Of a stretch of DNA of 64,000 nt, positions 1 through 64,000 are shown piece after piece. A program made the translations under genes and the position numbers. The stretch comes from Deltaproteobacteria bacterium (GTDB lineage: Bacteria > UBA10199 > GCA-002796325 > JACPFF01), in assembly GCA_016183065.1 (NCBI GenBank), contig JACPFF010000027.1:24130-88129 (forward strand). The letters are read 5' to 3'. Below the pieces are notes generated by a model. It had not been told where the DNA came from. It saw only the letters and a list, made by a program, of their open reading frames with translations, and made no database searches. Numbering within the stretch: position 1 is the stretch's first letter; every line of letters starts with the position of its first letter.

Positions 1-1161
1 CGCCGTCACGATGTCGGGAAACTTGGCCGGATGCGCGGTGGCGAGAATCAGAGCGTGCGCCGCAGGATGACGCATGGCTGCCGCACAGGCCATGGCCGTG
101 TGCGGGTCGATTACCAGGCCATGGCGTGCATGGATCTCGTGCATGACAGCCTGCGCTTCGGCATCGGTAATCACGCAGCCGGTGATGTCGTGGGCCATGG
201 CCCCGGCATCATCATGGTAGAGCGTTCGTAGTCGTTCGAAATTGCTCGGTGCACCGACATCCATGGCATTGGCCATCGTCGGAACCGTCGATCGCGGGGC
301 ATACCGGCCCGTAGCCAGATACCGTGGCACGGCATCATTGGCGTTGGTTGCGCCGATGAAGCCGGCAATCGGCGCCCCCATCCGCTTGGCCAGCACACCG
401 GCGGTGAGATTGCCGAAGTTGCCGGACGGCACCACCATCGTGAGCGGCGACGGCTGTGCGGTGCGGAGGGCGAAATACCAGTAATAGATCGTCTGCGGCA
501 AGAGACGGCCGATATTGATCGAGTTGGCCGAGGTCACATGCCATCCGTCGAGACGCTCATGCTGCAGCGCCTCTTTCACCAATCGCTGGCAATCATCGAA
601 ATCGCCGGGCACGGCCACGGCAGTGACATTGCCGCCCCATGTGGCGATCTGCTGTTCCTGGACCCGGCTGATCCGCCCGAGTGGATAGAGAATCACGGCA
701 CGGAGCCGTTCGCGCCCATGGCAGGCTGCGGCGACCGCGCTCCCTGTATCGCCCGAGGTGGCGGTGAGGATGAGCGCTTGTTCATTGTCGCGTGCCATGA
801 TGCGGTCGAGGAGCCGCATCAGAAATTGCGCGGCGATGTCTTTAAAACTGAGCGTTGGCCCGTGAAACAGCTCGCCGAGTTCCCACGGTCCGCAGGAGCG
901 CAATGGCAGGGGAAAATAATAGGCCTCTCGGACAATCGCGTCGAGCCACGCAGCCGCGAGATCCTCGCCAAACCACGCGGTGGCGATCCCGGTGGCAATG
1001 GTCAGGAAATCGGCCCGGTGACGCCATCCACTCACGGTCTCGCACGGCACCACAGGAACCCGTTCGGGGAGGTAGAGTCCCCCGCCTGGTGCCAGACCGG
1101 CAAGGAGCGCTTCCTTGAGTGAGGCCCGATGCCGGGCATTGCGCGTACTCTGATACAACAT
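1..1161 (-). CDS. thrC: threonine synthase (partial, 3' end beyond window)
   Basis: Pyridoxal-phosphate enzyme that converts O-phosphohomoserine to threonine, the last step of the pathway started by thrA and thrB upstream. The visible 387 codons begin MLYQSTRNARHRASLKEALL and contain the lysine motif SFKD at residues 105-108 (Lys107 is the expected Schiff-base residue), followed by TATSGDTGSAVAAAC and the phosphate-binding SGNFGN. This is the standard fold-type II layout of ThrC. The ATG at 1161 matches the family N-terminus; the gene is third in the thrA-thrB-thrC order and lies about 100 bp after thrB. The C-terminus runs off the left edge of the window. Confidence 0.95.
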   Translation of the reverse strand, partial: MLYQSTRNARHRASLKEALLAGLAPGGGLYLPERVPVVPCETVSGWRHRADFLTIATGIATAWFGEDLAAAWLDAIVREAYYFPLPLRSCGPWELGELFHGPTLSFKDIAAQFLMRLLDRIMARDNEQALILTATSGDTGSAVAAACHGRERLRAVILYPLGRISRVQEQQIATWGGNVTAVAVPGDFDDCQRLVKEALQHERLDGWHVTSANSINIGRLLPQTIYYWYFALRTAQPSPLTMVVPSGNFGNLTAGVLAKRMGAPIAGFIGATNANDAVPRYLATGRYAPRSTVPTMANAMDVGAPSNFERLRTLYHDDAGAMAHDITGCVITDAEAQAVMHEIHARHGLVIDPHTAMACAAAMRHPAAHALILATAHPAKFPDIVTA

Positions 1162-1261
1162 GGACTCTCCCGACTGCGTGCGACGTCCATCCCGTGCGGA
1201 TCGGGAGATCCCCGGTCAAGCCGGGGGATGACGGCTCGTTGCCTGCAGATGACCGTTTTTG

Positions 1262-1400
1262 ATTACAGGGGCTCGCGTCGCCCCCTCCACCGGCAAAGCC
1301 GGTGGAGCCTCCCCCTCACGCTCGCCGTGCTCGCTGGATCGCTTCCCACGGGCGACGCGAGCTGCCGAGGACCGCGCGCTTGTCCGTGGGAAGCTATATG
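1262..1400 (+). repeat. R1 GC-hairpin repeat, copy A (inside 3' end of thrB)
   Basis: First of six copies of a GC-rich interspersed repeat. It starts ATTACAGGGGCTC, as copy F at 63367 does, and consists of successive short inverted repeats: CTCCACCGGC/GCCGGTGGAG with a small loop, then a CACGCTCGCCGTGCTCGCT module, then a CTTCCCACGG...CCGTGGGAAG stem. Copy F has the same final module. The copy overlaps the last ~45 codons of thrB, which it encodes on the opposite strand. Confidence 0.8.
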
Positions 1401-2333
1401 GGCTCCCGGCGCTCCAAACGCCCCAATCCAGCTCGTGCACGCGACATGCGCCGCACGAAAGGCCTCCGACATGGCCGTCTCGACGCGAGCGGCATCACTG
1501 CGGCGCACCACACTACACATGGCCGGCCCGGAACCGGCAATGGTACAACCGAGGGCCCCCGCCGCTGTGGCAGCCCGTTTCACCGCCGCATAGCCCGGAA
1601 TCAGGCGACTGCGGAGCGGTTCAATGAGGCGGTCGTCGAGGAGGCTCCCAAGTCGTGGCAGATCCTCCTCGTAGAGGGCCGCCACCAGGGCCCCCACTTG
1701 CGCCCATTGGCGCACGGCATCGCCCAGCGGAATGGCGGCAGGCAAGATCTTGCGGGCTGCTGCCGTCTCCACCACCACCGCCGGATGCACGACCACGTAG
1801 TGAAGATCGTGCGGGGTTGGCAGGGCCATGACCTCCGTCGGTTGATGCGCAATGACGAGCTGCCATCCACCGAAGAGCGCCGGCGCCACATTGTCCGCAT
1901 GCGGCGTGCCGCTTGCGACTCCTTCGCCTGCAACGGCAAATGGGAGGAGGGCCTCGCGCGTCAGGGTCCCGCCAAAGAGTTGATTGGCCGCCATTGCCGC
2001 GGCCACAGCGCTCGCCGCCGAACTCCCCATGCCGGAACCGATCGGAATGGCTGCAGCGATTTTGACTTCTACATCCTCCTGCACGCCGTAATGGGCCATG
2101 AGGGCCTGCGCCGCGGCTCCCGCGGTATTGCGCGTCGGGTCGGTCGGAAGTTCGGGACGATTCGTCCGGATGCGGATGCCCCGACCCCCGGCATCGCCAA
2201 ACCGGACGGTGACCGTCACCCCCGGCTCGGCCATGGCAAAGCCGAAGACATCAAAACCTGGTCCCACATTGGCTACCGTTGCGGGGGCCCATGCGCTGAT
2301 CCCTTCCTCTCTCGTTGCGCTGCTCTCCTTCAT
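1263..2333 (-). CDS. thrB: homoserine kinase with repeat-encoded C-terminal tail
   Basis: GHMP-superfamily kinase that phosphorylates homoserine to O-phosphohomoserine. The GHMP ATP-binding motif IPIGSGMGSSAASA is at residues 96-109, the N-terminus carries APATVANVGPGFDVFGFA (16-33), and AGSGPAMCSV near residue 265 matches the C-terminal GHMP motif. It begins 5 nt after thrA stops, so the two are probably co-transcribed and translationally coupled. Length is 356 residues against about 310 for E. coli ThrB. The surplus is the last ~45 residues, from about IASHGQARGP onward, and they are encoded by repeat R1 copy A, which also supplies the stop. The tail is arginine-rich and unlike the rest of the protein, so the native 3' end was probably replaced. 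Confidence 0.93.
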   Translation of the reverse strand: MKESSATREEGISAWAPATVANVGPGFDVFGFAMAEPGVTVTVRFGDAGGRGIRIRTNRPELPTDPTRNTAGAAAQALMAHYGVQEDVEVKIAAAIPIGSGMGSSAASAVAAAMAANQLFGGTLTREALLPFAVAGEGVASGTPHADNVAPALFGGWQLVIAHQPTEVMALPTPHDLHYVVVHPAVVVETAAARKILPAAIPLGDAVRQWAQVGALVAALYEEDLPRLGSLLDDRLIEPLRSRLIPGYAAVKRAATAAGALGCTIAGSGPAMCSVVRRSDAARVETAMSEAFRAAHVACTSWIGAFGAPGAHIASHGQARGPRQLASPVGSDPASTASVRGRLHRLCRWRGRREPL

Positions 2334-2338
2334 GCACT

Positions 2339-4798
2339 CTACCCTGTGGTCAACAAGTGGGCCACCTTGAGGATGTCGGCAAAAACCCCGCCCGCGGTCA
2401 CATCCGGCCCGGCACCTGGTCCCCGCACGATCAGCGGATTGGTGCGATACCGTGCGGTCGTGAAGACGACCAGATTATCGCCACCACGCAGACTCCCAAA
2501 GGGCGAGTCCCGTTCGACTGCCGTGAGGCGCACCGAACACCGGCCATGCTTGATCAGCCCGATGTAGCGAAGCACCTTTTCCCGCTTTGCTACCGCGACC
2601 ACGCGCGCGCGGTAGGCGTCGTCAATGGTCGTGAGGCGCCGAAAGAATTGGGCAACTGTTCCTCCACGACGCAGCGCCTTGGGAAGGAGCGGCTCCACCG
2701 CCACCTGCGCCAGCGTGCACCGCACACCCATGGTCCGCGCCAGAATGAGCAATTTCCGCGCCACATCGAGACCCGACAGGTCTTCGCGCGGATCGGGTTC
2801 CGTAAACCCGCGCCTGTGGGCATCGCGGACAATCGCACTGAAGGCCCGGCCCGCCTCGAGTTCGCTGAAGAGAAAACCGAGCGTTCCCGAGAGCGCGGCC
2901 TCAATCTGGAGGATCGTGTCCCCGCTGTCGATCAAATCCTGCAGCGTGGAGATCACCGGCAATCCGGCACCGACGCACGTCTCGTAGTGATAATAGGCGT
3001 TCCGCCGACGGATCAACTGTTGTAATCGGTCATAAAACGGCTGCGACATGGTATTGGCCTTTTTGTTCGGCGTCACAATACTCACTCCGGCGGCCAACCA
3101 CTCGGGATAGCGCGCCGCCACGTGATCGCTCGCCGTGGCATCGACGAGAATCAAATTTTCGAGACGGCTCTCGATCAAGGTCTTCGTCAGCTGTGAAAGC
3201 GCCGATGCCTCCCCACGTGTCACCAGTTTTTTCCACTGCCGCACCTTGAGCCCCGCGGGGGTGAAACAGCCCTCGCGCTGACCGAGGATCCCCACGACAT
3301 TGACCTGCAGATCACGATCGCGAACAAGCCGCTCCTGGTTTTCGGCGATCTGCTCCAGCAACTTGCTTCCGATGGTCCCTTTCCCGATCAGCACGACATT
3401 GACATGCCGACGGGCCAGGTGAAATGCCCCATGGATTACATTGATGGCCTTGGTCGCATCGGCCGCTGCCACGACCACGGAGATATTGAGTTCCGACGAT
3501 CCTTGTGCAATCGCCACCACATTGATCGCATTTTTTCCGAGCGCTGCAAAGAGACGGGCCGCCACACCGGGCGCCCCCTGCATCCCCGCACCGACCACTG
3601 CGACCACGGCAATATCATTGCGACAGTCGATGCGACGGATATCGTGTCGTGCCATCTCGGCGGCAAAGACCTCGCGCACGACACGGCGCGCCCGCACGGC
3701 ATCCTGGCGGCGGATGACGCAGCAGATGCTCTGTTCCGATGAGCCCTGGGAGATAAGGATGACGTTGATCTGCGCACGCGCCAGGGCATCGAACATCCGC
3801 GCGGCCACTCCATTCACGCCCACCATCCCCGCGCCTTCGAGACTGAGCAACGTGACATCGGCAATGGCGGTGATCCCTTTCACCGCACGGGCCCACCGGC
3901 CGGTCGCGGACGAGATCAGCGTCCCGGAAAACCCGCGATGCCCCAGGTTGCGAATGCGGAGCGGGATCCCCGCCTCAATGGCGGGAATCACGGCGCGCGG
4001 GTGGAGAACTTTGGCCCCGAAATAGGCCAGCTCCATGGCCTCGGCATAACTGAGCTGTTCGAGCGGAAACGCTTCGGAGACCAGCGCCGGATCGGCACTC
4101 ATGACCCCATCCACATCGGTCCAGATCTCGATCTCGCGGGCCTTGAGGAGTGCGCCGATCAGCGCCGCAGAGTAATCGGACCCGTTGCGTCCGACGGTCG
4201 TCGGCACACCATCGGGCGTGGCGGCAATAAAGCCGGTGATCACCGGGATCTCTCCGCGCCACGTGGCCTGGGCCGTCTGTAGACGCTGACGGGTCGCCGC
4301 GGCATCGACCACGGCATTGCCAAAGTCGGCATCGGTCACGATGAGCTGACGTGCATCCACCGGGACGGCCCGCAAGTGCTTCCCCCGCAACACGCCCGCG
4401 ATCAGCTGTGATGAGAGCAACTCTCCATAACCGATCACGCGGTCGCGCGTCCGCGCCGTGCACTCCCCCACCTGCGCAATGCCGTGGAGTAGTGCCTCGA
4501 TTTCCTCTCCCGCTGTCACAAGGGTTCTTTGCAAGGGAGTACGCAGGCGCGCAGGAATGGCCGTGCGCAACAGGACCGTATGGTGCCGGAGGATCTGCCG
4601 CAGCCGCGCGCGGAGCGTCGGTAGCCGTTGTTGTTCTGCCGCCGCAATGCAGGCAAGAAGGGCGTTCGTGACCCCGGAGAGGGCGGAGACCACCACGATG
4701 GTCGTATCGCGCCGTTGGGCCTGCCGCACCACTTCGGCCACAGCCAGACAGTCCGCCGCCGACCGGAGGGTGCTTCCGCCAAATTTCAGGATCCGCAT
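2339..4798 (-). CDS. thrA: bifunctional aspartokinase / homoserine dehydrogenase
   Basis: Catalyses the first and third steps from aspartate to threonine. The 819 residues match the ~820 of E. coli ThrA. The aspartokinase part starts with KFGGS (5-9) and has TVGRNGSDYSA (201-211) and WTDVDGV (226-232). Two ACT regulatory regions follow (about 315-395 and 400-460). The homoserine dehydrogenase NAD-binding loop GKGTIG is at 472-477, with the catalytic domain reaching the C-terminus. The start is preceded by an AGGAAG ribosome site. I looked for a threonine/isoleucine-rich leader peptide upstream and found none. It heads the thrABC operon and diverges from the FHA gene. Confidence 0.96.
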   Translation of the reverse strand: MRILKFGGSTLRSAADCLAVAEVVRQAQRRDTTIVVVSALSGVTNALLACIAAAEQQRLPTLRARLRQILRHHTVLLRTAIPARLRTPLQRTLVTAGEEIEALLHGIAQVGECTARTRDRVIGYGELLSSQLIAGVLRGKHLRAVPVDARQLIVTDADFGNAVVDAAATRQRLQTAQATWRGEIPVITGFIAATPDGVPTTVGRNGSDYSAALIGALLKAREIEIWTDVDGVMSADPALVSEAFPLEQLSYAEAMELAYFGAKVLHPRAVIPAIEAGIPLRIRNLGHRGFSGTLISSATGRWARAVKGITAIADVTLLSLEGAGMVGVNGVAARMFDALARAQINVILISQGSSEQSICCVIRRQDAVRARRVVREVFAAEMARHDIRRIDCRNDIAVVAVVGAGMQGAPGVAARLFAALGKNAINVVAIAQGSSELNISVVVAAADATKAINVIHGAFHLARRHVNVVLIGKGTIGSKLLEQIAENQERLVRDRDLQVNVVGILGQREGCFTPAGLKVRQWKKLVTRGEASALSQLTKTLIESRLENLILVDATASDHVAARYPEWLAAGVSIVTPNKKANTMSQPFYDRLQQLIRRRNAYYHYETCVGAGLPVISTLQDLIDSGDTILQIEAALSGTLGFLFSELEAGRAFSAIVRDAHRRGFTEPDPREDLSGLDVARKLLILARTMGVRCTLAQVAVEPLLPKALRRGGTVAQFFRRLTTIDDAYRARVVAVAKREKVLRYIGLIKHGRCSVRLTAVERDSPFGSLRGGDNLVVFTTARYRTNPLIVRGPGAGPDVTAGGVFADILKVAHLLTTG

Positions 4799-4894
4799 CG
4801 CGTCTTCCTAACGGGTTGTCACTTATCACGCAACTTTTCTTCGAGAGTGCCGATAATGGAGAAAGAGGGGATTTGCTCGCGATAATCGAGGTGT

Positions 4895-6265
4895 ATGATG
4901 GCACCAATTTACCCTGTGCGGAGTCGCTTCTCCCGCATGCCCCAGGTCCGCCGTGTGGCGACCCCCGATGGCGCGGCCGCAACGTCATCTGCCACGCGTT
5001 TTGTGCGGGCCGCGGCCTGGATGAAGGGGTTGCTCTCCGTCGGATGGCAGCGGTCCGCCGTCGCCAGGCAGGGGCAAGCCATCCGTCTGAACGCTGCCGA
5101 TCCCGCGGTCCTCGCCGCCTTCTCGGCCATAAGCCACACGGTCGCCTTCGATGTCGTCTCCCCACGGGCGGGTCGGACGGAGGTTTTGGAAGGACCGCCG
5201 TTGCGTATTGCCCAAGAGGATCATCACGTCATAATCACGGTCCCGCAAGGGCTCACGGCCTCGCAGGAGATTTTTCTGGGGCGGCATCGTGCCCCAGAAA
5301 CACCCAATTGTCACAGTGTGGTCCTCTCGAGTCCGTATGTCTCAGGCCAACATGCGCGGGTCGACATTCACCCGAATGGCCGTGTGCAGATCGCTGATAC
5401 GGGATCGAAAAATGGCACCTTTCAGGACGGAGAGAGCGTCCATTTCATCACGGGGTCCCTCCATCATGGGCCCGTCAGATTCTCCCTGAGTCTGGCCGTG
5501 CAGGTCACGATTGCCAAGGACACGGTGGCACCCGCGGCCGCAACAGACGCAGAGACCTCGCACAATTTCATCCCCACCAGGCTCGTCGAATCGGAGCCGC
5601 TCGCGGCGCGTGCCGCGATTGCACACGCCACACCGTCCCAGCCCCGGCAATTGGGGAGTTTGCTCGGCGCACTGGCGCAGGAGGCCGGCTTTCCCATTGA
5701 CGCTTTTACGATCCGGCAGACCTCCGACGTCTTCAGCAGCACGCCCACCACCATCATCACGCTGACGCACGGCGCCACCCGGCTTATCGTGACGACACCC
5801 AGCCGGGTCGACAGCGCCGCGGTTGCCAGGACCCTTGCCCGGGTTATGGCGGAACAGGGCCACGCCTTCTCAGGCCATGCGATCACGGTCCGGATTGCCC
5901 TCGAATCGTCTGCGGATATCGCGGCGTCGGCCTGCAGGGGCGGGGCAGCCATCGCTGGCCATCGCACCGGATTCACCCTTGCCACAATTTCGCCGGATGG
6001 CGAAGTCACCTACACGGCCCTCTCCATCCCACAGGGGGTTCTCCGCCCCGATCGCCACGGTGTCATACTCAGGAGCGTACTGGCACCGGGCGCACGGGCA
6101 ACGGCCCTGCGCGCCGCCATCTCTCTCCCCTGGAATCTCGGCGAGCAGGACACGCCGGAGCGCCAGGCCCGTGAACTCAATACGCTCGCGGATACACTGC
6201 GTCATGCCCTGCGGCGGGTCATCGAGACCACAGCAAGCCATTTTGCGCAGCACGGGGAGCGATGA
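4895..6265 (+). CDS. FHA-domain protein
   Basis: 456-residue protein with a forkhead-associated (phosphothreonine-binding) domain at about residues 125-200. Visible FHA hallmarks are LGR (128-130), S and H in SGQHA (150-154) and the KNGT turn (172-175). The ~125 residues before it contain no motif I recognise, and ~250 residues follow the domain without one. No signal peptide or membrane segment is evident. It diverges from thrA across 96 bp. The FHA domain suggests signalling or docking to a phosphorylated partner, but no kinase or phosphatase gene is adjacent, so the role is open. Two adjacent ATGs (4895, 4898) are possible starts. Confidence 0.8.
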   Translation: MMAPIYPVRSRFSRMPQVRRVATPDGAAATSSATRFVRAAAWMKGLLSVGWQRSAVARQGQAIRLNAADPAVLAAFSAISHTVAFDVVSPRAGRTEVLEGPPLRIAQEDHHVIITVPQGLTASQEIFLGRHRAPETPNCHSVVLSSPYVSGQHARVDIHPNGRVQIADTGSKNGTFQDGESVHFITGSLHHGPVRFSLSLAVQVTIAKDTVAPAAATDAETSHNFIPTRLVESEPLAARAAIAHATPSQPRQLGSLLGALAQEAGFPIDAFTIRQTSDVFSSTPTTIITLTHGATRLIVTTPSRVDSAAVARTLARVMAEQGHAFSGHAITVRIALESSADIAASACRGGAAIAGHRTGFTLATISPDGEVTYTALSIPQGVLRPDRHGVILRSVLAPGARATALRAAISLPWNLGEQDTPERQARELNTLADTLRHALRRVIETTASHFAQHGER

Positions 6266-6309
6266 GCCGCCTGCCTTTGCAAAACCACCATTGGGACATA
6301 TCGTGAGGA

Positions 6310-6723
6310 CTAGACACTTTCCACCGGAAGCCGTAGCCGTCGTGCCGCCTGTAATTGACGCTGATCAGCGGAGAGAAAAAGATCGCAGTGTGCGGAGAGG
6401 GCACAGCCGAGCTGTAACGCATCGAGCGCTTTGAGTGGCGCACGTTCAAGACATTGGATGGTGTATTGCAAAACCAATTCCGAAAGATCGAGAATAGTGG
6501 CCTGTTCGATATCCCGTGCAAAATCGGCTTTCATTTGCCGATAGTGCTTTGCCGTGAGTTTCTTTTCCCGCCGCAACCGGTTGAACGCGGAAATCATCTC
6601 TGGAATCGTGACGATGCAGAGGAGAATTTCGGTGGCCTGCGCACAATGGTCTGCAACGGCGACTGTCCCTGATTCCTCCACGTACCGTTTCGCCAAGGCG
6701 GAAGAGTCCAAAAAAAGGCGCAT
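6310..6723 (-). CDS. vapC: PIN-domain toxin (VapC-type ribonuclease)
   Basis: 137-residue PIN-fold protein, the usual VapC size. The start chosen gives MRLFLDSSALAKRYV, placing the first acidic metal ligand (Asp6) at the usual position. Glu in TIPEMISAF, Asp in LKALDALQL and Asp in LFLSADQRQ provide the rest of the acidic cluster. PIN toxins cleave RNA, often tRNA or rRNA, when not bound by their antitoxin. The gene starts 4 nt after the antitoxin stop, so the pair is co-transcribed. An in-frame upstream ATG at 6774 would extend into the antitoxin coding region and is rejected. Confidence 0.9.
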   Translation of the reverse strand: MRLFLDSSALAKRYVEESGTVAVADHCAQATEILLCIVTIPEMISAFNRLRREKKLTAKHYRQMKADFARDIEQATILDLSELVLQYTIQCLERAPLKALDALQLGCALSAHCDLFLSADQRQLQAARRLRLPVESV

Positions 6724-6727
6724 GCTG

Positions 6728-6964
6728 TCACTCCGCTCGTTCCCGCACAATTGCCGCACTGAGCGATGCCCCACGAACCCTGCGTGGCTGACTGATTTTC
6801 CAGCGCGCTAAGGATTTATTGCTGACCGGAGAAACAATGGCGATGGGTTTGCCATTCCGGTATACTTCCAATGATTCCCCCCGTTCCACCGCATCAAAGT
6901 ACTTTCGTGCATTATTGCGCAATTCGCTGAACGTCACATTGTGGGTCATCGAAGCAGCCTCCAA
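6728..6964 (-). CDS. Phd/YefM-type antitoxin
   Basis: Small DNA-binding antitoxin partnering the PIN toxin directly downstream. The sequence MTHNVTFSELRNNARKYFD, followed by GESLEVYRNGKPIAIVSP, is the classic Phd/YefM N-terminal fold (beta strand, helix, beta hairpin); the Lys/Arg-rich C-terminal tail would wrap the toxin. Start could be 6964 (MEAASM) or the internal Met at 6949, which fits the family better. The inverted repeat and promoter immediately upstream indicate autorepression by the complex. Confidence 0.88.
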   Translation of the reverse strand: MEAASMTHNVTFSELRNNARKYFDAVERGESLEVYRNGKPIAIVSPVSNKSLARWKISQPRRVRGASLSAAIVRERAE

Positions 6965-6974
6965 ATTTGAGCGT

Positions 6975-7006
6975 ACATGATAATGTACAATATCATGTCA
7001 TGTCAA
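6975..7006 (-). promoter_or_regulatory. toxin-antitoxin promoter with overlapping operator
   Basis: On the minus strand TTGACA (7006-7001) is followed after 18 nt by TATCAT (6982-6977), a near-consensus sigma70-type promoter for the antitoxin-toxin pair. The -10 box lies inside a perfect inverted repeat, ACATGATA (6975-6982) and TATCATGT (6991-6998), spaced by 8 bp. A second palindrome, GTACAT/ATGTAC, is nested in it. Binding here would block the promoter, the arrangement expected for antitoxin autoregulation. Confidence 0.75.
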
Positions 7007-7034
7007 GAAACTTCCTCATGGGCGTATCGAGACC

Positions 7035-8153
7035 TCACAGTGTTTTATTATAGATAGCGTATTGTTTCTCCGCCTTGCCGCCAAACCCTTCGGCCAGGCT
7101 GTTCATCCCCGTGTTGTCGCCGAGGACCCAGGTGATCTCGCCAGAGCGATACCCGGCGGCCGGACACCGCTCCCAGGACTCGGCGATGAGCAACACGCCG
7201 ATCCCCTGCGATTGATATTCCGGCAAGACGGCAAACGCATAGCCGCGCATGCTCTGGATGTCGGACTTGCGGAAGAGGATCCGATAGAGCCCCTTCGGAA
7301 AGAGCCGCCCGCGACAATCGTGAAGAATATCGTTGTAATTTGGGAGGTTGATCACCACGCCTACGGGACGACGGTCGACTTCGGCAATCAAGATGATGCG
7401 GGGATCGGCAATTCGCCGCAAGTCGCGCGCCATGGCACGGACCTGCTTTTCCGTGAAGGGGACAAAACCCCAGTTATTCTTGAGCGCCTCGTTGAAGATC
7501 TGCCGGATGATCTCGGCCTCTTCGGAGAGTTTCGCGAGATCGATCGGTCGCACCACGAGCCCCGGCACGCGCCGCGCCTGTGCCACGCGCTCGACAATCC
7601 ATGCGGGGAGGGGAAACTCGCTCGTGACCGAGTAGGAGTTCAGTCGCATGGTCTCGGTGAGACCGGCCTGCCGGGCATGGTCCAGATAGTACGGCTTGGA
7701 ATAGGGCATCATGAACATGGGCCGGAGGTGAAACCCCTCGCGCAAGAAACCGGGGGCCGGATCTTCGAGCCGAAAGTTGTAGGGTCCGACCATTTTTTTT
7801 GCCCGCCGCTCCCGCAACCACGCCTCCGCAGCGCCAAAGAGCGCGGCCCCGACCGATCGATCGTCGATCGCCTCGTAGAACCCGAAATTCCCCTCTCCCG
7901 GCGCATCGCCTGGATGGGCCAACCGGTCGATCTGTGCACTGATGCGTCCCACAACCGTCCGTCCGTGTGTGGCAAGGAAGAGGACCGCATCGCTCTGCCG
8001 AAAGAAGGCATTTTTTTCGGGATCGAGACGTTGTGCGAGTTCGAGGCGGAGCGGCTCGATCCAGGCATCGCCGCGGCCATAGATGCGCCGCGGGAGATTC
8101 AGGAAGGCCCGGCGACTCCGCGCTGAGCGGACGTGGACGATCGTCGGCGTCAT
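7035..8153 (-). CDS. GNAT-superfamily N-acyltransferase-like protein
   Basis: 372-residue soluble protein whose C-terminal half looks like a GNAT acyltransferase: AVLPEYQSQGIGVLLI (around 310-325) matches the acetyl-CoA-binding RxxGxG/A loop in relaxed form, preceded by a strand rich in isoleucine and valine. The N-terminal half (RAFLNLPRRIY, MVGPYNFRLEDPAPGFL) resembles uncharacterised proteins of similar length found in deltaproteobacteria. It overlaps the stop of the serine-palmitoyltransferase-like gene by 4 nt (ATGA), so the two are translationally coupled and it may acylate or hand over a lipid intermediate. Substrate unknown. Confidence 0.7.
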   Translation of the reverse strand: MTPTIVHVRSARSRRAFLNLPRRIYGRGDAWIEPLRLELAQRLDPEKNAFFRQSDAVLFLATHGRTVVGRISAQIDRLAHPGDAPGEGNFGFYEAIDDRSVGAALFGAAEAWLRERRAKKMVGPYNFRLEDPAPGFLREGFHLRPMFMMPYSKPYYLDHARQAGLTETMRLNSYSVTSEFPLPAWIVERVAQARRVPGLVVRPIDLAKLSEEAEIIRQIFNEALKNNWGFVPFTEKQVRAMARDLRRIADPRIILIAEVDRRPVGVVINLPNYNDILHDCRGRLFPKGLYRILFRKSDIQSMRGYAFAVLPEYQSQGIGVLLIAESWERCPAAGYRSGEITWVLGDNTGMNSLAEGFGGKAEKQYAIYNKTL

Positions 8154-9418
8154 GAGGCAAACAAGGCGCTCAAATCATAATAGTCGGCCGGTGGGAGTGT
8201 GGCAGGATCTTGGGCAAAGTGGGTGGTCCTGATCTGATAGGGATCCGCGAGTGCGTCAAACGCCTTGATGATCGCGGCGATATCCTCGGTCGTATGCGAC
8301 GCCATGTACGACGTTCGGATGAGGGCGTGGCCATACGGCACGGCCGGATACGCCACCGGTGTCGCAAAAACGCCGAGGTCACGCAGGGCCATGGTCAATT
8401 TGAAGGCCTTTCCTTCGGCACCGACCCATAGCGCCAAAATCGGGGCCTTCGAGGGCATGATGTACATACCAATCTCTTCCAATCCGTGTCGCGCAAACGC
8501 ACAATTGCGCCACAATTGCTCACGATGGGTCGATTCGGTGGACATGACTTCCAGGGCGGCGATGGCCGCCGCGGCACTGGCGGCGGGGATCGACGCGCTG
8601 AACCAGAGAGGTCGCGCCTTGTGGCGGATATATTCGATCACCTCCGGCTCGCCGGCCACAAACCCGCCGATCGAGGCAAAGGACTTCGAAAAGGTCCCCA
8701 TGAGGAGATCGACCTCTCCCTGCACATCCCAATGTTCGGTAATACCGCGGCCCGTCTCCCCAAACACGCCGAGTCCGTGGGCATCGTCCACGTAGATCCG
8801 GACGTGGGGATGCGCACGCTTGATCGCCACCAGTTCCCGCAGCGGCGCAATGTTGCCGGTCATGGAAAAGACACCGTCGGTCACGATCCCCGCGCCGCCT
8901 GCACAGGGCGTCGCATCAATTTTGGCGCGACAATCGGCCGCGTCGGCATGGGCATAGCGAATGACGCGACCGCGACTCTGGCGACACCCGTCGATGATCG
9001 AGGCATGGTTATCGGCATCACTGAAGATGCAATCCTCGGATTCAAAGAGACACCCGATCGTCCCGTGATTGACCATAAATCCGGTCGAAAAGACGAGAGT
9101 CTCCGGTTTGCCGACAAATCGCGCGAGGTTGCGCTCGAGCTGCACGTGGAGGCTGGTGTTCCCGTTGAGGAACCGGGAACCGCTACACCCCGTGCCATAG
9201 CGTTCGAGGGCGGCCACTGCCGCGGCCTTGACGCGGGGGTGGTGCGTCAATCCGAGATAATTATTCGATCCGGCCATGATCAGACGCTTGCCATGACAAT
9301 GAACATGCGCGCCGGCCGACTCCTCGATCTCCTGAAAAAACGGATAGGCCCCCGCGGCCTTCACCAGTTGCGGCTGTTGGTAAAACTCGTGACACTTCTC
9401 GAATAAATCCTTTGCCAT
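8150..9418 (-). CDS. alpha-oxoamine synthase, serine palmitoyltransferase-like
   Basis: PLP enzyme of the alpha-oxoamine synthase family (serine palmitoyltransferase, KBL, BioF, HemA). From the ATG at 9418 (MAKDLFEKCHEF) it has 422 residues with SNNYLGL at 51-57, DDAHG at 211-215 (pyridine-ring aspartate) and the Schiff-base lysine in GTFSKSF (Lys245). The length and N-terminal extension relative to BioF, and a soluble single-chain form, fit bacterial serine palmitoyltransferases, which condense serine with a fatty acyl thioester to start sphingolipid synthesis. An upstream ATG at 9499 is less likely because it would run into the divergent promoter region. Family membership is firm; substrate assignment is inferred. 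Confidence 0.85.
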   Translation of the reverse strand: MAKDLFEKCHEFYQQPQLVKAAGAYPFFQEIEESAGAHVHCHGKRLIMAGSNNYLGLTHHPRVKAAAVAALERYGTGCSGSRFLNGNTSLHVQLERNLARFVGKPETLVFSTGFMVNHGTIGCLFESEDCIFSDADNHASIIDGCRQSRGRVIRYAHADAADCRAKIDATPCAGGAGIVTDGVFSMTGNIAPLRELVAIKRAHPHVRIYVDDAHGLGVFGETGRGITEHWDVQGEVDLLMGTFSKSFASIGGFVAGEPEVIEYIRHKARPLWFSASIPAASAAAAIAALEVMSTESTHREQLWRNCAFARHGLEEIGMYIMPSKAPILALWVGAEGKAFKLTMALRDLGVFATPVAYPAVPYGHALIRTSYMASHTTEDIAAIIKAFDALADPYQIRTTHFAQDPATLPPADYYDLSALFAS

Positions 9419-9507
9419 TGGGTTGGCGCGACCTTTATACAGTGGCTTGCATGAAGTCAAGCGACCACAGGTCTGATAATCTCTCTGTCCGTGCAGCACG
9501 AGAGACC

Positions 9508-10719
9508 ATGCACGCTCTCCAGTTCGAACTCTCTATCCCCAGGTATCTGCTCAACAAAACACTTTGCCACCTTGCCCCCCACCATTTTTTTCCGCGCGTC
9601 AGCCTCCTCCACGAGCGCCGCGTCCCCGTGCCATCGCTCCCGAATGCCGAATGGGTCCGTGTGGCGATCGAGGCGTGCGGAATCTGTGGCAGCGATCTCA
9701 ATGCCTTGCGCGGCCACGAAGCCTACTCCATGGAGCCGTACGCGAGCTTTCCGGCCGTAATGGGCCATGAAATTGTCGGACGCGTCGTGGCGTGTGGTGA
9801 CGCGGTGCCCGAGGTCCCGCTGGGAACGCGGGTGGCCGTCGAAAACATCCTCCCGTGTGCCCCGCGCGGGATGACACCACCGTGCGCGGCCTGCGCCCGC
9901 GGCGACTATGCCCTCTGCGAACACTTTGCGTGCGGCGCCCTTCCTCCCGGTGTCTGTCTCGGTTTTACCCGCGGACTGGGCGGTGGCTTTGGCAAATATG
10001 TGGTTGCACACCGGAGCCAATTGTTTCCCCTCCCCGACGACGTACCGCTCGACGCTGCGGTCCTGATCGACTCGCTGGCCTCGGCCCTCCAGCCGGTGGC
10101 CCACCATCGGCCGGCGCCCGGTGCCACAGTGCTGGTCTTCGGAGCGGGGATCATCGGTCTCCACGTCGTGCAGGCCCTGCGTGCCACGGGCTTCACCGGC
10201 CAACTCGTCGTCGTGGCCCGACACCGTTTTCAGGGAATGCTCGCCAAACGCTTCGGGGCCAGCGCCATCGTCCTGCGCAACATCATCCACTATCTCGCCG
10301 AACTGACCGGCGCCACGGTGCGACGGCCCACCCTCGGTCCACCAGTGCTCGACGGTGGCGTGGATCTCGTCTTCGACTGCATCGGGTCATCGCACAGTAT
10401 CGACACGAGCCTCCGCATCACCCGCAAACGGGGGACGGTGGTCGTGGTCGGGACGGCCGGGGCCTTGTCGCGCGTCGATGCCTCGCCCCTCTGGTTCAAG
10501 GAGATCACGCTCACCGGGAGTGCGCTCTGTTCCACAGCAGAGATTGGGGGCCTCCGCCAACGGACGTATCAACACGTGATCGACATGCTCTCGGACGGCC
10601 GCCTGCAGAGCGAGGGGCTCGTCACACACTGGTTCCCGCTCCACGAATATCGCAAGGCCTTTGCCACCGCCCTCGACAAGCGCCGCCACCAGAGCCTCAA
10701 AGTCGCATTTCGGGTGTAA
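9508..10719 (+). CDS. zinc-dependent alcohol dehydrogenase (MDR family)
   Basis: Medium-chain dehydrogenase. Catalytic zinc ligands are visible in CGICGSD and GHEIVGRV; a four-cysteine structural zinc lobe is formed by PCAACARGDYALC and neighbouring cysteines. The Rossmann loop VLVFGAGIIGLHV follows at mid-protein. It is divergent from the serine-palmitoyltransferase-like gene with 89 bp between starts, so both could share control; a role in reducing the 3-keto-sphingoid product is conceivable but MDR enzymes have many substrates. Start at 9508 (MHALQFEL) is preferred; in-frame ATGs at 9412 and 9451 would overlap the divergent gene's start region. Confidence 0.82.
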   Translation: MHALQFELSIPRYLLNKTLCHLAPHHFFPRVSLLHERRVPVPSLPNAEWVRVAIEACGICGSDLNALRGHEAYSMEPYASFPAVMGHEIVGRVVACGDAVPEVPLGTRVAVENILPCAPRGMTPPCAACARGDYALCEHFACGALPPGVCLGFTRGLGGGFGKYVVAHRSQLFPLPDDVPLDAAVLIDSLASALQPVAHHRPAPGATVLVFGAGIIGLHVVQALRATGFTGQLVVVARHRFQGMLAKRFGASAIVLRNIIHYLAELTGATVRRPTLGPPVLDGGVDLVFDCIGSSHSIDTSLRITRKRGTVVVVGTAGALSRVDASPLWFKEITLTGSALCSTAEIGGLRQRTYQHVIDMLSDGRLQSEGLVTHWFPLHEYRKAFATALDKRRHQSLKVAFRV

Positions 10720-10762
10720 AGGCTATATACACCGGCCACTTTCGCAAAACATCGTTTAGTTC

Positions 10763-10804
10763 ATTATGTATTTTATAATTTACATTATGTATTTTATGAT
10801 TTAC
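10763..10804 (+). promoter_or_regulatory. 21-bp tandem direct repeat in mntA-hepT promoter
   Basis: Two adjacent 21-bp units, 10763-10783 and 10784-10804, differ at one base. Each is AT-rich and begins ATTATGTATTTTAT. The first includes TATAAT (10774-10779), a perfect -10 hexamer. The block ends 9 bp before the ATG of the HTH-MntA gene. Direct repeats over a promoter suggest a cooperative binding site, plausibly for the HTH domain of the protein encoded next door. Confidence 0.6.
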
Positions 10805-10813
10805 AATCGCAAC

Positions 10814-11344
10814 ATGTTATATCTCGATCGAGCCAAGCTGGAAGAGGTGCTGCGACGCCACGGGCTCTCGCTTGCGGCGCTTGCACGGCAGGCGGGAATC
10901 TCTCGACAGAGTCTCTACCTGATGTTCAAAAATCAACCAGTGTTTGCCATCCCCTTTCAGCGAGTGTTGGATACGTTGCATATCGATTATCGAGCGATTA
11001 CCAAAGACATGTCTGTCGGCGACACCATGATGGCGGTGGCTCCCATACAAATCCATAAGGTCACCATGCAACTCATTGAGTTCTGTCGCCACCATCATGC
11101 CGACCTGGTCCTTTTTGGTTCGCGGACACGAGGGAAAATGACGATTCAGGCGGATTGGGATTTTGGGGTCTGGTTTCGCAGGACAATAGATGATTACCCT
11201 CTGCGAGTCCTCAAACAGCAACTCGTGGACCGTGCGTTTCCCTATCGCATTGATGTGGTGAACCTCAATCAGGCGCCGCCGTGGTTTCGAAAGTCGGTAG
11301 ACGCTCACCATGTTGTCCTGTACGGAGCATATCGATGCCACTGA
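10814..11344 (+). CDS. mntA: HTH-fused MntA-type nucleotidyltransferase antitoxin
   Basis: 176 residues from ATG 10814 (MLYLDRAKLEEVLRRHG). The N-terminal ~50 residues form a Cro/CI-like helix-turn-helix (SLAALARQAGISRQSLYLMF). The C-terminal half is a minimal nucleotidyltransferase with GSRTRG...ADWD, the GSx10DxD active-site pattern of MNT proteins. MntA enzymes silence HEPN toxins by adding AMP to the toxin tyrosine. The partner toxin overlaps by 10 nt. The HTH fusion would allow self-repression, and tandem repeats lie in the promoter. An upstream in-frame ATG at 10766 would translate the tandem repeats and is rejected. Confidence 0.85.
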   Translation: MLYLDRAKLEEVLRRHGLSLAALARQAGISRQSLYLMFKNQPVFAIPFQRVLDTLHIDYRAITKDMSVGDTMMAVAPIQIHKVTMQLIEFCRHHHADLVLFGSRTRGKMTIQADWDFGVWFRRTIDDYPLRVLKQQLVDRAFPYRIDVVNLNQAPPWFRKSVDAHHVVLYGAYRCH

Positions 11345-11760
11345 CCCACGTTGACAGCATGAAACAGCAGACCATCGCAGCGTTGCAGTGTCTGCATGCG
11401 GCGTTGGAACATCTCCAACAAGCCGCCTCAGACAAAGCGCTGCAAGATATTCTTGAAGACGCGGTTGTCAAACGTTTCGAGGTGCTCTTTGAATATGTGT
11501 GGAAATTACTGAAGGCCGCGGCAGAATATCAAGGGGTGGAAGCCCCTGGTCCCCGTCCGGCCATCCGTGAAGGCGTCCGTTTCGGATGGATTACCGATCC
11601 AGATTTTTGGGCCGTCGCACTCGATGCCCGCAATGGAAGCGTGCATGATTACTTCGGGATGTTGATGTCGGAATATCTGAAGTTGATCGTCCGTTTTGCA
11701 CAGGAAACCTCGACGTTGTTGGACAAACTCTCGCAGTCATTCGACAGAGCACGACGATAG
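11335..11760 (+). CDS. hepT: HEPN ribonuclease toxin (HepT-like)
   Basis: 141-residue all-helical HEPN protein, also known as the HI0074-like 'nucleotidyltransferase substrate-binding' family. The catalytic RX4HXY motif is present as RNGSVHDY about residue 98 of the chosen start (MPLTHVDSMKQQ). HepT toxins are RNases inactivated by AMPylation of the motif tyrosine by MntA. It overlaps the mntA stop by 10 nt, the normal arrangement for this module. An alternative start is the Met at 11359. Confidence 0.87.
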   Translation: MPLTHVDSMKQQTIAALQCLHAALEHLQQAASDKALQDILEDAVVKRFEVLFEYVWKLLKAAAEYQGVEAPGPRPAIREGVRFGWITDPDFWAVALDARNGSVHDYFGMLMSEYLKLIVRFAQETSTLLDKLSQSFDRARR

Positions 11761-11823
11761 ATAGCCCCTCCCGCCCTTTTTTCCAATAATCATCATGAAT
11801 GATCCGTGAGCGCGCAACTTTTG

Positions 11824-11857
11824 TCGGCGGTGGCCGATAATCGGCGGTGGCCGATAA
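11824..11857 (+). repeat. 17-bp perfect tandem duplication upstream of methyltransferase-like gene
   Basis: Two identical 17-bp units (11824-11840, 11841-11857) starting TCGGCGGTGGCCGATAA. They end in the AAAAGG that serves as ribosome site for the ATG at 11867. Could be a recent slippage duplication or a repeated operator. Confidence 0.6.
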
Positions 11858-11866
11858 AAGGTCCGT

Positions 11867-13080
11867 ATGGTCAAACGATCCTCCATAACCCCTGTGCAGC
11901 AGTTTTTGACGGCCAGCCTGCAACCAACGGTGTTGGGGCCCGCCATGGCCGCACGCCGGCGTTGTGGACCGGATGGCGTGGTTCAGAGCATAGGAAGAGC
12001 CGTTCTTGATATGCGACAGGCCGCCGATGCCCGCCGAGGGGTCTCCCCCATGCGGGATGAACAATTCCCCCTTGGCGGCACCTGTTTTGGACGCCACCAC
12101 ACGGTCATCGGACGTCTTCGGTCGATGTATCAACGCGAACCACAACCCCGACGCATTCTTGACGTGGGCGCAGGAATTTTTTCTCTCTTCAGCATGGAGA
12201 ATTGCATTCCCGGCCTTGCCCAGATCCTGAGAAACTATGGGTATGTCGCCGAGGGATTTTCGTACGAGCCGGTCGAACTGGCGACGTTATTGCCGTCTGA
12301 CGGTCGTGTGGACGTGGTGGAGTTCGACGCACGGATTGCCACTACGGTTTCCGCATCGGCCCACCAGATGGTCGTTTCCGTCCACCAACCAGTCATGGGC
12401 GCCTGCCGACGTATCACCGCATCGCAGCTCGCAGCAGGAGACACTGACGCCGTGGCTATCTATGATCAATGGATGGACTATCTTGACAGCTTTATCAGGG
12501 ACTATCCCGAACAGCGCATTGAACTTGCCGCACAACGCGGCACTGCGACGATTCCTCTGGGCTATTGGATGGGATTACCGCTCACGCTCGCCGAGCAGAT
12601 CCATGTCATGCACGCCGATATGGTGCGTTAACTTTTCCTGAGTACATGCGTCTTACGGTACCATAAGTATTTCTAACGTTTAATGAGCACATTTGTACTC
12701 ATTAAACGTTGAAATACTATATCACTGTGCAACCGATTCGTGAGACCTATGATCTGGCGTGGCTGACCAATGTCTATGCCTATATGGCCGATCCGCTCTG
12801 GACCGCGCTCCTCGTCCGTGTCATTGCAAGTTTGCCGATTGGGGGACCTGACGGCGGTGGGCTGTTGGTGACAAATCATTTTGATCAAGACACGAGGATT
12901 GCGGAGACACCCATGGCCGGAGAGATGGGCGCCATATTGACACTCGGTGGCATGACGCTCGTTGACGAAATCCGTTCACCGCTCGACCACTCACTGCCAC
13001 TGATCATTGCCCGGCGGACATCGGCCAGCCGCTGGATCGATGCAGCATGCGCCCTCCTGCGACAGCATGGACTCACGTAA
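11867..13080 (+). pseudogene. methyltransferase-like gene interrupted by R2 element
   Basis: Two reading frames, 11867-12631 and 12709-13080, are the halves of one gene split by an R2 repeat (12622-12718). The first frame stops in the element (ATG GTG CGT TAA). The second frame resumes just after it. Removing 101 bp between the flanking ATAT repeats joins codons as ...HADITVQPIRETYDL... without a shift. The rejoined product (~370 residues) has a SAM-binding-like loop ILDVGAGIFSLFS in the first half and DLAWLTNVYAYM plus LIGG/GGLLVTNHF-type strands in the second, like a CheR-type class I methyltransferase, though many family residues are weak. Upstream ATG at 11867 has AAAAGG at good spacing. 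Confidence 0.72.
12622..12718 (+). mobile_element. R2 hairpin element, copy 1 (inserted in gene)
   Basis: About 97 bp, from GGTGCGTT to GAAATACT. The right half is one long hairpin: AGTATTTC (12666-12673) pairs with GAAATACT (12711-12718), and AACGTTTAATGAG (12675-12687) pairs with CTCATTAAACGTT (12698-12710) around a 10-nt loop. The left half contains the short palindrome TTACGGTACCATAA. ATAT flanks it on both sides (12618-12621 and 12719-12722), consistent with a target duplication. No coding capacity, so any mobility must be supplied in trans. Confidence 0.8.
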
Positions 13081-13094
13081 GGGGATGAGACCGG

Positions 13095-13764
13095 TTACCC
13101 AATGAGGGCCCTGATTTCCTCCATCAGATCCCATACCTCTTCTGACGGAGGCTGATACCGGATCACCAACTCCCCTGATGTAGTGAAACTTTTGGCCGCA
13201 AGAGTAGCAGAATCCCGCTTTGTCATGGGAGAGAGCCGGACCGATGCCCTATCAGCGACCAAAGGTCGCCACTGGCCAACAAGAGCCAAATCCCCGTGTG
13301 CGCAGAGTGCGAAGGTCATATTCTGAGGCCCTCACGTGGCACTCCGCCCCGACGAGCTGAAGTGCGGAGAAGAATTGCTGCATCCCCTGACTCACGGTGG
13401 TATGCAATGACAAAATGAGGTTCCCTGTACTGTGCACAGGTTCTGGCAAGCGCTGCACGCCAAGCACTTCTTTCAGCACCGCGACCGGTTGGCTGTATAC
13501 CCCACGGGTTGGCATCCGGTCCGGACCAAACTGGACAATACCACGCCTGGCATCCAATACCTGTGGGTAACGTGGAGTCTGACCACAACCGGCTGCACGG
13601 AGTTGTCCGACCGAAATTGCATCAATTTTCCCTTGTATGTGGGGGAGTGCTTCCCGGCCTATGGCAAAGCGCGCCCGGGTATCACCCGCTCTGAATGTCG
13701 CTGCGATCTGCGCGACGCGTTGCCCGGCACTCCCCGAATTGCGTGCTGTTGACGTGCTAACCAT
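13095..13764 (-). pseudogene. hypothetical gene, apparently frameshifted
   Basis: Two overlapping minus-strand frames look like one gene. The first starts at 13764 (MVSTSTARNSG, with AGGA upstream) and ends at 13252 with the tail ECHVRASEYDLRTLRTRG. The second, 13319-13095, starts MTFALCAHGDLALVGQW and ends EEVWDLMEEIRALIG. They share 68 nt in different frames; a +/-1 shift near 13320 would give a single ~220-residue protein. I do not recognise the family. No signal peptide or membrane segment. Either a true frameshift or a sequencing error in this contig would explain it. Confidence 0.5.
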
Positions 13765-13876
13765 GGGCTTAAGTCCTTTCGTGGTCGGTTTCCGGCATCT
13801 ATCACTCCCAAACGACCGTCTGTCAATTGGTTCCTGATTGACGATTTCATCCATCCTGCATTAGGCCGCTCCCCGT

Positions 13877-14638
13877 ATGCACGTTGACCCCCTCCTTGTT
13901 GCCCTCATCCCGACCGTGTTTGTTGCCGGATTCGTCGATGCCATTGCCGGCGGTGGGGGTCTCATTACCGTCCCGGCCTATCTGCTCGCCGGGATTCCGC
14001 CGACGTTTCTCCTGGGGACCAACAAGTGCGTCTCGACGATCGGGACCATGGCATCGACCGCACGATATATCCTGGGACGCCGGATGGTGTGGCCCGTGGT
14101 CATGGTCGGCATCCCGTGCACGCTCGTCGGCGCGGCGTTTGGTGCGCACACCGTCGCCCTCCTGCCGCAAGAATATGTCCGTACCGTTATTTTTGTCGCC
14201 CTCCCGATTGCCGCCGGGCTCACATTGGCCCCGCGTCCGAAACATATCTCGGCGCATCTCGTGACGTGGCGCTCACCGCGACTCTGGTGGTCCGTCCCCA
14301 TCATCGGGCTCAGCATCGGCTGGTACGATGGCTTCTTTGGTCCCGGGACCGGGAGTTTCCTGATCCTCGCCTTCTACGGACTGACACACCTGCCACTCCT
14401 CAATGCCGCTGCCGTGGGACGCCTCTTTAATCTCGCCTCCAATGCTGCGGCGCTGGTCACGTTCATCCTCCACGGCAAGGTTCTCTACACCCTCGCCCTT
14501 CCCTTGGCGCTCGCCGGCATTGCCGGGCAATACTGCGGGAGTCATCTCGCCATTCGGCGCGGCGATCGCCTGGTACGCGGCATGCTCATGGCCGTCTGCG
14601 CCATGCTCCTTCTCTTTCTGATTTGGCGCCCTGTGTGA
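13877..14638 (+). CDS. TauE/SafE-family membrane transporter
   Basis: 253-residue integral membrane protein, about eight hydrophobic segments, with the family signature FVDAIAGGGGLITVPAYLLAG near the N-terminus and the second-half repeat IGWYDGFFGPGTGSFL. TSUP/TauE proteins export sulfite, sulfoacetate or related anions. Neighbours give no sulfur-metabolism context, so substrate is open. Convergent with the aminopeptidase gene downstream (24 bp between stops). Confidence 0.9.
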   Translation: MHVDPLLVALIPTVFVAGFVDAIAGGGGLITVPAYLLAGIPPTFLLGTNKCVSTIGTMASTARYILGRRMVWPVVMVGIPCTLVGAAFGAHTVALLPQEYVRTVIFVALPIAAGLTLAPRPKHISAHLVTWRSPRLWWSVPIIGLSIGWYDGFFGPGTGSFLILAFYGLTHLPLLNAAAVGRLFNLASNAAALVTFILHGKVLYTLALPLALAGIAGQYCGSHLAIRRGDRLVRGMLMAVCAMLLLFLIWRPV

Positions 14639-14662
14639 TGGGTCTTGCGTGGCCAATGCCCA

Positions 14663-17173
14663 CTACAACAATTGTTTTGCGAGCGATGCAATGAGCGGGG
14701 GTGGCGAGGATTTGAGGAGGGCACGGAGCCCTTTGCGCGCCTCCCGTTGCACCTCTGCGGATGCCGATGCCAGGCCCTCCAGCGCGCGTAACGCGGCAGC
14801 CGCCACGAGCGGACGGTCGCGGTTGGTCTCGACAAATTGGAGGATGGTCGTCACGCCGTCGCTCGTATTGGCCACACCGCGATTGTTGCGATGGAGTGTC
14901 TTGAAGACCCGGATCGGCGTGGAACTATCGTCGCGCGCGACCACAGTGGTGTCGCTCAAGAAACGGATGAGCGGCGGCATGATGGCAGGATCCGGGGTCT
15001 GTGCCAAGACCTGCAGGAACTGGAGCTGACGGCTCCGATTCCCCTGCGCAGCGGTCAGCATCGCTCCAAGTTGTGCAAAGCGGTGTGGTTCGCTCGTCCG
15101 CAACACTCCGGCCAATGCACCCAACTGGATATCGACGACCGCATGGCCAAGACGGGCATGCAGGAGCGGATAGAGGTCCGGATCATCCAGTTCGCCGAGC
15201 AACGTCAGACACCCTTCCTGCAACTGTGCCGCAATCGGCTCCAGTGGATGAAGCTGGAGATTGCCCAGCAGCACCTCCTGGAGTGTCCGCACGAGCGCCT
15301 TGGTCTCGGGATAATGGTTGCGCGCCAGCAGCATCCCCTCCACCACACCGGCTCGGACGGCAAGGCTCTCATCGCGCAATGCGGTCATGAGGAGTGGGGC
15401 CACTGCCGATAACGGGACGTTGTCCCGCAGCAAGCGATAGATCCCGGCCACGCGGGCAACACCGCTCGGCTCCCCCTTCAGGACCGCGGCCAACTCCCCG
15501 GCTTCGTCTTGCACGCGAAACTGTGCCAGAAAGCTGCCGTCCCGGTTCACACTCACGGCTCGTGGTTTGGCAGGGACGCTCAATGCAAAGCGCTCCTCGC
15601 TTTGCGCCACCCCGACATCGATCTGGTGATGGTAGTCGTCGCCGATGACCGCCACGTTGATCACGCCGGGAAAGGGTCCCGCGAGCGGTCGACCGTAAAA
15701 ATCGTACTGGCGCAGGGTGATCACCGTCTGCGCATCCTCCTCCTCCCAGGTATACGAGGCCTCAACCCACGGAAACCCCGAGCGCTCGAGCCACTGATGG
15801 GCAAAGTGCTCTAGGGGAACGCCCGTGGCCATGGTCACGGTGCGGAAAAAATCGGCCGTGGTTGCGTTCCGATGCTGAAACGTCGTCATGTAGCTCTGCA
15901 TGGCCCGTTGAAAGTTCACCGGACCCACGAGCGATTCCAGCATGCGGACGACCTGCACCCCTTTGCTATAGGTGATGGTGTCGATCAACTCTTCAATGGT
16001 CGCCGGATTTTCGACAAGGACAGGATGCGAGAACGGCCCGCGATCCTGGAGAAAATACCCTTTCTCCAGCCAGAAGAAATTCTCGATGGCGACATAGTCG
16101 TCCCCGAAGACCTGCGCCACGACCTTCTGCTCCATGAAGGTGGCAAAGGCCTCGTTGAGCCAGAGATCATCCCACCACTGCATGGTGACCAGATTGCCAA
16201 ACCACTCGTGGGCCAGCTCGTGGGCCACGAGGGCCACGATTTCGGCCTCTTTCTGATAGGGTTCATCCGGATTCCAATAGAGCGCAGTCGCATTGAGATT
16301 GGCGAGTCCCATATTCTCCATGCCACTCCAGGTGAAGCCCTCCACCGCGACCATGCCGTGTTGCTCCCACGGATAGGGGATGCCGAAGTAGTCCTCGAAA
16401 AACGCCATGGACTCCTGCAACGCATGCCATGCGACCTGTGCGTCACCCGAGCGCCCCGGTGCGGTGTAGATGGTGAGGGGGATCAATCCTTTTGTCGACC
16501 GGTAGGGGCGTTCCACGGCCTCGAGCTGCGCGGCCACAAGGGTGATGAGATAGGGACTGATCGGTGCCTCATTGCGAAACGTGACCGTTCGGCGGCCCTT
16601 CTGCACCACGTCATGTTCTTTGCGGCCGTTGGAGAGGAGCGTGTATCGCGCATCGGCGCGTATCGTCACTTCGGTGGTCGCCTTGTCAAACGGCTCGTCG
16701 TAACAGGGAAAGACCCGTCGTGCCCCTTGCGGCTCGAACTGGGTGTAATATGCGGGCAACTGGCCCGGGGTGCGGACCACAAAGAGGCCTTCCTGGGCCC
16801 GCGCATTGGCCTGACCATGAAAGGCGAGGACCACCGTCACGGGGGCTTGCGGCGTCAGTTTTTCCGGGAACGCGATCTCCACACGATTTTTGCGATGGTG
16901 AAATGGGAGGGTGGCTGTTCCGTCCGCAGTGGTCACGGCATCGATGGTCAGCCCGTCGGCGTGCAGCCAGAGCCCCCGCTGCCCTTTTTCCGTGACCTGA
17001 AAGGTCACGGCAACGGTACCGGTATAGATGGCCTCTGCCGCATCGAGATCGAGGGTCAGTTGATAGTGCTCCACATCGATGGCCTGATGATCGGGGGAGA
17101 GCTTGGCCTCGGCAATCGCCGGGCTCCAGGACGCGAAACCGAGGAGCATGGCGGCAAGGCACTGCACGCGCAT
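14663..17173 (-). CDS. exported M1-family aminopeptidase
   Basis: Zinc aminopeptidase. The start at 17173 gives MRVQCLAAMLLGFASWSPAIAEA, a clear Sec signal peptide. Exopeptidase motif GMENMG, zinc site HELAHEWFGN and the third ligand in NEAFATF lie in the expected order about residues 265-330. A C-terminal ~350-residue region has repeated helical segments (LLMTALRDESLAVRAGVVEG, LGHAVVDIQLGALAGV), HEAT-like as in ERAP-type M1 enzymes. At 836 residues it is full length. The signal peptide puts it in the periplasm, where it would trim peptides. It begins 6 nt after the flavoprotein upstream. The longer in-frame extension to 17449 would overlap that gene and lacks a signal peptide start. Confidence 0.92.
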   Translation of the reverse strand: MRVQCLAAMLLGFASWSPAIAEAKLSPDHQAIDVEHYQLTLDLDAAEAIYTGTVAVTFQVTEKGQRGLWLHADGLTIDAVTTADGTATLPFHHRKNRVEIAFPEKLTPQAPVTVVLAFHGQANARAQEGLFVVRTPGQLPAYYTQFEPQGARRVFPCYDEPFDKATTEVTIRADARYTLLSNGRKEHDVVQKGRRTVTFRNEAPISPYLITLVAAQLEAVERPYRSTKGLIPLTIYTAPGRSGDAQVAWHALQESMAFFEDYFGIPYPWEQHGMVAVEGFTWSGMENMGLANLNATALYWNPDEPYQKEAEIVALVAHELAHEWFGNLVTMQWWDDLWLNEAFATFMEQKVVAQVFGDDYVAIENFFWLEKGYFLQDRGPFSHPVLVENPATIEELIDTITYSKGVQVVRMLESLVGPVNFQRAMQSYMTTFQHRNATTADFFRTVTMATGVPLEHFAHQWLERSGFPWVEASYTWEEEDAQTVITLRQYDFYGRPLAGPFPGVINVAVIGDDYHHQIDVGVAQSEERFALSVPAKPRAVSVNRDGSFLAQFRVQDEAGELAAVLKGEPSGVARVAGIYRLLRDNVPLSAVAPLLMTALRDESLAVRAGVVEGMLLARNHYPETKALVRTLQEVLLGNLQLHPLEPIAAQLQEGCLTLLGELDDPDLYPLLHARLGHAVVDIQLGALAGVLRTSEPHRFAQLGAMLTAAQGNRSRQLQFLQVLAQTPDPAIMPPLIRFLSDTTVVARDDSSTPIRVFKTLHRNNRGVANTSDGVTTILQFVETNRDRPLVAAAALRALEGLASASAEVQREARKGLRALLKSSPPPLIASLAKQLL

Positions 17174-17178
17174 AACAC

Positions 17179-18288
17179 TCACCCCCTGGCCAGTTGCGCA
17201 ACATACCGCGCCATGGCTGGGGCGGCCGTTAACCCCGGGGAGTCGATCCCCAGCAGATGGAGGTGACAGTCTCCCTCGCGAAAAACGAGAAAATCGCCGA
17301 GCGGTTTCCCATCTTCGTAGATCTTTGGCCGGTTCCCCGCGTACGCCATTTCGAAACTGGCCGGATGCATCACCGGCGCATAGTGCGAGGCCTGCTCGAC
17401 AAAGGCCTCGCGTGGTGTGGTTACGGCATAGTCGGTTTTCTGGTCCCAATCGAGTTCGATCTGTGTGGGCCCGACAAAGAGTTGTCCCCCCGTATCCCGA
17501 TGGAGATGAACCCCCATGCTGCTGACCAATCGTTTGTCATGCTCCCTGCCCGGCAGATAGCGTCGCGGCACCGGGTAGATCATGGACGCCACCCTGCCAT
17601 CTTTCCAGATGTAATATTCCCCCTTGAACGGTTTGATCCGCAGTCGCCGTGTTCCGCCGGTCATGGCGTAGATGTCATCGGCCCACAATCCTGCGCAATT
17701 AATGAGGAGGGAATATTCCATGGCCCCGCGAGTCGTCTCCACCACATGCCGCACGGGATCGATGGCCGTGACCGCACACGGATAGAGGAGATGGCAATTC
17801 TCCTGCGCAGTCAGGTACCGTTCGAGTGCGCGCAAATACCCCGCGGCATCCATCATCCCGGAGGTCCCGGAAAAAACGGCGCCCGCAAATCGGTGGCATG
17901 CCGGCTCTGCCGCCGCGACGTCCGCCGCACTCACTTCGCGCAGGCCGGCGGCACCGCAGGCCTCCCCGATCTCGAGGACCTTGGCAAGCGCGGGGAGTTC
18001 CTCGTCGTGAAAAGCGACGACCCATTTGCCACACCGATGGTGCGTCACGCCGAGGCGTAACAGCCATTCGTAGCTGAGCGGATTCCCCTCGACGCACAAT
18101 CGGGCCTTGAGTGAACCGATTGGGTAGGCAAAGCCCGCATGGATCACCTGACTATTCCGGCCGCTCGTGTGATCGCCAAGAAATGGGGCCTGATCGCACA
18201 CCACGATGTCCGGATGGCCCGGCATGTCCTCTGCTACGGCAATCGCCACATGGAGCCCGATCACGCCACCACCAATGATGAAAATCAT
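17179..18288 (-). CDS. lhgO: FAD-dependent oxidoreductase, L-2-hydroxyglutarate oxidase-like
   Basis: 369-residue flavoprotein of the DAO/LhgO family. The dinucleotide-binding loop IIGGGVIGLHVA is at residues 4-15, and the LhgO hallmark GDHTSGRNSQVIHAGF at about 38-53. LLINCAGLWAD lies mid-protein and GIDSPGLTAAPAMARYV near the C-terminus. L-2-hydroxyglutarate oxidases reoxidise this dead-end metabolite and pass electrons to the quinone pool. Adjacent to and on the same strand as the M1 aminopeptidase; the pair may be an operon, without an obvious functional link. Divergent from the Rsm22-like gene. Confidence 0.87.
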   Translation of the reverse strand: MIFIIGGGVIGLHVAIAVAEDMPGHPDIVVCDQAPFLGDHTSGRNSQVIHAGFAYPIGSLKARLCVEGNPLSYEWLLRLGVTHHRCGKWVVAFHDEELPALAKVLEIGEACGAAGLREVSAADVAAAEPACHRFAGAVFSGTSGMMDAAGYLRALERYLTAQENCHLLYPCAVTAIDPVRHVVETTRGAMEYSLLINCAGLWADDIYAMTGGTRRLRIKPFKGEYYIWKDGRVASMIYPVPRRYLPGREHDKRLVSSMGVHLHRDTGGQLFVGPTQIELDWDQKTDYAVTTPREAFVEQASHYAPVMHPASFEMAYAGNRPKIYEDGKPLGDFLVFREGDCHLHLLGIDSPGLTAAPAMARYVAQLARG

Positions 18289-18356
18289 AGGTCACTCCCC
18301 ATAGCAAAGTGCCCGGACCTTGACTAGTCTCTCCGTATGTACATACGAAGACCGCC

Positions 18357-19553
18357 ATGGACCTCACCGCGCAGATCTATCAATACGTGGTTGCGCACTA
18401 TCTGCCGCCGCGCTTGCAGAAGCGTCCGCTCCAGGCATTGGCCAAAGGCGCGGCCCTCGTCTCTGCGGCCTTTACGAGCGAGCGTCGGACGTTGCCAATA
18501 CACTACTTCAACCGGCCGGACTATCGCTCTGGCTATCTCCTCTATTTTGTGGCCGTCAACCTGCCAAAGATTCTCCATTGCCTTTCGATGTCGCACATCG
18601 CGGCGCGCCTTTTGCGGCAACCTTCGCTCCGCGTCCTCGATCTCGGCTGCGGCCCGGGGACCGGGGCCTTGGCCATGGCCGCGTGGTGGCAGGGGCATCA
18701 CCAGCAAGGGACGCTGACGATCCTTGGCGTGGATCAGAATCGAAAGATTCTCGAGGATGCCCGAAATCTCATGGCGCGCTGCTTCCCGCAGGTCTCGCAC
18801 ACAACCGTGCCACGCACCATCACGGCCAACACGCTCCCGTCACTCCGCGGTGGCCCCTTTGATGTCATCCTGTGCGCCAACCTGCTCAATGAAATCCCCT
18901 CGGAGAGAGAACGCCTCGGCCTCGTGTCGACCCTGGTGCAACAGCATCTGACCGATCATGGCATTTCCCTGATCCTCGAGCCGGCGCTGCGCCAACCGAC
19001 CCGTGCACTCATGGTGCTCCATGATCAGTTGCTCGCCCCACACACGACACCACACACCGATCCCCGTTCTCCCCGTTCTCCCCGTTCTCTGGCGCGCATT
19101 CCGCATATCCTCGCCCCCTGTCTCCACCAGGCCGCGTGCCCCATGCTCCGGCCCTCCCGGCGTGACTGGTGCCACGCCTATCTCGATTGGGAGCGACCAC
19201 CATTGATTGCCAAACTCGATCATCTCATCGGCAATCGGAAAGAGTATCTGAAATTTTCCTATCTCATCCTGAGCAACAGAGGCTCCGAGACGTCCCGGCT
19301 CAACCAGCATCTGCCACAGTATCGCGTCGTCAGTGCGCCACTCCGCTCCAAAGGAAAAACCGAACTCCTCCTCTGCCCCGCAACCGCAGCGCCCGAGGCT
19401 CTCACGCGACTGACCCGTCTGGATCGCGACCGATCGTCAGCCAACGCGGAGTTTGACCGCGTCCTGCGTGGCGATATTGTCGAAACCATGGCAACCACAC
19501 GGCTCACCGCCGATACTGACTTCCGGATTATTCAATCCTTTCGTGTCTTGTAA
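18357..19553 (+). CDS. Rsm22/METTL17-type methyltransferase-like ribosome factor
   Basis: 398-residue protein. SAM-binding loop LDLGCGPGTGALAMA lies at about residues 94-108, followed by VILCANLLNEI. The second half carries CLHQAACPML...RDWCHAYLDWERPP and KLDHLIGNRKEYLKFSYLIL, typical of the Rsm22 family, whose mitochondrial members aid small-subunit assembly and bind an Fe-S cluster through such cysteines. Whether this bacterial form methylates anything is unknown. A triplicated TCCCCGTTC-type repeat at 19064-19091 encodes RSPRSPRSL in a predicted linker. Confidence 0.82.
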   Translation: MDLTAQIYQYVVAHYLPPRLQKRPLQALAKGAALVSAAFTSERRTLPIHYFNRPDYRSGYLLYFVAVNLPKILHCLSMSHIAARLLRQPSLRVLDLGCGPGTGALAMAAWWQGHHQQGTLTILGVDQNRKILEDARNLMARCFPQVSHTTVPRTITANTLPSLRGGPFDVILCANLLNEIPSERERLGLVSTLVQQHLTDHGISLILEPALRQPTRALMVLHDQLLAPHTTPHTDPRSPRSPRSLARIPHILAPCLHQAACPMLRPSRRDWCHAYLDWERPPLIAKLDHLIGNRKEYLKFSYLILSNRGSETSRLNQHLPQYRVVSAPLRSKGKTELLLCPATAAPEALTRLTRLDRDRSSANAEFDRVLRGDIVETMATTRLTADTDFRIIQSFRVL

Positions 19554-19574
19554 AAATCCGCTAGACTATTGCGA

Positions 19575-20318
19575 ATGCAGATCCATTTCCTCGGCACGAC
19601 CGGCTGGTTTACCACGGCCATGGGCGAGACGCCCTCGATCCTCATTGATGCGGCTGAGGCCTATGTCATCCTTGATGCCGGTCAGTCTTTGCGAAAGGTC
19701 CCTCCGCTCATCACGACCGAGAAACCGATCTATCTTTTCTTGAGCCACTTCCATCTGGACCACACCTATGGGTTCCACACGCTCCCCTTGTTTCATTCCC
19801 CTCAAGGCCTCACCATCTATGGACAACCGGGGACCGAACGACTGCTACACACCTTGATCGCCAGGCCATGGACCTGCCCGATCGAACGGCTCAAGATCCC
19901 GGTGCGGATTCAGGACATCGACGCCGGAACCTATGATGCACCGATCCCCTTCACCTGCACGGCCCTCGTGCATACGGATCCCTGCTTTGGTTATCGCCTC
20001 ACGCTCGAGGGCAAAACCGTTGCGTACTGCACGGACACGGGCGTGTGTGCTGGCCTGCACACCCTCGCCACCAAGGCGGACCTGCTGATTACGGAGTGTA
20101 CGTGGCAGCATCCAAACGAACGGCCCGATTGGCCGCACCTGGCCCCCGAAGACGCGGCCACGGCGGCGCGCGATGCCGGGGCCCGTGCGCTCGCGCTCAT
20201 CCATTTTGATGCCAACAATTACCGTACGCGGGGAGACCGTACCGACGCGGAGACACGCGCGAAGGCCATTTTCCCGAACACGCGCGCCATGCACGATGAT
20301 GAAGTGATTCTGCTTTAA
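19575..20318 (+). CDS. metallo-beta-lactamase-fold hydrolase (RNase Z-like)
   Basis: 247 residues. The zinc motif FLSHFHLDHTYG (HxHxDH), LVHTDPCFGYRL and CTDTG (second metal aspartate), and a C-terminal LIHFDANNY histidine are in the order seen in RNase Z-like MBL proteins. Length and the short flexible arm suggest a small RNase Z-type or phosphodiesterase-type enzyme rather than a beta-lactamase. The ATG at 19575 is preferred over an in-frame TTG 6 nt upstream. It follows the Rsm22-like gene by 21 bp, so it is likely co-transcribed. Confidence 0.85.
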   Translation: MQIHFLGTTGWFTTAMGETPSILIDAAEAYVILDAGQSLRKVPPLITTEKPIYLFLSHFHLDHTYGFHTLPLFHSPQGLTIYGQPGTERLLHTLIARPWTCPIERLKIPVRIQDIDAGTYDAPIPFTCTALVHTDPCFGYRLTLEGKTVAYCTDTGVCAGLHTLATKADLLITECTWQHPNERPDWPHLAPEDAATAARDAGARALALIHFDANNYRTRGDRTDAETRAKAIFPNTRAMHDDEVILL

Positions 20319-20376
20319 CAAAAACACTCTAAAAACACAATAAACTTCAAATAGTTACAAACCGTATGACGTACCC

Positions 20377-20808
20377 TTAATGCATTAAGACCTGGCGCTC
20401 GATATAGACCCACACCTCATTGATCGCGGCCTTGTCGAAGCGCCGCTCCTTATTGCGGGAGGTCTTGATGCGGACCGTCGACTGCCGCTTCCCTTCCGGG
20501 CGAATCAGCAGCGTCACCTGGTAGGCATCGAACTCCCGCTGCGGAATGTTCTCATCCACAAAAATCGAGATGGCACGACGGTGCTGTTTTTCCCCCACGA
20601 CCACCCCACTCTCCTTATCGGAATGGGTGAGCGTATATCCCAAATCAAAGAGCGATTCAATTGCCGCCTCATAGACTTTTTCAAAGGGGGCGTCGATGGT
20701 CCGTGTCTCCAGCTGGGTAATGGCCGCCTGACTGAGCGGCGGTTCCCCCCATGTGGCGCATCCCACCAACAGGGGAACGAAGATTAGTAGTCGCATCGCA
20801 TGGCGCAT
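20377..20808 (-). CDS. small lipoprotein of unknown function
   Basis: 143 residues with a lipoprotein signal: MRLLIFVPLLVGCATWGE, lipobox LVGC. The mature part has a basic, beta-rich look (DAPFEKVYEAAIESLFDLGY, SDKESGVVVGEK), a pattern common to small outer-membrane-associated lipoproteins that I cannot assign to a named family. Met5 (20796) is an alternative start. Two lipoproteins in a row (with the next gene) suggests a shared envelope role. Confidence 0.78.
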   Translation of the reverse strand: MRHAMRLLIFVPLLVGCATWGEPPLSQAAITQLETRTIDAPFEKVYEAAIESLFDLGYTLTHSDKESGVVVGEKQHRRAISIFVDENIPQREFDAYQVTLLIRPEGKRQSTVRIKTSRNKERRFDKAAINEVWVYIERQVLMH

Positions 20809-20822
20809 GGTCTCCCCTCCGA

Positions 20823-21206
20823 TCAGAATTGTGTGGAATGCAACCGGTACTCTTGCACGACTTCGTGCCGATCAAAGTCGATAATGAGCATGATCGACCG
20901 ACTCGATCGCCGCGACGATTCTTTGCCATAGCTAAAGAGGAGAACCGTCAAGAAACCGCTGCTGCTGGTGACATCGTGTGAGATCTTGTCGTAGGTCCAT
21001 CGCTCGCGCCCTTCCTTATGGACGACCAAATCGGGCGGCCCAAAGATCTCCAGCACCTCCGCCTCGGTCGTCTCCCCGCGATAAATATATTTTTTGGCCA
21101 TTCCGGGCGTGAGCGGGCTCTTTTGCATGGGCGCCTGCTGCAGACAGCCAACGCCTCCGATCACTATCGACACCATCAGGACATATTGCAGAATGCTTCG
21201 TATCAT
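20823..21206 (-). CDS. SmpA/BamE-like small lipoprotein
   Basis: 127 residues. Signal MIRSILQYVLMVSIVIGGVGC with lipobox GVGC. Mature protein contains TTEAEVLEIFGPPDLVV followed by ERWTYDK, the turn-Gly-Pro-Pro then Trp-x-Tyr pattern of the SmpA/OmlA (BamE) fold. BamE itself is an accessory of outer-membrane protein assembly, but short SmpA-fold lipoproteins are diverse. Lies 14 bp upstream of the other lipoprotein on the same strand. Confidence 0.75.
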   Translation of the reverse strand: MIRSILQYVLMVSIVIGGVGCLQQAPMQKSPLTPGMAKKYIYRGETTEAEVLEIFGPPDLVVHKEGRERWTYDKISHDVTSSSGFLTVLLFSYGKESSRRSSRSIMLIIDFDRHEVVQEYRLHSTQF

Positions 21207-21235
21207 GTCGGTCTCCTCTTTCCTACGTGACGTAT

Positions 21236-22147
21236 TTACACGGTCTCGCGCAGATGTTCAATGATTGCCGTCAAATCGTCCGGGAGTGGCAATGCCAGAT
21301 CGACCTTGGCCCCCGTCACGGGATGCCGAAAGGCCAACCGCGCGGCATGGAGCGTCAGTCGTTCAACCGGGAGCGGATCGTCTGGTGGTCCATATCGACG
21401 ATCCCCGAGCACTGGATGCCCAATGGCAGCGCAATGGACACGAATCTGGTGGGTCCGCCCTGTCTCGACGCGGAGGCGCAGTAGTGTGGCCGCGGGATAA
21501 CGCTCTTCCACGTGAAAGTGCGTCACTGCCGACTTGCCGCACGCTGCCGGCATGACCTTGCGCCCATGCCCAAATTCCCCCTTCGTGAGCGGGAGATCGA
21601 TCGTCCCGTCTGATTGTTCGACTCCCCCACGGACGATGGCCAGATATTCACGCGCAATTTTGTGCGCCTTAAAGAGGGCAATGGCCCCTTCTCCTGCGCG
21701 CGATTTGGCCAGGAGGAGGATTCCGGAGGTGTCGCGATCGAGGCGGTGGAGGGGACGCGCATACGTGCCACGCGCCCCGGGATGGCGTCGCCGCAAGTAG
21801 GCACGGACCTGATCGACCATGGTCGGTTCGCTGGTCGTCGACGTGGCCACCGCCAGCATACCGGGTGCCTTGGCGACCGCAATGAGGTCGCGGTCCTCAA
21901 AGAGAACGTCGATCCGCCGATGGGAGAGACGACGCTCGCGTTCCTGCGGTGTCCTGGCCGCATGGCAGGCCACCCGGTCCCCGGCCTTGAGCGACCACTT
22001 GGCGATCGCGACTCTCCGCCCATTGATTGCCACACGACCGGCATCAAGCTGCTGTTTGGCCAGCTTCCGACTCATCCCCGCCCGCTGTGCGAGCCAGAGA
22101 TCGAGCCGCGTCCCCCCATCCTCTGCGGTCACAATCCAGTGTCCCAT
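21236..22147 (-). CDS. RluA-family pseudouridine synthase
   Basis: 303 residues from the ATG at 22147 (MGHWIVTAEDGGTRLD). An N-terminal S4 RNA-binding domain (AGMSRKLAKQQLDAGRVAING) precedes the catalytic domain with HRLDRDTSGILLLAKS, in which the aspartate of RLDRDTSG is the conserved nucleophile, and RTHQIRVHCAAIGHPVLGD. Converts uridine to pseudouridine in rRNA or tRNA; which site (RluC/RluD-like) cannot be told. A longer frame to 22300 overlaps the divergent gene's start and is not chosen. Confidence 0.9.
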   Translation of the reverse strand: MGHWIVTAEDGGTRLDLWLAQRAGMSRKLAKQQLDAGRVAINGRRVAIAKWSLKAGDRVACHAARTPQERERRLSHRRIDVLFEDRDLIAVAKAPGMLAVATSTTSEPTMVDQVRAYLRRRHPGARGTYARPLHRLDRDTSGILLLAKSRAGEGAIALFKAHKIAREYLAIVRGGVEQSDGTIDLPLTKGEFGHGRKVMPAACGKSAVTHFHVEERYPAATLLRLRVETGRTHQIRVHCAAIGHPVLGDRRYGPPDDPLPVERLTLHAARLAFRHPVTGAKVDLALPLPDDLTAIIEHLRETV

Positions 22148-22298
22148 GGTGGCTGGAGCCCAACCACATTCCCCCGCCTTTGACAATAGATTTACCGCCG
22201 CGCAGTGGCACTGAGGGGGCTTTGTCATTAATGAACCCCCGGAATAGGCCGTCGAAAAATCCTTGCCATCCGCCAAGACCCCTGCTACGGCCCACCGC

Positions 22299-22790
22299 AT
22301 GCCGATGATCGATCTTTCAGGGTTGACCGCAGAAATTCCGGATAATTGGAATTGTCAGGGGATGCTGACGCTGACGCTGCCGTCGCCCGATAAGAACGTG
22401 AAACCGAACGTCATTCTGACCAAGGAATTTCTCCCGCGGCCGATTCCCTTGGCCGAGTATTTTACCCGAATCAAGGAATCGATCCAAAAGCGGGGGATCA
22501 AGGATCTCAAGATCAGCGACGAACGCGAAATTGTGGTCTCCGGCGTGCGCGGCAAAATCATGGTCTGTTCCTGGGATGTCTCGGCCATGGCCGCCATGCT
22601 GCAGCGGGAAAATCCGGAGCAAAAGGCCCCGGCCAATATTAAACCAGGCCAACTCGTCAAGCAGATCCAGGTGACCTTGCTCAAGGAGACCTTGGCCATC
22701 AACATGACCGCCAGTTTTCCTGCCGAGCAGTTCGATGTCTATTATCGTCCCTTCCAGCTTTTCCTCAAGAGCATGAAGATCGCCGAGTAA
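22299..22790 (+). CDS. DcrB/DUF1795-like protein
   Basis: 163 residues from MPMIDLSGLTAEIPDNW. The pattern of a short beta-rich protein with an N-terminal PDNW and a central SGVRGKIMVCSWDV strand fits the DcrB/DUF1795 (PsbP-like fold) group, common among proteins of unknown function and in type VI effector chaperones. No signal peptide in this version. Starts at 22299 or 22305; divergent from the pseudouridine synthase. Function unassigned. Confidence 0.6.
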   Translation: MPMIDLSGLTAEIPDNWNCQGMLTLTLPSPDKNVKPNVILTKEFLPRPIPLAEYFTRIKESIQKRGIKDLKISDEREIVVSGVRGKIMVCSWDVSAMAAMLQRENPEQKAPANIKPGQLVKQIQVTLLKETLAINMTASFPAEQFDVYYRPFQLFLKSMKIAE

Positions 22791-22832
22791 GGGCGGACAA
22801 CATCGCAGGGGACCTCTCACAATCACTGCGTA

Positions 22833-22931
22833 TTACTTCTTCGTCTTTTTCTTCGCCGCGCGTGGCCGTCGTTTCCCATAACTCTTGTTCACAATCTTGC
22901 CCCGTCGGGTCCGTTGATCGCCCTTCCCCAT
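22833..22931 (-). CDS. rpsTh: 30S ribosomal protein Thx
   Basis: 32-residue basic peptide beginning MGKGDQRTRRGKIVNKSYGK and ending in lysines, the signature of the small ribosomal protein Thx (RPS31/THX), which sits in the head of the 30S subunit. A strong AGGAG lies 8 nt before the ATG. It follows gyrB by 18 bp on the same strand and may be read through from it. Easily missed because of its size. Confidence 0.88.
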   Translation of the reverse strand: MGKGDQRTRRGKIVNKSYGKRRPRAAKKKTKK

Positions 22932-22949
22932 GATACCACTCCTCTCGCG

Positions 22950-25415
<2,466 letters not shown>

Positions 25416-25434
25416 TCACCGCAAGATCAAGAAC

Positions 25435-25450
25435 GGCGCCAGCTGGCGCC
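25435..25450. promoter_or_regulatory. 16-bp perfect palindrome upstream of gyrB
   Basis: GGCGCCAGCTGGCGCC is a perfect palindrome 50 bp upstream of the gyrB ATG. It may be a protein-binding site or a small hairpin in the gyrB leader; no known regulator is implied. Confidence 0.45.
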
Positions 25451-25504
25451 GCATCTTTCCAGAAAATCGTAACAAGAAAAACTCCAGAAGTAAAGGAAAA
25501 TTAA

Positions 25505-25813
25505 AGGGAAATTCGGGCGTATCTTTCCTATTGTGCGCACGACGCACCCCTCACATTTTGGCGTACCGCCTCGGGTTTTGAAGTCGATCTCATTATTGGG
25601 GACCTGGATGTGGCCATTGAGTTCAAATCGGCAAAAAAGATCCTTGCCAATCATTTAAAGGGTATCCGTGCGTTCCATGAAGAACATCGGGCCAGGCGAT
25701 TACTCGTCGTCTCCTGTGATCCGGGAGTCCGAAAAACAGGCGAGGGCATTGAACTGATGCATTGGCAGACGTTTTGCCGCCAACTGTGGAAAGGCGCGAT
25801 TGTTCAATCATGA
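25505..25813 (+). pseudogene. remnant of AAA/DUF4143 ATPase (C-terminal end only)
   Basis: Open frame after a stop at 25502-25504 reads EIRAYLSYCAHDAPLTFWRT, then SGFEVDLIIGDLDVAIEFK, which is the C-terminal PD-(D/E)XK-like region typical of DUF4143 (ExeA-like AAA) ATPases; FWRT...EVDLI...AIEFK is characteristic. Only ~100 of the usual ~380-400 residues remain and the N-terminal ATPase is missing, so this is a fragment. The only internal ATG (25610) starts too late to be meaningful. Part of the insertion between gyrB and recF. Confidence 0.72.
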
Positions 25814-25893
25814 TTGCCGCCGTTCCGCAGCAGAATTGAGCACAAATTGTAATGGTAATTGACAATTATACAAATAAATATACAATTTAGGCA

Positions 25894-26418
25894 ATGAATA
25901 AAGAAATCATGTTATTAGCACTCAAGTCATTGGACCATCATCTTGATGTCCCCACGAAATTATTGATTGGCGGCGGCGCGGCGATGCTCCTCGCCTACGG
26001 TTTTCCGGTGTCCACTCTGGATATCGATGGCCTTGTTTTCCAGAGTGACATCACGCAGGTTGAACTCGATCCGCTTGTGAAGGCGGTCGCGAAAGAACAC
26101 GCGCTCCCCGCGGACTGGCTCAATAGTTATTTCAATACGTTTCTCTTTGCATTGCCACGCGATTATGGCTCGCGACTGTTCCAGATTTTTTCCGGCCAAC
26201 AGCTCACGGTCTATGCGCTGAGCATGGAAGATTTGCTGGTCCTGAAGTGCTTTGCCGGTCGCCAAAAGGATGTGGGCCATGCCCGTGCCCTGCTCCGGAA
26301 GATCCCCGATTACCGTATTGTCGAAGATCATTTACATGCCGCACGAGACCGAAATCTTCCGGGAGCAGAGGCGGCGATCACCTTTTTTGAAGACCTGCTC
26401 GAAGATGTAGGGATATAA
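25894..26418 (+). CDS. DUF6036-type nucleotidyltransferase-like protein
   Basis: 174 residues. KLLIGGGAAMLLAYGFPVSTLDIDGLV is the recognisable core: a GG motif followed by a D-x-D pair, as in the nucleotidyltransferase-like DUF6036 family, several members of which sit in toxin-antitoxin or defence pairs. SMEDLLVLKCFAGRQKDVGHARALL matches the C-terminal helical part. Starts 26421 neighbour just after its stop, so the two form an operon. Defence/TA role is inferred from family and context only. Confidence 0.68.
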   Translation: MNKEIMLLALKSLDHHLDVPTKLLIGGGAAMLLAYGFPVSTLDIDGLVFQSDITQVELDPLVKAVAKEHALPADWLNSYFNTFLFALPRDYGSRLFQIFSGQQLTVYALSMEDLLVLKCFAGRQKDVGHARALLRKIPDYRIVEDHLHAARDRNLPGAEAAITFFEDLLEDVGI

Positions 26419-26420
26419 TT

Positions 26421-27152
26421 GTGCATCTCACGATTCCGTCTGCTGCAGATCTAACCCATCTCTACTACGAACTCGGTCGCCTCGGGGTTCGCACTGTTGG
26501 CCAACCGATTCCATGGCAATTTTCGCCGAAAAACGCGGAGGAACTGCTGGCCCTCGCGGCAGATTGTTCGCGCTACGATCCTCGTCTCTTCGATGCATTG
26601 GTGGAATTTCTCTGGCGCTCGTGGTCGACCTTTCATCCGGTACGACTTCGCCGGGCCATGGCCACAATGTGGACCCCACAGGTTTTTGGTGTCCTTGCGG
26701 AATTTTTTCACGCTCGAACATCCGATCGTGAGTGTCACTACTATTACGAATATCTTCTTCGGGGGTATGCCAGGGTTCCCTATCAGTTTTTCTTCCACTT
26801 CCTCCACGGACCAGGAACGGCCAGCGCTCAGCGTACAGCAGAAGAATCCCTGGCAGAATTTCGGCGGTGGGGATTTTTGGCGACAGAGCGACCGATCATC
26901 GATCAACGGGAAAAAACGACATGTGGAAGATATGAACCTGAAACGCGGTCACGTATTCTTCATCGACTATTGCACAGAACAAACGTCATTACGACCGATC
27001 AATATCTGACCGCTCTTGATCACTCTATCTCACGCCAGCAGGCCGTGCTCGATCTGCGTCGGTATCCAGGGCTTCAGCAGAGAGGGCACGGTCGTGGGGC
27101 GCGATGGCAACGTGGCCACCCGTCACGGTCACCGTCTCCCCGCCGGGGATAG
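26421..27152 (+). CDS. unrecognised partner of DUF6036 gene
   Basis: GTG start directly after the DUF6036 stop. 243 residues; no family recognised. The first ~200 residues look like a folded helical protein (DLTHLYYELGRLGVRTVG, LFDALVEFLWRSWSTFHPVRL, SLAEFRRWGFLATERPI). The last ~40 (RRYPGLQQRGHGRGARWQRG and on) run antisense through the 3' end of recF for 128 bp and are low-complexity, so the native C-terminus probably ended near 27020 and the frame was extended by a rearrangement. Possible antitoxin or second component of a two-gene module. Confidence 0.55.
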   Translation: MHLTIPSAADLTHLYYELGRLGVRTVGQPIPWQFSPKNAEELLALAADCSRYDPRLFDALVEFLWRSWSTFHPVRLRRAMATMWTPQVFGVLAEFFHARTSDRECHYYYEYLLRGYARVPYQFFFHFLHGPGTASAQRTAEESLAEFRRWGFLATERPIIDQREKTTCGRYEPETRSRILHRLLHRTNVITTDQYLTALDHSISRQQAVLDLRRYPGLQQRGHGRGARWQRGHPSRSPSPRRG

Positions 27153-28182
27153 CCCGCTGCAAAACCTCGCCGATATGGATCGTGGTCAGCACAATCTGGC
27201 ACGTCATGGCATGGAGGGTCTCGAGGAGGGCTGCGAGGCGTTGCGGGTCGAGCTCGCTCGCCACGTCGTCAAGCAGCAAGATTGGGAGGCGCCCCGAGGT
27301 GTCCTGCACCAACGCGACCTCGGCCAATTTGAGACTGATCACCACACTGCGATGCTGTCCCTGCGAGCCAAAGTGTTGTAAGTCGTTTCCGGCCACCATG
27401 GCCACGAGATTGTCGCGCTGTGGCCCTGCCACGGTGATCCCCCGCACGAACTCTTCATCCTGCCGCGCAGCGAGGACCGCGCGAAAGGTCGCTGCATCGG
27501 CCACATGCGGCGAGTAGTGCAAGACAATTTCGCCATCGCATGCGGCAAATTGTGCGTAAATGGCCGGAAGGAACGCCTGCAAGCGTTCTACCCAGCTCCG
27601 GCGGGCGACCACGAGCTCGGCACCACAGGCGATCAGCTGCTCGGTCCACGGCTCCAGTTGGCAGGCGCGGGCGCCCTGGGCCCATTCCATGCTGTCGTGG
27701 AGGAGGCGATTGCGTTGGCGCAGCACGCGGTCGTAGTTGCGGAGGAGATTACGGTAGCTCGGATCAATCCCGCTGATGAGCCGGTCGAGATATTCGCGAC
27801 GATGCTGCGGTCCCGTGCGAAAGAGAAGCGTCTCCTCCGGGGCAAAGAGGATGCAATAGGGCCATGTCCGATCGGGTCGTCGGACGCCTTTCCCGTTTTT
27901 CAGGAACCGGCGGCGCCCGGCAATCTCTACAGCAAACTGATCGATCAATCCCCCGGTCATGGCCTGCGCCCGTATAACGGCCGCTCCCCGATCATGTGCG
28001 ATCAGATCGTGCCGTTCCGAGGTGCGAAAGGAATCGCCGCGGCCCAGGTAATAGAGCGCCTCCAGCAGATTGGTTTTTCCCTGCGCATTATCCCCCACAA
28101 TGCGCGTCACCTGGGGGTGCAGGGCCAGTTCCAACGTCTGGTAATTGCGAAAATGGACGAGTGAGAGATGTTGGAGAATCAT
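27025..28182 (-). CDS. recF: DNA replication and repair protein RecF
   Basis: 385 residues. Walker A GDNAQGKTNLLEALYYLGRG at 30-49, ABC-type signature and Walker B region ILLLDDVASELDPQRLAAL before the end. RecF binds gapped DNA with RecO/RecR and loads RecA. ATG overlaps the dnaN stop by one base (TAATG), so it is coupled to dnaN. The last ~20 residues (ALSAEALDTDADRARPAGVR) extend past the usual RecF end and overlap the convergent gene. Confidence 0.95.
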   Translation of the reverse strand: MILQHLSLVHFRNYQTLELALHPQVTRIVGDNAQGKTNLLEALYYLGRGDSFRTSERHDLIAHDRGAAVIRAQAMTGGLIDQFAVEIAGRRRFLKNGKGVRRPDRTWPYCILFAPEETLLFRTGPQHRREYLDRLISGIDPSYRNLLRNYDRVLRQRNRLLHDSMEWAQGARACQLEPWTEQLIACGAELVVARRSWVERLQAFLPAIYAQFAACDGEIVLHYSPHVADAATFRAVLAARQDEEFVRGITVAGPQRDNLVAMVAGNDLQHFGSQGQHRSVVISLKLAEVALVQDTSGRLPILLLDDVASELDPQRLAALLETLHAMTCQIVLTTIHIGEVLQRAIPGGETVTVTGGHVAIAPHDRALSAEALDTDADRARPAGVR

Positions 28183-29297
28183 TACAGGCGCATTGGCATA
28201 ATCACGGCAAGAAAGTTCCGGTCAAATTCCGAGCGAAAGAGTGCCGGCCCCATCTCCCCTTTGAGCTCCATCACCACCTGTTCATCCGCCATGACATTCA
28301 GAAGGTCGAGAAAATACCGTCCATTGAAGCCGATCTCAAAGGTTTCGCCTTGATACTTCACCTGCAACTCTTCATGCGCCTCCCCAATGTCGGGATTCTT
28401 TGCGGTCAATTCCAGGTGTTTTGGGGAGATTCTGAACCGAATTCCACGCGATCGATCGGTGGTGACCAATTGCACCCGCCGAATCGACTGTTGCAAGATT
28501 TCGCGCCCAACGGAAATAACCCACTTGTGGCTGTCTGGAATCACCTGCTGATATGGCGGGAATTGCCCGTCGATGAGCCGAATAATCAGAGTGACATTAT
28601 CTTTCTGCACGGTGACCTGCTTGGTCCCGATGGCCAATTGAAAGGTCCCATCGACCCCTTCAAGGAGGCGCTTCCACTCGAGGATCCCTTTGCGCGGGAT
28701 AATCACGCCGCTCTCCAGTTTCCATTTCCCCTTAACGGCCCGGTCTGCATACGCCAAGCGGTGGCCATCTGTAGCCACCAGTCGCAAACGCGCCGTCCCG
28801 TCGTCCCCCTTCACCTGTTCCATCAAGACGCCATTGAGTGTGTACCGCGTCTCATCGGTCGACATGGCATAGGCGGTCTTCGTCACCATGTCGAGAAAGT
28901 CGGCGACATCGACGATCATGAAGTGCTCTTTTCCACTCTCCGGCAATTTGGGAAATTCCTCGGCCGAAAGACCAACGATCTTGAAATGCGATTTTCCGGA
29001 CTTCACTTCCATCCAATGATTCGGCAAGGCATGGAGATGGACACGATCATCGGGGAGTTCCTTGACAATATCAAAGAGTGACCGCGCACTGACCGTTAAT
29101 TCCCCCTCTGTGACCACTTCCGTCGCTAGATCAGCCACGAATCCCACTTCAAGATCCGTAGCGCTGAGGGTCAGGGTTTTTCCATGTGCGCATAGACAGA
29201 CATTGGCGAGGAGAGGCATGGTGGTTTTTCGTTCTACGATACTGCTCGCCAACACTAACCCTTGTACGAGATCTTTTTTTTGAATTTTTATGTCCAT
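28182..29297 (-). CDS. dnaN: DNA polymerase III beta subunit (sliding clamp)
   Basis: 371 residues from ATG 29297 (MDIKIQKKDLVQGLVLAS), the normal clamp length. Three repeated clamp domains are visible, e.g. TMPLLANVCL, ARSLFDIVKELPDD, RYTLNGVLMEQ, PYQQVIPDS and the family C-terminus AVIMPMRL. Tethers polymerase III to DNA. An in-frame ATG 30 nt upstream (MIKRKKSG) is less like the family. The gene begins right next to the AT-rich element of the origin. Confidence 0.97.
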   Translation of the reverse strand: MDIKIQKKDLVQGLVLASSIVERKTTMPLLANVCLCAHGKTLTLSATDLEVGFVADLATEVVTEGELTVSARSLFDIVKELPDDRVHLHALPNHWMEVKSGKSHFKIVGLSAEEFPKLPESGKEHFMIVDVADFLDMVTKTAYAMSTDETRYTLNGVLMEQVKGDDGTARLRLVATDGHRLAYADRAVKGKWKLESGVIIPRKGILEWKRLLEGVDGTFQLAIGTKQVTVQKDNVTLIIRLIDGQFPPYQQVIPDSHKWVISVGREILQQSIRRVQLVTTDRSRGIRFRISPKHLELTAKNPDIGEAHEELQVKYQGETFEIGFNGRYFLDLLNVMADEQVVMELKGEMGPALFRSEFDRNFLAVIMPMRL

Positions 29298-29561
29298 AGA
29301 ATCCCCGCTCTTCTTTCTTTTAATCATGAATATATAAAACCAGTAGTAATAGTAGTAGCGGCTGTGAATATGTGGGTAACAGATCCAATGTGGTGATGTC
29401 GAACGACAATTGTCTGTGAATGGCCTCTGGATGACGTCCGTGAGTTATCCCGAGCTATGCACATGCTGTGAGGATAGAATTGCTATTGCGGGAATGTCAA
29501 CAATCGAATCATGCCCAATGCACAGCAAATGCACAGGAATTCACAGCGAACGTGGGGATAA
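29298..29561 (-). other. replication origin oriC (dnaN-dnaA intergenic)
   Basis: Read on the minus strand (dnaA to dnaN): degenerate DnaA boxes TTACCCACA (29379-29371) and TATTCACA (just after), a short GC-rich spacer, a run of DnaA-trios (plus-strand TAGTAATAGTAGTAG at 29344-29358), then an AT-rich stretch (29321-29340, TAATCATGAATATATAAAAC). This is the order of the bacterial basal unwinding system described in Bacillus: boxes, spacer, trios, AT-rich unwinding element. Other near-boxes lie at 29445-29453 (TTATCCCGA) and 29553-29561 (TTATCCCCA on the minus strand). Coding strand of core genes reverses around here. Confidence 0.85.
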
Positions 29562-30911
29562 CTACACCAGACTTTTTTCGAGGAATTCGATGTCGCCGCG
29601 CAGTCGAGCATCTGTCGTGATTTGTGCAGAAATCTTCCGACAGGCATGCATGACCGTGGTATGATCCTTGCCGCCGAATTTATGGCCGATTTCGGGAAAG
29701 GAACTCTTCACATGCTTCTTGCAGAGATACATGGCAATTTGCCGCGGAAAGGCCAGATGCTTCATCCGACGGGCCGATTTCATATCGGAGAGTTTGATCT
29801 GGTAAAAGTCGGCGACCAATTTTTGCACGTTTTCAATGGAGCAGCGATTCGGCTCATCCTTGATGAGATTTCGGAGTACCTCACGCGCCAGCTCAACCGT
29901 GATCGGGAGAGCATTCAGCGAGGAATAGGCCGACAGACGGATGAGCGATCCTTCGAGTTCACGGACATTGGTCCGGATCTGCTGGGCCAGAAAGAAGGCG
30001 ACCTCGTCCGTGAGCCGCACATTATCGCACTCGGCCTTCTTGTGCAGAATAGCGATCCTTGTTTCGAGATCGGGAGGCTGCATATCGGCTATCAGCCCCC
30101 ATTCGAATCGCGTGCGGAGCCGCTCTTCCAGGAGTGGAATATCTTTTGGAAATTGATCGCTTGTGACGACGATCTGTTTTTGCGCCTCGTAGAGACAATT
30201 GAAGGTATGGAAAAATTCCTCTTGGGTGCGCTCCTTGCCGGCAATAAATTGAATATCATCCATGAGCAAGATGTCGCAACTCTCGCGATATTTTCGTCGC
30301 AGCTCCCCCATTTTGTCGAACCGGATTCCGTGAATCACTTCATTCATGAAGCGCTCCGACCCGATGTTGAGGATGCGCAGATTCGGATGCGTCTGTTGGA
30401 CACTGAGACCAATCGCGTGGAGAAGATGGGTCTTTCCGAGACCAACCCCCCCATAAATAAAGAGGGGGTTGTAGTGGCCACCGGGAAACTCGGCGACGGC
30501 CTTGCACGCCGCACTCGCAAACTGGTTATTGGCCCCCGTGACAAATCGGTCAAAACTGTATCGCGGATTGAGGGCCTCGGCAATCGGGGCACGGACGATT
30601 GAGGTGACAAGCGGTGAGGATGGACGCGAGTTTGATTGTTCGCCCTTCACCGGGACCGCGCTGTCGGGTGCGGGTTCGCGAATCTCAAATTGGAGGGCAA
30701 CGTCGTTGCCGGTCAGTTTTTTTAATTCTTCACGGATCGTATCGCTGTAATAATCGGTCAACCAATCTTTGGTGAAAATATTGGGAACGGCCAAAAGAAG
30801 GTTCTCATCGTTGGACTCCACACAATGGACCTGTCCAAACCAGGCACTGTAATTGACATCGCTGATTTTACTGCGGATTTTACCGAGGATCTCTTGCCAA
30901 ATTTCCGACAT
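29562..30911 (-). CDS. dnaA: chromosomal replication initiator DnaA
   Basis: 449 residues from ATG 30911 (MSEIWQEILGKIRSKI). Domain I is N-terminal; AAA+ domain III has Walker A GGVGLGKTHLLHAIG and Walker B ILLMDDIQFIAGKERTQEEF; domain IV carries the DnaA signature FGGKDHTTVMHACRKI. Binds DnaA boxes, melts the adjacent AT-rich DNA using ATP-DnaA on the trios, and loads helicase. An upstream frame to 30977 adds a hydrophobic N-terminus not seen in DnaA and is rejected. Boxes upstream of its own start suggest autoregulation. Confidence 0.97.
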   Translation of the reverse strand: MSEIWQEILGKIRSKISDVNYSAWFGQVHCVESNDENLLLAVPNIFTKDWLTDYYSDTIREELKKLTGNDVALQFEIREPAPDSAVPVKGEQSNSRPSSPLVTSIVRAPIAEALNPRYSFDRFVTGANNQFASAACKAVAEFPGGHYNPLFIYGGVGLGKTHLLHAIGLSVQQTHPNLRILNIGSERFMNEVIHGIRFDKMGELRRKYRESCDILLMDDIQFIAGKERTQEEFFHTFNCLYEAQKQIVVTSDQFPKDIPLLEERLRTRFEWGLIADMQPPDLETRIAILHKKAECDNVRLTDEVAFFLAQQIRTNVRELEGSLIRLSAYSSLNALPITVELAREVLRNLIKDEPNRCSIENVQKLVADFYQIKLSDMKSARRMKHLAFPRQIAMYLCKKHVKSSFPEIGHKFGGKDHTTVMHACRKISAQITTDARLRGDIEFLEKSLV

Positions 30912-31343
30912 TCGCCACCAAATCCACAGACATATCCACCGCTGTGGATAACAAACACCCACGCAGAAAAAACGCATTATACAAAAGACGTCCGATCACG
31001 ACAGTACTGAGAGGACGTTCTGTTGAGTGGGAAGGATCACATGGCAGTAACTTTGCGAGGGGCAAGAATATGGCAATCACCATTGAGTTCTCGCGCCACG
31101 CAAATACTTCTTCACCGCCACCACCACATCAACAGCAGGAGTGAGTGTACATCCGCTCTCTCAATGCCGACATCTTTTCAAAGAAAGTGACGATGCGCAT
31201 ACTCTTCTGTGGAAAACTTGTACAACAATTTTTTTTTGCCAACGCAACTCCTTGTGATGGCTTCGAAAAAAAATCACCTTGACAGTTCTCGCATTCACGC
31301 CTAACCGCTACCGCGCGCAACCAATTGATCAATCGAGGATTTT
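30912..31343. promoter_or_regulatory. dnaA-rpmH divergent regulatory region with DnaA boxes
   Basis: 432 bp without a gene. A perfect DnaA box (TGTGGATAA on the plus strand, 30943-30951) lies 32 bp upstream of dnaA, flanked by weaker ones (AAATCCACA 30920-30928, ATATCCACC 30932-30940). A further near-match TGTGGAAAAC is near 31209. TTGACA at 31279-31284 is a likely -35 for rpmH, with a poor -10. Probably the dnaA autoregulatory promoter and the rpmH promoter, and possibly a second origin subregion of a bipartite oriC. Contains an A-rich tract at 31265-31273. Confidence 0.65.
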
Positions 31344-31490
31344 ATGAAACGTACCTATCAACCGAGTAAACGCCGCCGCGCGCGCAAGCACGGATTCCGG
31401 GCGCGGATGAAGACCAGCAGTGGTCGGCGCGTCCTTTCCCGCCGTCGGGCACGCGGCCGAAAGGCGCTCGCGGTTTCCAAACCGCGCTGA
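31344..31490 (+). CDS. rpmH: 50S ribosomal protein L34
   Basis: 48 residues, [20 protein letters not shown] to KALAVSKPR, the standard L34 sequence. AGGA 7 nt upstream. First gene of the right arm, co-transcribed with rnpA (3-bp gap), the usual arrangement beside oriC. Confidence 0.97.
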
Positions 31491-31493
31491 CCG

Positions 31494-31850
31494 ATGTCGG
31501 GCCTCTCTCGTACGGACCGTCTTCAACGCCCCTCACAGTTTCTCGCGGTTCAGCGGTCGGGTCGTCGAGCGCGATGCCGCAGCTGCGAGCTCTCCTGGTC
31601 TGCACCGGCGCAGCAGCGTGCCTCGGTGCGATTAGGGATGATTGTCAGCGCCCGTGTGGGGCCGGCCGTGGTCCGCAATCGTGTAAAGCGCGTTATTCGA
31701 GAATGGTTTCGTCGACATCGCGGCGTACTTCCCCAAGGGGACTTTGTGATTCGGGCCTTTCCGACCATACGCCAGCGGGCAACAGAGGACATTTGGGACG
31801 ATTTGACAAGGTTAAGTCAATCAGTCAGAAAGCGCTCATGCAACAGATAG
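31494..31850 (+). CDS. rnpA: ribonuclease P protein component
   Basis: 118 residues. The RNase P protein signature RNRVKRVIREWFR is at about residues 61-73. Binds the RNase P RNA and helps process tRNA 5' ends. Sits between rpmH and yidD; its 3' end overlaps yidD by 13 nt. Confidence 0.95.
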   Translation: MSGLSRTDRLQRPSQFLAVQRSGRRARCRSCELSWSAPAQQRASVRLGMIVSARVGPAVVRNRVKRVIREWFRRHRGVLPQGDFVIRAFPTIRQRATEDIWDDLTRLSQSVRKRSCNR

Positions 31851-32095
31851 CCCTTCGTGCAATCCGCCTCTATCAAGTCCTGCTGGCCCCCCTGTGCGCC
31901 CTGTTGGGCGCGCAGTGCCGGTACCATCCGAGTTGCTCCGCCTATGCGTACGAGGCCTTTCAACATCATCGCGGATGGCGGGCGGCCTGGTTCTCCATCC
32001 GCCGCTTTGTCCGTTGCCATCCCTATCGGCCTGGCGGATTCGACCCCGTTCCGCAGATGAGAGTGTGGAGTGAAAGAAGAGGGATGCGATCATGA
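31838..32095 (+). CDS. yidD: membrane protein insertion efficiency factor YidD
   Basis: 85 residues from ATG 31838 (MQQIALRAIRLYQVLLAPL). The family core CRYHPSCSAYAYEAFQHHRG and RFVRCHPYRPGGFDPVP is intact. Small membrane-associated helper of YidC. Overlaps rnpA upstream and yidC downstream (ATGA), so translation is coupled along rnpA-yidD-yidC. Confidence 0.94.
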   Translation: MQQIALRAIRLYQVLLAPLCALLGAQCRYHPSCSAYAYEAFQHHRGWRAAWFSIRRFVRCHPYRPGGFDPVPQMRVWSERRGMRS

Positions 32096-33762
32096 AAACG
32101 GAACTCCGTATGCTCCTCGCCGTGGTGGCGAGTATCGCCATTTTTGCCGGCTGGTCCTACTGGTTCGCCCCGGAACCGCCCGTCGTGGAACCATCAGTGG
32201 GTGATGCCGTCGTCGAGGCCGCCGCTGAGCGTGGGGCCCCTTCCTCACGTGCTAAGATCGCCGACCAACCGGTTGCGGCCACGACCGACGGTCCGGTCGA
32301 TCCCCAGCGCGATCTTGCCGTGCAGACCGTGGCGTTAGAGGGGGAAAAGGCGGTCATCGAGATCACCAACGACGGCGGGGTCCCGATCACGTGGCGACTT
32401 CACGAGTATCAACAGGGGGCGCGCAAGAGCGAATATCCGATCGACCTCGTCACAACGCCGGAGGTACCCCCCCTCTCCTTTGCCCTGCTCGGACTGGAAC
32501 AACTCGTCCCTCTGAAACCGCGCTATGTCGTGCGCCATGCCGATGCGCAGTCCGTGACCCTGGTCTGGGAGTCCGAGACCGTGGCGATCGAGAAGCGCTA
32601 TCGCCTGTTGGACCAGGATTATGGCGTCGGTGTCACGGTGCGTGTGGAGAATCGGACGACCGCACCCCTGCAAGGGCGTTTTTCCCTCGGCTGGACCATG
32701 GCCAATCCCGAGGTCAAGAAGGGCGGATTTTTTACCTTTATGCAGCCGGTCGATCAGTGGCATCCGGTCTATTTCCTCGATGGCGAGGTCTCGCGGTCCA
32801 CGAAGGAGGCGGAGAGTAGTCGAGATGGCAATATCTATTGGGGAGGGATCGAAAGCCGCTACTTTTTGACCGCACTCCTTCCACGCGAGGCCTCGACGCA
32901 GACCCGGCTCCTCATCGCGCGTCGTCCTGCAGGGACGGGAGAGATTGTGGAGACGCGTCTGGCCACCGCACCGGTGGTGCTTCCCGCCAAAGAAGCGGTG
33001 ACGCAAGAGTTTGTCGTCTATGCCGGCCCCAAAAAAATCGAGGCACTGCAGCATATGGGCGTCGAGCTCGAAAAGGCCATCAATTATGGGTTCTTTAGCG
33101 TGATCGCGGTTCCGATCCTCTATCTGCTGAAATTCTTTTATCTACTGATTCACAACTATGGCGTCGCGATCATACTCCTGACCGTATTGATCAAACTCCT
33201 CCTCCATCCGATTACAAAAAAATCGATGCAGTCGATGCGACGGATGCAGCAGCTTCAGCCGGAATTAAAGGCCCTGCGAGAGAAGTTCAAGGAGGATAAA
33301 CAGCGGCTCAACATGGAGATGATGCAGCTTTTTAAACGGCACAAGGCCAATCCCATGGGGGGATGTCTCCCGATGGTTCTACAGATTCCGGTCTATATTG
33401 CGCTTTACCAAGTCTTGTGGAACTCGGTGGAGTTGTATCGTGCCCCGTTTTTCTGGTTTTACACCGACCTCTCTGCGCCCGATCCATATTATGTGACCCC
33501 GATTTTATTGGGCGTTGCCTTCTTTCTGCAACAAAAATTGACCCCCTCGCCCACCATGGATCCTGCGCAGCAAAAAATGATGATGATCATGCCCCTCTTT
33601 TTCTCGGTCTTCATGCTCTTTCTCCCCAGCGGTCTGGTGTTCTACATCTTGGTCAATACGGCGTATACGGTGTTGCAACAGTGGTTGATGAATCGCGGCC
33701 TCGGATTCCGTGATCTGCTCCGCGGTCGCATCACCCCGGCGCATCGCCCGGCGAATGGATAA
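32092..33762 (+). CDS. yidC: membrane protein insertase YidC
   Basis: 556-residue Oxa1/YidC insertase of the Gram-negative type: N-terminal membrane anchor (LRMLLAVVASIAIFAGWSYW), large periplasmic beta domain (~60-330), then the conserved membrane core with GVAIILLTVLIKLLLHPIT, the cytosolic helical hairpin rich in Gln/Lys (MQQLQPELKALREKFKEDK) and NPMGGCLPMVLQIPVYIALY. Inserts proteins, including the F0 c subunit, into the inner membrane. Confidence 0.96.
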   Translation: MKTELRMLLAVVASIAIFAGWSYWFAPEPPVVEPSVGDAVVEAAAERGAPSSRAKIADQPVAATTDGPVDPQRDLAVQTVALEGEKAVIEITNDGGVPITWRLHEYQQGARKSEYPIDLVTTPEVPPLSFALLGLEQLVPLKPRYVVRHADAQSVTLVWESETVAIEKRYRLLDQDYGVGVTVRVENRTTAPLQGRFSLGWTMANPEVKKGGFFTFMQPVDQWHPVYFLDGEVSRSTKEAESSRDGNIYWGGIESRYFLTALLPREASTQTRLLIARRPAGTGEIVETRLATAPVVLPAKEAVTQEFVVYAGPKKIEALQHMGVELEKAINYGFFSVIAVPILYLLKFFYLLIHNYGVAIILLTVLIKLLLHPITKKSMQSMRRMQQLQPELKALREKFKEDKQRLNMEMMQLFKRHKANPMGGCLPMVLQIPVYIALYQVLWNSVELYRAPFFWFYTDLSAPDPYYVTPILLGVAFFLQQKLTPSPTMDPAQQKMMMIMPLFFSVFMLFLPSGLVFYILVNTAYTVLQQWLMNRGLGFRDLLRGRITPAHRPANG

Positions 33763-33764
33763 CG

Positions 33765-34838
33765 CTAAAGGGTCCCTAACAAGGTTGTCTGGACATCCAC
33801 CGAGGTGGCGGACGCCTTTGTGTTGGCATAGGGTTTGGCAGTGGCGCTCGTGGCGGTGGTCTGTTGCTCACGATCGAGGTAGACCATGGCGGCCGTGGTG
33901 GCGTCATGAAACCAGTCTTCTGAAAAATTTTGATAGGCGACCGTGAGGACCACACCATCCCCTGCCTGAAATGGGATCCCCTCCAGATCTTCGAACGTGG
34001 GGAGTGAGACCACTTGGTGCTCCGCATTGATTGAGGCCGCGGCCTTCCAAAATGGCGCGGCCTCTGTTTCCTTGGCCAAAGTAATTTCAATACCGTAATC
34101 TTGCAGGAGACCATACGCCGCAATCAGTGAACCATCGCTGGGGACTCCAAAGCGCTCACTCCGCTTCAGATAGCCACCCGGTTCCACCGCAAGGGGGAGA
34201 TGTTGACAGGGGTCGGCATCGAGAAGGAGTGGTTGGAGATCCTTGATCTCGCCACCCTTCTCCATCGGGACGCCGACAATCTTGAAGGTAAAGTAGACAT
34301 CGTGATAGGCGTCCATTGTGGGATTATGCAGGACCACCGAGGCCTCCAGCGTATCGCTGGGGAGGACGGCGTACCCGTAGCCTGTGGGAAATACAATCTT
34401 TTTCAGTGCCGATGTGGCGGCGACAAAGGGATTGGCGGTCTCCTTTTTTTGGCAGAGAGGATTTTCTTCATTCCGGTTGCCGAGGAACGCAAAGTGAAGG
34501 AGCTCACCGGGAACGGCCTCCCCGTTGGCATCTTCGAGTTTTGGTTCAAAGGCGGTGATCCACATCGGTTCGTCGACTTTGAAGGTCATTTTTGCGGGCT
34601 TTTCCCGCATCCCTTCCGTGGTCATTCCCGCTGGGAGATCAAAGGGACCCATTTGATAGGTCTGTTTTTCGACACTCGCACTCGTTCCTGGCTGGGCCGT
34701 TGTCGTCTCCGGTTTGGCACTCGATGGCGTAGCCGCGGTCGGCAAAACCCCAGAGGACTTGACTGACGGGGTCGACGCCCCTTGCGTACAGGCGCAGAGG
34801 AGGAGCGGTACAATCATAATTGTAAGACGTTTCAACAT
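33765..34838 (-). CDS. lipoprotein with SURNod19-like domain
   Basis: 357-residue lipoprotein: MLKRLTIMIVPLLLCACTQG with lipobox LCAC, followed by a Ser/Thr/Pro-rich linker (about 20-60). The folded part (MWITAFEPKLEDANGEAVPG, GELLHFAFLGN, PTGYGYAVLPSDTLEASVVL, HNPTMDAYHDVYFTFKIVGV) resembles the SURNod19 / copper-monooxygenase-like beta-sandwich proteins; assignment is tentative. The only minus-strand gene in this stretch of the right arm. Its start lies 174 bp from mnmE, divergently. Confidence 0.6.
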   Translation of the reverse strand: MLKRLTIMIVPLLLCACTQGASTPSVKSSGVLPTAATPSSAKPETTTAQPGTSASVEKQTYQMGPFDLPAGMTTEGMREKPAKMTFKVDEPMWITAFEPKLEDANGEAVPGELLHFAFLGNRNEENPLCQKKETANPFVAATSALKKIVFPTGYGYAVLPSDTLEASVVLHNPTMDAYHDVYFTFKIVGVPMEKGGEIKDLQPLLLDADPCQHLPLAVEPGGYLKRSERFGVPSDGSLIAAYGLLQDYGIEITLAKETEAAPFWKAAASINAEHQVVSLPTFEDLEGIPFQAGDGVVLTVAYQNFSEDWFHDATTAAMVYLDREQQTTATSATAKPYANTKASATSVDVQTTLLGTL

Positions 34839-35011
34839 CTTGGGACGGAGAAGTATCAGAGAGTCGCAGAGAACAAAATACGCAGTGCGGCGTTATTTGA
34901 CGCAGTGCGTTTTGACGCAGTCTTGTGTGGGCGCTGACGTGCCGATGTCTTGATGCAGATTTGCGCTCTCCCCTTGACAGCGAAAGCTCGCTCCGACAGA
35001 GAGTCGGCCCT

Positions 35012-36409
35012 ATGCGGGATCCACGCCGAGAGGAGACCATTGTTGCCATTGCCACGCCACCAGGACCGGGGGCGATCGGGATTGTGCGGATGAGCGGACC
35101 TGCGGCCGTTGCGATTGCGCATCGGGTGTGGAGAAGTCGGGATAAAGTTGTTGATAACTTTGAAAGTCATCGAATCTATTATGGAAGTATTGTTGATAAC
35201 TCGACAGGCTTGGTCGTGGATCGCGGTCTCCTCCTCTATTTTCGTGGGCCACATTCCTATACTGGCGAGGACGTCATTGAATGGCAGGTCCATGGCAACC
35301 CACTGATTTTAGATCAAATTCTTGCTGTAGCCCAGGCCGAAGGGGCTGAGCTCGCGGCGCCGGGCGAGTTTACCCGCCGGGCCTTTCTCAATGGCCGCAT
35401 CGATCTGGCCCAGGCTGAGGCCGTGGCCGATATCGTGGCGGCTGCCAGCAATGCCGGCCTGCGGCAGGCCGAGGAGCAACTCAGCGGCAGATTGTCGCAG
35501 CAAGTCCGTGCTGACCTTGGCACACTCACGACACTCCGTGCCTACGTCGAGGCCACGATCGATTTTCCCGAAGAGGATGCGACGCACCTCGATGCTGGCG
35601 GGATCCTCCTACGTGTGACTGCCCTGCATGAGCGGCTCTCGCGCCTCGCAGCGACCTATCAGGCCGGTCGGTTGGTGCGCGATGGTGCGCGCATTGTCTT
35701 GACCGGTCCACCGAATGCGGGAAAGTCTTCGCTCCTCAATCAGTGCCTTGGTGAGGCCCGTGCGCTTGTGCACCACACTGCCGGGACCACGCGCGACACG
35801 ATCGAGGAATCGCTCTGCTGGGAGGGCATTCCGATCCGGCTCGTCGACACGGCCGGCCTGCGTGCGCTGGTTACGACATCGGCACACGATGACATCGAAT
35901 CCCTCGGCATGATACGGACGCGGGAGTGGATCGCACGTGCCGATCTCGTGGTGTTGGTGTTGGATGGACACACCCCGCTCGATCGATCGTTTTTCATATC
36001 ATTGCCGACTGAACGGCTGATCGTGTGGCGCAACAAATCGGACTTGAGACCGTCTTGGGACGATGCCGAATTGCGGTATCATCTCGGTGCGATTGCAATA
36101 CTCCATGGATCGGCCATAACGGGCGAAGGTCTTGAGCACCTGCAGCGCACCGTCTGCACGCGACTCCGTGGTGCGGTCAGTCATGACGCGGAAGGTGTGG
36201 TGGTGACCACGCGACGACACAAGATTGCGCTCGATGGTGCAGTTGATGCTTTGCAAAACGGGAGAGTTGCGCTAGAGGAGGGCCGCGCGCCGGAGTTTGT
36301 GGCAGAGCATCTGCGTGTGGCGTCGGAACGACTGGGCGAAATTGTCGGTGTCGTGTCAACAGAGGCATTACTCACGGAAATCTTTCAACATTTTTGTATT
36401 GGTAAATAA
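35012..36409 (+). CDS. mnmE: tRNA modification GTPase MnmE
   Basis: 465 residues from ATG 35012 (MRDPRREETIVAIATPPGPG). The N-terminal folate-binding domain (AIGIVRMSGP) precedes the G domain inserted in a helical domain: P-loop GPPNAGKSSLLN about residue 231-242, TTRDTIEE, DTAGLR. The catalytic C-terminus FCIGK is intact. With MnmG it installs 5-carboxymethylaminomethyl on tRNA wobble uridine. The longer frame to 34925 lacks homology. Confidence 0.95.
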   Translation: MRDPRREETIVAIATPPGPGAIGIVRMSGPAAVAIAHRVWRSRDKVVDNFESHRIYYGSIVDNSTGLVVDRGLLLYFRGPHSYTGEDVIEWQVHGNPLILDQILAVAQAEGAELAAPGEFTRRAFLNGRIDLAQAEAVADIVAAASNAGLRQAEEQLSGRLSQQVRADLGTLTTLRAYVEATIDFPEEDATHLDAGGILLRVTALHERLSRLAATYQAGRLVRDGARIVLTGPPNAGKSSLLNQCLGEARALVHHTAGTTRDTIEESLCWEGIPIRLVDTAGLRALVTTSAHDDIESLGMIRTREWIARADLVVLVLDGHTPLDRSFFISLPTERLIVWRNKSDLRPSWDDAELRYHLGAIAILHGSAITGEGLEHLQRTVCTRLRGAVSHDAEGVVVTTRRHKIALDGAVDALQNGRVALEEGRAPEFVAEHLRVASERLGEIVGVVSTEALLTEIFQHFCIGK

Positions 36410-36430
36410 CTGTTCGTAAGGAGGAATGTC

Positions 36431-37870
36431 ATGCGGCGGAGCATTATCGGAAGTCTGGTGGTCCTCTCTCTGGCGACCACCGTGGCCTGTGGCGGGAGTA
36501 GTAGTGGTGGCGGTACCGACGGTGACTTAAGCGATACGAATTCCATCACCGGAACCGTCTTTGCGCCAAACGGCACGGATCCGATTGCCGGAGCGACGGT
36601 CTATCTCCCCTCGAGCAGTTCGTCATCGCTCTCCACGCCCGCCATGGTGGCGAAAACCGTCACCGTCACCTGTAGTGGGACCTCGGTAAGTTGTTCCGAT
36701 CCTTCGGCCGCAGCCGCCGTGAGCACCTGTTCCTGTGCGGATGGGACGTTTTCGCTCGATGTGAGTTCACTCACGTCGGGGACGACATTGGTGATCGAAA
36801 AGGGAGCGACATCAAAAACGGTCTCGCTCAGCTGTACGGAGACCACGTGTGCGCTCGGTGCGAGCGACACGACCTTCTCCTCCTCGGGTACGGGGGCACT
36901 CACCATGGCCGTTGTCACCGGTGCCTACGACGAAATCCAGGACGTATTGGCCAAACTCGGCTACGGGACACTCGACAGTGCCACGAACCGGCTCGATATT
37001 GGCACAGAGCAGTTTGCGATCTATCGCGGGGGTGGATCGGACGACAGTGCACTCGCATCAATCAGCGAGACGACCTATCCCGAGGCCTCGGCGCTCTTTG
37101 GGACGCTGGCCACCATGCAACAGTATGACATCATCTTTATTAACTGCGGGGCGGATGAGAGTGTGTCAGGCCTCAGCAATATCTCTGTTCCCAATTCCAA
37201 GGGATTGAGCCACGCGGAATATCATGCCTATCACAAGGCCTTTGCCGGATCCAAATCGGTGAATACCACGGCGGTTACGAACATCCAGTCGTATGTAAAT
37301 GGCGGTGGAAAGATTTACGTCACCGACCTGGCATATGACTTTATTGAGCAGGCCTTTCCCGAGGTGATGGACTTTCAGGACGGCGGGGACGATGACTCCA
37401 CCACGGCGGAGACTGCGGACGCCGCACAAGACGGCACGAGCGGGATTGTCTCCGATGCCACGGTCAATGATACAGAGATGCGGACGTGGCTCAGCGGACG
37501 GGCAACCAATACAATCGATAGTTCAACGAGTCCTAATAGTGGTACCTGTACGACCACTACGGGTGGGAGTGCCACGGCACTCAATAGCGACAATACGATC
37601 CGGATCGGGGATTTTCTCCCCGGCTGGGCCGTGATGGATGAGGCCTATGATACCAGTACCACCGTATGGTTGCAGGGTCCGGTCGATTTCTCTTCCGATG
37701 CAGGACCCGTCCTCGACGAAGTGCGACCGTTGACCGTGTCTCGCACGATCGGGAGCAACAGTGGAAAGGTTCTCTACTCGTCGTATCACACGGCCCATAG
37801 CTGCCCGACAGCGGGATTTTGGCCACAAGAACGGGTCTTGCAATACCTCGTCTTTGAAGTGGCGGAATAA
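36431..37870 (+). CDS. secreted lipoprotein with carboxypeptidase-like Ig domain and glutamine-amidotransferase-like fold
   Basis: 479 residues, lipoprotein signal MRRSIIGSLVVLSLATTVAC (lipobox TVAC) then a Gly/Ser linker. Residues ~40-140 (ITGTVFAPNGTDPIAGATVYLP) form a carboxypeptidase-regulatory-like beta domain with several cysteines. Later YDIIFINCGADES and IQSYVNGGGKIYVTDLAYDFI resemble the ThuA/class I glutamine amidotransferase-like fold used in secreted myxobacterial proteins. Very rich in Ser/Thr/Asp. Begins 21 bp after mnmE. Confidence 0.62.
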   Translation: MRRSIIGSLVVLSLATTVACGGSSSGGGTDGDLSDTNSITGTVFAPNGTDPIAGATVYLPSSSSSSLSTPAMVAKTVTVTCSGTSVSCSDPSAAAAVSTCSCADGTFSLDVSSLTSGTTLVIEKGATSKTVSLSCTETTCALGASDTTFSSSGTGALTMAVVTGAYDEIQDVLAKLGYGTLDSATNRLDIGTEQFAIYRGGGSDDSALASISETTYPEASALFGTLATMQQYDIIFINCGADESVSGLSNISVPNSKGLSHAEYHAYHKAFAGSKSVNTTAVTNIQSYVNGGGKIYVTDLAYDFIEQAFPEVMDFQDGGDDDSTTAETADAAQDGTSGIVSDATVNDTEMRTWLSGRATNTIDSSTSPNSGTCTTTTGGSATALNSDNTIRIGDFLPGWAVMDEAYDTSTTVWLQGPVDFSSDAGPVLDEVRPLTVSRTIGSNSGKVLYSSYHTAHSCPTAGFWPQERVLQYLVFEVAE

Positions 37871-37899
37871 GACCTCTCCTCAAACCATCGTGAGCGGCT

Positions 37900-38206
37900 A
37901 TTGGAGGGGCTCACGTACCCTGCGGCTCCGCCTCCGGGTACTTCCTCGTCCACCCGCTTCGCGGGTGCCCGGACTCGGTCGTCGCCACACCCCCCTCCAG
38001 CGGCAAAGCCGGGTCAAGGCCCAGCTGTGCTGGGCCGCGAAGCAAAGTCGAAGACTGTGCGGAGTGTAATGGAGTCTCCCCCTCAACGCCGCGGTGCGGC
38101 TGGGGCGTGGGGCCCCGGACGTCAATCCGGGGGGTGTCGTGCGCAGGCGAAGCCTTCTCCCAGGGTGCCACGGGCGTGAGCCCGTGGTGCCCCACTAACA
38201 GTGGAA
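37900..38206 (+). repeat. R1 GC-hairpin repeat, copy B
   Basis: Starts ATTGGAGGGGCTC after the lipoprotein gene. Modules in order: GTACCCTGCGGC...GGGTAC stem, CACCCGCTTCGCGGGTG stem, CCTCCAGCGGC segment, GGCCCAGCTGTGCTGGGCC stem, then a second module (CGCCGCGGTGCGGC ... GTGCCACGGGCGTGAGCCCGTGG) also found in copies C and D. No ORF here encodes a recognisable protein. Confidence 0.8.
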
Positions 38207-38223
38207 TGATGTGGGGGATGTCT

Positions 38224-38248
38224 GGGGGGCCTTCGGGCCCCTTTTTTT
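38224..38248 (+). terminator. rho-independent terminator
   Basis: GGGGCC (within GGGGGGCC) pairs with GGCCCC around a TTCG loop, followed by seven T. Strong intrinsic terminator on the plus strand, ending transcription from the mnmE-lipoprotein side before mnmG. Confidence 0.85.
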
Positions 38249-38262
38249 CCCTCAAACACGTC

Positions 38263-38492
38263 TAGTAAAGTCCCTGAAGTCGTATGCGAGTCCTGTCATC
38301 GGGACGGGGGGAGACCGGTCCGGCGGGAACTCTGGCGATCGCCACACACGATGGAAGCAACGCGCTATCTCAAACGTTCTTAGACGACGTCGACACATGC
38401 ATGCGCTCTCCCACTCCGTCCCGCTAATCAGCACGCTCTGACCCCGTCTCGCTGCACCCGCACGCATCATCATGACTCTGCCAAAGGCCCTA
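38263..38492 (+). mobile_element. R3 MITE-like repeat, copy 1
   Basis: ~230-bp copy of a non-coding repeat; the second copy is at 41183-41423. Shared blocks include AAAGTCyCTGAAGTCGTrTG at the left, GACGTCGAyyCATGCA-type centre, and TATCATCATGAyT...CAAAGGCCCTA at the right. Its right end is intact (rev-comp TAGGGCCTTTGGCAGAGTC); the left end is shortened relative to copy 2. No ORF of note. Confidence 0.72.
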
Positions 38493-38544
38493 GACATTCC
38501 TCCCCCAATCTGGGTAGAGAGGACTCCTCACGTACGAGCGTATT

Positions 38545-40425
38545 ATGACTGAAACGGTCCGACATCACTACGACGTCGTCGTGGTCGGGGGGGGCCATGC
38601 GGGCTGTGAGGCGGCGTGGGCCGCGGCGCGCATGGGCTGCTCGACCCTTCTCCTGACGCACAATCTCGATACGATCGGGCATATGAGCTGTAATCCGGCC
38701 ATCGGAGGGTTGGCCAAGGGACATCTCGTGCGGGAAATCGATGCTCTCGGCGGTCTCATGGGGCGTGTTGCAGACCATGCCGGCATCCATTGTCGACGAC
38801 TCAATATGACAAAGGGACCGGCGGTGCGGGCCACTAGGGCCCAGCAGGATCGGAATCACTATCGCATTCGGATGAAAACCATCTTGGAAGAATGCCCGAA
38901 CCTGGCCATTAAGCAGTGTGGGGTCGAAGAACTCTTGATTGATCATGGCAGAGTCCAGGGAGTGATAACCCATTTTGGCGAACACTGTCTGGCAAAGGGA
39001 GTCGTTTTGACTACCGGAACGTTTCTCAATGGCCTGATGCACTATGGCGATCGACGGATTGCCGGTGGACGCGCAGGCGATCGTGCAGCCCATGGGCTTT
39101 CGGTTGCACTGCAGCAAGCCGGTTTCCGTATGGCCCGTCTCAAAACCGGGACCGTTCCGCGCATAGACGGCAAGACCGTCGATTTTTCGACACTCGAACG
39201 CCAACCCGGTGACGAACCGAAGCCGAAATTTTCTTTCTATGCCACTGAGACACCACTTCCTCAACGGTGCTGTTATTTGACCTATACCAATAATACGACA
39301 CATGAGCTCATTCGATCAAATTTGCACCGCTCTCCACTCTATGCCGGGGTTATTGAAGGCATTGGACCACGATATTGCCCATCCATCGAGGATAAAGTGG
39401 TTCGTTTTGCTGAAAAAGAGCGTCATCAGATTTTTTTAGAGCCAGAAGGGCTGGAAACGCACGAGATCTACGTCAACGGCCTGTCGACATCTCTCCCATT
39501 GTCTGTCCAGATTGCCATGCTGCGGACGATTCCAGGACTCGAGCGAGCAGAGATTATGCGTCCTGGATATGCGGTCGAATATGACTGTGTCTTGCCAGAC
39601 CAGCTGTTTCCGACACTCGAGACAAAGTACGTGCGCGGCCTGTATCATGCAGGACAGATCAATGGAACGTCCGGCTATGAAGAGGCCGCTGCCCAAGGGA
39701 TCATGGCGGGCATCAATGTCGCAAGGGCGGTCCGGGGGGAAGCGGAAGTCGTATTTGATCGGTCGCAGGCCTATATTGCGGTCATGATTGATGATCTGGT
39801 CACCAAGGGGGTCGATGAGCCGTACCGCATGTTTACATCACGTGCAGAATATCGGCTATTGCTTCGGGAGGATAATGCCGATCGGCGTCTCTCAGAACAT
39901 GGACATCAACTCGGCCTGTTATCAGATGCCGACTATAATAAATTTGTGACGAGACGGAACGCCATTGCCCAATTGACCGATGCCCTCCTCTCTTGCCGGC
40001 TGCTTCCAACACCCTCCATGAATAGCCAATTGTCAGGCCTCGGGAGCGCACCAATAAAAAAGAGAGTGGGGCTTGCAGACCTCATGCGGCGCAGTGATCT
40101 CACATTAACCGACTTGGTGACTCAAGTCACCAATATCGATCTTCGTGAATACCAGCCCGATGTGATCGAACAAGTGGAGCTCGATTTGAAATATGCCGGT
40201 TATCTAAAAATGGAGGAAGCATCCGTACAACGCATGAGGGAACTCGAGGAAATTACGATTCCGAAATCATTGGAATATGCGACGTTAAGAGGGCTCTCAA
40301 ATGAGGTCCGCCAAAAACTTGCCATGACAAAACCGATAACACTTGGTCAGGCATCTCGTATTTCTGGTGTCACGCCCGCTGCAATTTCAATATTGATGAT
40401 TCATCTCAATCACTATGGCGCATAG
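38545..40425 (+). CDS. mnmG: tRNA uridine 5-carboxymethylaminomethyl modification enzyme MnmG
   Basis: 626 residues, full GidA length. FAD-binding [21 protein letters not shown] is at residues 12-32; TGTFLNG, PPLTFKxxx-like central regions, the second GAG-containing signature ([20 protein letters not shown]) and the C-terminal domain [13 protein letters not shown] are present. Works with MnmE. The 3' half becomes AT-richer than neighbours. Preceded by R3 copy 1 and followed by rsmG. Confidence 0.96.
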
Positions 40426-40519
40426 CGTGATTTGTATATTTTTTAATCTATATTAATGTTTTATAATTAGTAGTTTGCGATTTTGTTCTCTATTCTAATT
40501 TTGCGTCGTATTCTTTAAT

Positions 40520-41185
40520 ATGCCTAAAAAATCACCAAAAAATATCGATCGGGTACTTGAGGAAATACGCATGGAGATTCCATTAGACGACATCTCAGTC
40601 AATTTGATTAGTCAATTTATTGATATTCTCAGAAAATGGAATCGTGTGCATCGTCTTGTCGGTAATGACGACGTAGAAACACTATACGACAAACAAATCT
40701 TTGACATTGTTCCGCTCTCCTCTATTGTCACGACTGACGCTACTATTGTTGATCTTGGGGCTGGGGCTGGACTCCCCACTATTCCGCTGCAGATTGCCAG
40801 GCATGATATACGAACTATTCTGATCGAGTCCCGCCTAAAGAAAGTAAATTTTTGTCAGCAGGCATGTCGAAGCCTTGGAATAGAGCGGGTATTGGTCTTA
40901 CAGGGTGATGCAGGGAGTCGAGAGGTCTGTCAGCGGTGTGGTCCCGTCGATCTCGCCTTCTCACGGGCTACCTGGGATCTGGCAGCGTTTCTTGCGATAG
41001 CAAGGCCCTATGTGACTCGCGGAGGTCTCGTCGTGGCAATGAAAGGGGCCGATTGTGCGGTGGAGATTTCGCAAGCTGCGACTGTAGCAAAAGAGATCGG
41101 TCTTTATGGCCCAGAGGTCAAGAGATACCAGCTCCCCATCTCTCGAAAAGAGCGGACCGTATTAAAGTATTGGATGGAATATTAG
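40520..41185 (+). CDS. rsmG: 16S rRNA (guanine-N7) methyltransferase RsmG
   Basis: 221 residues. SAM-binding loop DLGAGAGLPTIPLQIA is at about 80-95, ESRLKKVNFCQ follows, and AFSRATWDLAAFL matches the family SRA motif; methylates G527 of 16S rRNA. AT-rich codon use compared with the rest of the window. The 94-bp gap upstream is very AT-rich. Its stop codon TAG is the first bases of R3 copy 2 (TTAGGGC), so that repeat abuts or supplies the stop. Confidence 0.93.
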   Translation: MPKKSPKNIDRVLEEIRMEIPLDDISVNLISQFIDILRKWNRVHRLVGNDDVETLYDKQIFDIVPLSSIVTTDATIVDLGAGAGLPTIPLQIARHDIRTILIESRLKKVNFCQQACRSLGIERVLVLQGDAGSREVCQRCGPVDLAFSRATWDLAAFLAIARPYVTRGGLVVAMKGADCAVEISQAATVAKEIGLYGPEVKRYQLPISRKERTVLKYWMEY

Positions 41186-41423
41186 GGCATTTTTGCAAAG
41201 TCTCTGAAGTCGTGTGTTGGTCCTGTCACCCGAACAGGGTCAGACCAGTAAGGCAGAAACTCCGACGATCGTCTCAAACGACGAAATCGACGTGGGCGTG
41301 CAACGTCCTCAGATGACGTCGATCCATGCACACATTGCCCCTCTCCGTCACGTGCTGATCGGCACGGTCTTCCCTGTCCAGTTGCACCCGCCCGTATCAT
41401 CATGATTGTGCAAACAGGCCCTA
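41183..41423 (+). mobile_element. R3 MITE-like repeat, copy 2
   Basis: ~240 bp with inverted ends: left TAGGGCATTTTTGCAAAGTC, right reverse-complement TAGGGCCTGTTTGCACAATC, about 15 of 20 matching. Ends fall on TA, as for elements that duplicate TA. Internally matches copy 1 at 38263-38492. Non-coding, so a MITE mobilised in trans is the natural reading. Confidence 0.75.
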
Positions 41424-41541
41424 AAGGCTCTGGATCTCAAGACAGGACCCGCTCAGATTTCAATGGTGTTAGACGCAGACCAAAGGCCACAGGCTTTTTG
41501 GGTGCAGCGAGAGGACCAGCAAATTCATAAATGGATAAGAA

Positions 41542-41557
41542 TGTTTCACGTGAAACA
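41542..41557. promoter_or_regulatory. parS: parS site 1
   Basis: TGTTTCACGTGAAACA, a perfect match to the 16-bp chromosomal parS palindrome bound by ParB. Lies about 930 bp upstream of parA and 12 kb from the proposed origin. Confidence 0.95.
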
Positions 41558-41663
41558 TTGTTTACACCTCTATGGTGCATAAAATTTATTTCCCGCGGCT
41601 TGCCGAGGACCTTGGTGTGAATGAAAAGTTTGAAAACCGGAGATTTTCAAGTAGCGCCACTGC

Positions 41664-41849
41664 GTGACGGTCCGGCGTTCAGGGCATTGGGTATATCAAA
41701 CGCGCTATCACATCGTTGTTCAGGTCAAGTATCGGAGAGCCTTGTTGGTACCCGAGATCGAGGGGGAGATTGTGCGAATTGGCGGAGAGATTGGCGTGCG
41801 CTATGAAATCGAGTTTGAAAAAATGGAGTGTGACACGAATCACTTCCAT
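41664..41849 (+). pseudogene. tnpA: IS200/IS605-type TnpA fragment
   Basis: 62-residue open frame from a GTG. TRYHIVVQVKYRRALL, GGEIGVRYEIEFEKME and the HxH motif (NHFH) match the N-terminal half of Y1 (HUH) transposases of the IS200/IS605 group. The catalytic tyrosine region is absent: the frame is cut exactly where R1 copy C begins. A dead remnant, but it shows that such transposases have been present next to these repeats. Confidence 0.78.
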
Positions 41850-41851
41850 CC

Positions 41852-42245
41852 ATTGGAGGGACTCACGTGCCCTGCGGCTCCGCCTCCTGGTACTTCCTCG
41901 TCCACCCGCTTCGCGGGTGCCCGGACTCTGTCGTCGCCACACCCCCCTCCACCGGCAAAGCCGGTGGAGCCTCCCCCTCACGCTCGCTGTGCTCGCTGGG
42001 GTACTTCCTCGTCCACCCGCTTCGCGGGTGCCAGGACTCGGTCGTCGCCACACCCCAATCCAGCGGCACAGTGACCGACGTGTTCCCGGTGTGCCAGGCT
42101 CAACCGGACTCAGTGTGCCCGGAAACGTTTCCCTTGAGCGCCGTGGTGCGGTTGGGCCACTGGACCACGGATGTCAGTCCTGTGGGGGCACAGGTGGTGC
42201 CTTCCCCTGGTACCACGGGCGTGAGAGCCTGTGGGGCTCCCGCTC
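41852..42245 (+). repeat. R1 GC-hairpin repeat, copy C (mosaic)
   Basis: Begins ATTGGAGGGACTC right after the transposase fragment. It contains the CACCCGCTTCGCGGGTG block twice, the second time after the CACGCTCGCTGTGCTCGCTGG module, then the second-type module (GCCGTGGTGCGG...GGTACCACGGGCGTGAG). The internal duplication shows that the repeat is built of exchangeable units. Followed at 45 bp by R2 copy 2. Confidence 0.8.
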
Positions 42246-42289
42246 TTCACGTCGTCATTCCGTCGGAAAACAGAATTCAGAGCCTTTAT

Positions 42290-42386
42290 GGTGCGTTAGC
42301 TTTTCCTGAGTATAGGCGTTTTACGGTACCATAAGTATTTCTAGTGTGTAATGAGCACATTTGTACTCATTACACATTGAAATACT
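42290..42386 (+). mobile_element. R2 hairpin element, copy 2
   Basis: 97 bp, GGTGCGTTAGC to GAAATACT. Hairpin arms AGTGTGTAATGAG and CTCATTACACATT plus AGTATTTC/GAAATACT. Relative to copy 1, two stem pairs changed on both sides (T-A to G-C; C-G to T-A). TTAT occurs immediately at both edges. Lies 104 bp before parA. Confidence 0.78.
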
Positions 42387-42400
42387 TATAGTTACCAAGT

Positions 42401-42419
42401 AGCTCGGCGTAGCCGAGCT
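42401..42419 (+). promoter_or_regulatory. small perfect hairpin upstream of parA
   Basis: AGCTCGGC / GCCGAGCT with a 3-nt loop. Not followed by a T tract, so not an intrinsic terminator. Could be an RNA leader element or REP-like fragment before parA. Confidence 0.4.
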
Positions 42420-42489
42420 CTGATAACCAGTGGCTTGCCTCGGGGTGTTTCATTGACTTTTGACCTATATTTCTATAAGGAATTTTCTA

Positions 42490-43389
42490 ATGTCGGTCAT
42501 AGCAATCTGCAACCAGAAAGGTGGGGTTGGAAAGACGACGACGGCAGTTAGTCTTGCTGCTTGTCTCGCGGCTGCGGAGCGGAGGACGCTCCTGGTAGAC
42601 ATGGACCCGCAGGCCAACGCTGGAAGCGGGTTTGGGATTGACAAAAATGCCATTTCTTCAAGTGTATATGACCTGTTAATTGGTCAGGCTACCATTGACA
42701 CCGTCTGTGTAGAGACAGAGTTGGGACATCTGCACATTATTCCATCGAATATCAACTTGGTTGGAGCAGAGATCGAGCTTGCCAGTGATGTTTCACGTGA
42801 AACACGTCTCACATCTGCCCTAGCATCCATCAGGGATAAATACGATTATATCCTTATTGATGCCCCGCCTTCCCTTGGTTTATTAACCATCAATGCCTTA
42901 ACCGCTGCAGATTGGGCAATTATTCCCGTGCAATGTGAATATTATGCCATGATGGGGATGACCGATCTGATGAAGACGATTGAGCTGATTAATGCCCATC
43001 TCAATCCGAAATTACGGCTGATGGGGATACTTCTCACGATGTTTGATGGAAGAAATAACCTTGCGCGACAGGTATCTGAGGAAATTCGGACGCATTTTCA
43101 GGACCAGGTCTTTGCCTCAGTGATTCCGCGCAATGTCCGATTATCAGAGGCGCCAAGCCATGGACGTCCAATCATCCTCTATGACATACGTTCCATTGGG
43201 GCAGAGCGCTACCTCCAGGTTGCCCAAGAGGTCATGACGAGGGCGGAACGAGCGATACCGAGAGAAGAATCACAACGAAGGAGCGCATATGATGCAACAA
43301 CGGAAGGCATTGGGGAAGGGACTCTCGTCACTGATATCGACGAGGCCAGAGAATCTGGAGCAAACCCCAAGTCCGAAGATTGTCATTGA
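42490..43389 (+). CDS. parA: chromosome partitioning ATPase ParA (Soj) with extended C-terminus
   Basis: 299 residues from ATG 42490 (MSVIAICNQKGGVGKTTTAV). The deviant Walker A KGGVGKTTT is at 10-18; DPQANAGSG and LIDAPPSLGLLTINAL follow. Moves ParB-parS complexes. Soj-type ParA usually ends about residue 255 after a GAExYL...EV helix, matched here by RSIGAERYLQVAQEV. The last ~45 residues are extra, and 101 nt of them overlap parB in another frame. Carries parS site 2 in-frame at VSRET. AAGGAA precedes the start. Confidence 0.94.
   Translation: MSVIAICNQKGGVGKTTTAVSLAACLAAAERRTLLVDMDPQANAGSGFGIDKNAISSSVYDLLIGQATIDTVCVETELGHLHIIPSNINLVGAEIELASDVSRETRLTSALASIRDKYDYILIDAPPSLGLLTINALTAADWAIIPVQCEYYAMMGMTDLMKTIELINAHLNPKLRLMGILLTMFDGRNNLARQVSEEIRTHFQDQVFASVIPRNVRLSEAPSHGRPIILYDIRSIGAERYLQVAQEVMTRAERAIPREESQRRSAYDATTEGIGEGTLVTDIDEARESGANPKSEDCH
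42789..42804. promoter_or_regulatory. parS: parS site 2 (inside parA)
   Basis: A second perfect TGTTTCACGTGAAACA, within the parA coding sequence, encoding DVSRETR. Coding-sequence parS sites near par genes are known in other bacteria. Confidence 0.95.
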
Positions 43390-44218
43390 GAGCGGTGAGG
43401 CGCCAGGTGCCACTGGTGTAACGACCATTCCGATACAGAATATCGCCGTGAATCGGCAACAGCCGAGATCTGTCTTTGATGAGACCGCTATTGAGGATCT
43501 GGCGGCCTCGATACGCGCCTGTGGTATTATTCAGCCCCTGATTGTGACGCCATCGAATGCGGTCGGTGACCGGTATGAATTAATCGCGGGCGAGCGCCGT
43601 CTGCGGGCGGCCCGCCTTGCGGGACTGACTGAGGTGCCGGTCATCGTGCGCAAGGAGGTCTCCACCGAGGAGCTCCTTGAATTGGCCATTATCGAAAACC
43701 TGCAACGGGAGGATCTGAATCCGATTGAAGAGGCCAAGGCGTTTCACTCCATGATAGAGCAATGCGATTATACGCAGGATGATGTTGCAAAAAAACTAGG
43801 AAAATCAAGAAGTTATATTGCAAATAGCCTTCGACTCCTTCAACTCCCCAAAGTCGTGCAGGATGACGTCGTGCAAGGCCGGATGGACATGGGGCATGCA
43901 CGGGCCTTGCTTTCGCTCAATGGACTCCAGGAGCAGCTCACGGTTCGCGAGCAAATTCTTCAATCCCAACTCACGGTTCGTGATGTTGAACGGATGGTGC
44001 AGGCGAGAACTGGAAGAACGTCGGAGAAAAAAATATCACCCTCGAACACCGAAGATGCGCTTTCTCCTCAGATGCGATACATTATTGATGAAATGCGGCA
44101 GGCGATTGGAACAAAGGTCATCTTACGCCCCCGCTCTGCCAAGAGTGGGGCTGTTGTCATCGAATATTATTCCTTGCAAGATCTCGATCGGATCTATAGG
44201 AAGATCGCCTCAAAGTAG
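43289..44218 (+). CDS. parB: chromosome partitioning protein ParB
   Basis: 309 residues from ATG 43289 with AAGGAG upstream. The N-terminus has the ParA-contacting basic peptide (KALGKGLSSLIS). The CTP-binding ParB/Srx core has RQQPRSVFDE, ELIAGERRLRAARLAGL and AIIENLQREDLNPIEEA. A helix-turn-helix (YTQDDVAKKLGKSRSYIANSL) binds parS, and a C-terminal dimerisation domain follows. Sits downstream of parA in the usual order. Confidence 0.95.
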   Translation: MMQQRKALGKGLSSLISTRPENLEQTPSPKIVIESGEAPGATGVTTIPIQNIAVNRQQPRSVFDETAIEDLAASIRACGIIQPLIVTPSNAVGDRYELIAGERRLRAARLAGLTEVPVIVRKEVSTEELLELAIIENLQREDLNPIEEAKAFHSMIEQCDYTQDDVAKKLGKSRSYIANSLRLLQLPKVVQDDVVQGRMDMGHARALLSLNGLQEQLTVREQILQSQLTVRDVERMVQARTGRTSEKKISPSNTEDALSPQMRYIIDEMRQAIGTKVILRPRSAKSGAVVIEYYSLQDLDRIYRKIASK

Positions 44219-44336
44219 ATTCCCATGGCGAGAAATGTGGCATGGCGAGCAAACGGCATGGCAATCTACTGCAGCGCGCGGCGCGTCGGGGGCATGGTAC
44301 GCGGCGTGAGAGGGACCGACTGGTAGGGAGGAGTCC

Positions 44337-44819
44337 ATGTCTATGTTTAACAAGGGGAATGGTGAAAAAGTCGCGCGATTACCAAATCCGCGGCACGATC
44401 AAGTCAATGGTCTGCTCGACAAGGGATGCACCTTTGAGGGGAAGCTGACCTTTGATGGGACGGTCCAGATCAATGGCGATTTTCAGGGAGAAATTTACTC
44501 TGACGGGACATTGGTTATTGGCACCAACGCGCAGGTTCGTGCAAAGATCTTTGTCGATACACTCATTGTCTATGGCAAGATCGACGGTGATATTGAAGCC
44601 AAGTCGCGCATCGAGATGCATGTGCCTGCCGTCATCAGCGCAAATCTCAAGACAAAGCATCTCAGCGTCGAAGATGGCGTCATCTTCCAGGGATCCTGCC
44701 AAATGGAGCGGCAGCCGGAACCGGCCCGGCTGAGTAGTGATTTTGGTGCGCGCAGCAGTGAGGAGGGATTTCTCGATCGCAATGTATCGGACGATTCAGA
44801 CAACGTCCTGGTGGTGTAA
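44337..44819 (+). CDS. bacM-like: bactofilin
   Basis: 160 residues. The central beta-helix of repeated short strands (FEGKLTFDGTVQINGDFQGE, GTLVIGTNAQVRAKIFVDTL, GKIDGDIEAKSRIEM) is typical of bactofilins, which polymerise into membrane-associated filaments without nucleotide. In Myxococcus a bactofilin scaffold positions ParABS; here the gene directly follows parAB, supporting a related role. N- and C-terminal tails are probably disordered. The next gene is ATP synthase b', 3 bp away. Confidence 0.9.
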   Translation: MSMFNKGNGEKVARLPNPRHDQVNGLLDKGCTFEGKLTFDGTVQINGDFQGEIYSDGTLVIGTNAQVRAKIFVDTLIVYGKIDGDIEAKSRIEMHVPAVISANLKTKHLSVEDGVIFQGSCQMERQPEPARLSSDFGARSSEEGFLDRNVSDDSDNVLVV

Positions 44820-44822
44820 TCT

Positions 44823-45332
44823 ATGATGGGATTTGGAGTGTCATTGGCCGTCGAGCCGTTCGGGTTGCTCGTCCATTTTGGCCTGTTTCTCATGGTGGTG
44901 GCGATTTTTTCGCGATGGCTTTTGCGGCCCATGGCGCGGGTCTTCGCCGCGCGTCTCGAGGCCACGACCACGAGGCAGCAGCGCGCCAGTGCCCTGAATG
45001 TCACCGCAGAGGAGCTCACGCAGCGGTATCACAAAGAATTGCAAGGCGCGCGACAGACCGCGCGCGAGATTCGCGAGCACTTGCGTCGCGAAGGTTTTGC
45101 TGAGGCGGCACGAGTAATGGCCGCAGCAAGAGCGCGGGCCCTGCAGACCATCGAGGTGGCCAAGCAGGAATTGCACACCGAGGCCGAACAGGCCAAGAAC
45201 CTGCTCCAGGCAGAATCCTCGGCTTTTGGGCAGATGATTGCTGAACGGCTCTTGGAGCGGGAGATCGCAAAACGGGAAGAGGCGGTCCAAAAATCGACCA
45301 GGGCACAACCTCAGGCGCGGAAGGCCAATTAG
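44823..45332 (+). CDS. atpF': ATP synthase F0 subunit b'
   Basis: 169 residues: one N-terminal membrane helix (LLVHFGLFLMVVAIFSRWLL), then a long charged coiled coil, the b-type peripheral stalk shape. Duplicate of the following gene, as in organisms with a heterodimeric b/b' stalk. First subunit gene of the cluster here; atpB (a) and atpE (c) are not in the window. Confidence 0.85.
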   Translation: MMGFGVSLAVEPFGLLVHFGLFLMVVAIFSRWLLRPMARVFAARLEATTTRQQRASALNVTAEELTQRYHKELQGARQTAREIREHLRREGFAEAARVMAAARARALQTIEVAKQELHTEAEQAKNLLQAESSAFGQMIAERLLEREIAKREEAVQKSTRAQPQARKAN

Positions 45333-45335
45333 CAT

Positions 45336-45818
45336 ATGACTGTTCCAAGCACATTTTTCTTTGCCCTGATCAATTTTGCACTCTTCGTCACCGTGCTGGC
45401 TCTGCTATTGCGCAAGCCATTGGCACGATATTTTGCTGCCCGCTCCGAAGCCATTGCCAAGGCCGTTGCTGATGCCGCGGCTGCGGAAGCGGCGGCGCAA
45501 TCGAGGGCGCACGAGATACAGGGGCGCCTGGCCCGCATCGAGGAAGAGATCACGGCATTGCAGCAACAGGCGCGGGAGATGGGCGAACAGGAGCAACGCG
45601 ACATCATTGCCCGTGCACATGAGTTTGCCGAAAAGTCTGCACAGGATACAGACCGATTGGTGGAGCAGGAGTTACGCAAGGTCAAAAAGGTGTTGCGGGG
45701 TCGGACCGTCGATCTCGCCATTTTAATGGCAGAACGCTTATTGCGCGAACAGATGACACCCGATGATCAGGGACGACTGGCACAGCAGTTTGTCCGACAG
45801 TTAGGGTCTCTCCACTAA
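45336..45818 (+). CDS. atpF: ATP synthase F0 subunit b
   Basis: 160 residues, membrane helix FFFALINFALFVTVLALLL then coiled coil (RSEAIAKAVADAAAAEAAAQ onward). Forms the peripheral stalk with b'. Begins 3 bp after b'; delta follows at 41 bp. Confidence 0.9.
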   Translation: MTVPSTFFFALINFALFVTVLALLLRKPLARYFAARSEAIAKAVADAAAAEAAAQSRAHEIQGRLARIEEEITALQQQAREMGEQEQRDIIARAHEFAEKSAQDTDRLVEQELRKVKKVLRGRTVDLAILMAERLLREQMTPDDQGRLAQQFVRQLGSLH

Positions 45819-45859
45819 TACTACAACTGTAGTAAGTGTGAGAATGAGGTCAGGTCGCT

Positions 45860-46408
45860 ATGGCGCACACAATCATCGCGCGGCGGTACGCTAAGGCCCT
45901 GCTTGATGTCGCGCGTCAACACAATCTGGTAACTCCATATCTCGAAGAGTTGCAACGCCTAGCCGTTGCCATGGAGGTGGCTCCCGAACTGTTGCCGGTA
46001 TTGGCCGATGAAGGGATTCGCACCAGGGAACGCCAGGCCGTCGCCCGCAACGTGGCCGTGTTGTTGGAATGTGGTCCAATGGTGACGAATCTCCTTTCTC
46101 TCCTCATTGACAAGCGTCGCATGGAACACTTGCCGCACATCGTCCATCTCTATCGGCAATTGGTCGATGATATGCGCGGTGTGGTCGAGGCAACGGTCAC
46201 AACGGCGGCCACACTGATTGACACAGCGATCTTGACACAGATCGAGAGTATTTTGGGACGATTAACCCAGCACCGTGTCCGTATTGTTGCCACGGTCGAT
46301 CCGGCATTGATTGGTGGCGTGGCCGTTCGCGTGGGTGATCATGTTTATGACGGTAGCATTGCGTCGCAGCTGAGACGCATGCGGCAGGAGTTATTGATCG
46401 ACGCGTAA
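45860..46408 (+). CDS. atpH: ATP synthase F1 subunit delta
   Basis: 182 residues. N-terminal helical domain RRYAKALLDVARQHN and C-terminal signature VRIVATVDPALIGGVAVRVGDHVYDGS fit OSCP/delta, which links F1 to the stalk. Separated from atpA by repeat R1 copy D instead of the usual few bases. Confidence 0.93.
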   Translation: MAHTIIARRYAKALLDVARQHNLVTPYLEELQRLAVAMEVAPELLPVLADEGIRTRERQAVARNVAVLLECGPMVTNLLSLLIDKRRMEHLPHIVHLYRQLVDDMRGVVEATVTTAATLIDTAILTQIESILGRLTQHRVRIVATVDPALIGGVAVRVGDHVYDGSIASQLRRMRQELLIDA

Positions 46409-46415
46409 TACAACT

Positions 46416-46582
46416 ATTGGAGGGGCTCGCGTCGCCCCCTCCAGCGGCAAAGCCGCTGGAGCCTCCCCTTCAACGCCGCGGTGCGGCTGGATCGTGGGGC
46501 CCCGGACGTCAGTCCGGGGGGTGTCGTGCTCAGGCGAAGCCTCCTCCCAGGGTGCCATGGGCGTGAGTCCGTGGGGCCCCAC
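46416..46582 (+). repeat. R1 GC-hairpin repeat, copy D (between atpH and atpA)
   Basis: Begins ATTGGAGGGGCTC and contains the CTCCAGCGGC/GCCGCTGGAG stem and the second-type module ending GGGTGCCATGGGCGTGAGTCCGTGG. Occupies almost all of the 207-bp atpH-atpA gap, so the atp transcript would carry strong hairpins here. No T tract, so not an obvious terminator. Confidence 0.82.
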
Positions 46583-46615
46583 TGGAGTAGTAAGGCGCGT
46601 GTGAAGGAGTGAGCG

Positions 46616-48124
46616 ATGCAGATTCGTGCAGAAGAGATCAGCCAGATTATTAAACGGCAGATTGAACAGTATGGGACTTCCATTGCGAGCGATGAAGTGG
46701 GAGAGATCATTTCCGTCGGCGATGGGATTGCGCGCATCCACGGATTGACCAAGGCCATGGCGGGTGAGCTGCTGGAATTCCCGCACGGCATTCGCGGGAT
46801 TGTTTTGAATCTGGAAGAGGACAATGTGGGTGCAGCGATCATGGGTGAGGATATGGAATTGCGGGAAGGCGACACCGTCCGACGGACGGGCCGTATTGCC
46901 GAAGTTCCCTGTGGTGAGGCCCTGATCGGGCGGGTCGTGGATGCGCTCGGCGCACCAGTCGACGGTCTTGGTGCCTTGACCGCACAAGAAACCCGGAAAA
47001 TCGAGATCAAGGCCCCCGGCATTGTCGCGCGGCGTTCGGTGTGTGAGCCGCTGCAGACCGGCATCAAGGCGATCGATGCCATGACGCCCATCGGCCGTGG
47101 ACAACGTGAGTTGATTATCGGCGATCGCCAGACCGGAAAGACCGCGATTGCGATCGACACCATCATCAATCAAAAAGGGGAGGGCGTCTATTGTTTCTAT
47201 GTTGCGGTGGGACAGAAGGTCTCAACCGTCGCCCGCGTGGTGAACAAACTCAAACAACAGGGTGCCATGGAATATACCACGGTGCTTATGGCCAATGCCT
47301 CGGACCCCGCTCCGCTCCAGTTCATGGCTCCCTACAGCGGTTGTGCCATGGCCGAATATTTTCGCGACAGCGGACGTCATGCGTTGATTATCTACGATGA
47401 TCTCTCCAAGCATGCCGTGGCCTATCGCCAATTGTCGCTCTTGCTCCGCCGTCCGCCCGGACGTGAGGCCTATCCGGGCGACGTCTTCTACCTCCACTCG
47501 CGGTTGCTCGAACGGGCGGCAAAGTTGAATGACGCCAAGGGCGGTGGCTCTTTGACGGCTCTGCCGATCATCGAGACGCAGGCCGGGGACGTCACGGCCT
47601 ATGTGCCCACCAACGTCATTTCGATCACCGACGGGCAGATCTATCTCGAGGCCGATCTTTTTTATTCTGGCGTGCGCCCGGCGATCAACGTGGGACTTTC
47701 GGTCTCGCGTGTCGGTGGGGCCGCACAGATCAAGGCCATGAAACAAGTGGCGGGGACATTGCGACTGGAGTTGGCGCAATATCGGGAACTCGCGGCCTTT
47801 GCACAATTCGGGTCCGATCTGGATGCCGCGACCCGGCGACAGCTGGACCGCGGCGCGCGTCTCATCGAAGTTCTGAAGCAGGGACAATATGTTCCCATGT
47901 CGGTCGAAGAACAGGTCGTGCAGATCTATGCCGCCACGAGTGGTGGCATTGACGATATCCCCGTGATAAAAGTGGAGGCCTTCCTGGAATCGCTGCGGAC
48001 CTTTGTCCACCAAAAGGCCCCCGATCTCCTGCAGGCGATCGGACAACTGGGAAAGCTCGATGATCTCTTGAAGTCCCGGATTGATACAGTCTTGAAGGAA
48101 TTCAAGCAGAGTTTTGGTGAGTAA
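46616..48124 (+). CDS. atpA: ATP synthase F1 subunit alpha
   Basis: 502 residues, full length. Walker [15 protein letters not shown]-terminal [14 protein letters not shown], and the alpha signature [17 protein letters not shown]. Non-catalytic nucleotide-binding partner of beta in the hexamer. Ribosome site GAAGGAG upstream. Confidence 0.97.
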
Positions 48125-48126
48125 TC

Positions 48127-48993
48127 ATGGCGACCTTGAAGGAAATCCGGACACGCATTGGCTCGGTGAAAAATACGCAAAAAGTGACGCGTGCCATGCA
48201 GATGATTGCCGCCGCGCGGCTGCGCAAGGCGCAATCCGCGGCACTCGATGCGCGGGCCTATGCAAAGCATGCCGCCGAGATGGCCCACCGCATTGCCGAG
48301 CGTGCGGGAGGCGAAATCGATCCCTATCTGCAGCCGCGCGAGCGTATGGAACGGGTGGAACTGCTCGTCCTCACCTCGGATCGTGGCCTGTGCGGCGGTT
48401 TCAATGCCAATCTCCTGCGCGAGGTCGAACGCCACTGGGATGCGTATGCGGCGCACGGTGTCGAGGTGCACTGCACTACGATCGGGCGCAAGGGGCGCGA
48501 CACCTTGAAGGCGCGCGGTCGGGCGGTGCGCGACAGTCTGGTCGGTTTCTACGAGACCTTGTCGTTCGCACACGTGAAAGCATTGGCCGAACCAATTGCC
48601 ACGCGGTTTCTTGAAGGGGCCATTGATCGTGTGGAACTTGTCTACAACCGCTTCCGTTCGGTCATTGCCCAGGACATTACGAGAGAGGTGCTTTTGCCGA
48701 TGGTTCCAGAACCTCATGCTGCGGGCGTCATGGTCGATTATCTCTACGAACCGTCGTGCGCAGCCGTTGTCCATGGATTGTTGCATCAGGCCCTCATTGC
48801 GCGGTTCTACCAGGCCTGTCTGGAGAGTATCGCCGGCGAATTGGCCGCGCGCATGTCAGCGATGGACAATGCCACGAAAAATGCGAGCGACATGATTCAC
48901 ATGTTGACCATGCAATTTAACCGGGCACGTCAGGCCTCGATCACCAAAGAGTTGCTTGATATTGTCAATGGTGCGGAGTCACTCAAACAGTAG
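48127..48993 (+). CDS. atpG: ATP synthase F1 subunit gamma
   Basis: 288 residues. MATLKEIRTRIGSVKNTQKVTRAMQM at the N-terminus and SDRGLCGGFNANL mid-protein; the C-terminal RARQASITKELLDIVNGAE is the usual ending. Central rotor shaft. Two bp after atpA. Confidence 0.96.
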   Translation: MATLKEIRTRIGSVKNTQKVTRAMQMIAAARLRKAQSAALDARAYAKHAAEMAHRIAERAGGEIDPYLQPRERMERVELLVLTSDRGLCGGFNANLLREVERHWDAYAAHGVEVHCTTIGRKGRDTLKARGRAVRDSLVGFYETLSFAHVKALAEPIATRFLEGAIDRVELVYNRFRSVIAQDITREVLLPMVPEPHAAGVMVDYLYEPSCAAVVHGLLHQALIARFYQACLESIAGELAARMSAMDNATKNASDMIHMLTMQFNRARQASITKELLDIVNGAESLKQ

Positions 48994-50417
<1,424 letters not shown>

Positions 50418-50418
<1 letters not shown>

Positions 50419-50672
50419 TGATGGAATTGCACCTCATTACACCTCAAGAAGAGATCCTTAAAGCGACGGTCCGTTGTGTGACCATTCCTGGCCGATGCGG
50501 TCAGTTTCAGGTCCTCCCAGGCCACACAGCACTCTTGAGTCTCGTACAACCCGGATCGCTCTGCTATGAAACGACGACCGGAAAAAGTGGTTGTTTTGCG
50601 GTTGGCGCAGGTCACGCCGAGGTCGTTGATGAGGTTGTGACCGTTGCCGTGGATGACGCCCGTCCGGAGTGA
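50418..50672 (+). CDS. atpC: ATP synthase F1 subunit epsilon, short form
   Basis: 84 residues: the N-terminal beta-sandwich is complete (MELHLITPQEEILKATVRCV, FQVLPGHTALLSLVQPG) but the C-terminal two-helix inhibitory domain (another ~45-50 residues in E. coli) is missing, and the gene stops naturally. Similar short epsilons occur in Chlorobi. It should still couple gamma to the c ring but cannot give ATP-hydrolysis inhibition by the helical arm. Confidence 0.88.
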
Positions 50673-50710
50673 TGGGCCTTTTTCAACGCCCTTCTTGCAT
50701 CAGCGGGACT

Positions 50711-51151
50711 TTACCCCACCACTGCCTCTTCGTCGGGCTCGACCAATGGGCCTTTGGCCTTCTGTTTGTGGCTCCCATAGTCAAACGGCCGGAGAATGGG
50801 AAGGTCGTCGATCAGGGTGCAGGCGACATCGGGTTGGGTGCGGTACTCGACATAGATCTGGTCGGCGAGTTCAAAGGCCAGTGCGACTTCCCGGAGGCAG
50901 TAGTCGATATATTCCTGGTGTTCCTCGTACTCGGCCTTATGTGTGCGGCGAATTCGTTTGAGTCCCTCTTCGATCTTGAGACGGAGTTCACGTAAATCCG
51001 GCGGACGGGTCGTCAAATAATCGTGGATGAGAGAGGCAATCAGCGTGCGGACGTGCCGAATCGTCCGTTGCCGGTCCAAGACCGCGACCTCGAGACGAAA
51101 CTGCGAGAGGAGAAGGGTGACGGCATCGAAGAGGCTCACCAGCGGCATCAT
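50711..51151 (-). CDS. hypothetical protein, helical
   Basis: 146 residues, no family recognised. Predicted helical and charged (LRELRLKIEEGLKRIRRTHK, EYEEHQEYIDYCLREVALAFE). No signal peptide or membrane segment. TATAAT-like DNA precedes the tandem ATGs at 51151/51148. Convergent with atpC. Confidence 0.5.
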   Translation of the reverse strand: MMPLVSLFDAVTLLLSQFRLEVAVLDRQRTIRHVRTLIASLIHDYLTTRPPDLRELRLKIEEGLKRIRRTHKAEYEEHQEYIDYCLREVALAFELADQIYVEYRTQPDVACTLIDDLPILRPFDYGSHKQKAKGPLVEPDEEAVVG

Positions 51152-51220
51152 TATAATGATAGTGTAGCAGAGCCGGTGCGTGGGGGCAAGGAGGATGCTC
51201 AGTGTGAATAACCCCTCGCG

Positions 51221-52051
51221 TCACATCCAGAGCACGGTGTAGTCGATAAAACGGTAGGCATTGGGAAAGGAACGGAGCATGGCCGTTTCGAACTGGTCAG
51301 GGTCTGGGGCAATCTTCGCCGAAAGGATCATGGCAAAGATTTCCGCGAGGCTCCGTTTGCTGGAGAGCGGTTCCTGACTCGAAAACCCCAGGTGACGGAA
51401 AACCTCCATCACTCCCCAAAAACTGCCCGCCTGCCGGTGAAATGCAAGATCTGCGGCCACGGCTGCGGCAAACCCCGGGGTACTGCTCAAATCGTCATAT
51501 CCATTCCGGCGGTAGATCCAATCTACGGCATGAGCGACCTCGTGCTGCAACTTTCTCCGTGGACTGTGCCCGCCAGAATGTGTGGTCCCATCTCTCATGG
51601 TGGGCGCCTCTACGACAACAATGTTCGAGGGGATATGGAGACCGGCCACGCCTGCCAGGGCATCCTCCCCATTGGAGCTGAGCGAATGGACGATAAAGAA
51701 TTGGTAATGATACCTGTCAGACTCCAGATGCGCACGGACTTTGGCAGGCAATGCGTAATAGGCCGAGAGCACGGCCCGGACGAACTGCGGGGAGGCACCA
51801 GGTCCAGCCTGGATGAGTGGTGTTTGCCGTATGCGCGTGAGTTGGAATCGAGTGTGCGGGGCGCAGGCGCCAACGAGTACGGCGCTCCCCACGACACCTG
51901 CGGCCTCACGGAAAAAAGTGCGCCGGCTCGAAACCAATGGTATTGCGGTGGGCGTTGCAGCCGAGGCCACAGCGGCCGATCGCATGGCACGGGTGCCAGA
52001 CACCAATGGGCGCGCAATCCCTCGAAACAATCCTGCACGGGTGATGCTCAT
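51221..52051 (-). CDS. Tat-exported lipoprotein, anthrax-lethal-factor-like metalloprotease
   Basis: 276 residues. SRRTFFREAAG is a twin-arginine motif, followed by a hydrophobic stretch and lipobox VLVGAC, so it should leave folded through Tat and be lipidated. The zinc motif HEVAHAVDW (HExxH) lies mid-protein; a later LAEIFAMIL glutamate is a candidate third ligand. The upstream FIVHSLSSNGED and LHIPSNIVVVEAP strands match the ATLF-like (lethal factor C-terminal) fold shared with Pro-Pro endopeptidases. Start at 52051 has GGGAG 8 nt upstream, giving an unusual ~42-residue leader before the twin arginines. Confidence 0.68.
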   Translation of the reverse strand: MSITRAGLFRGIARPLVSGTRAMRSAAVASAATPTAIPLVSSRRTFFREAAGVVGSAVLVGACAPHTRFQLTRIRQTPLIQAGPGASPQFVRAVLSAYYALPAKVRAHLESDRYHYQFFIVHSLSSNGEDALAGVAGLHIPSNIVVVEAPTMRDGTTHSGGHSPRRKLQHEVAHAVDWIYRRNGYDDLSSTPGFAAAVAADLAFHRQAGSFWGVMEVFRHLGFSSQEPLSSKRSLAEIFAMILSAKIAPDPDQFETAMLRSFPNAYRFIDYTVLWM

Positions 52052-52212
52052 GTTCTACTCCCTTTCTTCGGTCTTCCGGTACTGCGTACCGGTGCGGGAG
52101 GTGTTCCTGAAATTTTGCCAATGCCCATACAACACCCCTATCGTCATTCTGGCGGAAAGGTTGCATCCGACATCAGTCCGAAACAGTCCGAAATCCACTG
52201 AAATCGGCGTCT

Positions 52213-53412
52213 CTATCGCAGGTGCTGAATCGTGTTCACCACCTTGGCCCATTCCTGTTCTGCGGTGGTCGGTGCGAGATGGAGGAAATGGAGACCAGGT
52301 ACTCCTACGATCTTGCGATCTGGGAGCGGCAACTGCAAGATCTCCGAACCGATCGCTATCAGGGCATAGTAGGCGCGATCGAAAAAGAGGGGATCCTCCG
52401 TAATGCAGTCCTCGAAATGGCGATCCCTCAAATGAGACAGGCGTGATAATGCGCCGTGCGTTGTGTCGAAAGCCCTCGAATCCCACTGATGGTCCATCTC
52501 TCTGGCGGCCGTGGCGGTCAAGGGACCGAGTTGTGTCCGATCGATGGGCTGTGGTTCCATGTGGCCATCAGCCGCGATCCGATGTCGGACCATATTGCAG
52601 GAATCGGCCTCTCCCGCGGTTGCCACAGGGACCATATAGGCCAAGCCAACAAAAGAGACTTGAACGTCTGACGTGCGAATCGTCTCACCCATCAGGGCAT
52701 TATCGCATGCAACGAACTGGCTTAACTTGGTGGCGAGTCCGGCCAGATCAAAGTGGCACTCCCGCATGAGGTAGAGCTGCCAGATGTTGCATCTGAAGTG
52801 GTGGAAGGCCTCCGCCGTATTTTCGACCCCGTGTCTGGATGCTTGGCGAAAAGCTTGCTCAAATGCTGAGTCTGCTCGGGATCCCTCCAATATTGCCATC
52901 GCCCTCGCACCAAATTTTTCACGATAGACGGTACGCAGCTTTTCTTTTGTGGGTATTGGCCGAAAGTCACGAAGGCCAAAGAGATCGAGCGCCAGAGAGG
53001 CGCCTGTGCCCTGGTCAGAATTTCTTTGACTCTCTGGGGTATTGGGGAAGAGAAAGACGACGGAATATTGTTGGGCCCGTAATGCCCGCGTCAGTTGTGA
53101 AAAATAAGGCGAAGTGCCCATGTCGACATCTGCCTGTCGCGCCTCGATGCCAAACCGGCGGACACCGTGATCCGCGTGAAACCGTGCGACCGCCAGGACT
53201 TGCGGTATCGACACCGAATCGTCGATGTCATGCCCAAAACCGTACACCACCCGGTGCGGCAGCGAACCACTGCGCTGCGGACGCCAAGTCCCCGGATAGC
53301 TGTGCGAGGTCACGTCATAACTGGCCCCCCCGGCGAGGGGTTGTTGCCAAAGCCCGGCCTTAAAGTAGCCGGATGAGCGGGGACGTGCTATGGCCCTCGG
53401 TGTTCTCCTCAT
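52213..53412 (-). CDS. hypothetical protein of unknown family
   Basis: 399 residues with no family I can name. VRRFGIEARQADVDMGTSPY and the strand-rich VVFLFPNTPESQ suggest an alpha/beta fold. No clear signal peptide; the N-terminus is Arg-rich. Lies upstream of the metalloprotease gene on the same strand (161-bp gap). Confidence 0.5.
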   Translation of the reverse strand: MRRTPRAIARPRSSGYFKAGLWQQPLAGGASYDVTSHSYPGTWRPQRSGSLPHRVVYGFGHDIDDSVSIPQVLAVARFHADHGVRRFGIEARQADVDMGTSPYFSQLTRALRAQQYSVVFLFPNTPESQRNSDQGTGASLALDLFGLRDFRPIPTKEKLRTVYREKFGARAMAILEGSRADSAFEQAFRQASRHGVENTAEAFHHFRCNIWQLYLMRECHFDLAGLATKLSQFVACDNALMGETIRTSDVQVSFVGLAYMVPVATAGEADSCNMVRHRIAADGHMEPQPIDRTQLGPLTATAAREMDHQWDSRAFDTTHGALSRLSHLRDRHFEDCITEDPLFFDRAYYALIAIGSEILQLPLPDRKIVGVPGLHFLHLAPTTAEQEWAKVVNTIQHLR

Positions 53413-53461
53413 GAGCCGTTATCGGTGCAGCAAAGGAAAAGTTGCGCTTTTTTCCCAGACT

Positions 53462-53640
53462 ATTGGAGGGGCTCACGTACCCTCCGGCTCCGCCTGCGGG
53501 TACTTCCTCGTCCACCCAGCTTCGCTGGGTCCCCGGACTCGGTCGTCGCCACTGACCCCCCAACGGGCTAAGCCCGTTGGGTCCCCCCCCTCTCGCGCGC
53601 GGTGCGCGCTGGGCCGTGGGGCCCCGCATATTTTTTGAAG
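53462..53640 (+). repeat. R1 GC-hairpin repeat, copy E
   Basis: Begins ATTGGAGGGGCTC. Stems GTACCCTCCGGC...CGGGTAC, CACCCAGCTTCGCTGGGT, CCAACGGGCTAAGCCCGTTGG and GCGCGCGGTGCGCGC. The CCACCCAGCTTCGCTGGG hairpin replaces the CCACCCGCTTCGCGGGTG of copies B/C with paired changes, so the stem is kept. R2 copy 3 follows after 75 bp. Confidence 0.8.
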
Positions 53641-53714
53641 GGTATGTCCGGTCGTTCGTGGTCCCGGACTATGGAGAAAAATATCGATTGCCCGGTGGGT
53701 AATCGGCAACATAT

Positions 53715-53810
53715 GGTGCGTTCACTTTTCCTGAGTACATGTATTCTAAGGACCAGAAGTATTTCTCACGTTTCACGAGCATGTTTGTACTCATGAAACG
53801 TTGAAATGCT
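53715..53810 (+). mobile_element. R2 hairpin element, copy 3 (at tkt ribosome site)
   Basis: 96 bp, GGTGCGTTCAC to GAAATGCT. Stem CACGTTTCACGAG / CTCATGAAACGTT; the A-T pair of copy 1 at the eighth position is a C-G pair here. Ends 3 bp before the GAGGAGGG ribosome site of tkt, so the hairpin stands at the 5' edge of that gene. Confidence 0.78.
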
Positions 53811-53827
53811 ATAGAGGAGGGTTCACG

Positions 53828-55675
53828 ATGTCGCATCCCACCGAGCAGCAATTGGCCCAGATGGCGGGTAAGCTCCGCGCCCACTCCATACGGATGACGA
53901 CCGCTGCCGGTTCCGGCCACCCGAGCACCTGCTGCTCCATGGCCGAGATCATGGCGGTCCTCTTTTTTGATCAGATGCAATTTGATCCCGCGACGCCATC
54001 GGCTCGTGATGTCGACCAGTTCGTCCTCTCGAAGGGCCATGCGGCGCCGATTTTGTGGGCCACCCTTTTTGAGGCCGGTGCGATCACGGACGACCTCATG
54101 ACGCTGCGGCACTTCGAGAGTACGATTGAGGGGCACCCGACGCCGCGCAATCCGTGGGTACGGATTGCCACGGGGTCGCTGGGGCAGGGGTTGTCGGTGG
54201 CCTGTGGCATGGCAACGGCACAGCGGTTCGAGGGGATCAATCAACAAATCTTTGTGGTGATGGGCGATGGGGAAAATGCGGAAGGTGCGATCTGGGAAGC
54301 GGCCCAGTTTGCCGGACACCATCGGCTGAATCATCTCTGTGCGATTGTTGATCTCAATCGTCTCGGCCAGAGTGGTCCGAGTTATTTTCAACACGATGCC
54401 GAGGGCCTGGCCAAACGGTGGGCAAGTTTTGGCTGGCAGACGCTCGTGGTGGATGGGCATGATGTCGGTGCCTTGCGCCGGGCCTTCCAGGAGGCGCGGC
54501 GTAACGAGGCGCAACCGACCGTGTTGATTGCCAAAACCTTCAAGGGGCACGGCGTTCCGTTATTTGAAGATAAGCCGGGTTGGCATGGCAAACCAATCCC
54601 TGCCGACAAGGTCGACGAGGCAGTGAAGACGTTGGGAGACATTGACATTGCGCTGAAGCCGGCAGGCGCGTGCGCGAGGGATTGTTCTGCAGCGACCACA
54701 GCCCCGAAAATGGCGGAACTCTTGGCGCACCTAGCACCGCTCACGTATACCAAGGGCCAGTCGGTGGCCACGCGAGAGGCCTATGGCAATGCCTTGGTCC
54801 GGTTGATCAGGGAACATCCGCGACTGGCGGTCCTCGATGCCGATACCAAAAACTCGACATTTTCGGAAAAAGTGATGACCGTGAATCCGGCGTGCTTCGT
54901 GGAATGTTTTATCGCCGAACAGAATATGGTCGGCGTGGGGATGGGGCTTGCGGCCATGGGCTGGACGCCGTGCGTGTCGACGTTCGCGTGTTTCTTCGCA
55001 CGGGCCTATGATTTTGTCCGCATGGCCGTGATCTCGCGCGTGCCGCATCTCCTCCTGTGCGGCAGTCACGCCGGCGTCTCCATTGGTGAGGACGGGGCCT
55101 CGCAGATGGGGCTGGAAGATCTTGCCATGATGCGGGGGTTGGTGGAAAGTACGGTGGTCTATCCGTGCGATGCCGTGAGTACCGAGCGTCTGGTCGAGGC
55201 CCTCATGACCACGCCCGGCGTGAGCTACGTGCGGACCTCGCGGCCGAAGACACCGGTGTTGTACGATCTCTCCGAGTCATTCCCCATCGGTGGGTCCAAG
55301 GTGCTTCGCACGTCCGCAAAAGATCGCTGCACGATTATCGGCGCGGGCGTCACGGTCCATGAGGCCCTCGCGGCAGCGGAGATGCTGGCGCGGGACGGGA
55401 TCGCGGTGCGGGTGATCGATGCCTACAGCGTCAAACCGCTCGATGCCGTGACGATTCTCGCCTCGGCGCGGGAAACCGGTGCGGTGGTCACAGTTGAGGA
55501 TCACAGCCTCTATGGTGGCCTGGGTGGTGCGGTGTGTGAAGTTTTGGCAGGGAGTGTGCCGGTGACACGGCTCGGGATCCGCGAGGTCCCGCGTTCAGGT
55601 CGTCCGGAAGAATTGATGGCACACTACGGAATCGATGCCGCCTCGATCTGTCGTACAGTGCGGGAATGTCTGTAG
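53828..55675 (+). CDS. tkt: transketolase
   Basis: 615 residues from ATG 53828. N-terminal SAGSGHPSTCCSMAE-type motif, thiamine-diphosphate motif VMGDGENAEGAIWEA (GDG...N), histidine-containing GHAAP and the C-terminal VEDHSLYGGLGGAV. Length near 620 with this N-terminus is the metazoan/archaeal-like transketolase type rather than the 660-residue E. coli type. Transfers two-carbon units in the pentose phosphate pathway. Strong GAGGAGGG ribosome site. Confidence 0.95.
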   Translation: MSHPTEQQLAQMAGKLRAHSIRMTTAAGSGHPSTCCSMAEIMAVLFFDQMQFDPATPSARDVDQFVLSKGHAAPILWATLFEAGAITDDLMTLRHFESTIEGHPTPRNPWVRIATGSLGQGLSVACGMATAQRFEGINQQIFVVMGDGENAEGAIWEAAQFAGHHRLNHLCAIVDLNRLGQSGPSYFQHDAEGLAKRWASFGWQTLVVDGHDVGALRRAFQEARRNEAQPTVLIAKTFKGHGVPLFEDKPGWHGKPIPADKVDEAVKTLGDIDIALKPAGACARDCSAATTAPKMAELLAHLAPLTYTKGQSVATREAYGNALVRLIREHPRLAVLDADTKNSTFSEKVMTVNPACFVECFIAEQNMVGVGMGLAAMGWTPCVSTFACFFARAYDFVRMAVISRVPHLLLCGSHAGVSIGEDGASQMGLEDLAMMRGLVESTVVYPCDAVSTERLVEALMTTPGVSYVRTSRPKTPVLYDLSESFPIGGSKVLRTSAKDRCTIIGAGVTVHEALAAAEMLARDGIAVRVIDAYSVKPLDAVTILASARETGAVVTVEDHSLYGGLGGAVCEVLAGSVPVTRLGIREVPRSGRPEELMAHYGIDAASICRTVRECL

Positions 55676-55683
55676 CCCTTCGT

Positions 55684-56127
55684 TCATCCTGGCAGATACG
55701 CGCGCATTCCTCGCGTAAAGGCCTCTTGGACCATACGGAGATCGTCGGGGTTGTCGGTGGCCAGATGAATCCGCTCCCCCGCGCAGGAGATATTGACGGC
55801 AACGACCTCTTCACACGGATTGCCTGATCGCGTGTAGATCGTGGCCCGAATGCGCCCACCGTTGTAATCGCGGAATTCGCCAGTGTGGGCAGTATGCTCG
55901 GTATCGAGGAGATGCCGTTCGAGGGGAATCCGTGTGTGTCGCAAGGCATACGCCGTGGCACACAACCCGTGGCGTGCTTTTTGAAAGGCCTCTTCTGCCA
56001 CGCCGGCGTATCGGTCGAGGGTATTCACGCGGCGCCCCTGTTGGAGGCGATATCTCCCGGCGGAGTCTCGACGGTCGTCTGCTGCGAGCGACGTGATGTA
56101 GGTGTTTCCTTCGACCGACTTGACCAT
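55684..56127 (-). CDS. hypothetical protein
   Basis: 147 residues, unrecognised. C-terminal half has strands GRIRATIYTRSGNPCEEVVAV followed by a helical DDLRMVQEAFTRGMRAYL. No export signal. Convergent with tkt, 8 bp from its stop. Confidence 0.5.
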   Translation of the reverse strand: MVKSVEGNTYITSLAADDRRDSAGRYRLQQGRRVNTLDRYAGVAEEAFQKARHGLCATAYALRHTRIPLERHLLDTEHTAHTGEFRDYNGGRIRATIYTRSGNPCEEVVAVNISCAGERIHLATDNPDDLRMVQEAFTRGMRAYLPG

Positions 56128-56191
56128 GGAGCGTTCCTACCTGTGCACTGCGATCAGGCCTACTCGGGGAGGGAGTATCGTGTCAATGGTG

Positions 56192-57394
56192 CTATGAGTA
56201 ATAGAGTGCGGCCGCACGTTGTTGGAGAAAGCGTTCGGAAGGAATGCCGGCAAGGGCGCCAAGTGCAGGCCAGCCGACGCCACGTGCCAATGCCTCTCGA
56301 ACGACTGCCGATCCCGTGAGGAGGTCGATCGCTGGTTTATCCGTCACAAACTCGTAGGGACCTGCATCGAGCCCGTCATGCGGTGGGTTGCCCTCTGGCG
56401 TGCGCCAGTGAAAGTGCGGGTTGTGGGCGAGCAGGGCAAGCAGGGCCAGACCGAAAAGATAGGGACGAACGCTCTGTCGATCGGTCACGATCACGTGGAG
56501 ACCATGGCATTTTATTCCGGCATACTTCCGTGTCGTTGGGACGAATGCTGTCGGCTCGACCTTCAGTCCGGGGAAGTGGCATGCAGTCACGGCCCTCTCC
56601 AAGGCGTTGGCATTGATCCACGGGGCCCCAAACAGTGCAAAAGGTGTAGCAGTCCCTCGTCCTTCGGAGATGTTGGTTGCTTCCAGCAGACACAACCCTG
56701 GATAGAGAAAGGCCGCATCAATGGATCGCATGTTGGGGGAGGGACTCCGCCATGGCAGGCCCGTGGCCTCCCACGTCATGGTCCGCACCCACCCGGTCAT
56801 TGGCACTATGGTCACCGCTGCGCCGAGTTGCTGGGTGGTGTTCAGATATCGCGCGAGTTCACCCATGGTCATGCCGTGTCGGACGGGCAGGGGAGAACAA
56901 CCGACAAATGACGTGAAACCCTTTTCGATCAGGCCCCCCTCGACCTGGACACCGCCCAGCGGGTTGGGGCGATCACAGAGTACCACGGGAATGCCGGCTT
57001 TGGCGCAGGCGGCGAGCATGAAGGCCATGGTAGAGACGTACGTGTAATAGCGGGAGCCGATATCTTGCAGGTCAATCACCATCACATCGAGTCCGGCAAG
57101 CATCTCGGCCGTGGGGTGGAGCGACGCTGCCGTGGTGCCGTAGAGACTGTGGAGCGGGAGCTGTGTGACAGTCTCCCGCTTTGTTGCGACCGCTTCCATA
57201 TCCGCGGCCTCCCCACGAAGCCCGTGCTCAGGCCCAAAGAGCGTGGTCAGTCTCCATGGGTGATCTCCCCGGAGGAGATCGACGGCGTGGATCCCCGTCG
57301 TGGTGTAACTGGCCGCGTGACAGAGCAGTCCCAGCCGTGTCCCTACGGCCTGCGCTCCCAGGTGTTGCAACAGTTGATCGAGCCCGAGTTGCAT
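56192..57394 (-). CDS. namZ: exo-beta-N-acetylmuramidase NamZ (DUF1343 family)
   Basis: 400 residues of the DUF1343 family: GLLCHAASYTTTGIHAVDLL, LFGPEHGLRGEAADME (conserved GPEHG), VIDLQDIGSRYYTYVSTM, VLCDRPNPLGG and SPNMRSIDAAFLYPGLCLLE-type motifs in order. Family members cleave MurNAc from the non-reducing end of muropeptides in peptidoglycan recycling. No clear signal peptide at the start used, so a cytoplasmic form or a missed upstream start is possible. Confidence 0.9.
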   Translation of the reverse strand: MQLGLDQLLQHLGAQAVGTRLGLLCHAASYTTTGIHAVDLLRGDHPWRLTTLFGPEHGLRGEAADMEAVATKRETVTQLPLHSLYGTTAASLHPTAEMLAGLDVMVIDLQDIGSRYYTYVSTMAFMLAACAKAGIPVVLCDRPNPLGGVQVEGGLIEKGFTSFVGCSPLPVRHGMTMGELARYLNTTQQLGAAVTIVPMTGWVRTMTWEATGLPWRSPSPNMRSIDAAFLYPGLCLLEATNISEGRGTATPFALFGAPWINANALERAVTACHFPGLKVEPTAFVPTTRKYAGIKCHGLHVIVTDRQSVRPYLFGLALLALLAHNPHFHWRTPEGNPPHDGLDAGPYEFVTDKPAIDLLTGSAVVREALARGVGWPALGALAGIPSERFLQQRAAALYYS

Positions 57395-57456
57395 ACCGCT
57401 GCATACGACCGTTGTCTCTTGTGTGTCTAGAGGGAATCTCGTAAGAGAACGTCTCC

Positions 57457-58371
57457 ATGAATGTCGTATTATTCATGTTTCTCACTGTTGTTTGGGGGAG
57501 TGCCTATGTGGCGATTCACATGGTCATCCAACACTATCCACCCATCTTTGCTGCGGCCCTGCGGGTTGGTTTGGGACTCCTCATTCTCCTCGGCATTGCA
57601 TGGCGTGCGATTTTTCGTGCGCGCATCGGCGCGTCTGAGCGATGGTGGGGCCTCCTCACGGGTGTATTGATTATGGGAGTTGCGTGGTCGGCACTTTTTT
57701 GGGGGCAACAATATATTGCTCCGGCGATTGCCGCGATTGTCATTGCTGCAACGCCGACGCTGACCGCACTGATGCTCCCCCTGTTTGATCGTGCGGCGAT
57801 TGTCCGGGGTCGTCAATGGGGCGGTGTCGTGACGGGATTCGTCGGCATCCTCTTCGTCTTCTCGCCACAATGGTTGCAACAACCGACCGGGGAGCTCAAG
57901 GGGCTCTCTGCCGTGCTCCTGACTGCGGTGGCCTATGCTGTGGCAACGTGTCTGCTGCAAACACGACTCCATCGTGTGCCGGGGCGCCCCACATTTTTCT
58001 GGCAGAGCCTTGGGGCATTGCTCTTTCTCCTGGCCGTCTCCGCAGGCCTTGAGTCGTGGCCACCGCCGAGAACGCTCCTCCAGGTGACAGACGTGAATCT
58101 CATTCTCCTCTATCTCGGGCTCTTCCCCTCGACGCTTGCCTTTCTCATCGCCCTCCACTTGATTCGCGTCTGGGGTGGTGTCGCGACCATGAGTGTGACC
58201 TTTACCGCGCCGCTGGTGGCATTATTGATCGATGCCGTCTGGTTACGACAAATCCCCGCCTGGCCTGTCTTGATTGGTGCGGTGATTATTTTTTTCGGTA
58301 CCTATCTTGTGCATGATCCGGCCCGTCGACCACCCATCATCCGGAGGAATGTATGCTCGAATGCATTGTGA
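57457..58371 (+). CDS. DMT-family (EamA) transporter
   Basis: 304 residues, ten hydrophobic segments in two five-helix halves (VVLFMFLTVVWGSAYVAIHM is the first EamA repeat, and GVSLWGGVATMSVTFTAPL-type the second). Possibly exports amino acids or other metabolites. Overlaps ridA by 19 nt, an operon link that suggests amino-acid chemistry. Confidence 0.9.
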   Translation: MNVVLFMFLTVVWGSAYVAIHMVIQHYPPIFAAALRVGLGLLILLGIAWRAIFRARIGASERWWGLLTGVLIMGVAWSALFWGQQYIAPAIAAIVIAATPTLTALMLPLFDRAAIVRGRQWGGVVTGFVGILFVFSPQWLQQPTGELKGLSAVLLTAVAYAVATCLLQTRLHRVPGRPTFFWQSLGALLFLLAVSAGLESWPPPRTLLQVTDVNLILLYLGLFPSTLAFLIALHLIRVWGGVATMSVTFTAPLVALLIDAVWLRQIPAWPVLIGAVIIFFGTYLVHDPARRPPIIRRNVCSNAL

Positions 58372-58751
58372 CACCCAATGCCCCGGCCGCTGTGGGGCCT
58401 TACAGCCAGGCAGTGCGTGTCCACCCATGGCTCTTTTGTTCCGGACAGATTGCCATTGACCAAACGACGAATGACGTCAGGCTCTTTGATGGAGACGTGG
58501 CGCAGCAGACGGCGCTGGCACTCAAGAATTTGGTGGCCGTGCTTAAGGCCGGTGGTGCGTCGGTCACCGACGTGGTCAAGACGACGGTCTATCTTGTGGA
58601 TATGGCTGATTTTGCCGCAGTCAATGTCGTTTATGCCCAGGTCTTTGGCCCGCACCGACCAGCGCGGGCCTGTATTGCCGCGGCATCGCTCCCAAAAGGG
58701 GTGCGCGTCGAGATCGATGCGGTGGCGGTTATAACGGGTTCTGAGAGCTGA
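58353..58751 (+). CDS. ridA: RidA-family imine/enamine deaminase
   Basis: 132 residues. N-terminal NAPAAVGPYSQAV and the conserved PARACIAAASLPKGVRVEIDAVA, whose arginine (PARAC) is the catalytic residue. RidA hydrolyses reactive 2-aminoacrylate and similar imines. Start overlaps the DMT transporter end. Confidence 0.93.
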   Translation: MLECIVTPNAPAAVGPYSQAVRVHPWLFCSGQIAIDQTTNDVRLFDGDVAQQTALALKNLVAVLKAGGASVTDVVKTTVYLVDMADFAAVNVVYAQVFGPHRPARACIAAASLPKGVRVEIDAVAVITGSES

Positions 58752-58793
58752 TTACGATCGGACCGCCGGAGGCGGTCATTGCCGCATAATCAG
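58748..58793. terminator. bidirectional hairpin between ridA and the thrombospondin-3 gene
   Basis: Outer arms CTGATTA / TAATCAG and inner stem GACCGCC / GGCGGTC with a GGA loop, covering both convergent stop codons. Terminator-like, but without a clear T tract on either strand. Confidence 0.45.
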
Positions 58794-60485
58794 CGTGCAG
58801 CCACGGGTGCCTGGGAGCGGGACGATGTCGGGTTGTAGAAAATCGATGATGCCGTCGTTGTTCGAATCTTCTTTTTGATCGGCATCGAGGATCCCATCGC
58901 CATTGCTGTCGAGGTCGAGGCGATTCGGGAATCCGTCGTTATCCATGTCGTCGTCGCCCTCGACAATATCGGGGATGCCGTCGTTGTCATCATCCGGGTC
59001 GCAGGGATCGCCGAGTCCGTCCCCATCGGCATCGTTATGATCGGCATTGAACACCGTGGGGCAGTTGTCGTCCACATCGGCAATGCCATCGCCGTCGGTG
59101 TCGGTCGTCTCGTCTTCCGGGTCGCAGGCATCGCCAAGTCCGTCGCCGTCGAGATCGTCCTGGTCGGGATTTTCGACAAATGGACAGTTGTCCGAGCCAT
59201 TCACAAGACCATCGCCGTCGGTATCGCTGTCGCAGGCATTGCCGATGCCATCCCCATTACTATCTTCCTGGTTCGGGTTGGCCATGGCGGGGCAGTTGTC
59301 GAGGGTATCCGGAATCCCGTCACTATCGGCATCGGTCGTTCCATTGCCATTGCTGCCGGCTTCACAGGCATCGCCGACGCCGTCGCCGTCCGCATCTTTC
59401 TGGTTGCCATTGTCCACGAGCGGGCAGTTGTCAGCGCCATTCAGGACCCCGTCGCCATCGATGTCGTTGTCGCAGGCCTCGCCGACGCCGTCGCCGTCGA
59501 GATCGGCCTGATCCGGATCGCTCACATTGGGACAGAGATCGCAGGCATCGCCAAATCCGTCGTCATCGCTGTTGGATTGATCGATATTGGCCTTGTTGGG
59601 ACAATTGTCGATAAAATCGGCAACGCTGTCGCCGTCACCGTCTGTCCCAAAATCGCTGCTCTCCAGCGGTTTGATCACGGTCGCAAAGGGCGAGGTATTG
59701 CCGTCATTGTCGATCGCGGTCGCGGTGACGGGGAGCGTGGGGTTGAAAGTGGCCATATCCAAATGCGCCACAAAAATGCCATTGTTGATCTGCTGTGAGG
59801 AGAGATAATAGGTCTTCCCTTGCGGGACTGCCGCATTCGCGGCATCGGCGCCAAAGATCTCCACCATCGTGACCCCTGGCGTGACCGATCCACTCAACTC
59901 CCATGTCGACGAGTTGATCGTACTCGCCGTCAGATTTTTCGGCGCGGCCAATCCCTTGTTTCCGGTATTGTTCGGGCCGAGATAGATGGCCTTGCTCGTC
60001 ATGTTCACAAAGGTGCTCTTTGAGACCAGATTCCCGTTGCTCCCAAACGTCCCGGAGATCCAGAGTCCGATGTTCGCCGTGTCACATTGGATGGAGCGGA
60101 TTTCATTGGCGCTCCCGACCACGACCATGGCGGTTTTTCCCGGATGGGTGATCTTGAGATCCTTGACCAGATTTCCGCTCCCCTTCAATCGCAATACGGG
60201 GGCATTTGCCGAGGTGATGGCGGTCCCGCTGAGGGTGATCTTTCCACCTCCCACGAGTTCAATCCCGGTGTCGAGTTCAACGGTCTCCGGGACGGTGATA
60301 GTCTTGCCATCGAGCGCGCTGCCAAATGTGATGGGCGAACAGCCGGTCTTGGCAATGGCCGGCAGCGATCCGGCGCCGGAACCGTTCGCCAACGTGACCG
60401 GCGCACAGGGCTGCGCCTCCAACGTCGGGACGATGGCGAGCGCACCGAGGGTGAGGAGGATTGTGAGTCGGAATGCACGGATCAT
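58776..60485 (-). CDS. secreted thrombospondin type-3 repeat protein
   Basis: 569 residues. Signal peptide [24 protein letters not shown]. Residues ~50-200 look like a parallel beta-helix (repeated short strands, e.g. [21 protein letters not shown]). About residues 285-540 are a string of thrombospondin type-3 calcium repeats, each like [20 protein letters not shown] with D-x-D-x-D-G and DNCP cores. Binds many Ca2+ and is likely a surface or matrix adhesin. Start overlaps the stop of the upstream lipoprotein gene by 4 nt. Confidence 0.88.
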
Positions 60486-61444
60486 GGTACGGTCTCCTCA
60501 CAGGGTAAGACGTAATCGTAGCCACAGTCGTTGGCGACATCGAACCCTTCGACGCCAACGCGGTACGGGCCATTGGCATTGGGTCTGAGGGCAACGATGA
60601 CCGATGTGCCGTCGGCAAGCTGATGCGACCAGTGCGGAAGCCCGATTATCACGGAGAGGGAAGCGTCATAGGTATACGTCAGTGCAGCGTTCGCGAACCC
60701 GGGTCGCGATTTCCCAGTCTCGTTTGTAGTATATGTGAGCTTAATAGGTCCATTCTCCGGGGTATTCAGATCCGTGACCACAAGGGATTCGGTTGCTTCG
60801 CCGTCCGTTCCAGCGTTGAGGATAATATTCTTCAGATAGAGGGCAAATGCGACCTCATTCGGATTCTCCACGTAACAGGTGTTGTTCGTCGTGGCACAAA
60901 ATTTGAGGCCGAGTTGTGTCGTGGCATCGGCCAACGCATCGGCGGCCGCCGCCCCATCCGCATCGCCGACGGTCACGTCGGTACTGGGGGCATCGCCGCC
61001 GGCGTCTCCCGCTGCTGCATCGGGCAATTGGCCGCCCGGCGTGGTCGCTGGTTCGGCATCGGCCAGTGCGCTGATATCCCCGCGAATGTCACCGTCAGCT
61101 CCTTCACCGTCTCCAAGGCGCCCATCTTCTTCGTCGCCGCCCACTACCACATCGGCGCCGCATGCCACGACAAAGAGCGTTGCGGCAAGCCCAAGTACGC
61201 GTCCTGCCGTCCCTGCTCCGTCACTATTTGATGACGGAGCGCCAGCACCACCGGCACTCCCGCCACGTGCTGGACCGCGGCTGTTGTCGCGGCCATTGAT
61301 GCGAGACACTTGTGCAGTTTGGGGACCGACTTGGAAAAAAGACGCCCTGTATCCTCTATCGTGTGTTCTTCCCGACATGCCAACACCTCGAGAAGGCACC
61401 TGTGTTGACAAACGTACTACTCTGGGGCCAATGGAATTCACCAT
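60482..61444 (-). CDS. lipoprotein with C-terminal beta domain, partner of TSP3 protein
   Basis: Up to 320 residues; lipobox in [14 protein letters not shown] (VVAC). The hydrophobic signal begins far from the first ATG, so the true start is uncertain: 61444, the Met at 61378, or a GTG near 61310; none has a good ribosome site. After a Gly/Asp/Ala-rich low-complexity stretch a beta-rich domain follows ([34 protein letters not shown]). ATGA overlap with the TSP3 gene downstream makes the pair an operon. Confidence 0.62.
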
Positions 61445-61590
61445 ACCGTGCCCAATCCTTTCCTCCCCCAGAGGTGTATTGTGCGTATCCGGTTAGTCAA
61501 AACCGGTAGATGATGCAAGAAGAAATTCTCCGACATAGATCTCGGCATTCGATTTGAATAATTAATGAATAATTTCAGTAAGTTATGTGG

Positions 61591-61992
61591 TTATTCCAAT
61601 TTGTGCTGGCTCGTGGTGATCTCTTTGGCATCTTGTGGACAGACCCCATGTTGTGTGGTCACTGTGGTCGCGATTCCACCACGGATATTGAACCGGAGGG
61701 TGATACGCATCCAGTGCGGCGAGAGCTGCTGTACAAGATCGTTCAAAATCTGGTTGCAGACGGCCTCATGGAATACCCCACGCGTTCGATATCCCCAAAG
61801 ATAGCGTTTGAGGGATCTGAGTTCAACGCAGCGTTGATCGGGAACATACTGGAGCCGCACCGTGGCAAAATCCGGTTGGCCCGTACGCGGACAGAGGCAG
61901 GTGAATTCGGTCGTCTCACACGAAATCACATAGGGGCGTTCTAGCTGTGGGTTGACAAATGTCTCAATGACAGCGTTTCCGCGTCCTTCCAT
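61591..61992 (-). CDS. queF: NADPH-dependent 7-cyano-7-deazaguanine reductase (short QueF)
   Basis: 133 residues from ATG 61992 (MEGRGNAVIETFVN). FTCLCPRTGQPDFATVRLQY carries the active-site cysteine; SLKRYLWGYRTRGVFHE and FNIRGGIAT are the short-QueF signature. Reduces preQ0 to preQ1 for queuosine. A frame to 62031 exists but the family start is the internal Met. Its start overlaps the 3' end of the hypothetical gene upstream by 52 nt. Confidence 0.93.
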   Translation of the reverse strand: MEGRGNAVIETFVNPQLERPYVISCETTEFTCLCPRTGQPDFATVRLQYVPDQRCVELRSLKRYLWGYRTRGVFHEAVCNQILNDLVQQLSPHWMRITLRFNIRGGIATTVTTQHGVCPQDAKEITTSQHKLE

Positions 61993-63290
61993 TGTGTGTA
62001 CCTCCGGACTTCCAGGGCCATCGATTCCCAAGTCACTCGAATCAGCTCCCCGTCAGGGTTCAATGCCGAATCGATGAGTGTTAATGCCAGCTTCCGCCTC
62101 TTTTTGACAAGGACTGCCATGCCACCGACCGTCTGCATCAGATGGTGTATGGACCATGGGGAGCTTTCGGTTGCCCAATAGACTTGCACGGCTGCAATGA
62201 CCTGTACAAAATGGCGATCAAATGCCTCTTGCGACACCTCATCCCACCGGTCAAACTGTGCGAGTCGCAGGCTATGCGTGATGAGGAGCAAGGTCAGCGT
62301 TTCAGCGGCGGGGAGTGGGGTGACGCCATCGATCCAGGAATCGGAGTTCAAGGTATAAAAGGCGCCAACATGACGCAGATCGCGCGGCATCATCGGTATG
62401 AGCCATGATTTTTTTTGCCGTGGGGTTTCGATCAGCTGGACCATGGCGTGAACGCCAGGCCACGACTGTATCGCAGGCATCTCTCGGCGGTACTCGGAAG
62501 GGACTGTCCCGAGCAATTGTTGCGGAATATGGTCCACCAACCGAGAAATGACTCCTTTCTTGGGAATGCGTGCGATGGGGATAGCGTCATACTTCATTCC
62601 CATGTCGATCCAACTTGCCGCTTGACCAATGCGCTGCACGACATTGTCCCACGCTCCCTGGCCAGACGTAAAAAATGATTGGACACGCCCTGGGTCGGTG
62701 TCGAGGATGGTCTGAAGTTGTTCCTGCACGATGCGCAGGAGAAGCCATGCGACCTCAGTTTCGAGGAGATCTCGCAATAATGGGATGCGTGGCTCATTGG
62801 GGTCTGTTTCGATGAGATCTGTGTACAAGTCGTATAACTGTCTTCCTACGCGTCCCACGTAGAGATGTGAAAAAAAATGGACGCTTGCGATGAATAGATC
62901 TTCCCGTCGGCGTCGCTGCAGATATGGCTTCGATGTCATCGAGGAGCGGAAGCGATGTTCTCTATGCGGTTCACCGATGGTCTCATCTCGTATTGCCCCA
63001 AGCCCATAACCGACAAGGCCAAGAAGGTTATTGTATATTGCCTTCAGCGGTTCCCTGGGGAGTACGGGAGGGGATCTTCGGCGCCCTGTCAAAGAGCGAG
63101 GCTCCGACCACTCCCGTTGAGGGAGAAATCCATCAAAAAACGGACGATGCTCTGGTCCTCTGCGAACGAATGTTGGAGTTCGCTTTGCGGCGTAGGGTGT
63201 CAATCCCGGTCCTCTATTGTTGAAGCCACCGGCTTCAGCACCCGGTACGTGAAGAGATTTCCGTATCATCGATTCATCGCAATCTGACAA
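61941..63290 (-). CDS. large hypothetical protein
   Basis: 449 residues, no family recognised. Helical segments such as DLFIASVHFFSHLYVGRVGRQLY and EVAWLLLRIVQEQLQTILD suggest a folded protein, with an Arg/Pro-rich disordered N-terminus (~1-80), so the true start may be an internal Met. Lies upstream of queF on the same strand and overlaps it by 52 nt. Interesting only as a coupled neighbour. Confidence 0.5.
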   Translation of the reverse strand: MSDCDESMIRKSLHVPGAEAGGFNNRGPGLTPYAAKRTPTFVRRGPEHRPFFDGFLPQREWSEPRSLTGRRRSPPVLPREPLKAIYNNLLGLVGYGLGAIRDETIGEPHREHRFRSSMTSKPYLQRRRREDLFIASVHFFSHLYVGRVGRQLYDLYTDLIETDPNEPRIPLLRDLLETEVAWLLLRIVQEQLQTILDTDPGRVQSFFTSGQGAWDNVVQRIGQAASWIDMGMKYDAIPIARIPKKGVISRLVDHIPQQLLGTVPSEYRREMPAIQSWPGVHAMVQLIETPRQKKSWLIPMMPRDLRHVGAFYTLNSDSWIDGVTPLPAAETLTLLLITHSLRLAQFDRWDEVSQEAFDRHFVQVIAAVQVYWATESSPWSIHHLMQTVGGMAVLVKKRRKLALTLIDSALNPDGELIRVTWESMALEVRRYTQWKDAETLSLRHLSTHS

Positions 63291-63366
63291 CAGTGACCTA
63301 GTATAATCCGACGTTGCTAAAAAAATAACGTACCGTCAAGAACTCTTCTCAAAATGAGGAATGTCT

Positions 63367-63630
63367 ATTACAGGGGCTCTCGTACCCTGCGGCTCCGCCT
63401 CCGGGTACTTCCTCGTCCACCCAGCTTCGCTGGGTTCCCGGACTCGGTCGTCGCCACACCCCCCTCCACCGGCAAAGCCGGGCCAAGGCCCAGCTCCGCT
63501 GGGCCGCGAAGCAGAGTCGAAGACTGTGCGGAGTGTGATGGAGCCTCCCCTTCACGCTCGCCGTGCTTGCTGGATAGCTTCCCACGGACGACGCGCTTGC
63601 CCGTGGGAAACTATGGAAGATCCTAGGCGG
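63367..63630 (+). repeat. R1 GC-hairpin repeat, copy F
   Basis: Starts ATTACAGGGGCTC like copy A. Includes the CACCCAGCTTCGCTGGGT hairpin (as in E), CTCCACCGGC, GGCCCAGCTCCGCTGGGCC stem (as in B), the CACGCTCGCCGTGCTTGCTGG module, and the CTTCCCACGG...CCGTGGGAAAC module (as in A). A mosaic of elements from other copies. Confidence 0.8.
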
Positions 63631-63634
63631 ATAT

Positions 63635-63723
63635 GGTGCATTCACTTTTCCTGAGTACATGCGTCTTACAGTACCATAAGTATTTCTCACGTGTAATGAG
63701 CACATGTGTACTCATTAAATGTT
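63635..63723 (+). mobile_element. R2 hairpin element, copy 4 (truncated, cuts portal-like gene)
   Basis: ~89 bp from GGTGCATTCAC to the end of the second stem arm; the terminal GAAATACT is missing. Stem CACGTGTAATGAG / CTCATTAAATGTT with one G-A mismatch. Only 4 bp after R1 copy F. The final TTA of the stem reads as the stop of the minus-strand gene beyond. Confidence 0.72.
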
Positions 63724-64000
63724 TAAGATCGAATCGCCCCAGTAATCGACACGGGCCCGTTTGCTACGGGGCATCTTGACTCCTTCAAAACGGATCAGAC
63801 GGCTGGCGTTCAGCCGTGCAATGCCTTCCGCCTCTTGGCCCTGGATCGTGTAAAACTCTGGCAGGCCAAAGCCGGGGCGGCTCACATCCTTGATCAGGCT
63901 TTGCGAATCCGGCTGGAGTTGGAAGCGATCCAGCATGGCAATGTACTCAAGACTTCTGAATTTCGCGAGGTCGAGTTCCGCTTCGGGATCGGCATCCTTC
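63715..64000 (-). pseudogene. phage portal-like (DUF1073) gene fragment, truncated by R2
   Basis: Minus-strand frame entering from the right edge: KFRSLEYIAMLDRFQLQPDS ... SRLIRFEGVKMPRS ... DYWGDSILNI then stop. The RLIRFEG ... YWGDSIL strand pattern matches DUF1073-type phage portal or portal-like proteins, in which WGDSIL is normally followed by many more residues. Here the stop falls inside R2 copy 4, so the 3' part is lost. Likely a prophage remnant; the N-terminus is outside the window. Confidence 0.65.

Follow-up and report, generated by a model that had tools for sequence, protein, structure and literature searches.

The window analysed here, a whole stretch of 64,000 nucleotides, harbours at 11867-13080 two open reading frames (ORFs) in different phases with a copy of a short repeated element, R2, at their junction. 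The stop codon of ORF 11867-12631 is a TAA that lies within R2, and ORF 12709-13080 starts within the right end of R2. Just upstream of this split gene, at 10766-11760, an ORF combining a Cro-type HTH with a Polbeta nucleotidyltransferase is followed by an NTase substrate-binding/HepT-like ORF, which together look like an MNT/HEPN toxin-antitoxin-type pair. The features of the locus, and the further R2 copies of the window, are as follows (G007 is a related genome described below):

11867..12620, + strand: 5' portion of the interrupted gene; its homologue is the first part of the intact gene in G007
12619..12620, no strand: left TA, the target dinucleotide; TA stands on the left in 25/25 copies
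12619..12645, + strand: left terminal inverted repeat TATGGTGCGTTAACTTTTCCTGAGTAC, an exact match to the consensus TATRGTNNNTYAACTTTNNNTNNGTAC
12619..12665, + strand: hairpin 1, in which TATGGT (12619-12624) pairs with ACCATA (12660-12665); from the DNA fold
12621..12719, + strand: R2 element proper, 99 bp, within the gene; about 25 full copies in the genome consist of exactly this unit between TA borders
12664..12690, + strand: internal third copy of the end, TAAGTATTTCTAACGTTTAATGAGCAC, in left-end direction and pairing with the right end; from sequence comparison, conserved across genomes
12666..12718, + strand: hairpin 2, with a 21-bp stem AGTATTTC(T)AACGTTTAATGAG / CTCATTAAACGTTGAAATACT; from fold and covariation
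12695..12721, - strand: right terminal inverted repeat TATAGTATTTCAACGTTTAATGAGTAC, one mismatch to TATRGTNNNTYAACTTTNNNTNNGTAC
12720..12721, no strand: right TA, the duplicated copy; TA stands on the right in 22/25 copies, and removal of 101 bp restores the frame
12722..13080, + strand: 3' portion of the interrupted gene; its homologue is the remainder of the intact gene in G007
42287..42390, + strand: further R2 copy
53712..53813, + strand: further R2 copy
63632..63734, + strand: further R2 copy, right end decayed

Excision of R2 restores the reading frame

The initial annotation had proposed that R2 splits a gene whose frame is restored by excision, and removal of 101 bp indeed produced a single open frame of 370 codons, reading HADITVQP at the joint. 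The ATAT noticed at both borders was likewise found, at 12618 and 12719, 101 bp apart and with no other ATAT in 12591-12740. Its interpretation as the duplicated target had to be abandoned, given that the border common to all copies is TA; the ATAT of this site is a coincidence of flank and element (A-TA on one side, TA-T on the other). As all R2 copies start after a TA and nearly all end at one, the element measures 99 bp, and thus the insertion of a sequence of about 97 bp was right as to the insertion and wrong as to the size, which is 99 bp plus one extra TA. A duplication of TA is formally indistinguishable from a 101-bp element inserted without duplication. Since R2 brings both a stop codon and a frameshift into the gene, the host gene has very probably been inactivated. 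The label 'methyltransferase-like' given to this gene is not supported, as it has only an ILDVGAG motif behind it and no Pfam match was obtained with the joined protein, with pieces of it or with the homologue left intact in G007; the predicted structure of this homologue, folded without an alignment, had a pLDDT of 35 and was unusable.

When the joined protein was searched among 60 relatives, one strong but distant homologue was found, and the comparison is one of proteins. It is encoded by an uninterrupted 396-codon ORF, with no internal stop, in G007, which belongs to the same class as the R2 genome but to another family. Residues 14-369 aligned with 33-34% identity (E 1e-55), and the alignment had no gap at the R2 insertion point (HVMHADITVQPIRETYDLAWL / RFSTADLATFPLPDTYDLAWL), so that a single protein spans the junction, as had been anticipated for a once intact gene. 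Searched against the named genomes, the same query found no relative. G007 carries at least 9 R2-type copies elsewhere in its genome and none within this gene, and therefore this site has simply not been hit there. An empty site lacking R2 would read GCCGATATCACTG. The comparison of both sequences indicates that R2 (12621-12719) jumped into a TA site within the gene, breaking a gene that is whole in a relative.

R2 is dispersed at TA dinucleotides

In its own genome (1.97 Mb, 89% complete), R2 is present in about 25 near-full copies, on both strands and with 75-100% identity to the copy at 12621-12719. The closest pair is 99% identical (one base apart), the median pairwise identity is 88%, and the flanks beyond the TA are variable. 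These dispersed copies at TA, together with the gene whole in G007, uphold the proposal that R2 is or was mobile; with the closest copies just one base apart, the movement seen in the sequences, which is past movement only, appears to be fairly recent. R2 encodes no protein, is 99 bp long and occurs in many copies, in keeping with the definition of a bacterial MITE as non-coding, multi-copy and shorter than 500 bp, and its TA target is a trait of the IS630/Tc1-mariner type.

According to a simple coding score devised for this analysis, most R2 copies are intergenic. Near the 3' end of one gene (locus L005), an R2 copy possibly cuts off the last 40 codons. This is the only possible additional case in the genome, most long frames over other excised junctions looking like antisense frames or upstream extensions.

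Flanking bases were compared in 80 copies from this genome and its relatives. Position -1 on the left was A/T in 66/80 copies and position +1 on the right in 48/80, and a purine was found at right +3 in 65/80, against a pyrimidine at left -3 in 42/80. The target preference is therefore not mirror-symmetric, and a symmetric mariner-like enzyme alone would not predict this asymmetry.

Other repeats were also observed in the window. Dispersed G+C-rich families (CCCCCTCCACCGGCAAAGCCGGTGGAGCC...) occupy 1281-1346, 37900-38196, 41852-42075, 46435-46583, 53462-53621 and 63367-63582, and several of these repeats precede an R2 copy by a few hundred bases (41943-42390, 53462-53813 and 63367-63734). Six 117-bp direct repeats in tandem, with 69-132 bp spacing, at 58987-59643 perhaps belong to a repeat protein.

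Inverted ends and two conserved hairpins

The ends of R2 are 27-bp degenerate inverted repeats with the consensus TATRGTNNNTYAACTTTNNNTNNGTAC. Hairpin 2 arises by pairing of the internal end with the right end; it has a 10-nt loop (12688-12697) and a bulged T at 12674 that is common to most copies. The left end folds into hairpin 1, which is shorter. Folded as single-stranded DNA, R2 gave a z of -7.25. In an alignment of 23 copies, drawn from 12 genomes, standard pairs made up 95.9% of the paired cells and 10 pairs had changed on both sides, counts that take in mutually related copies and hence represent fewer independent events. The double-sided changes affected 9 of the 21 pairs of hairpin 2 in these 23 copies, and hairpin 1, 99.3% of whose cells were paired, showed one compensatory change only (GC to AU). 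Pairs such as 66-97 and 70-93 had three or four pair types each. The covariation score was 0.228; shuffles gave 0.068 and slid structures no more than 0.064. Both hairpins have thus been kept through sequence change, hairpin 2 by strong covariation.

Distribution of R2 and of elements with related ends

Of about 46 genomes of the class, which we take to be the GTDB group UBA10199, 14 matched a covariance model of R2; about 110 genomes from outside the class gave no match. Those class members that are named are metagenome bins, listed as Deltaproteobacteria bacterium. By the same model, carrier genomes had from 1 to more than 20 copies, and G001, the one other genome from the family of the R2 genome, had none. 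The end pattern TATRGTNNNTYAACTTTNNNTNNGTAC, with two mismatches allowed, occurred in 19 of 46 class genomes; the reversed control gave few hits. A stricter end pattern occurred in 12 of 385 genomes, all within the class. In a search of viral contigs with an 18-base core, all five matches were due to chance and the element was absent. No Rfam family matched the window.

Variants of this organization were found in several class members. In G044 (C176:11430-11737, locus L172), three R2-like copies are arranged head to tail with a period of 102 bp and neighbours share a single TA, as would result from insertion of one copy into the TA that borders the next. G003 harbours a solo hairpin 1 of 47 bp. 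Elements of 136 bp (G009) and 130 bp (G017) have the same ends and different insides. The wider set of elements is therefore defined by the ends and not by the insides, which suggests a common end-reading enzyme. TA-flanked elements of 130-150 bp with the same TATAGTNNNTTAACTTT ends were seen at L122, L140 and L177-L179 (G009), L119, L137, L173 and L175 (G017), L129 (G024) and L132 (G012); their insides are the palindrome GTCATCCCCGCGAAGGCGGGGATCCAG...CTGGATCCCCGCCTTCGCGGGGATGAC or, in G012, are of a GTCATTCTGA...GAAGAATCTC type.

Discussion

Comparison of sequences revealed dispersed copies, TA borders, inverted ends, a split gene, TA-sharing tandems and two conserved hairpins, and we consider it highly probable that R2 is a MITE mobilised in trans by a transposase that targets TA. 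The enzyme itself is inferred, because none of the DDE_3 and DDE_Tnp_1 loci bore these ends. Such a transposase would bind the 27-bp inverted ends TATRGTNNNTYAACTTTNNNTNNGTAC, cut out the 99-bp element by a presumed cut-and-paste chemistry and join it to a TA, which would thereby be duplicated. Hairpin 2 is probably conserved because it presents the end once more, facing inwards, or because its foldback protects transcripts or aids single-strand recognition. No DDE_3 protein was found in the R2 genome (89% complete), and when the DDE_3 and DDE_Tnp_1 loci of the relatives, whose genomes are incomplete, were scanned for R2 ends and for any TA-flanked inverted repeat, R2 ends were absent. An IS630-type transposase bearing the ends of its MITE, as in RUP, was thus seen neither in this genome nor at the DDE_3 loci of its relatives. 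Partnerless ends, considered as candidate autonomous elements, turned out to be truncated copies, other MITE types or chance matches.

The flank asymmetry and the conserved fold of hairpin 2, with its bulged T, do not fit easily with a plain mariner-like enzyme. We regard it as unlikely, though worth stating, that a family of TA-targeting transposases so far not linked to these ends acts on the Correia repeats of Neisseria and also, throughout this uncultured class, on R2 and the G009 and G017 types, and that it needs the covarying foldback of hairpin 2, recognition of the element then depending on the folded strand in addition to the ends. The main rival to a TA-targeting transposase is an HUH (Y1) enzyme, which would make R2 a hairpin element of the IS200/IS605 or REP/REPIN kind, inserted at a site-specific left flank with no duplication. 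The two hairpins, the T bulged in most copies, the strong covariation and the asymmetric flank preference would all suit such an enzyme; however, the inverted ends are conserved and reach the very borders, TA stands on both sides, and the stems begin right at the border, with no space for the guide sequences of the IS200/IS605 family, so that we hold this origin to be quite improbable. It is very unlikely that R2 is a repeated, conserved RNA or regulatory structure and not a transposon: covarying hairpins over many families of the class and mostly intergenic positions could be so explained, but R2 splits a gene that is whole elsewhere, occurs in both orientations at TA with unrelated flanks, is missing from its closest relative G001 and patchy in the class, and the window lacks any Rfam match. 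Some copies may later have been put to use as RNA or regulatory structures.

Two further explanations seem to us barely tenable. The motif YYYAAC...GTTRRR frames the inner stem of hairpin 2, with TCTAAC ... GTTGAA beside this stem in nearly all copies, and a three-copy tandem exists, which together recall an attC-like site of the integron type; yet the seventh position of the box departs from the attC consensus, the copies otherwise stand singly at scattered sites, R2 also has a second hairpin and inverted ends, no cassettes separate the tandem copies and the loci read contain no cassette array. That the hairpin was inserted here by misassembly is equally hard to credit: although in some G003 copies the element coincides with assembly gaps (runs of N), dozens of differently flanked copies come from genomes that several projects assembled independently, and the TA border is consistent.

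A MITE moved by a TA-targeting transposase would have several counterparts among known elements. To our knowledge, the ends closest to those of R2 are the Correia (CREE/NEMIS) ends, which measure 26-29 bp, begin with TATAGT and have TTAA, TTT and GTACG placed as in R2. The insides of the two are probably unrelated, R2 having two side-by-side hairpins and an internal third end, presumably unlike the Correia core between its ends. Compared with the Correia end TATAGTGGATTAAATTTAAACCGGTACGG and its variants (PMC5039591), R2 ends were identical at 17-22 of 29 positions, gapless, in register and for the best variant, with a chance of about 1e-5 to 1e-3 per shuffled comparison; the CREE end of 26-29 bp, TATAGTGGATTAAC/A..., is not the same sequence. 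Because Correia was singled out for this comparison and the ends are A+T-rich, we read this likeness as similarity of ends and not as membership. Correia elements are also about 100-155 bp long, non-coding, TA-bordered and present in tens to hundreds of copies, and the partner enzyme of CREE is unknown as well (PMC2229807). CREE are described as unique to Neisseria (PMC5039591), whereas the host of R2 belongs to an uncultured class of 'Deltaproteobacteria'.

In general, bacterial MITEs are short elements that lack coding capacity, and most of them have inverted ends, TA termini and stable hairpins (PMC2229807). An autonomous partner with matching ends is usual, but most of those described are without a known one, only RUP having a candidate, IS630-Spn1 (PMC2229807). 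RUP of Streptococcus pneumoniae shares with R2 its length of about 107 bp, TA target, multiple copies and lack of coding capacity (PMC2229807), but its ends are common to a resident IS630, while no DDE_3 was found in the R2 genome and none with R2 ends in its relatives. The Caulobacter CIR has two side-by-side hairpin arms, about 110 bp and conserved structures like R2, but possesses GANTC sites, has no terminal inverted repeats listed and was not found inside genes (PMC2229807). REP/REPIN elements are short dispersed hairpins too. REPs, as far as we know, have neither TA borders nor long inverted ends.

What is new is the R2 family itself, its clade, its extra internal end and its covarying hairpin; the kind of element is already known. 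With R2, a bacterial MITE gains a clear pair of interrupted and uninterrupted genes, in a class represented by metagenome bins. Stem pairs that change in step across many families of this class raise the question of why a supposedly passive passenger keeps its fold. Moreover, the end motif in common with Correia, for which no mobilising enzyme has been reported (PMC2229807), offers new genomes in which the enzyme may be sought.

Follow-up and report, generated by a model that had tools for sequence, protein, structure and literature searches.

The Correia elements of Neisseria (CREE/NEMIS) are ~100-155 bp long and carry a 26-bp terminal inverted repeat (TIR) starting TATAGTGGATTAA. They have a terminal TA, are mostly intergenic and occur in many copies, and a review reports no insertion sequence with matching ends (PMC5039591, PMC2229807). 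RUP of Streptococcus pneumoniae, a 107 bp element with TIRs, a TA target and no open reading frame (ORF), has been proposed to be mobilised in trans by IS630-Spn1 (PMC2229807, PMC3049150).

We analysed a short repeat, R2, in a 64,000-nucleotide stretch of DNA from a Deltaproteobacteria bacterium (the window), in its whole genome and in relatives. One R2 copy of the window lies close to a truncated IS200/IS605-type Y1 transposase gene and to a second repeat, R1 (Table 1). R2 is very probably a miniature inverted-repeat transposable element (MITE) like the Correia, RUP and ERIC elements; a TA-specific transposase acting in trans, probably of the IS630/Tc1-mariner type, would move it.

Copies of R2 and their filled and empty sites

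R2 is 103 bp long. A profile search of the whole genome (stretches joined to the full 1,974,857 bases) gave about 26 near-full copies: 27 passed E < 1e-12, of which one was weak (2.2e-13). In addition there were two half copies and several fragments of the ends. The half copies consist of hairpin A alone (locus L026, 1512-1564; locus L030, 1501-1550, minus strand), and that of L026 is a perfect TATGGTGC..GCACCATA. All four copies that an earlier note on this DNA had located in the window are present and begin TATGG. Across the genome every copy starts in this way and nearly every copy ends ACT-N-TA; outside these boundaries the flanks differ site by site, with no flanking sequence shared among copies. 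By a crude ORF call (minimum 120 codons, the longest taken first), 22 of 26 copies overlapped ORFs by less than half of their length, versus 12% of random 103-mers. A copy within an ORF of contig C27 was discounted as a coding location, as this ORF looks spurious (an Arg-rich reading). R2 is thus non-coding, under 200 bp, multi-copy and mostly intergenic, like bacterial MITEs in general. The abundance of the repeats (~26 R2 copies and ~119 multi-module R1 loci in 1.97 Mb) is far above chance.

Table 1. Features of the window that are discussed in the text (positions counted from its first nucleotide).
Feature	Position	Strand	Remark
Truncated IS200/IS605-type Y1 transposase, N-terminal ~62 residues	41664..41852	+	stops just past HUH motif 'HFH'
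R1 copy C	41852..42240	+	mosaic of GC-rich hairpin modules; abuts Y1 fragment
R2 copy 1	12619..12721	+	full length; matches genome consensus exactly
R2 copy 2	42287..42386	+	probable MITE; right end slightly degenerate (..GAAATACTTATAG)
R2 copy 3	53712..53814	+	
R2 copy 4	63632..63727	+	lacks right end
Left TIR of R2 copy 2 (TATGGTGCGTTAGCTTTTCCTGAGTATAG)	42287..42315	+	TIR test done on genome consensus
Hairpin A of R2 copy 2 (TATGGT .. ACCATA)	42287..42333	+	
Hairpin B of R2 copy 2 (AGTATTTC .. GAAATACT)	42334..42386	+	outer 3' arm is the right TIR

R2 was present in 12 of 146 genomes, this genome counted, all of them from one class (the analysis drew on 46 genomes of this class). A pattern search for hairpin B matched 20 stretches among 84,980 species genomes, all titled Deltaproteobacteria MAGs, which would fall in GTDB group UBA10199, and R2 was not found in the viral contigs, plasmids or phages searched. 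The class includes two genomes of the same genus, G007 with R2 and G019, in which none was seen. At def-fmt, at ispD-ispF (gene names read from flanking sequence) and at a third locus, G007 carries R2 and the DNA of G019 continues across the site without it. The def-fmt site is also free of R2 in G024, G029 and G034, and the ispD-ispF site in G014 and G024; for the third locus, G019 was the sole genome compared. R2 is mobile, because insertions of G007 are missing at the orthologous sites of relatives, and these three empty sites bear out the earlier view of R2 as a non-autonomous mobile element. Since several relatives lack R2 at def-fmt and ispD-ispF, parsimony favours an insertion in the G007 lineage at these two sites.

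Ends, TA junctions and paired structure of R2

The two ends of R2 form imperfect inverted repeats of ~18-28 bp (TATRGTnnnTTnAACTTTT..TGAGTAC), with TATGGTnnnTTAACTTTTnnTGAGTAC on the left and, reversed, TATAGTATTTCAACTTTTAATGAGTAC on the right. When the left end was compared with the reversed right end in five genomes, the observed match was reached by 0, 0, 0, 11 and 271 of 5000 shuffles; the first TA was omitted and plain letter shuffles were used, making these numbers rough. The earlier note had described R2 as having a long subterminal hairpin and no long inverted terminal repeats. The hairpin is there (fold z -7.25), whereas the second part of the description does not hold, given TIRs that beat shuffles.

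The TAT that had been reported to precede the four R2 copies of the window is the repeat's own start; what the junctions have in common is the dinucleotide TA, ahead of which the flanks vary. TA stands at both junctions, with A/T favoured on either side. At the right end it is present in 24 of 25 scorable copies, and the base preceding it varies. Filled sites have TA on both sides and empty sites have TA or TC, a pattern in which a TA carried by the element itself would look identical to a duplicated target TA. The insertion at def-fmt falls within the TA of the def stop codon. R2 is inserted at TA dinucleotides, and its mover would leave a TA on each side; such specificity points to a DDE enzyme of the IS630/Tc1-mariner type. 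This assignment of the mover is probable, its basis being the TA junction, the TIRs and the analogy with RUP. The transposase, encoded elsewhere, would bind both ends of R2 and move the element.

The R2-type ends also occur apart from the 103 bp element. A TIR-only motif, TATRGTATTTYAACNTTT, searched with one mismatch, was found in 15 of the 46 class genomes, with up to 26 matches per genome; the reversed control gave 0-1. The matches were often arranged in inverted pairs at a spacing of 102-270 bp. Therefore several size classes share R2-type ends. Genome G009 has a 136 bp element with R2-like ends and a GC-rich internal palindrome (loci L280 and L294). Inverted TIR pairs are seen at 172, 202 and 270 bp on contigs C29, C40 and C46 of G003. 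The similarity of two R2 copies in G016 (L071 and L080) stops at GAAATG, six bases short of the usual right end.

R2 folds into two abutting hairpins, A and B, which would form in the transcript wherever the element lies inside an operon. Hairpin B (AGTATTTC-T-AAC..GTTGAAATACT) has a bulged T that most copies keep. Across 31 distinct copies from this genome and relatives, 96.9% of cells were paired, a percentage partly built in, since the structure was drawn from one of these copies and the copies within a genome are related. The compensatory counts are stronger evidence for the structure. Changes on both sides were found in 11 of 29 pairs among the 31 copies, and the covariation score was 0.186, versus 0.054 for shuffled alignments (reached by 0 of 500) and at most 0.039 for slid versions.

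This covariation, together with the position of some R2 copies between genes of one operon, is what would be expected of a functional regulatory element, an RNA or a protein-binding hairpin that selection maintains at every site, as opposed to a selfish element. However, R2 is present in some and absent from other orthologous operons of close relatives, its copies share no flanking sequence, and Rfam at gathering thresholds gave no match in the window. Moreover, correction of palindromes by template switching could yield compensatory changes without selection. We therefore regard a regulatory function as very unlikely to account for R2. Note that template switching would tend to erase the bulge that most copies keep. 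Hairpin B maintains its pairing through compensatory change and, in most copies, its bulged T; a simple MITE would not require this, which counts against our reading of R2.

The broken Y1 gene and the search for a mobilising enzyme

The earlier note had reported a 62-residue TnpA fragment ending at the HUH motif, and two profiles agree with it: NCBIfam NF033573 (E 1.4e-10, profile positions 2-60 of 126) and Pfam Y1_Tnp (E 7.5e-9, positions 2-54 of 121). When the whole assembly (1.97 Mb in 30 contigs, 88.8% complete) was searched with Y1_Tnp, the missing C-terminal half, which would hold the catalytic Tyr, did not turn up. Apart from the fragment, the profile matched one gene for a REP-associated-type transposase, on contig C2, and nothing else. 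The frame of the fragment breaks at 41852, exactly where the R1 copy begins (ATTGGAGGGACTCAC..), as had been noticed before. R2 copy 2 does follow behind R1, 435 bp from the fragment.

R1 forms a repeat family of its own, GC-rich and modular, with CTATTGGAGGGGCTCACG as its left end, GGGGCCCCAC as its common right end and ~119 loci genome-wide that have at least two GC-rich hairpin modules. Parts of R1 occur in 24 other class genomes and in 0 of 14 genomes outside the class. We considered R1 as a repeat belonging to Y1/RAYT genes and rejected this, the R1 core hairpin lying near only 1 of 30 Y1 loci. The window also holds a 117-nt repeat in six imperfect, closely spaced copies (58987-59643).

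A Y1 transposase had been proposed as the mover of R2. R2 would then be a non-autonomous IS200/IS605-type or REP-like element, and the enzyme would read its hairpins as single strands and insert it on the 3' side of a short target whose last bases are TA. In favour of this, R2 resembles Y1 substrates in its two subterminal hairpins, of which one keeps a bulged T; 38 of the 46 class genomes contain Y1 genes, and a Y1 fragment lies near R2 copy 2. Against this, R2 ends were found at 0 of 30 Y1 loci scanned from the class, and the only full-length Y1 gene of this genome is without them. G016 (98% complete) carries R2 but gave no match to Y1_Tnp, while R2 was not seen in 28 of the 38 genomes with Y1 genes. 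R2 also has TIRs, and TA is its only conserved target where a left-hand target of 4-5 nt would be expected. Movement by a Y1 enzyme is thus unlikely, and we dropped it as the mobiliser of R2.

Because no IS200-type enzyme examined in the group has R2 ends, the adjacency of R2 and the broken transposase gene is apparently a coincidence. By our estimate, it is unremarkable to meet R1 and R2 beside a gene remnant, given that the 119 R1 loci and the 26 R2 copies crowd into the ~12% of DNA that is non-coding. The broken Y1 gene and R1 are best read as repeat debris that is separate from R2 copy 2 and shares its intergenic region.

We also searched the class for enzymes of other types. DDE_3 (IS630) genes occur in 6 of the 46 genomes; the seven DDE_3 loci examined lacked R2 ends, and the clearest of them, L159, has different ends on reading, and IS630 was rejected as a partner of R2 at these loci. 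For an ISAzo13-type transposase there was no match, in a search whose controls also gave none. Among TIR matches with at most one mismatch in the 46 genomes (list read by eye), there were no inverted pairs 0.8-3 kb apart. Two solo right ends (C9:72051 and C15:215091) and the half copies L026 and L030 were examined as ends of a longer element, and no transposase-like ORF adjoined any of them. In the 46 genomes, which are incomplete MAGs, we met no transposase gene of any kind bounded by R2 ends and no autonomous element at up to one mismatch. Such a partner would support a MITE and is not required of one.

One further reading starts from the pairing of the hairpins, the conservation of the bulge and of a C.A mismatch, and the compensatory changes that are seen also among copies of a single genome. 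In this reading R2 would move as a folded single strand by a new enzyme of the class that combines strand-specific recognition of hairpins with TA targeting. We consider this improbable. A MITE moved in trans by a TA-specific transposase accounts best for R2, and the several size variants, together with closely related genomes that have filled and empty sites, make the question of the mobilising enzyme testable.

Comparison of R2 with known small elements

R2 is like the palindrome-associated derivatives of IS200/IS605 in its subterminal hairpins and in being a small element without a transposase gene. It differs from them in its TIRs, in the TA at both junctions and in the absence of R2 ends at the Y1 loci examined. 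By description, R2 is similar to RUP in size, TIRs and TA target; unlike RUP, it has no insertion sequence with matching ends among those found. Also by description, R2 can be likened to ERIC (RU-1) of enterobacteria, which is ~127 bp long, has TA termini and a target-site duplication, and occurs in operons.

With the Correia elements R2 shares its length, the TA at its ends, a mostly intergenic location and a high copy number. In four genomes, the left end of R2 matched the best of four Correia TIR variants (PMC5039591) at 19-21 of 29 positions, a level reached by 0 of 2000 shuffles each; in G007 the match was 17 of 29 positions (39 of 2000 shuffles). Since the best of four variants was taken, these shuffle counts flatter the match somewhat. 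Judged from sequence, the likeness of R2 to the Correia elements is limited to the ends, which appear similar and not the same. R2 differs in having two abutting palindromes, in repeating the end motif internally in direct orientation, in its less perfect TIRs and in its distant host group. The unusual features of R2 are the abutting hairpins, the strong compensatory changes in the second of them and the spread throughout the class.

In conclusion, R2 is a further example of a mobile hairpin that shows strong compensatory evolution, and Correia-like terminal repeats, known from Neisseria, are now extended to a distant uncultured class.
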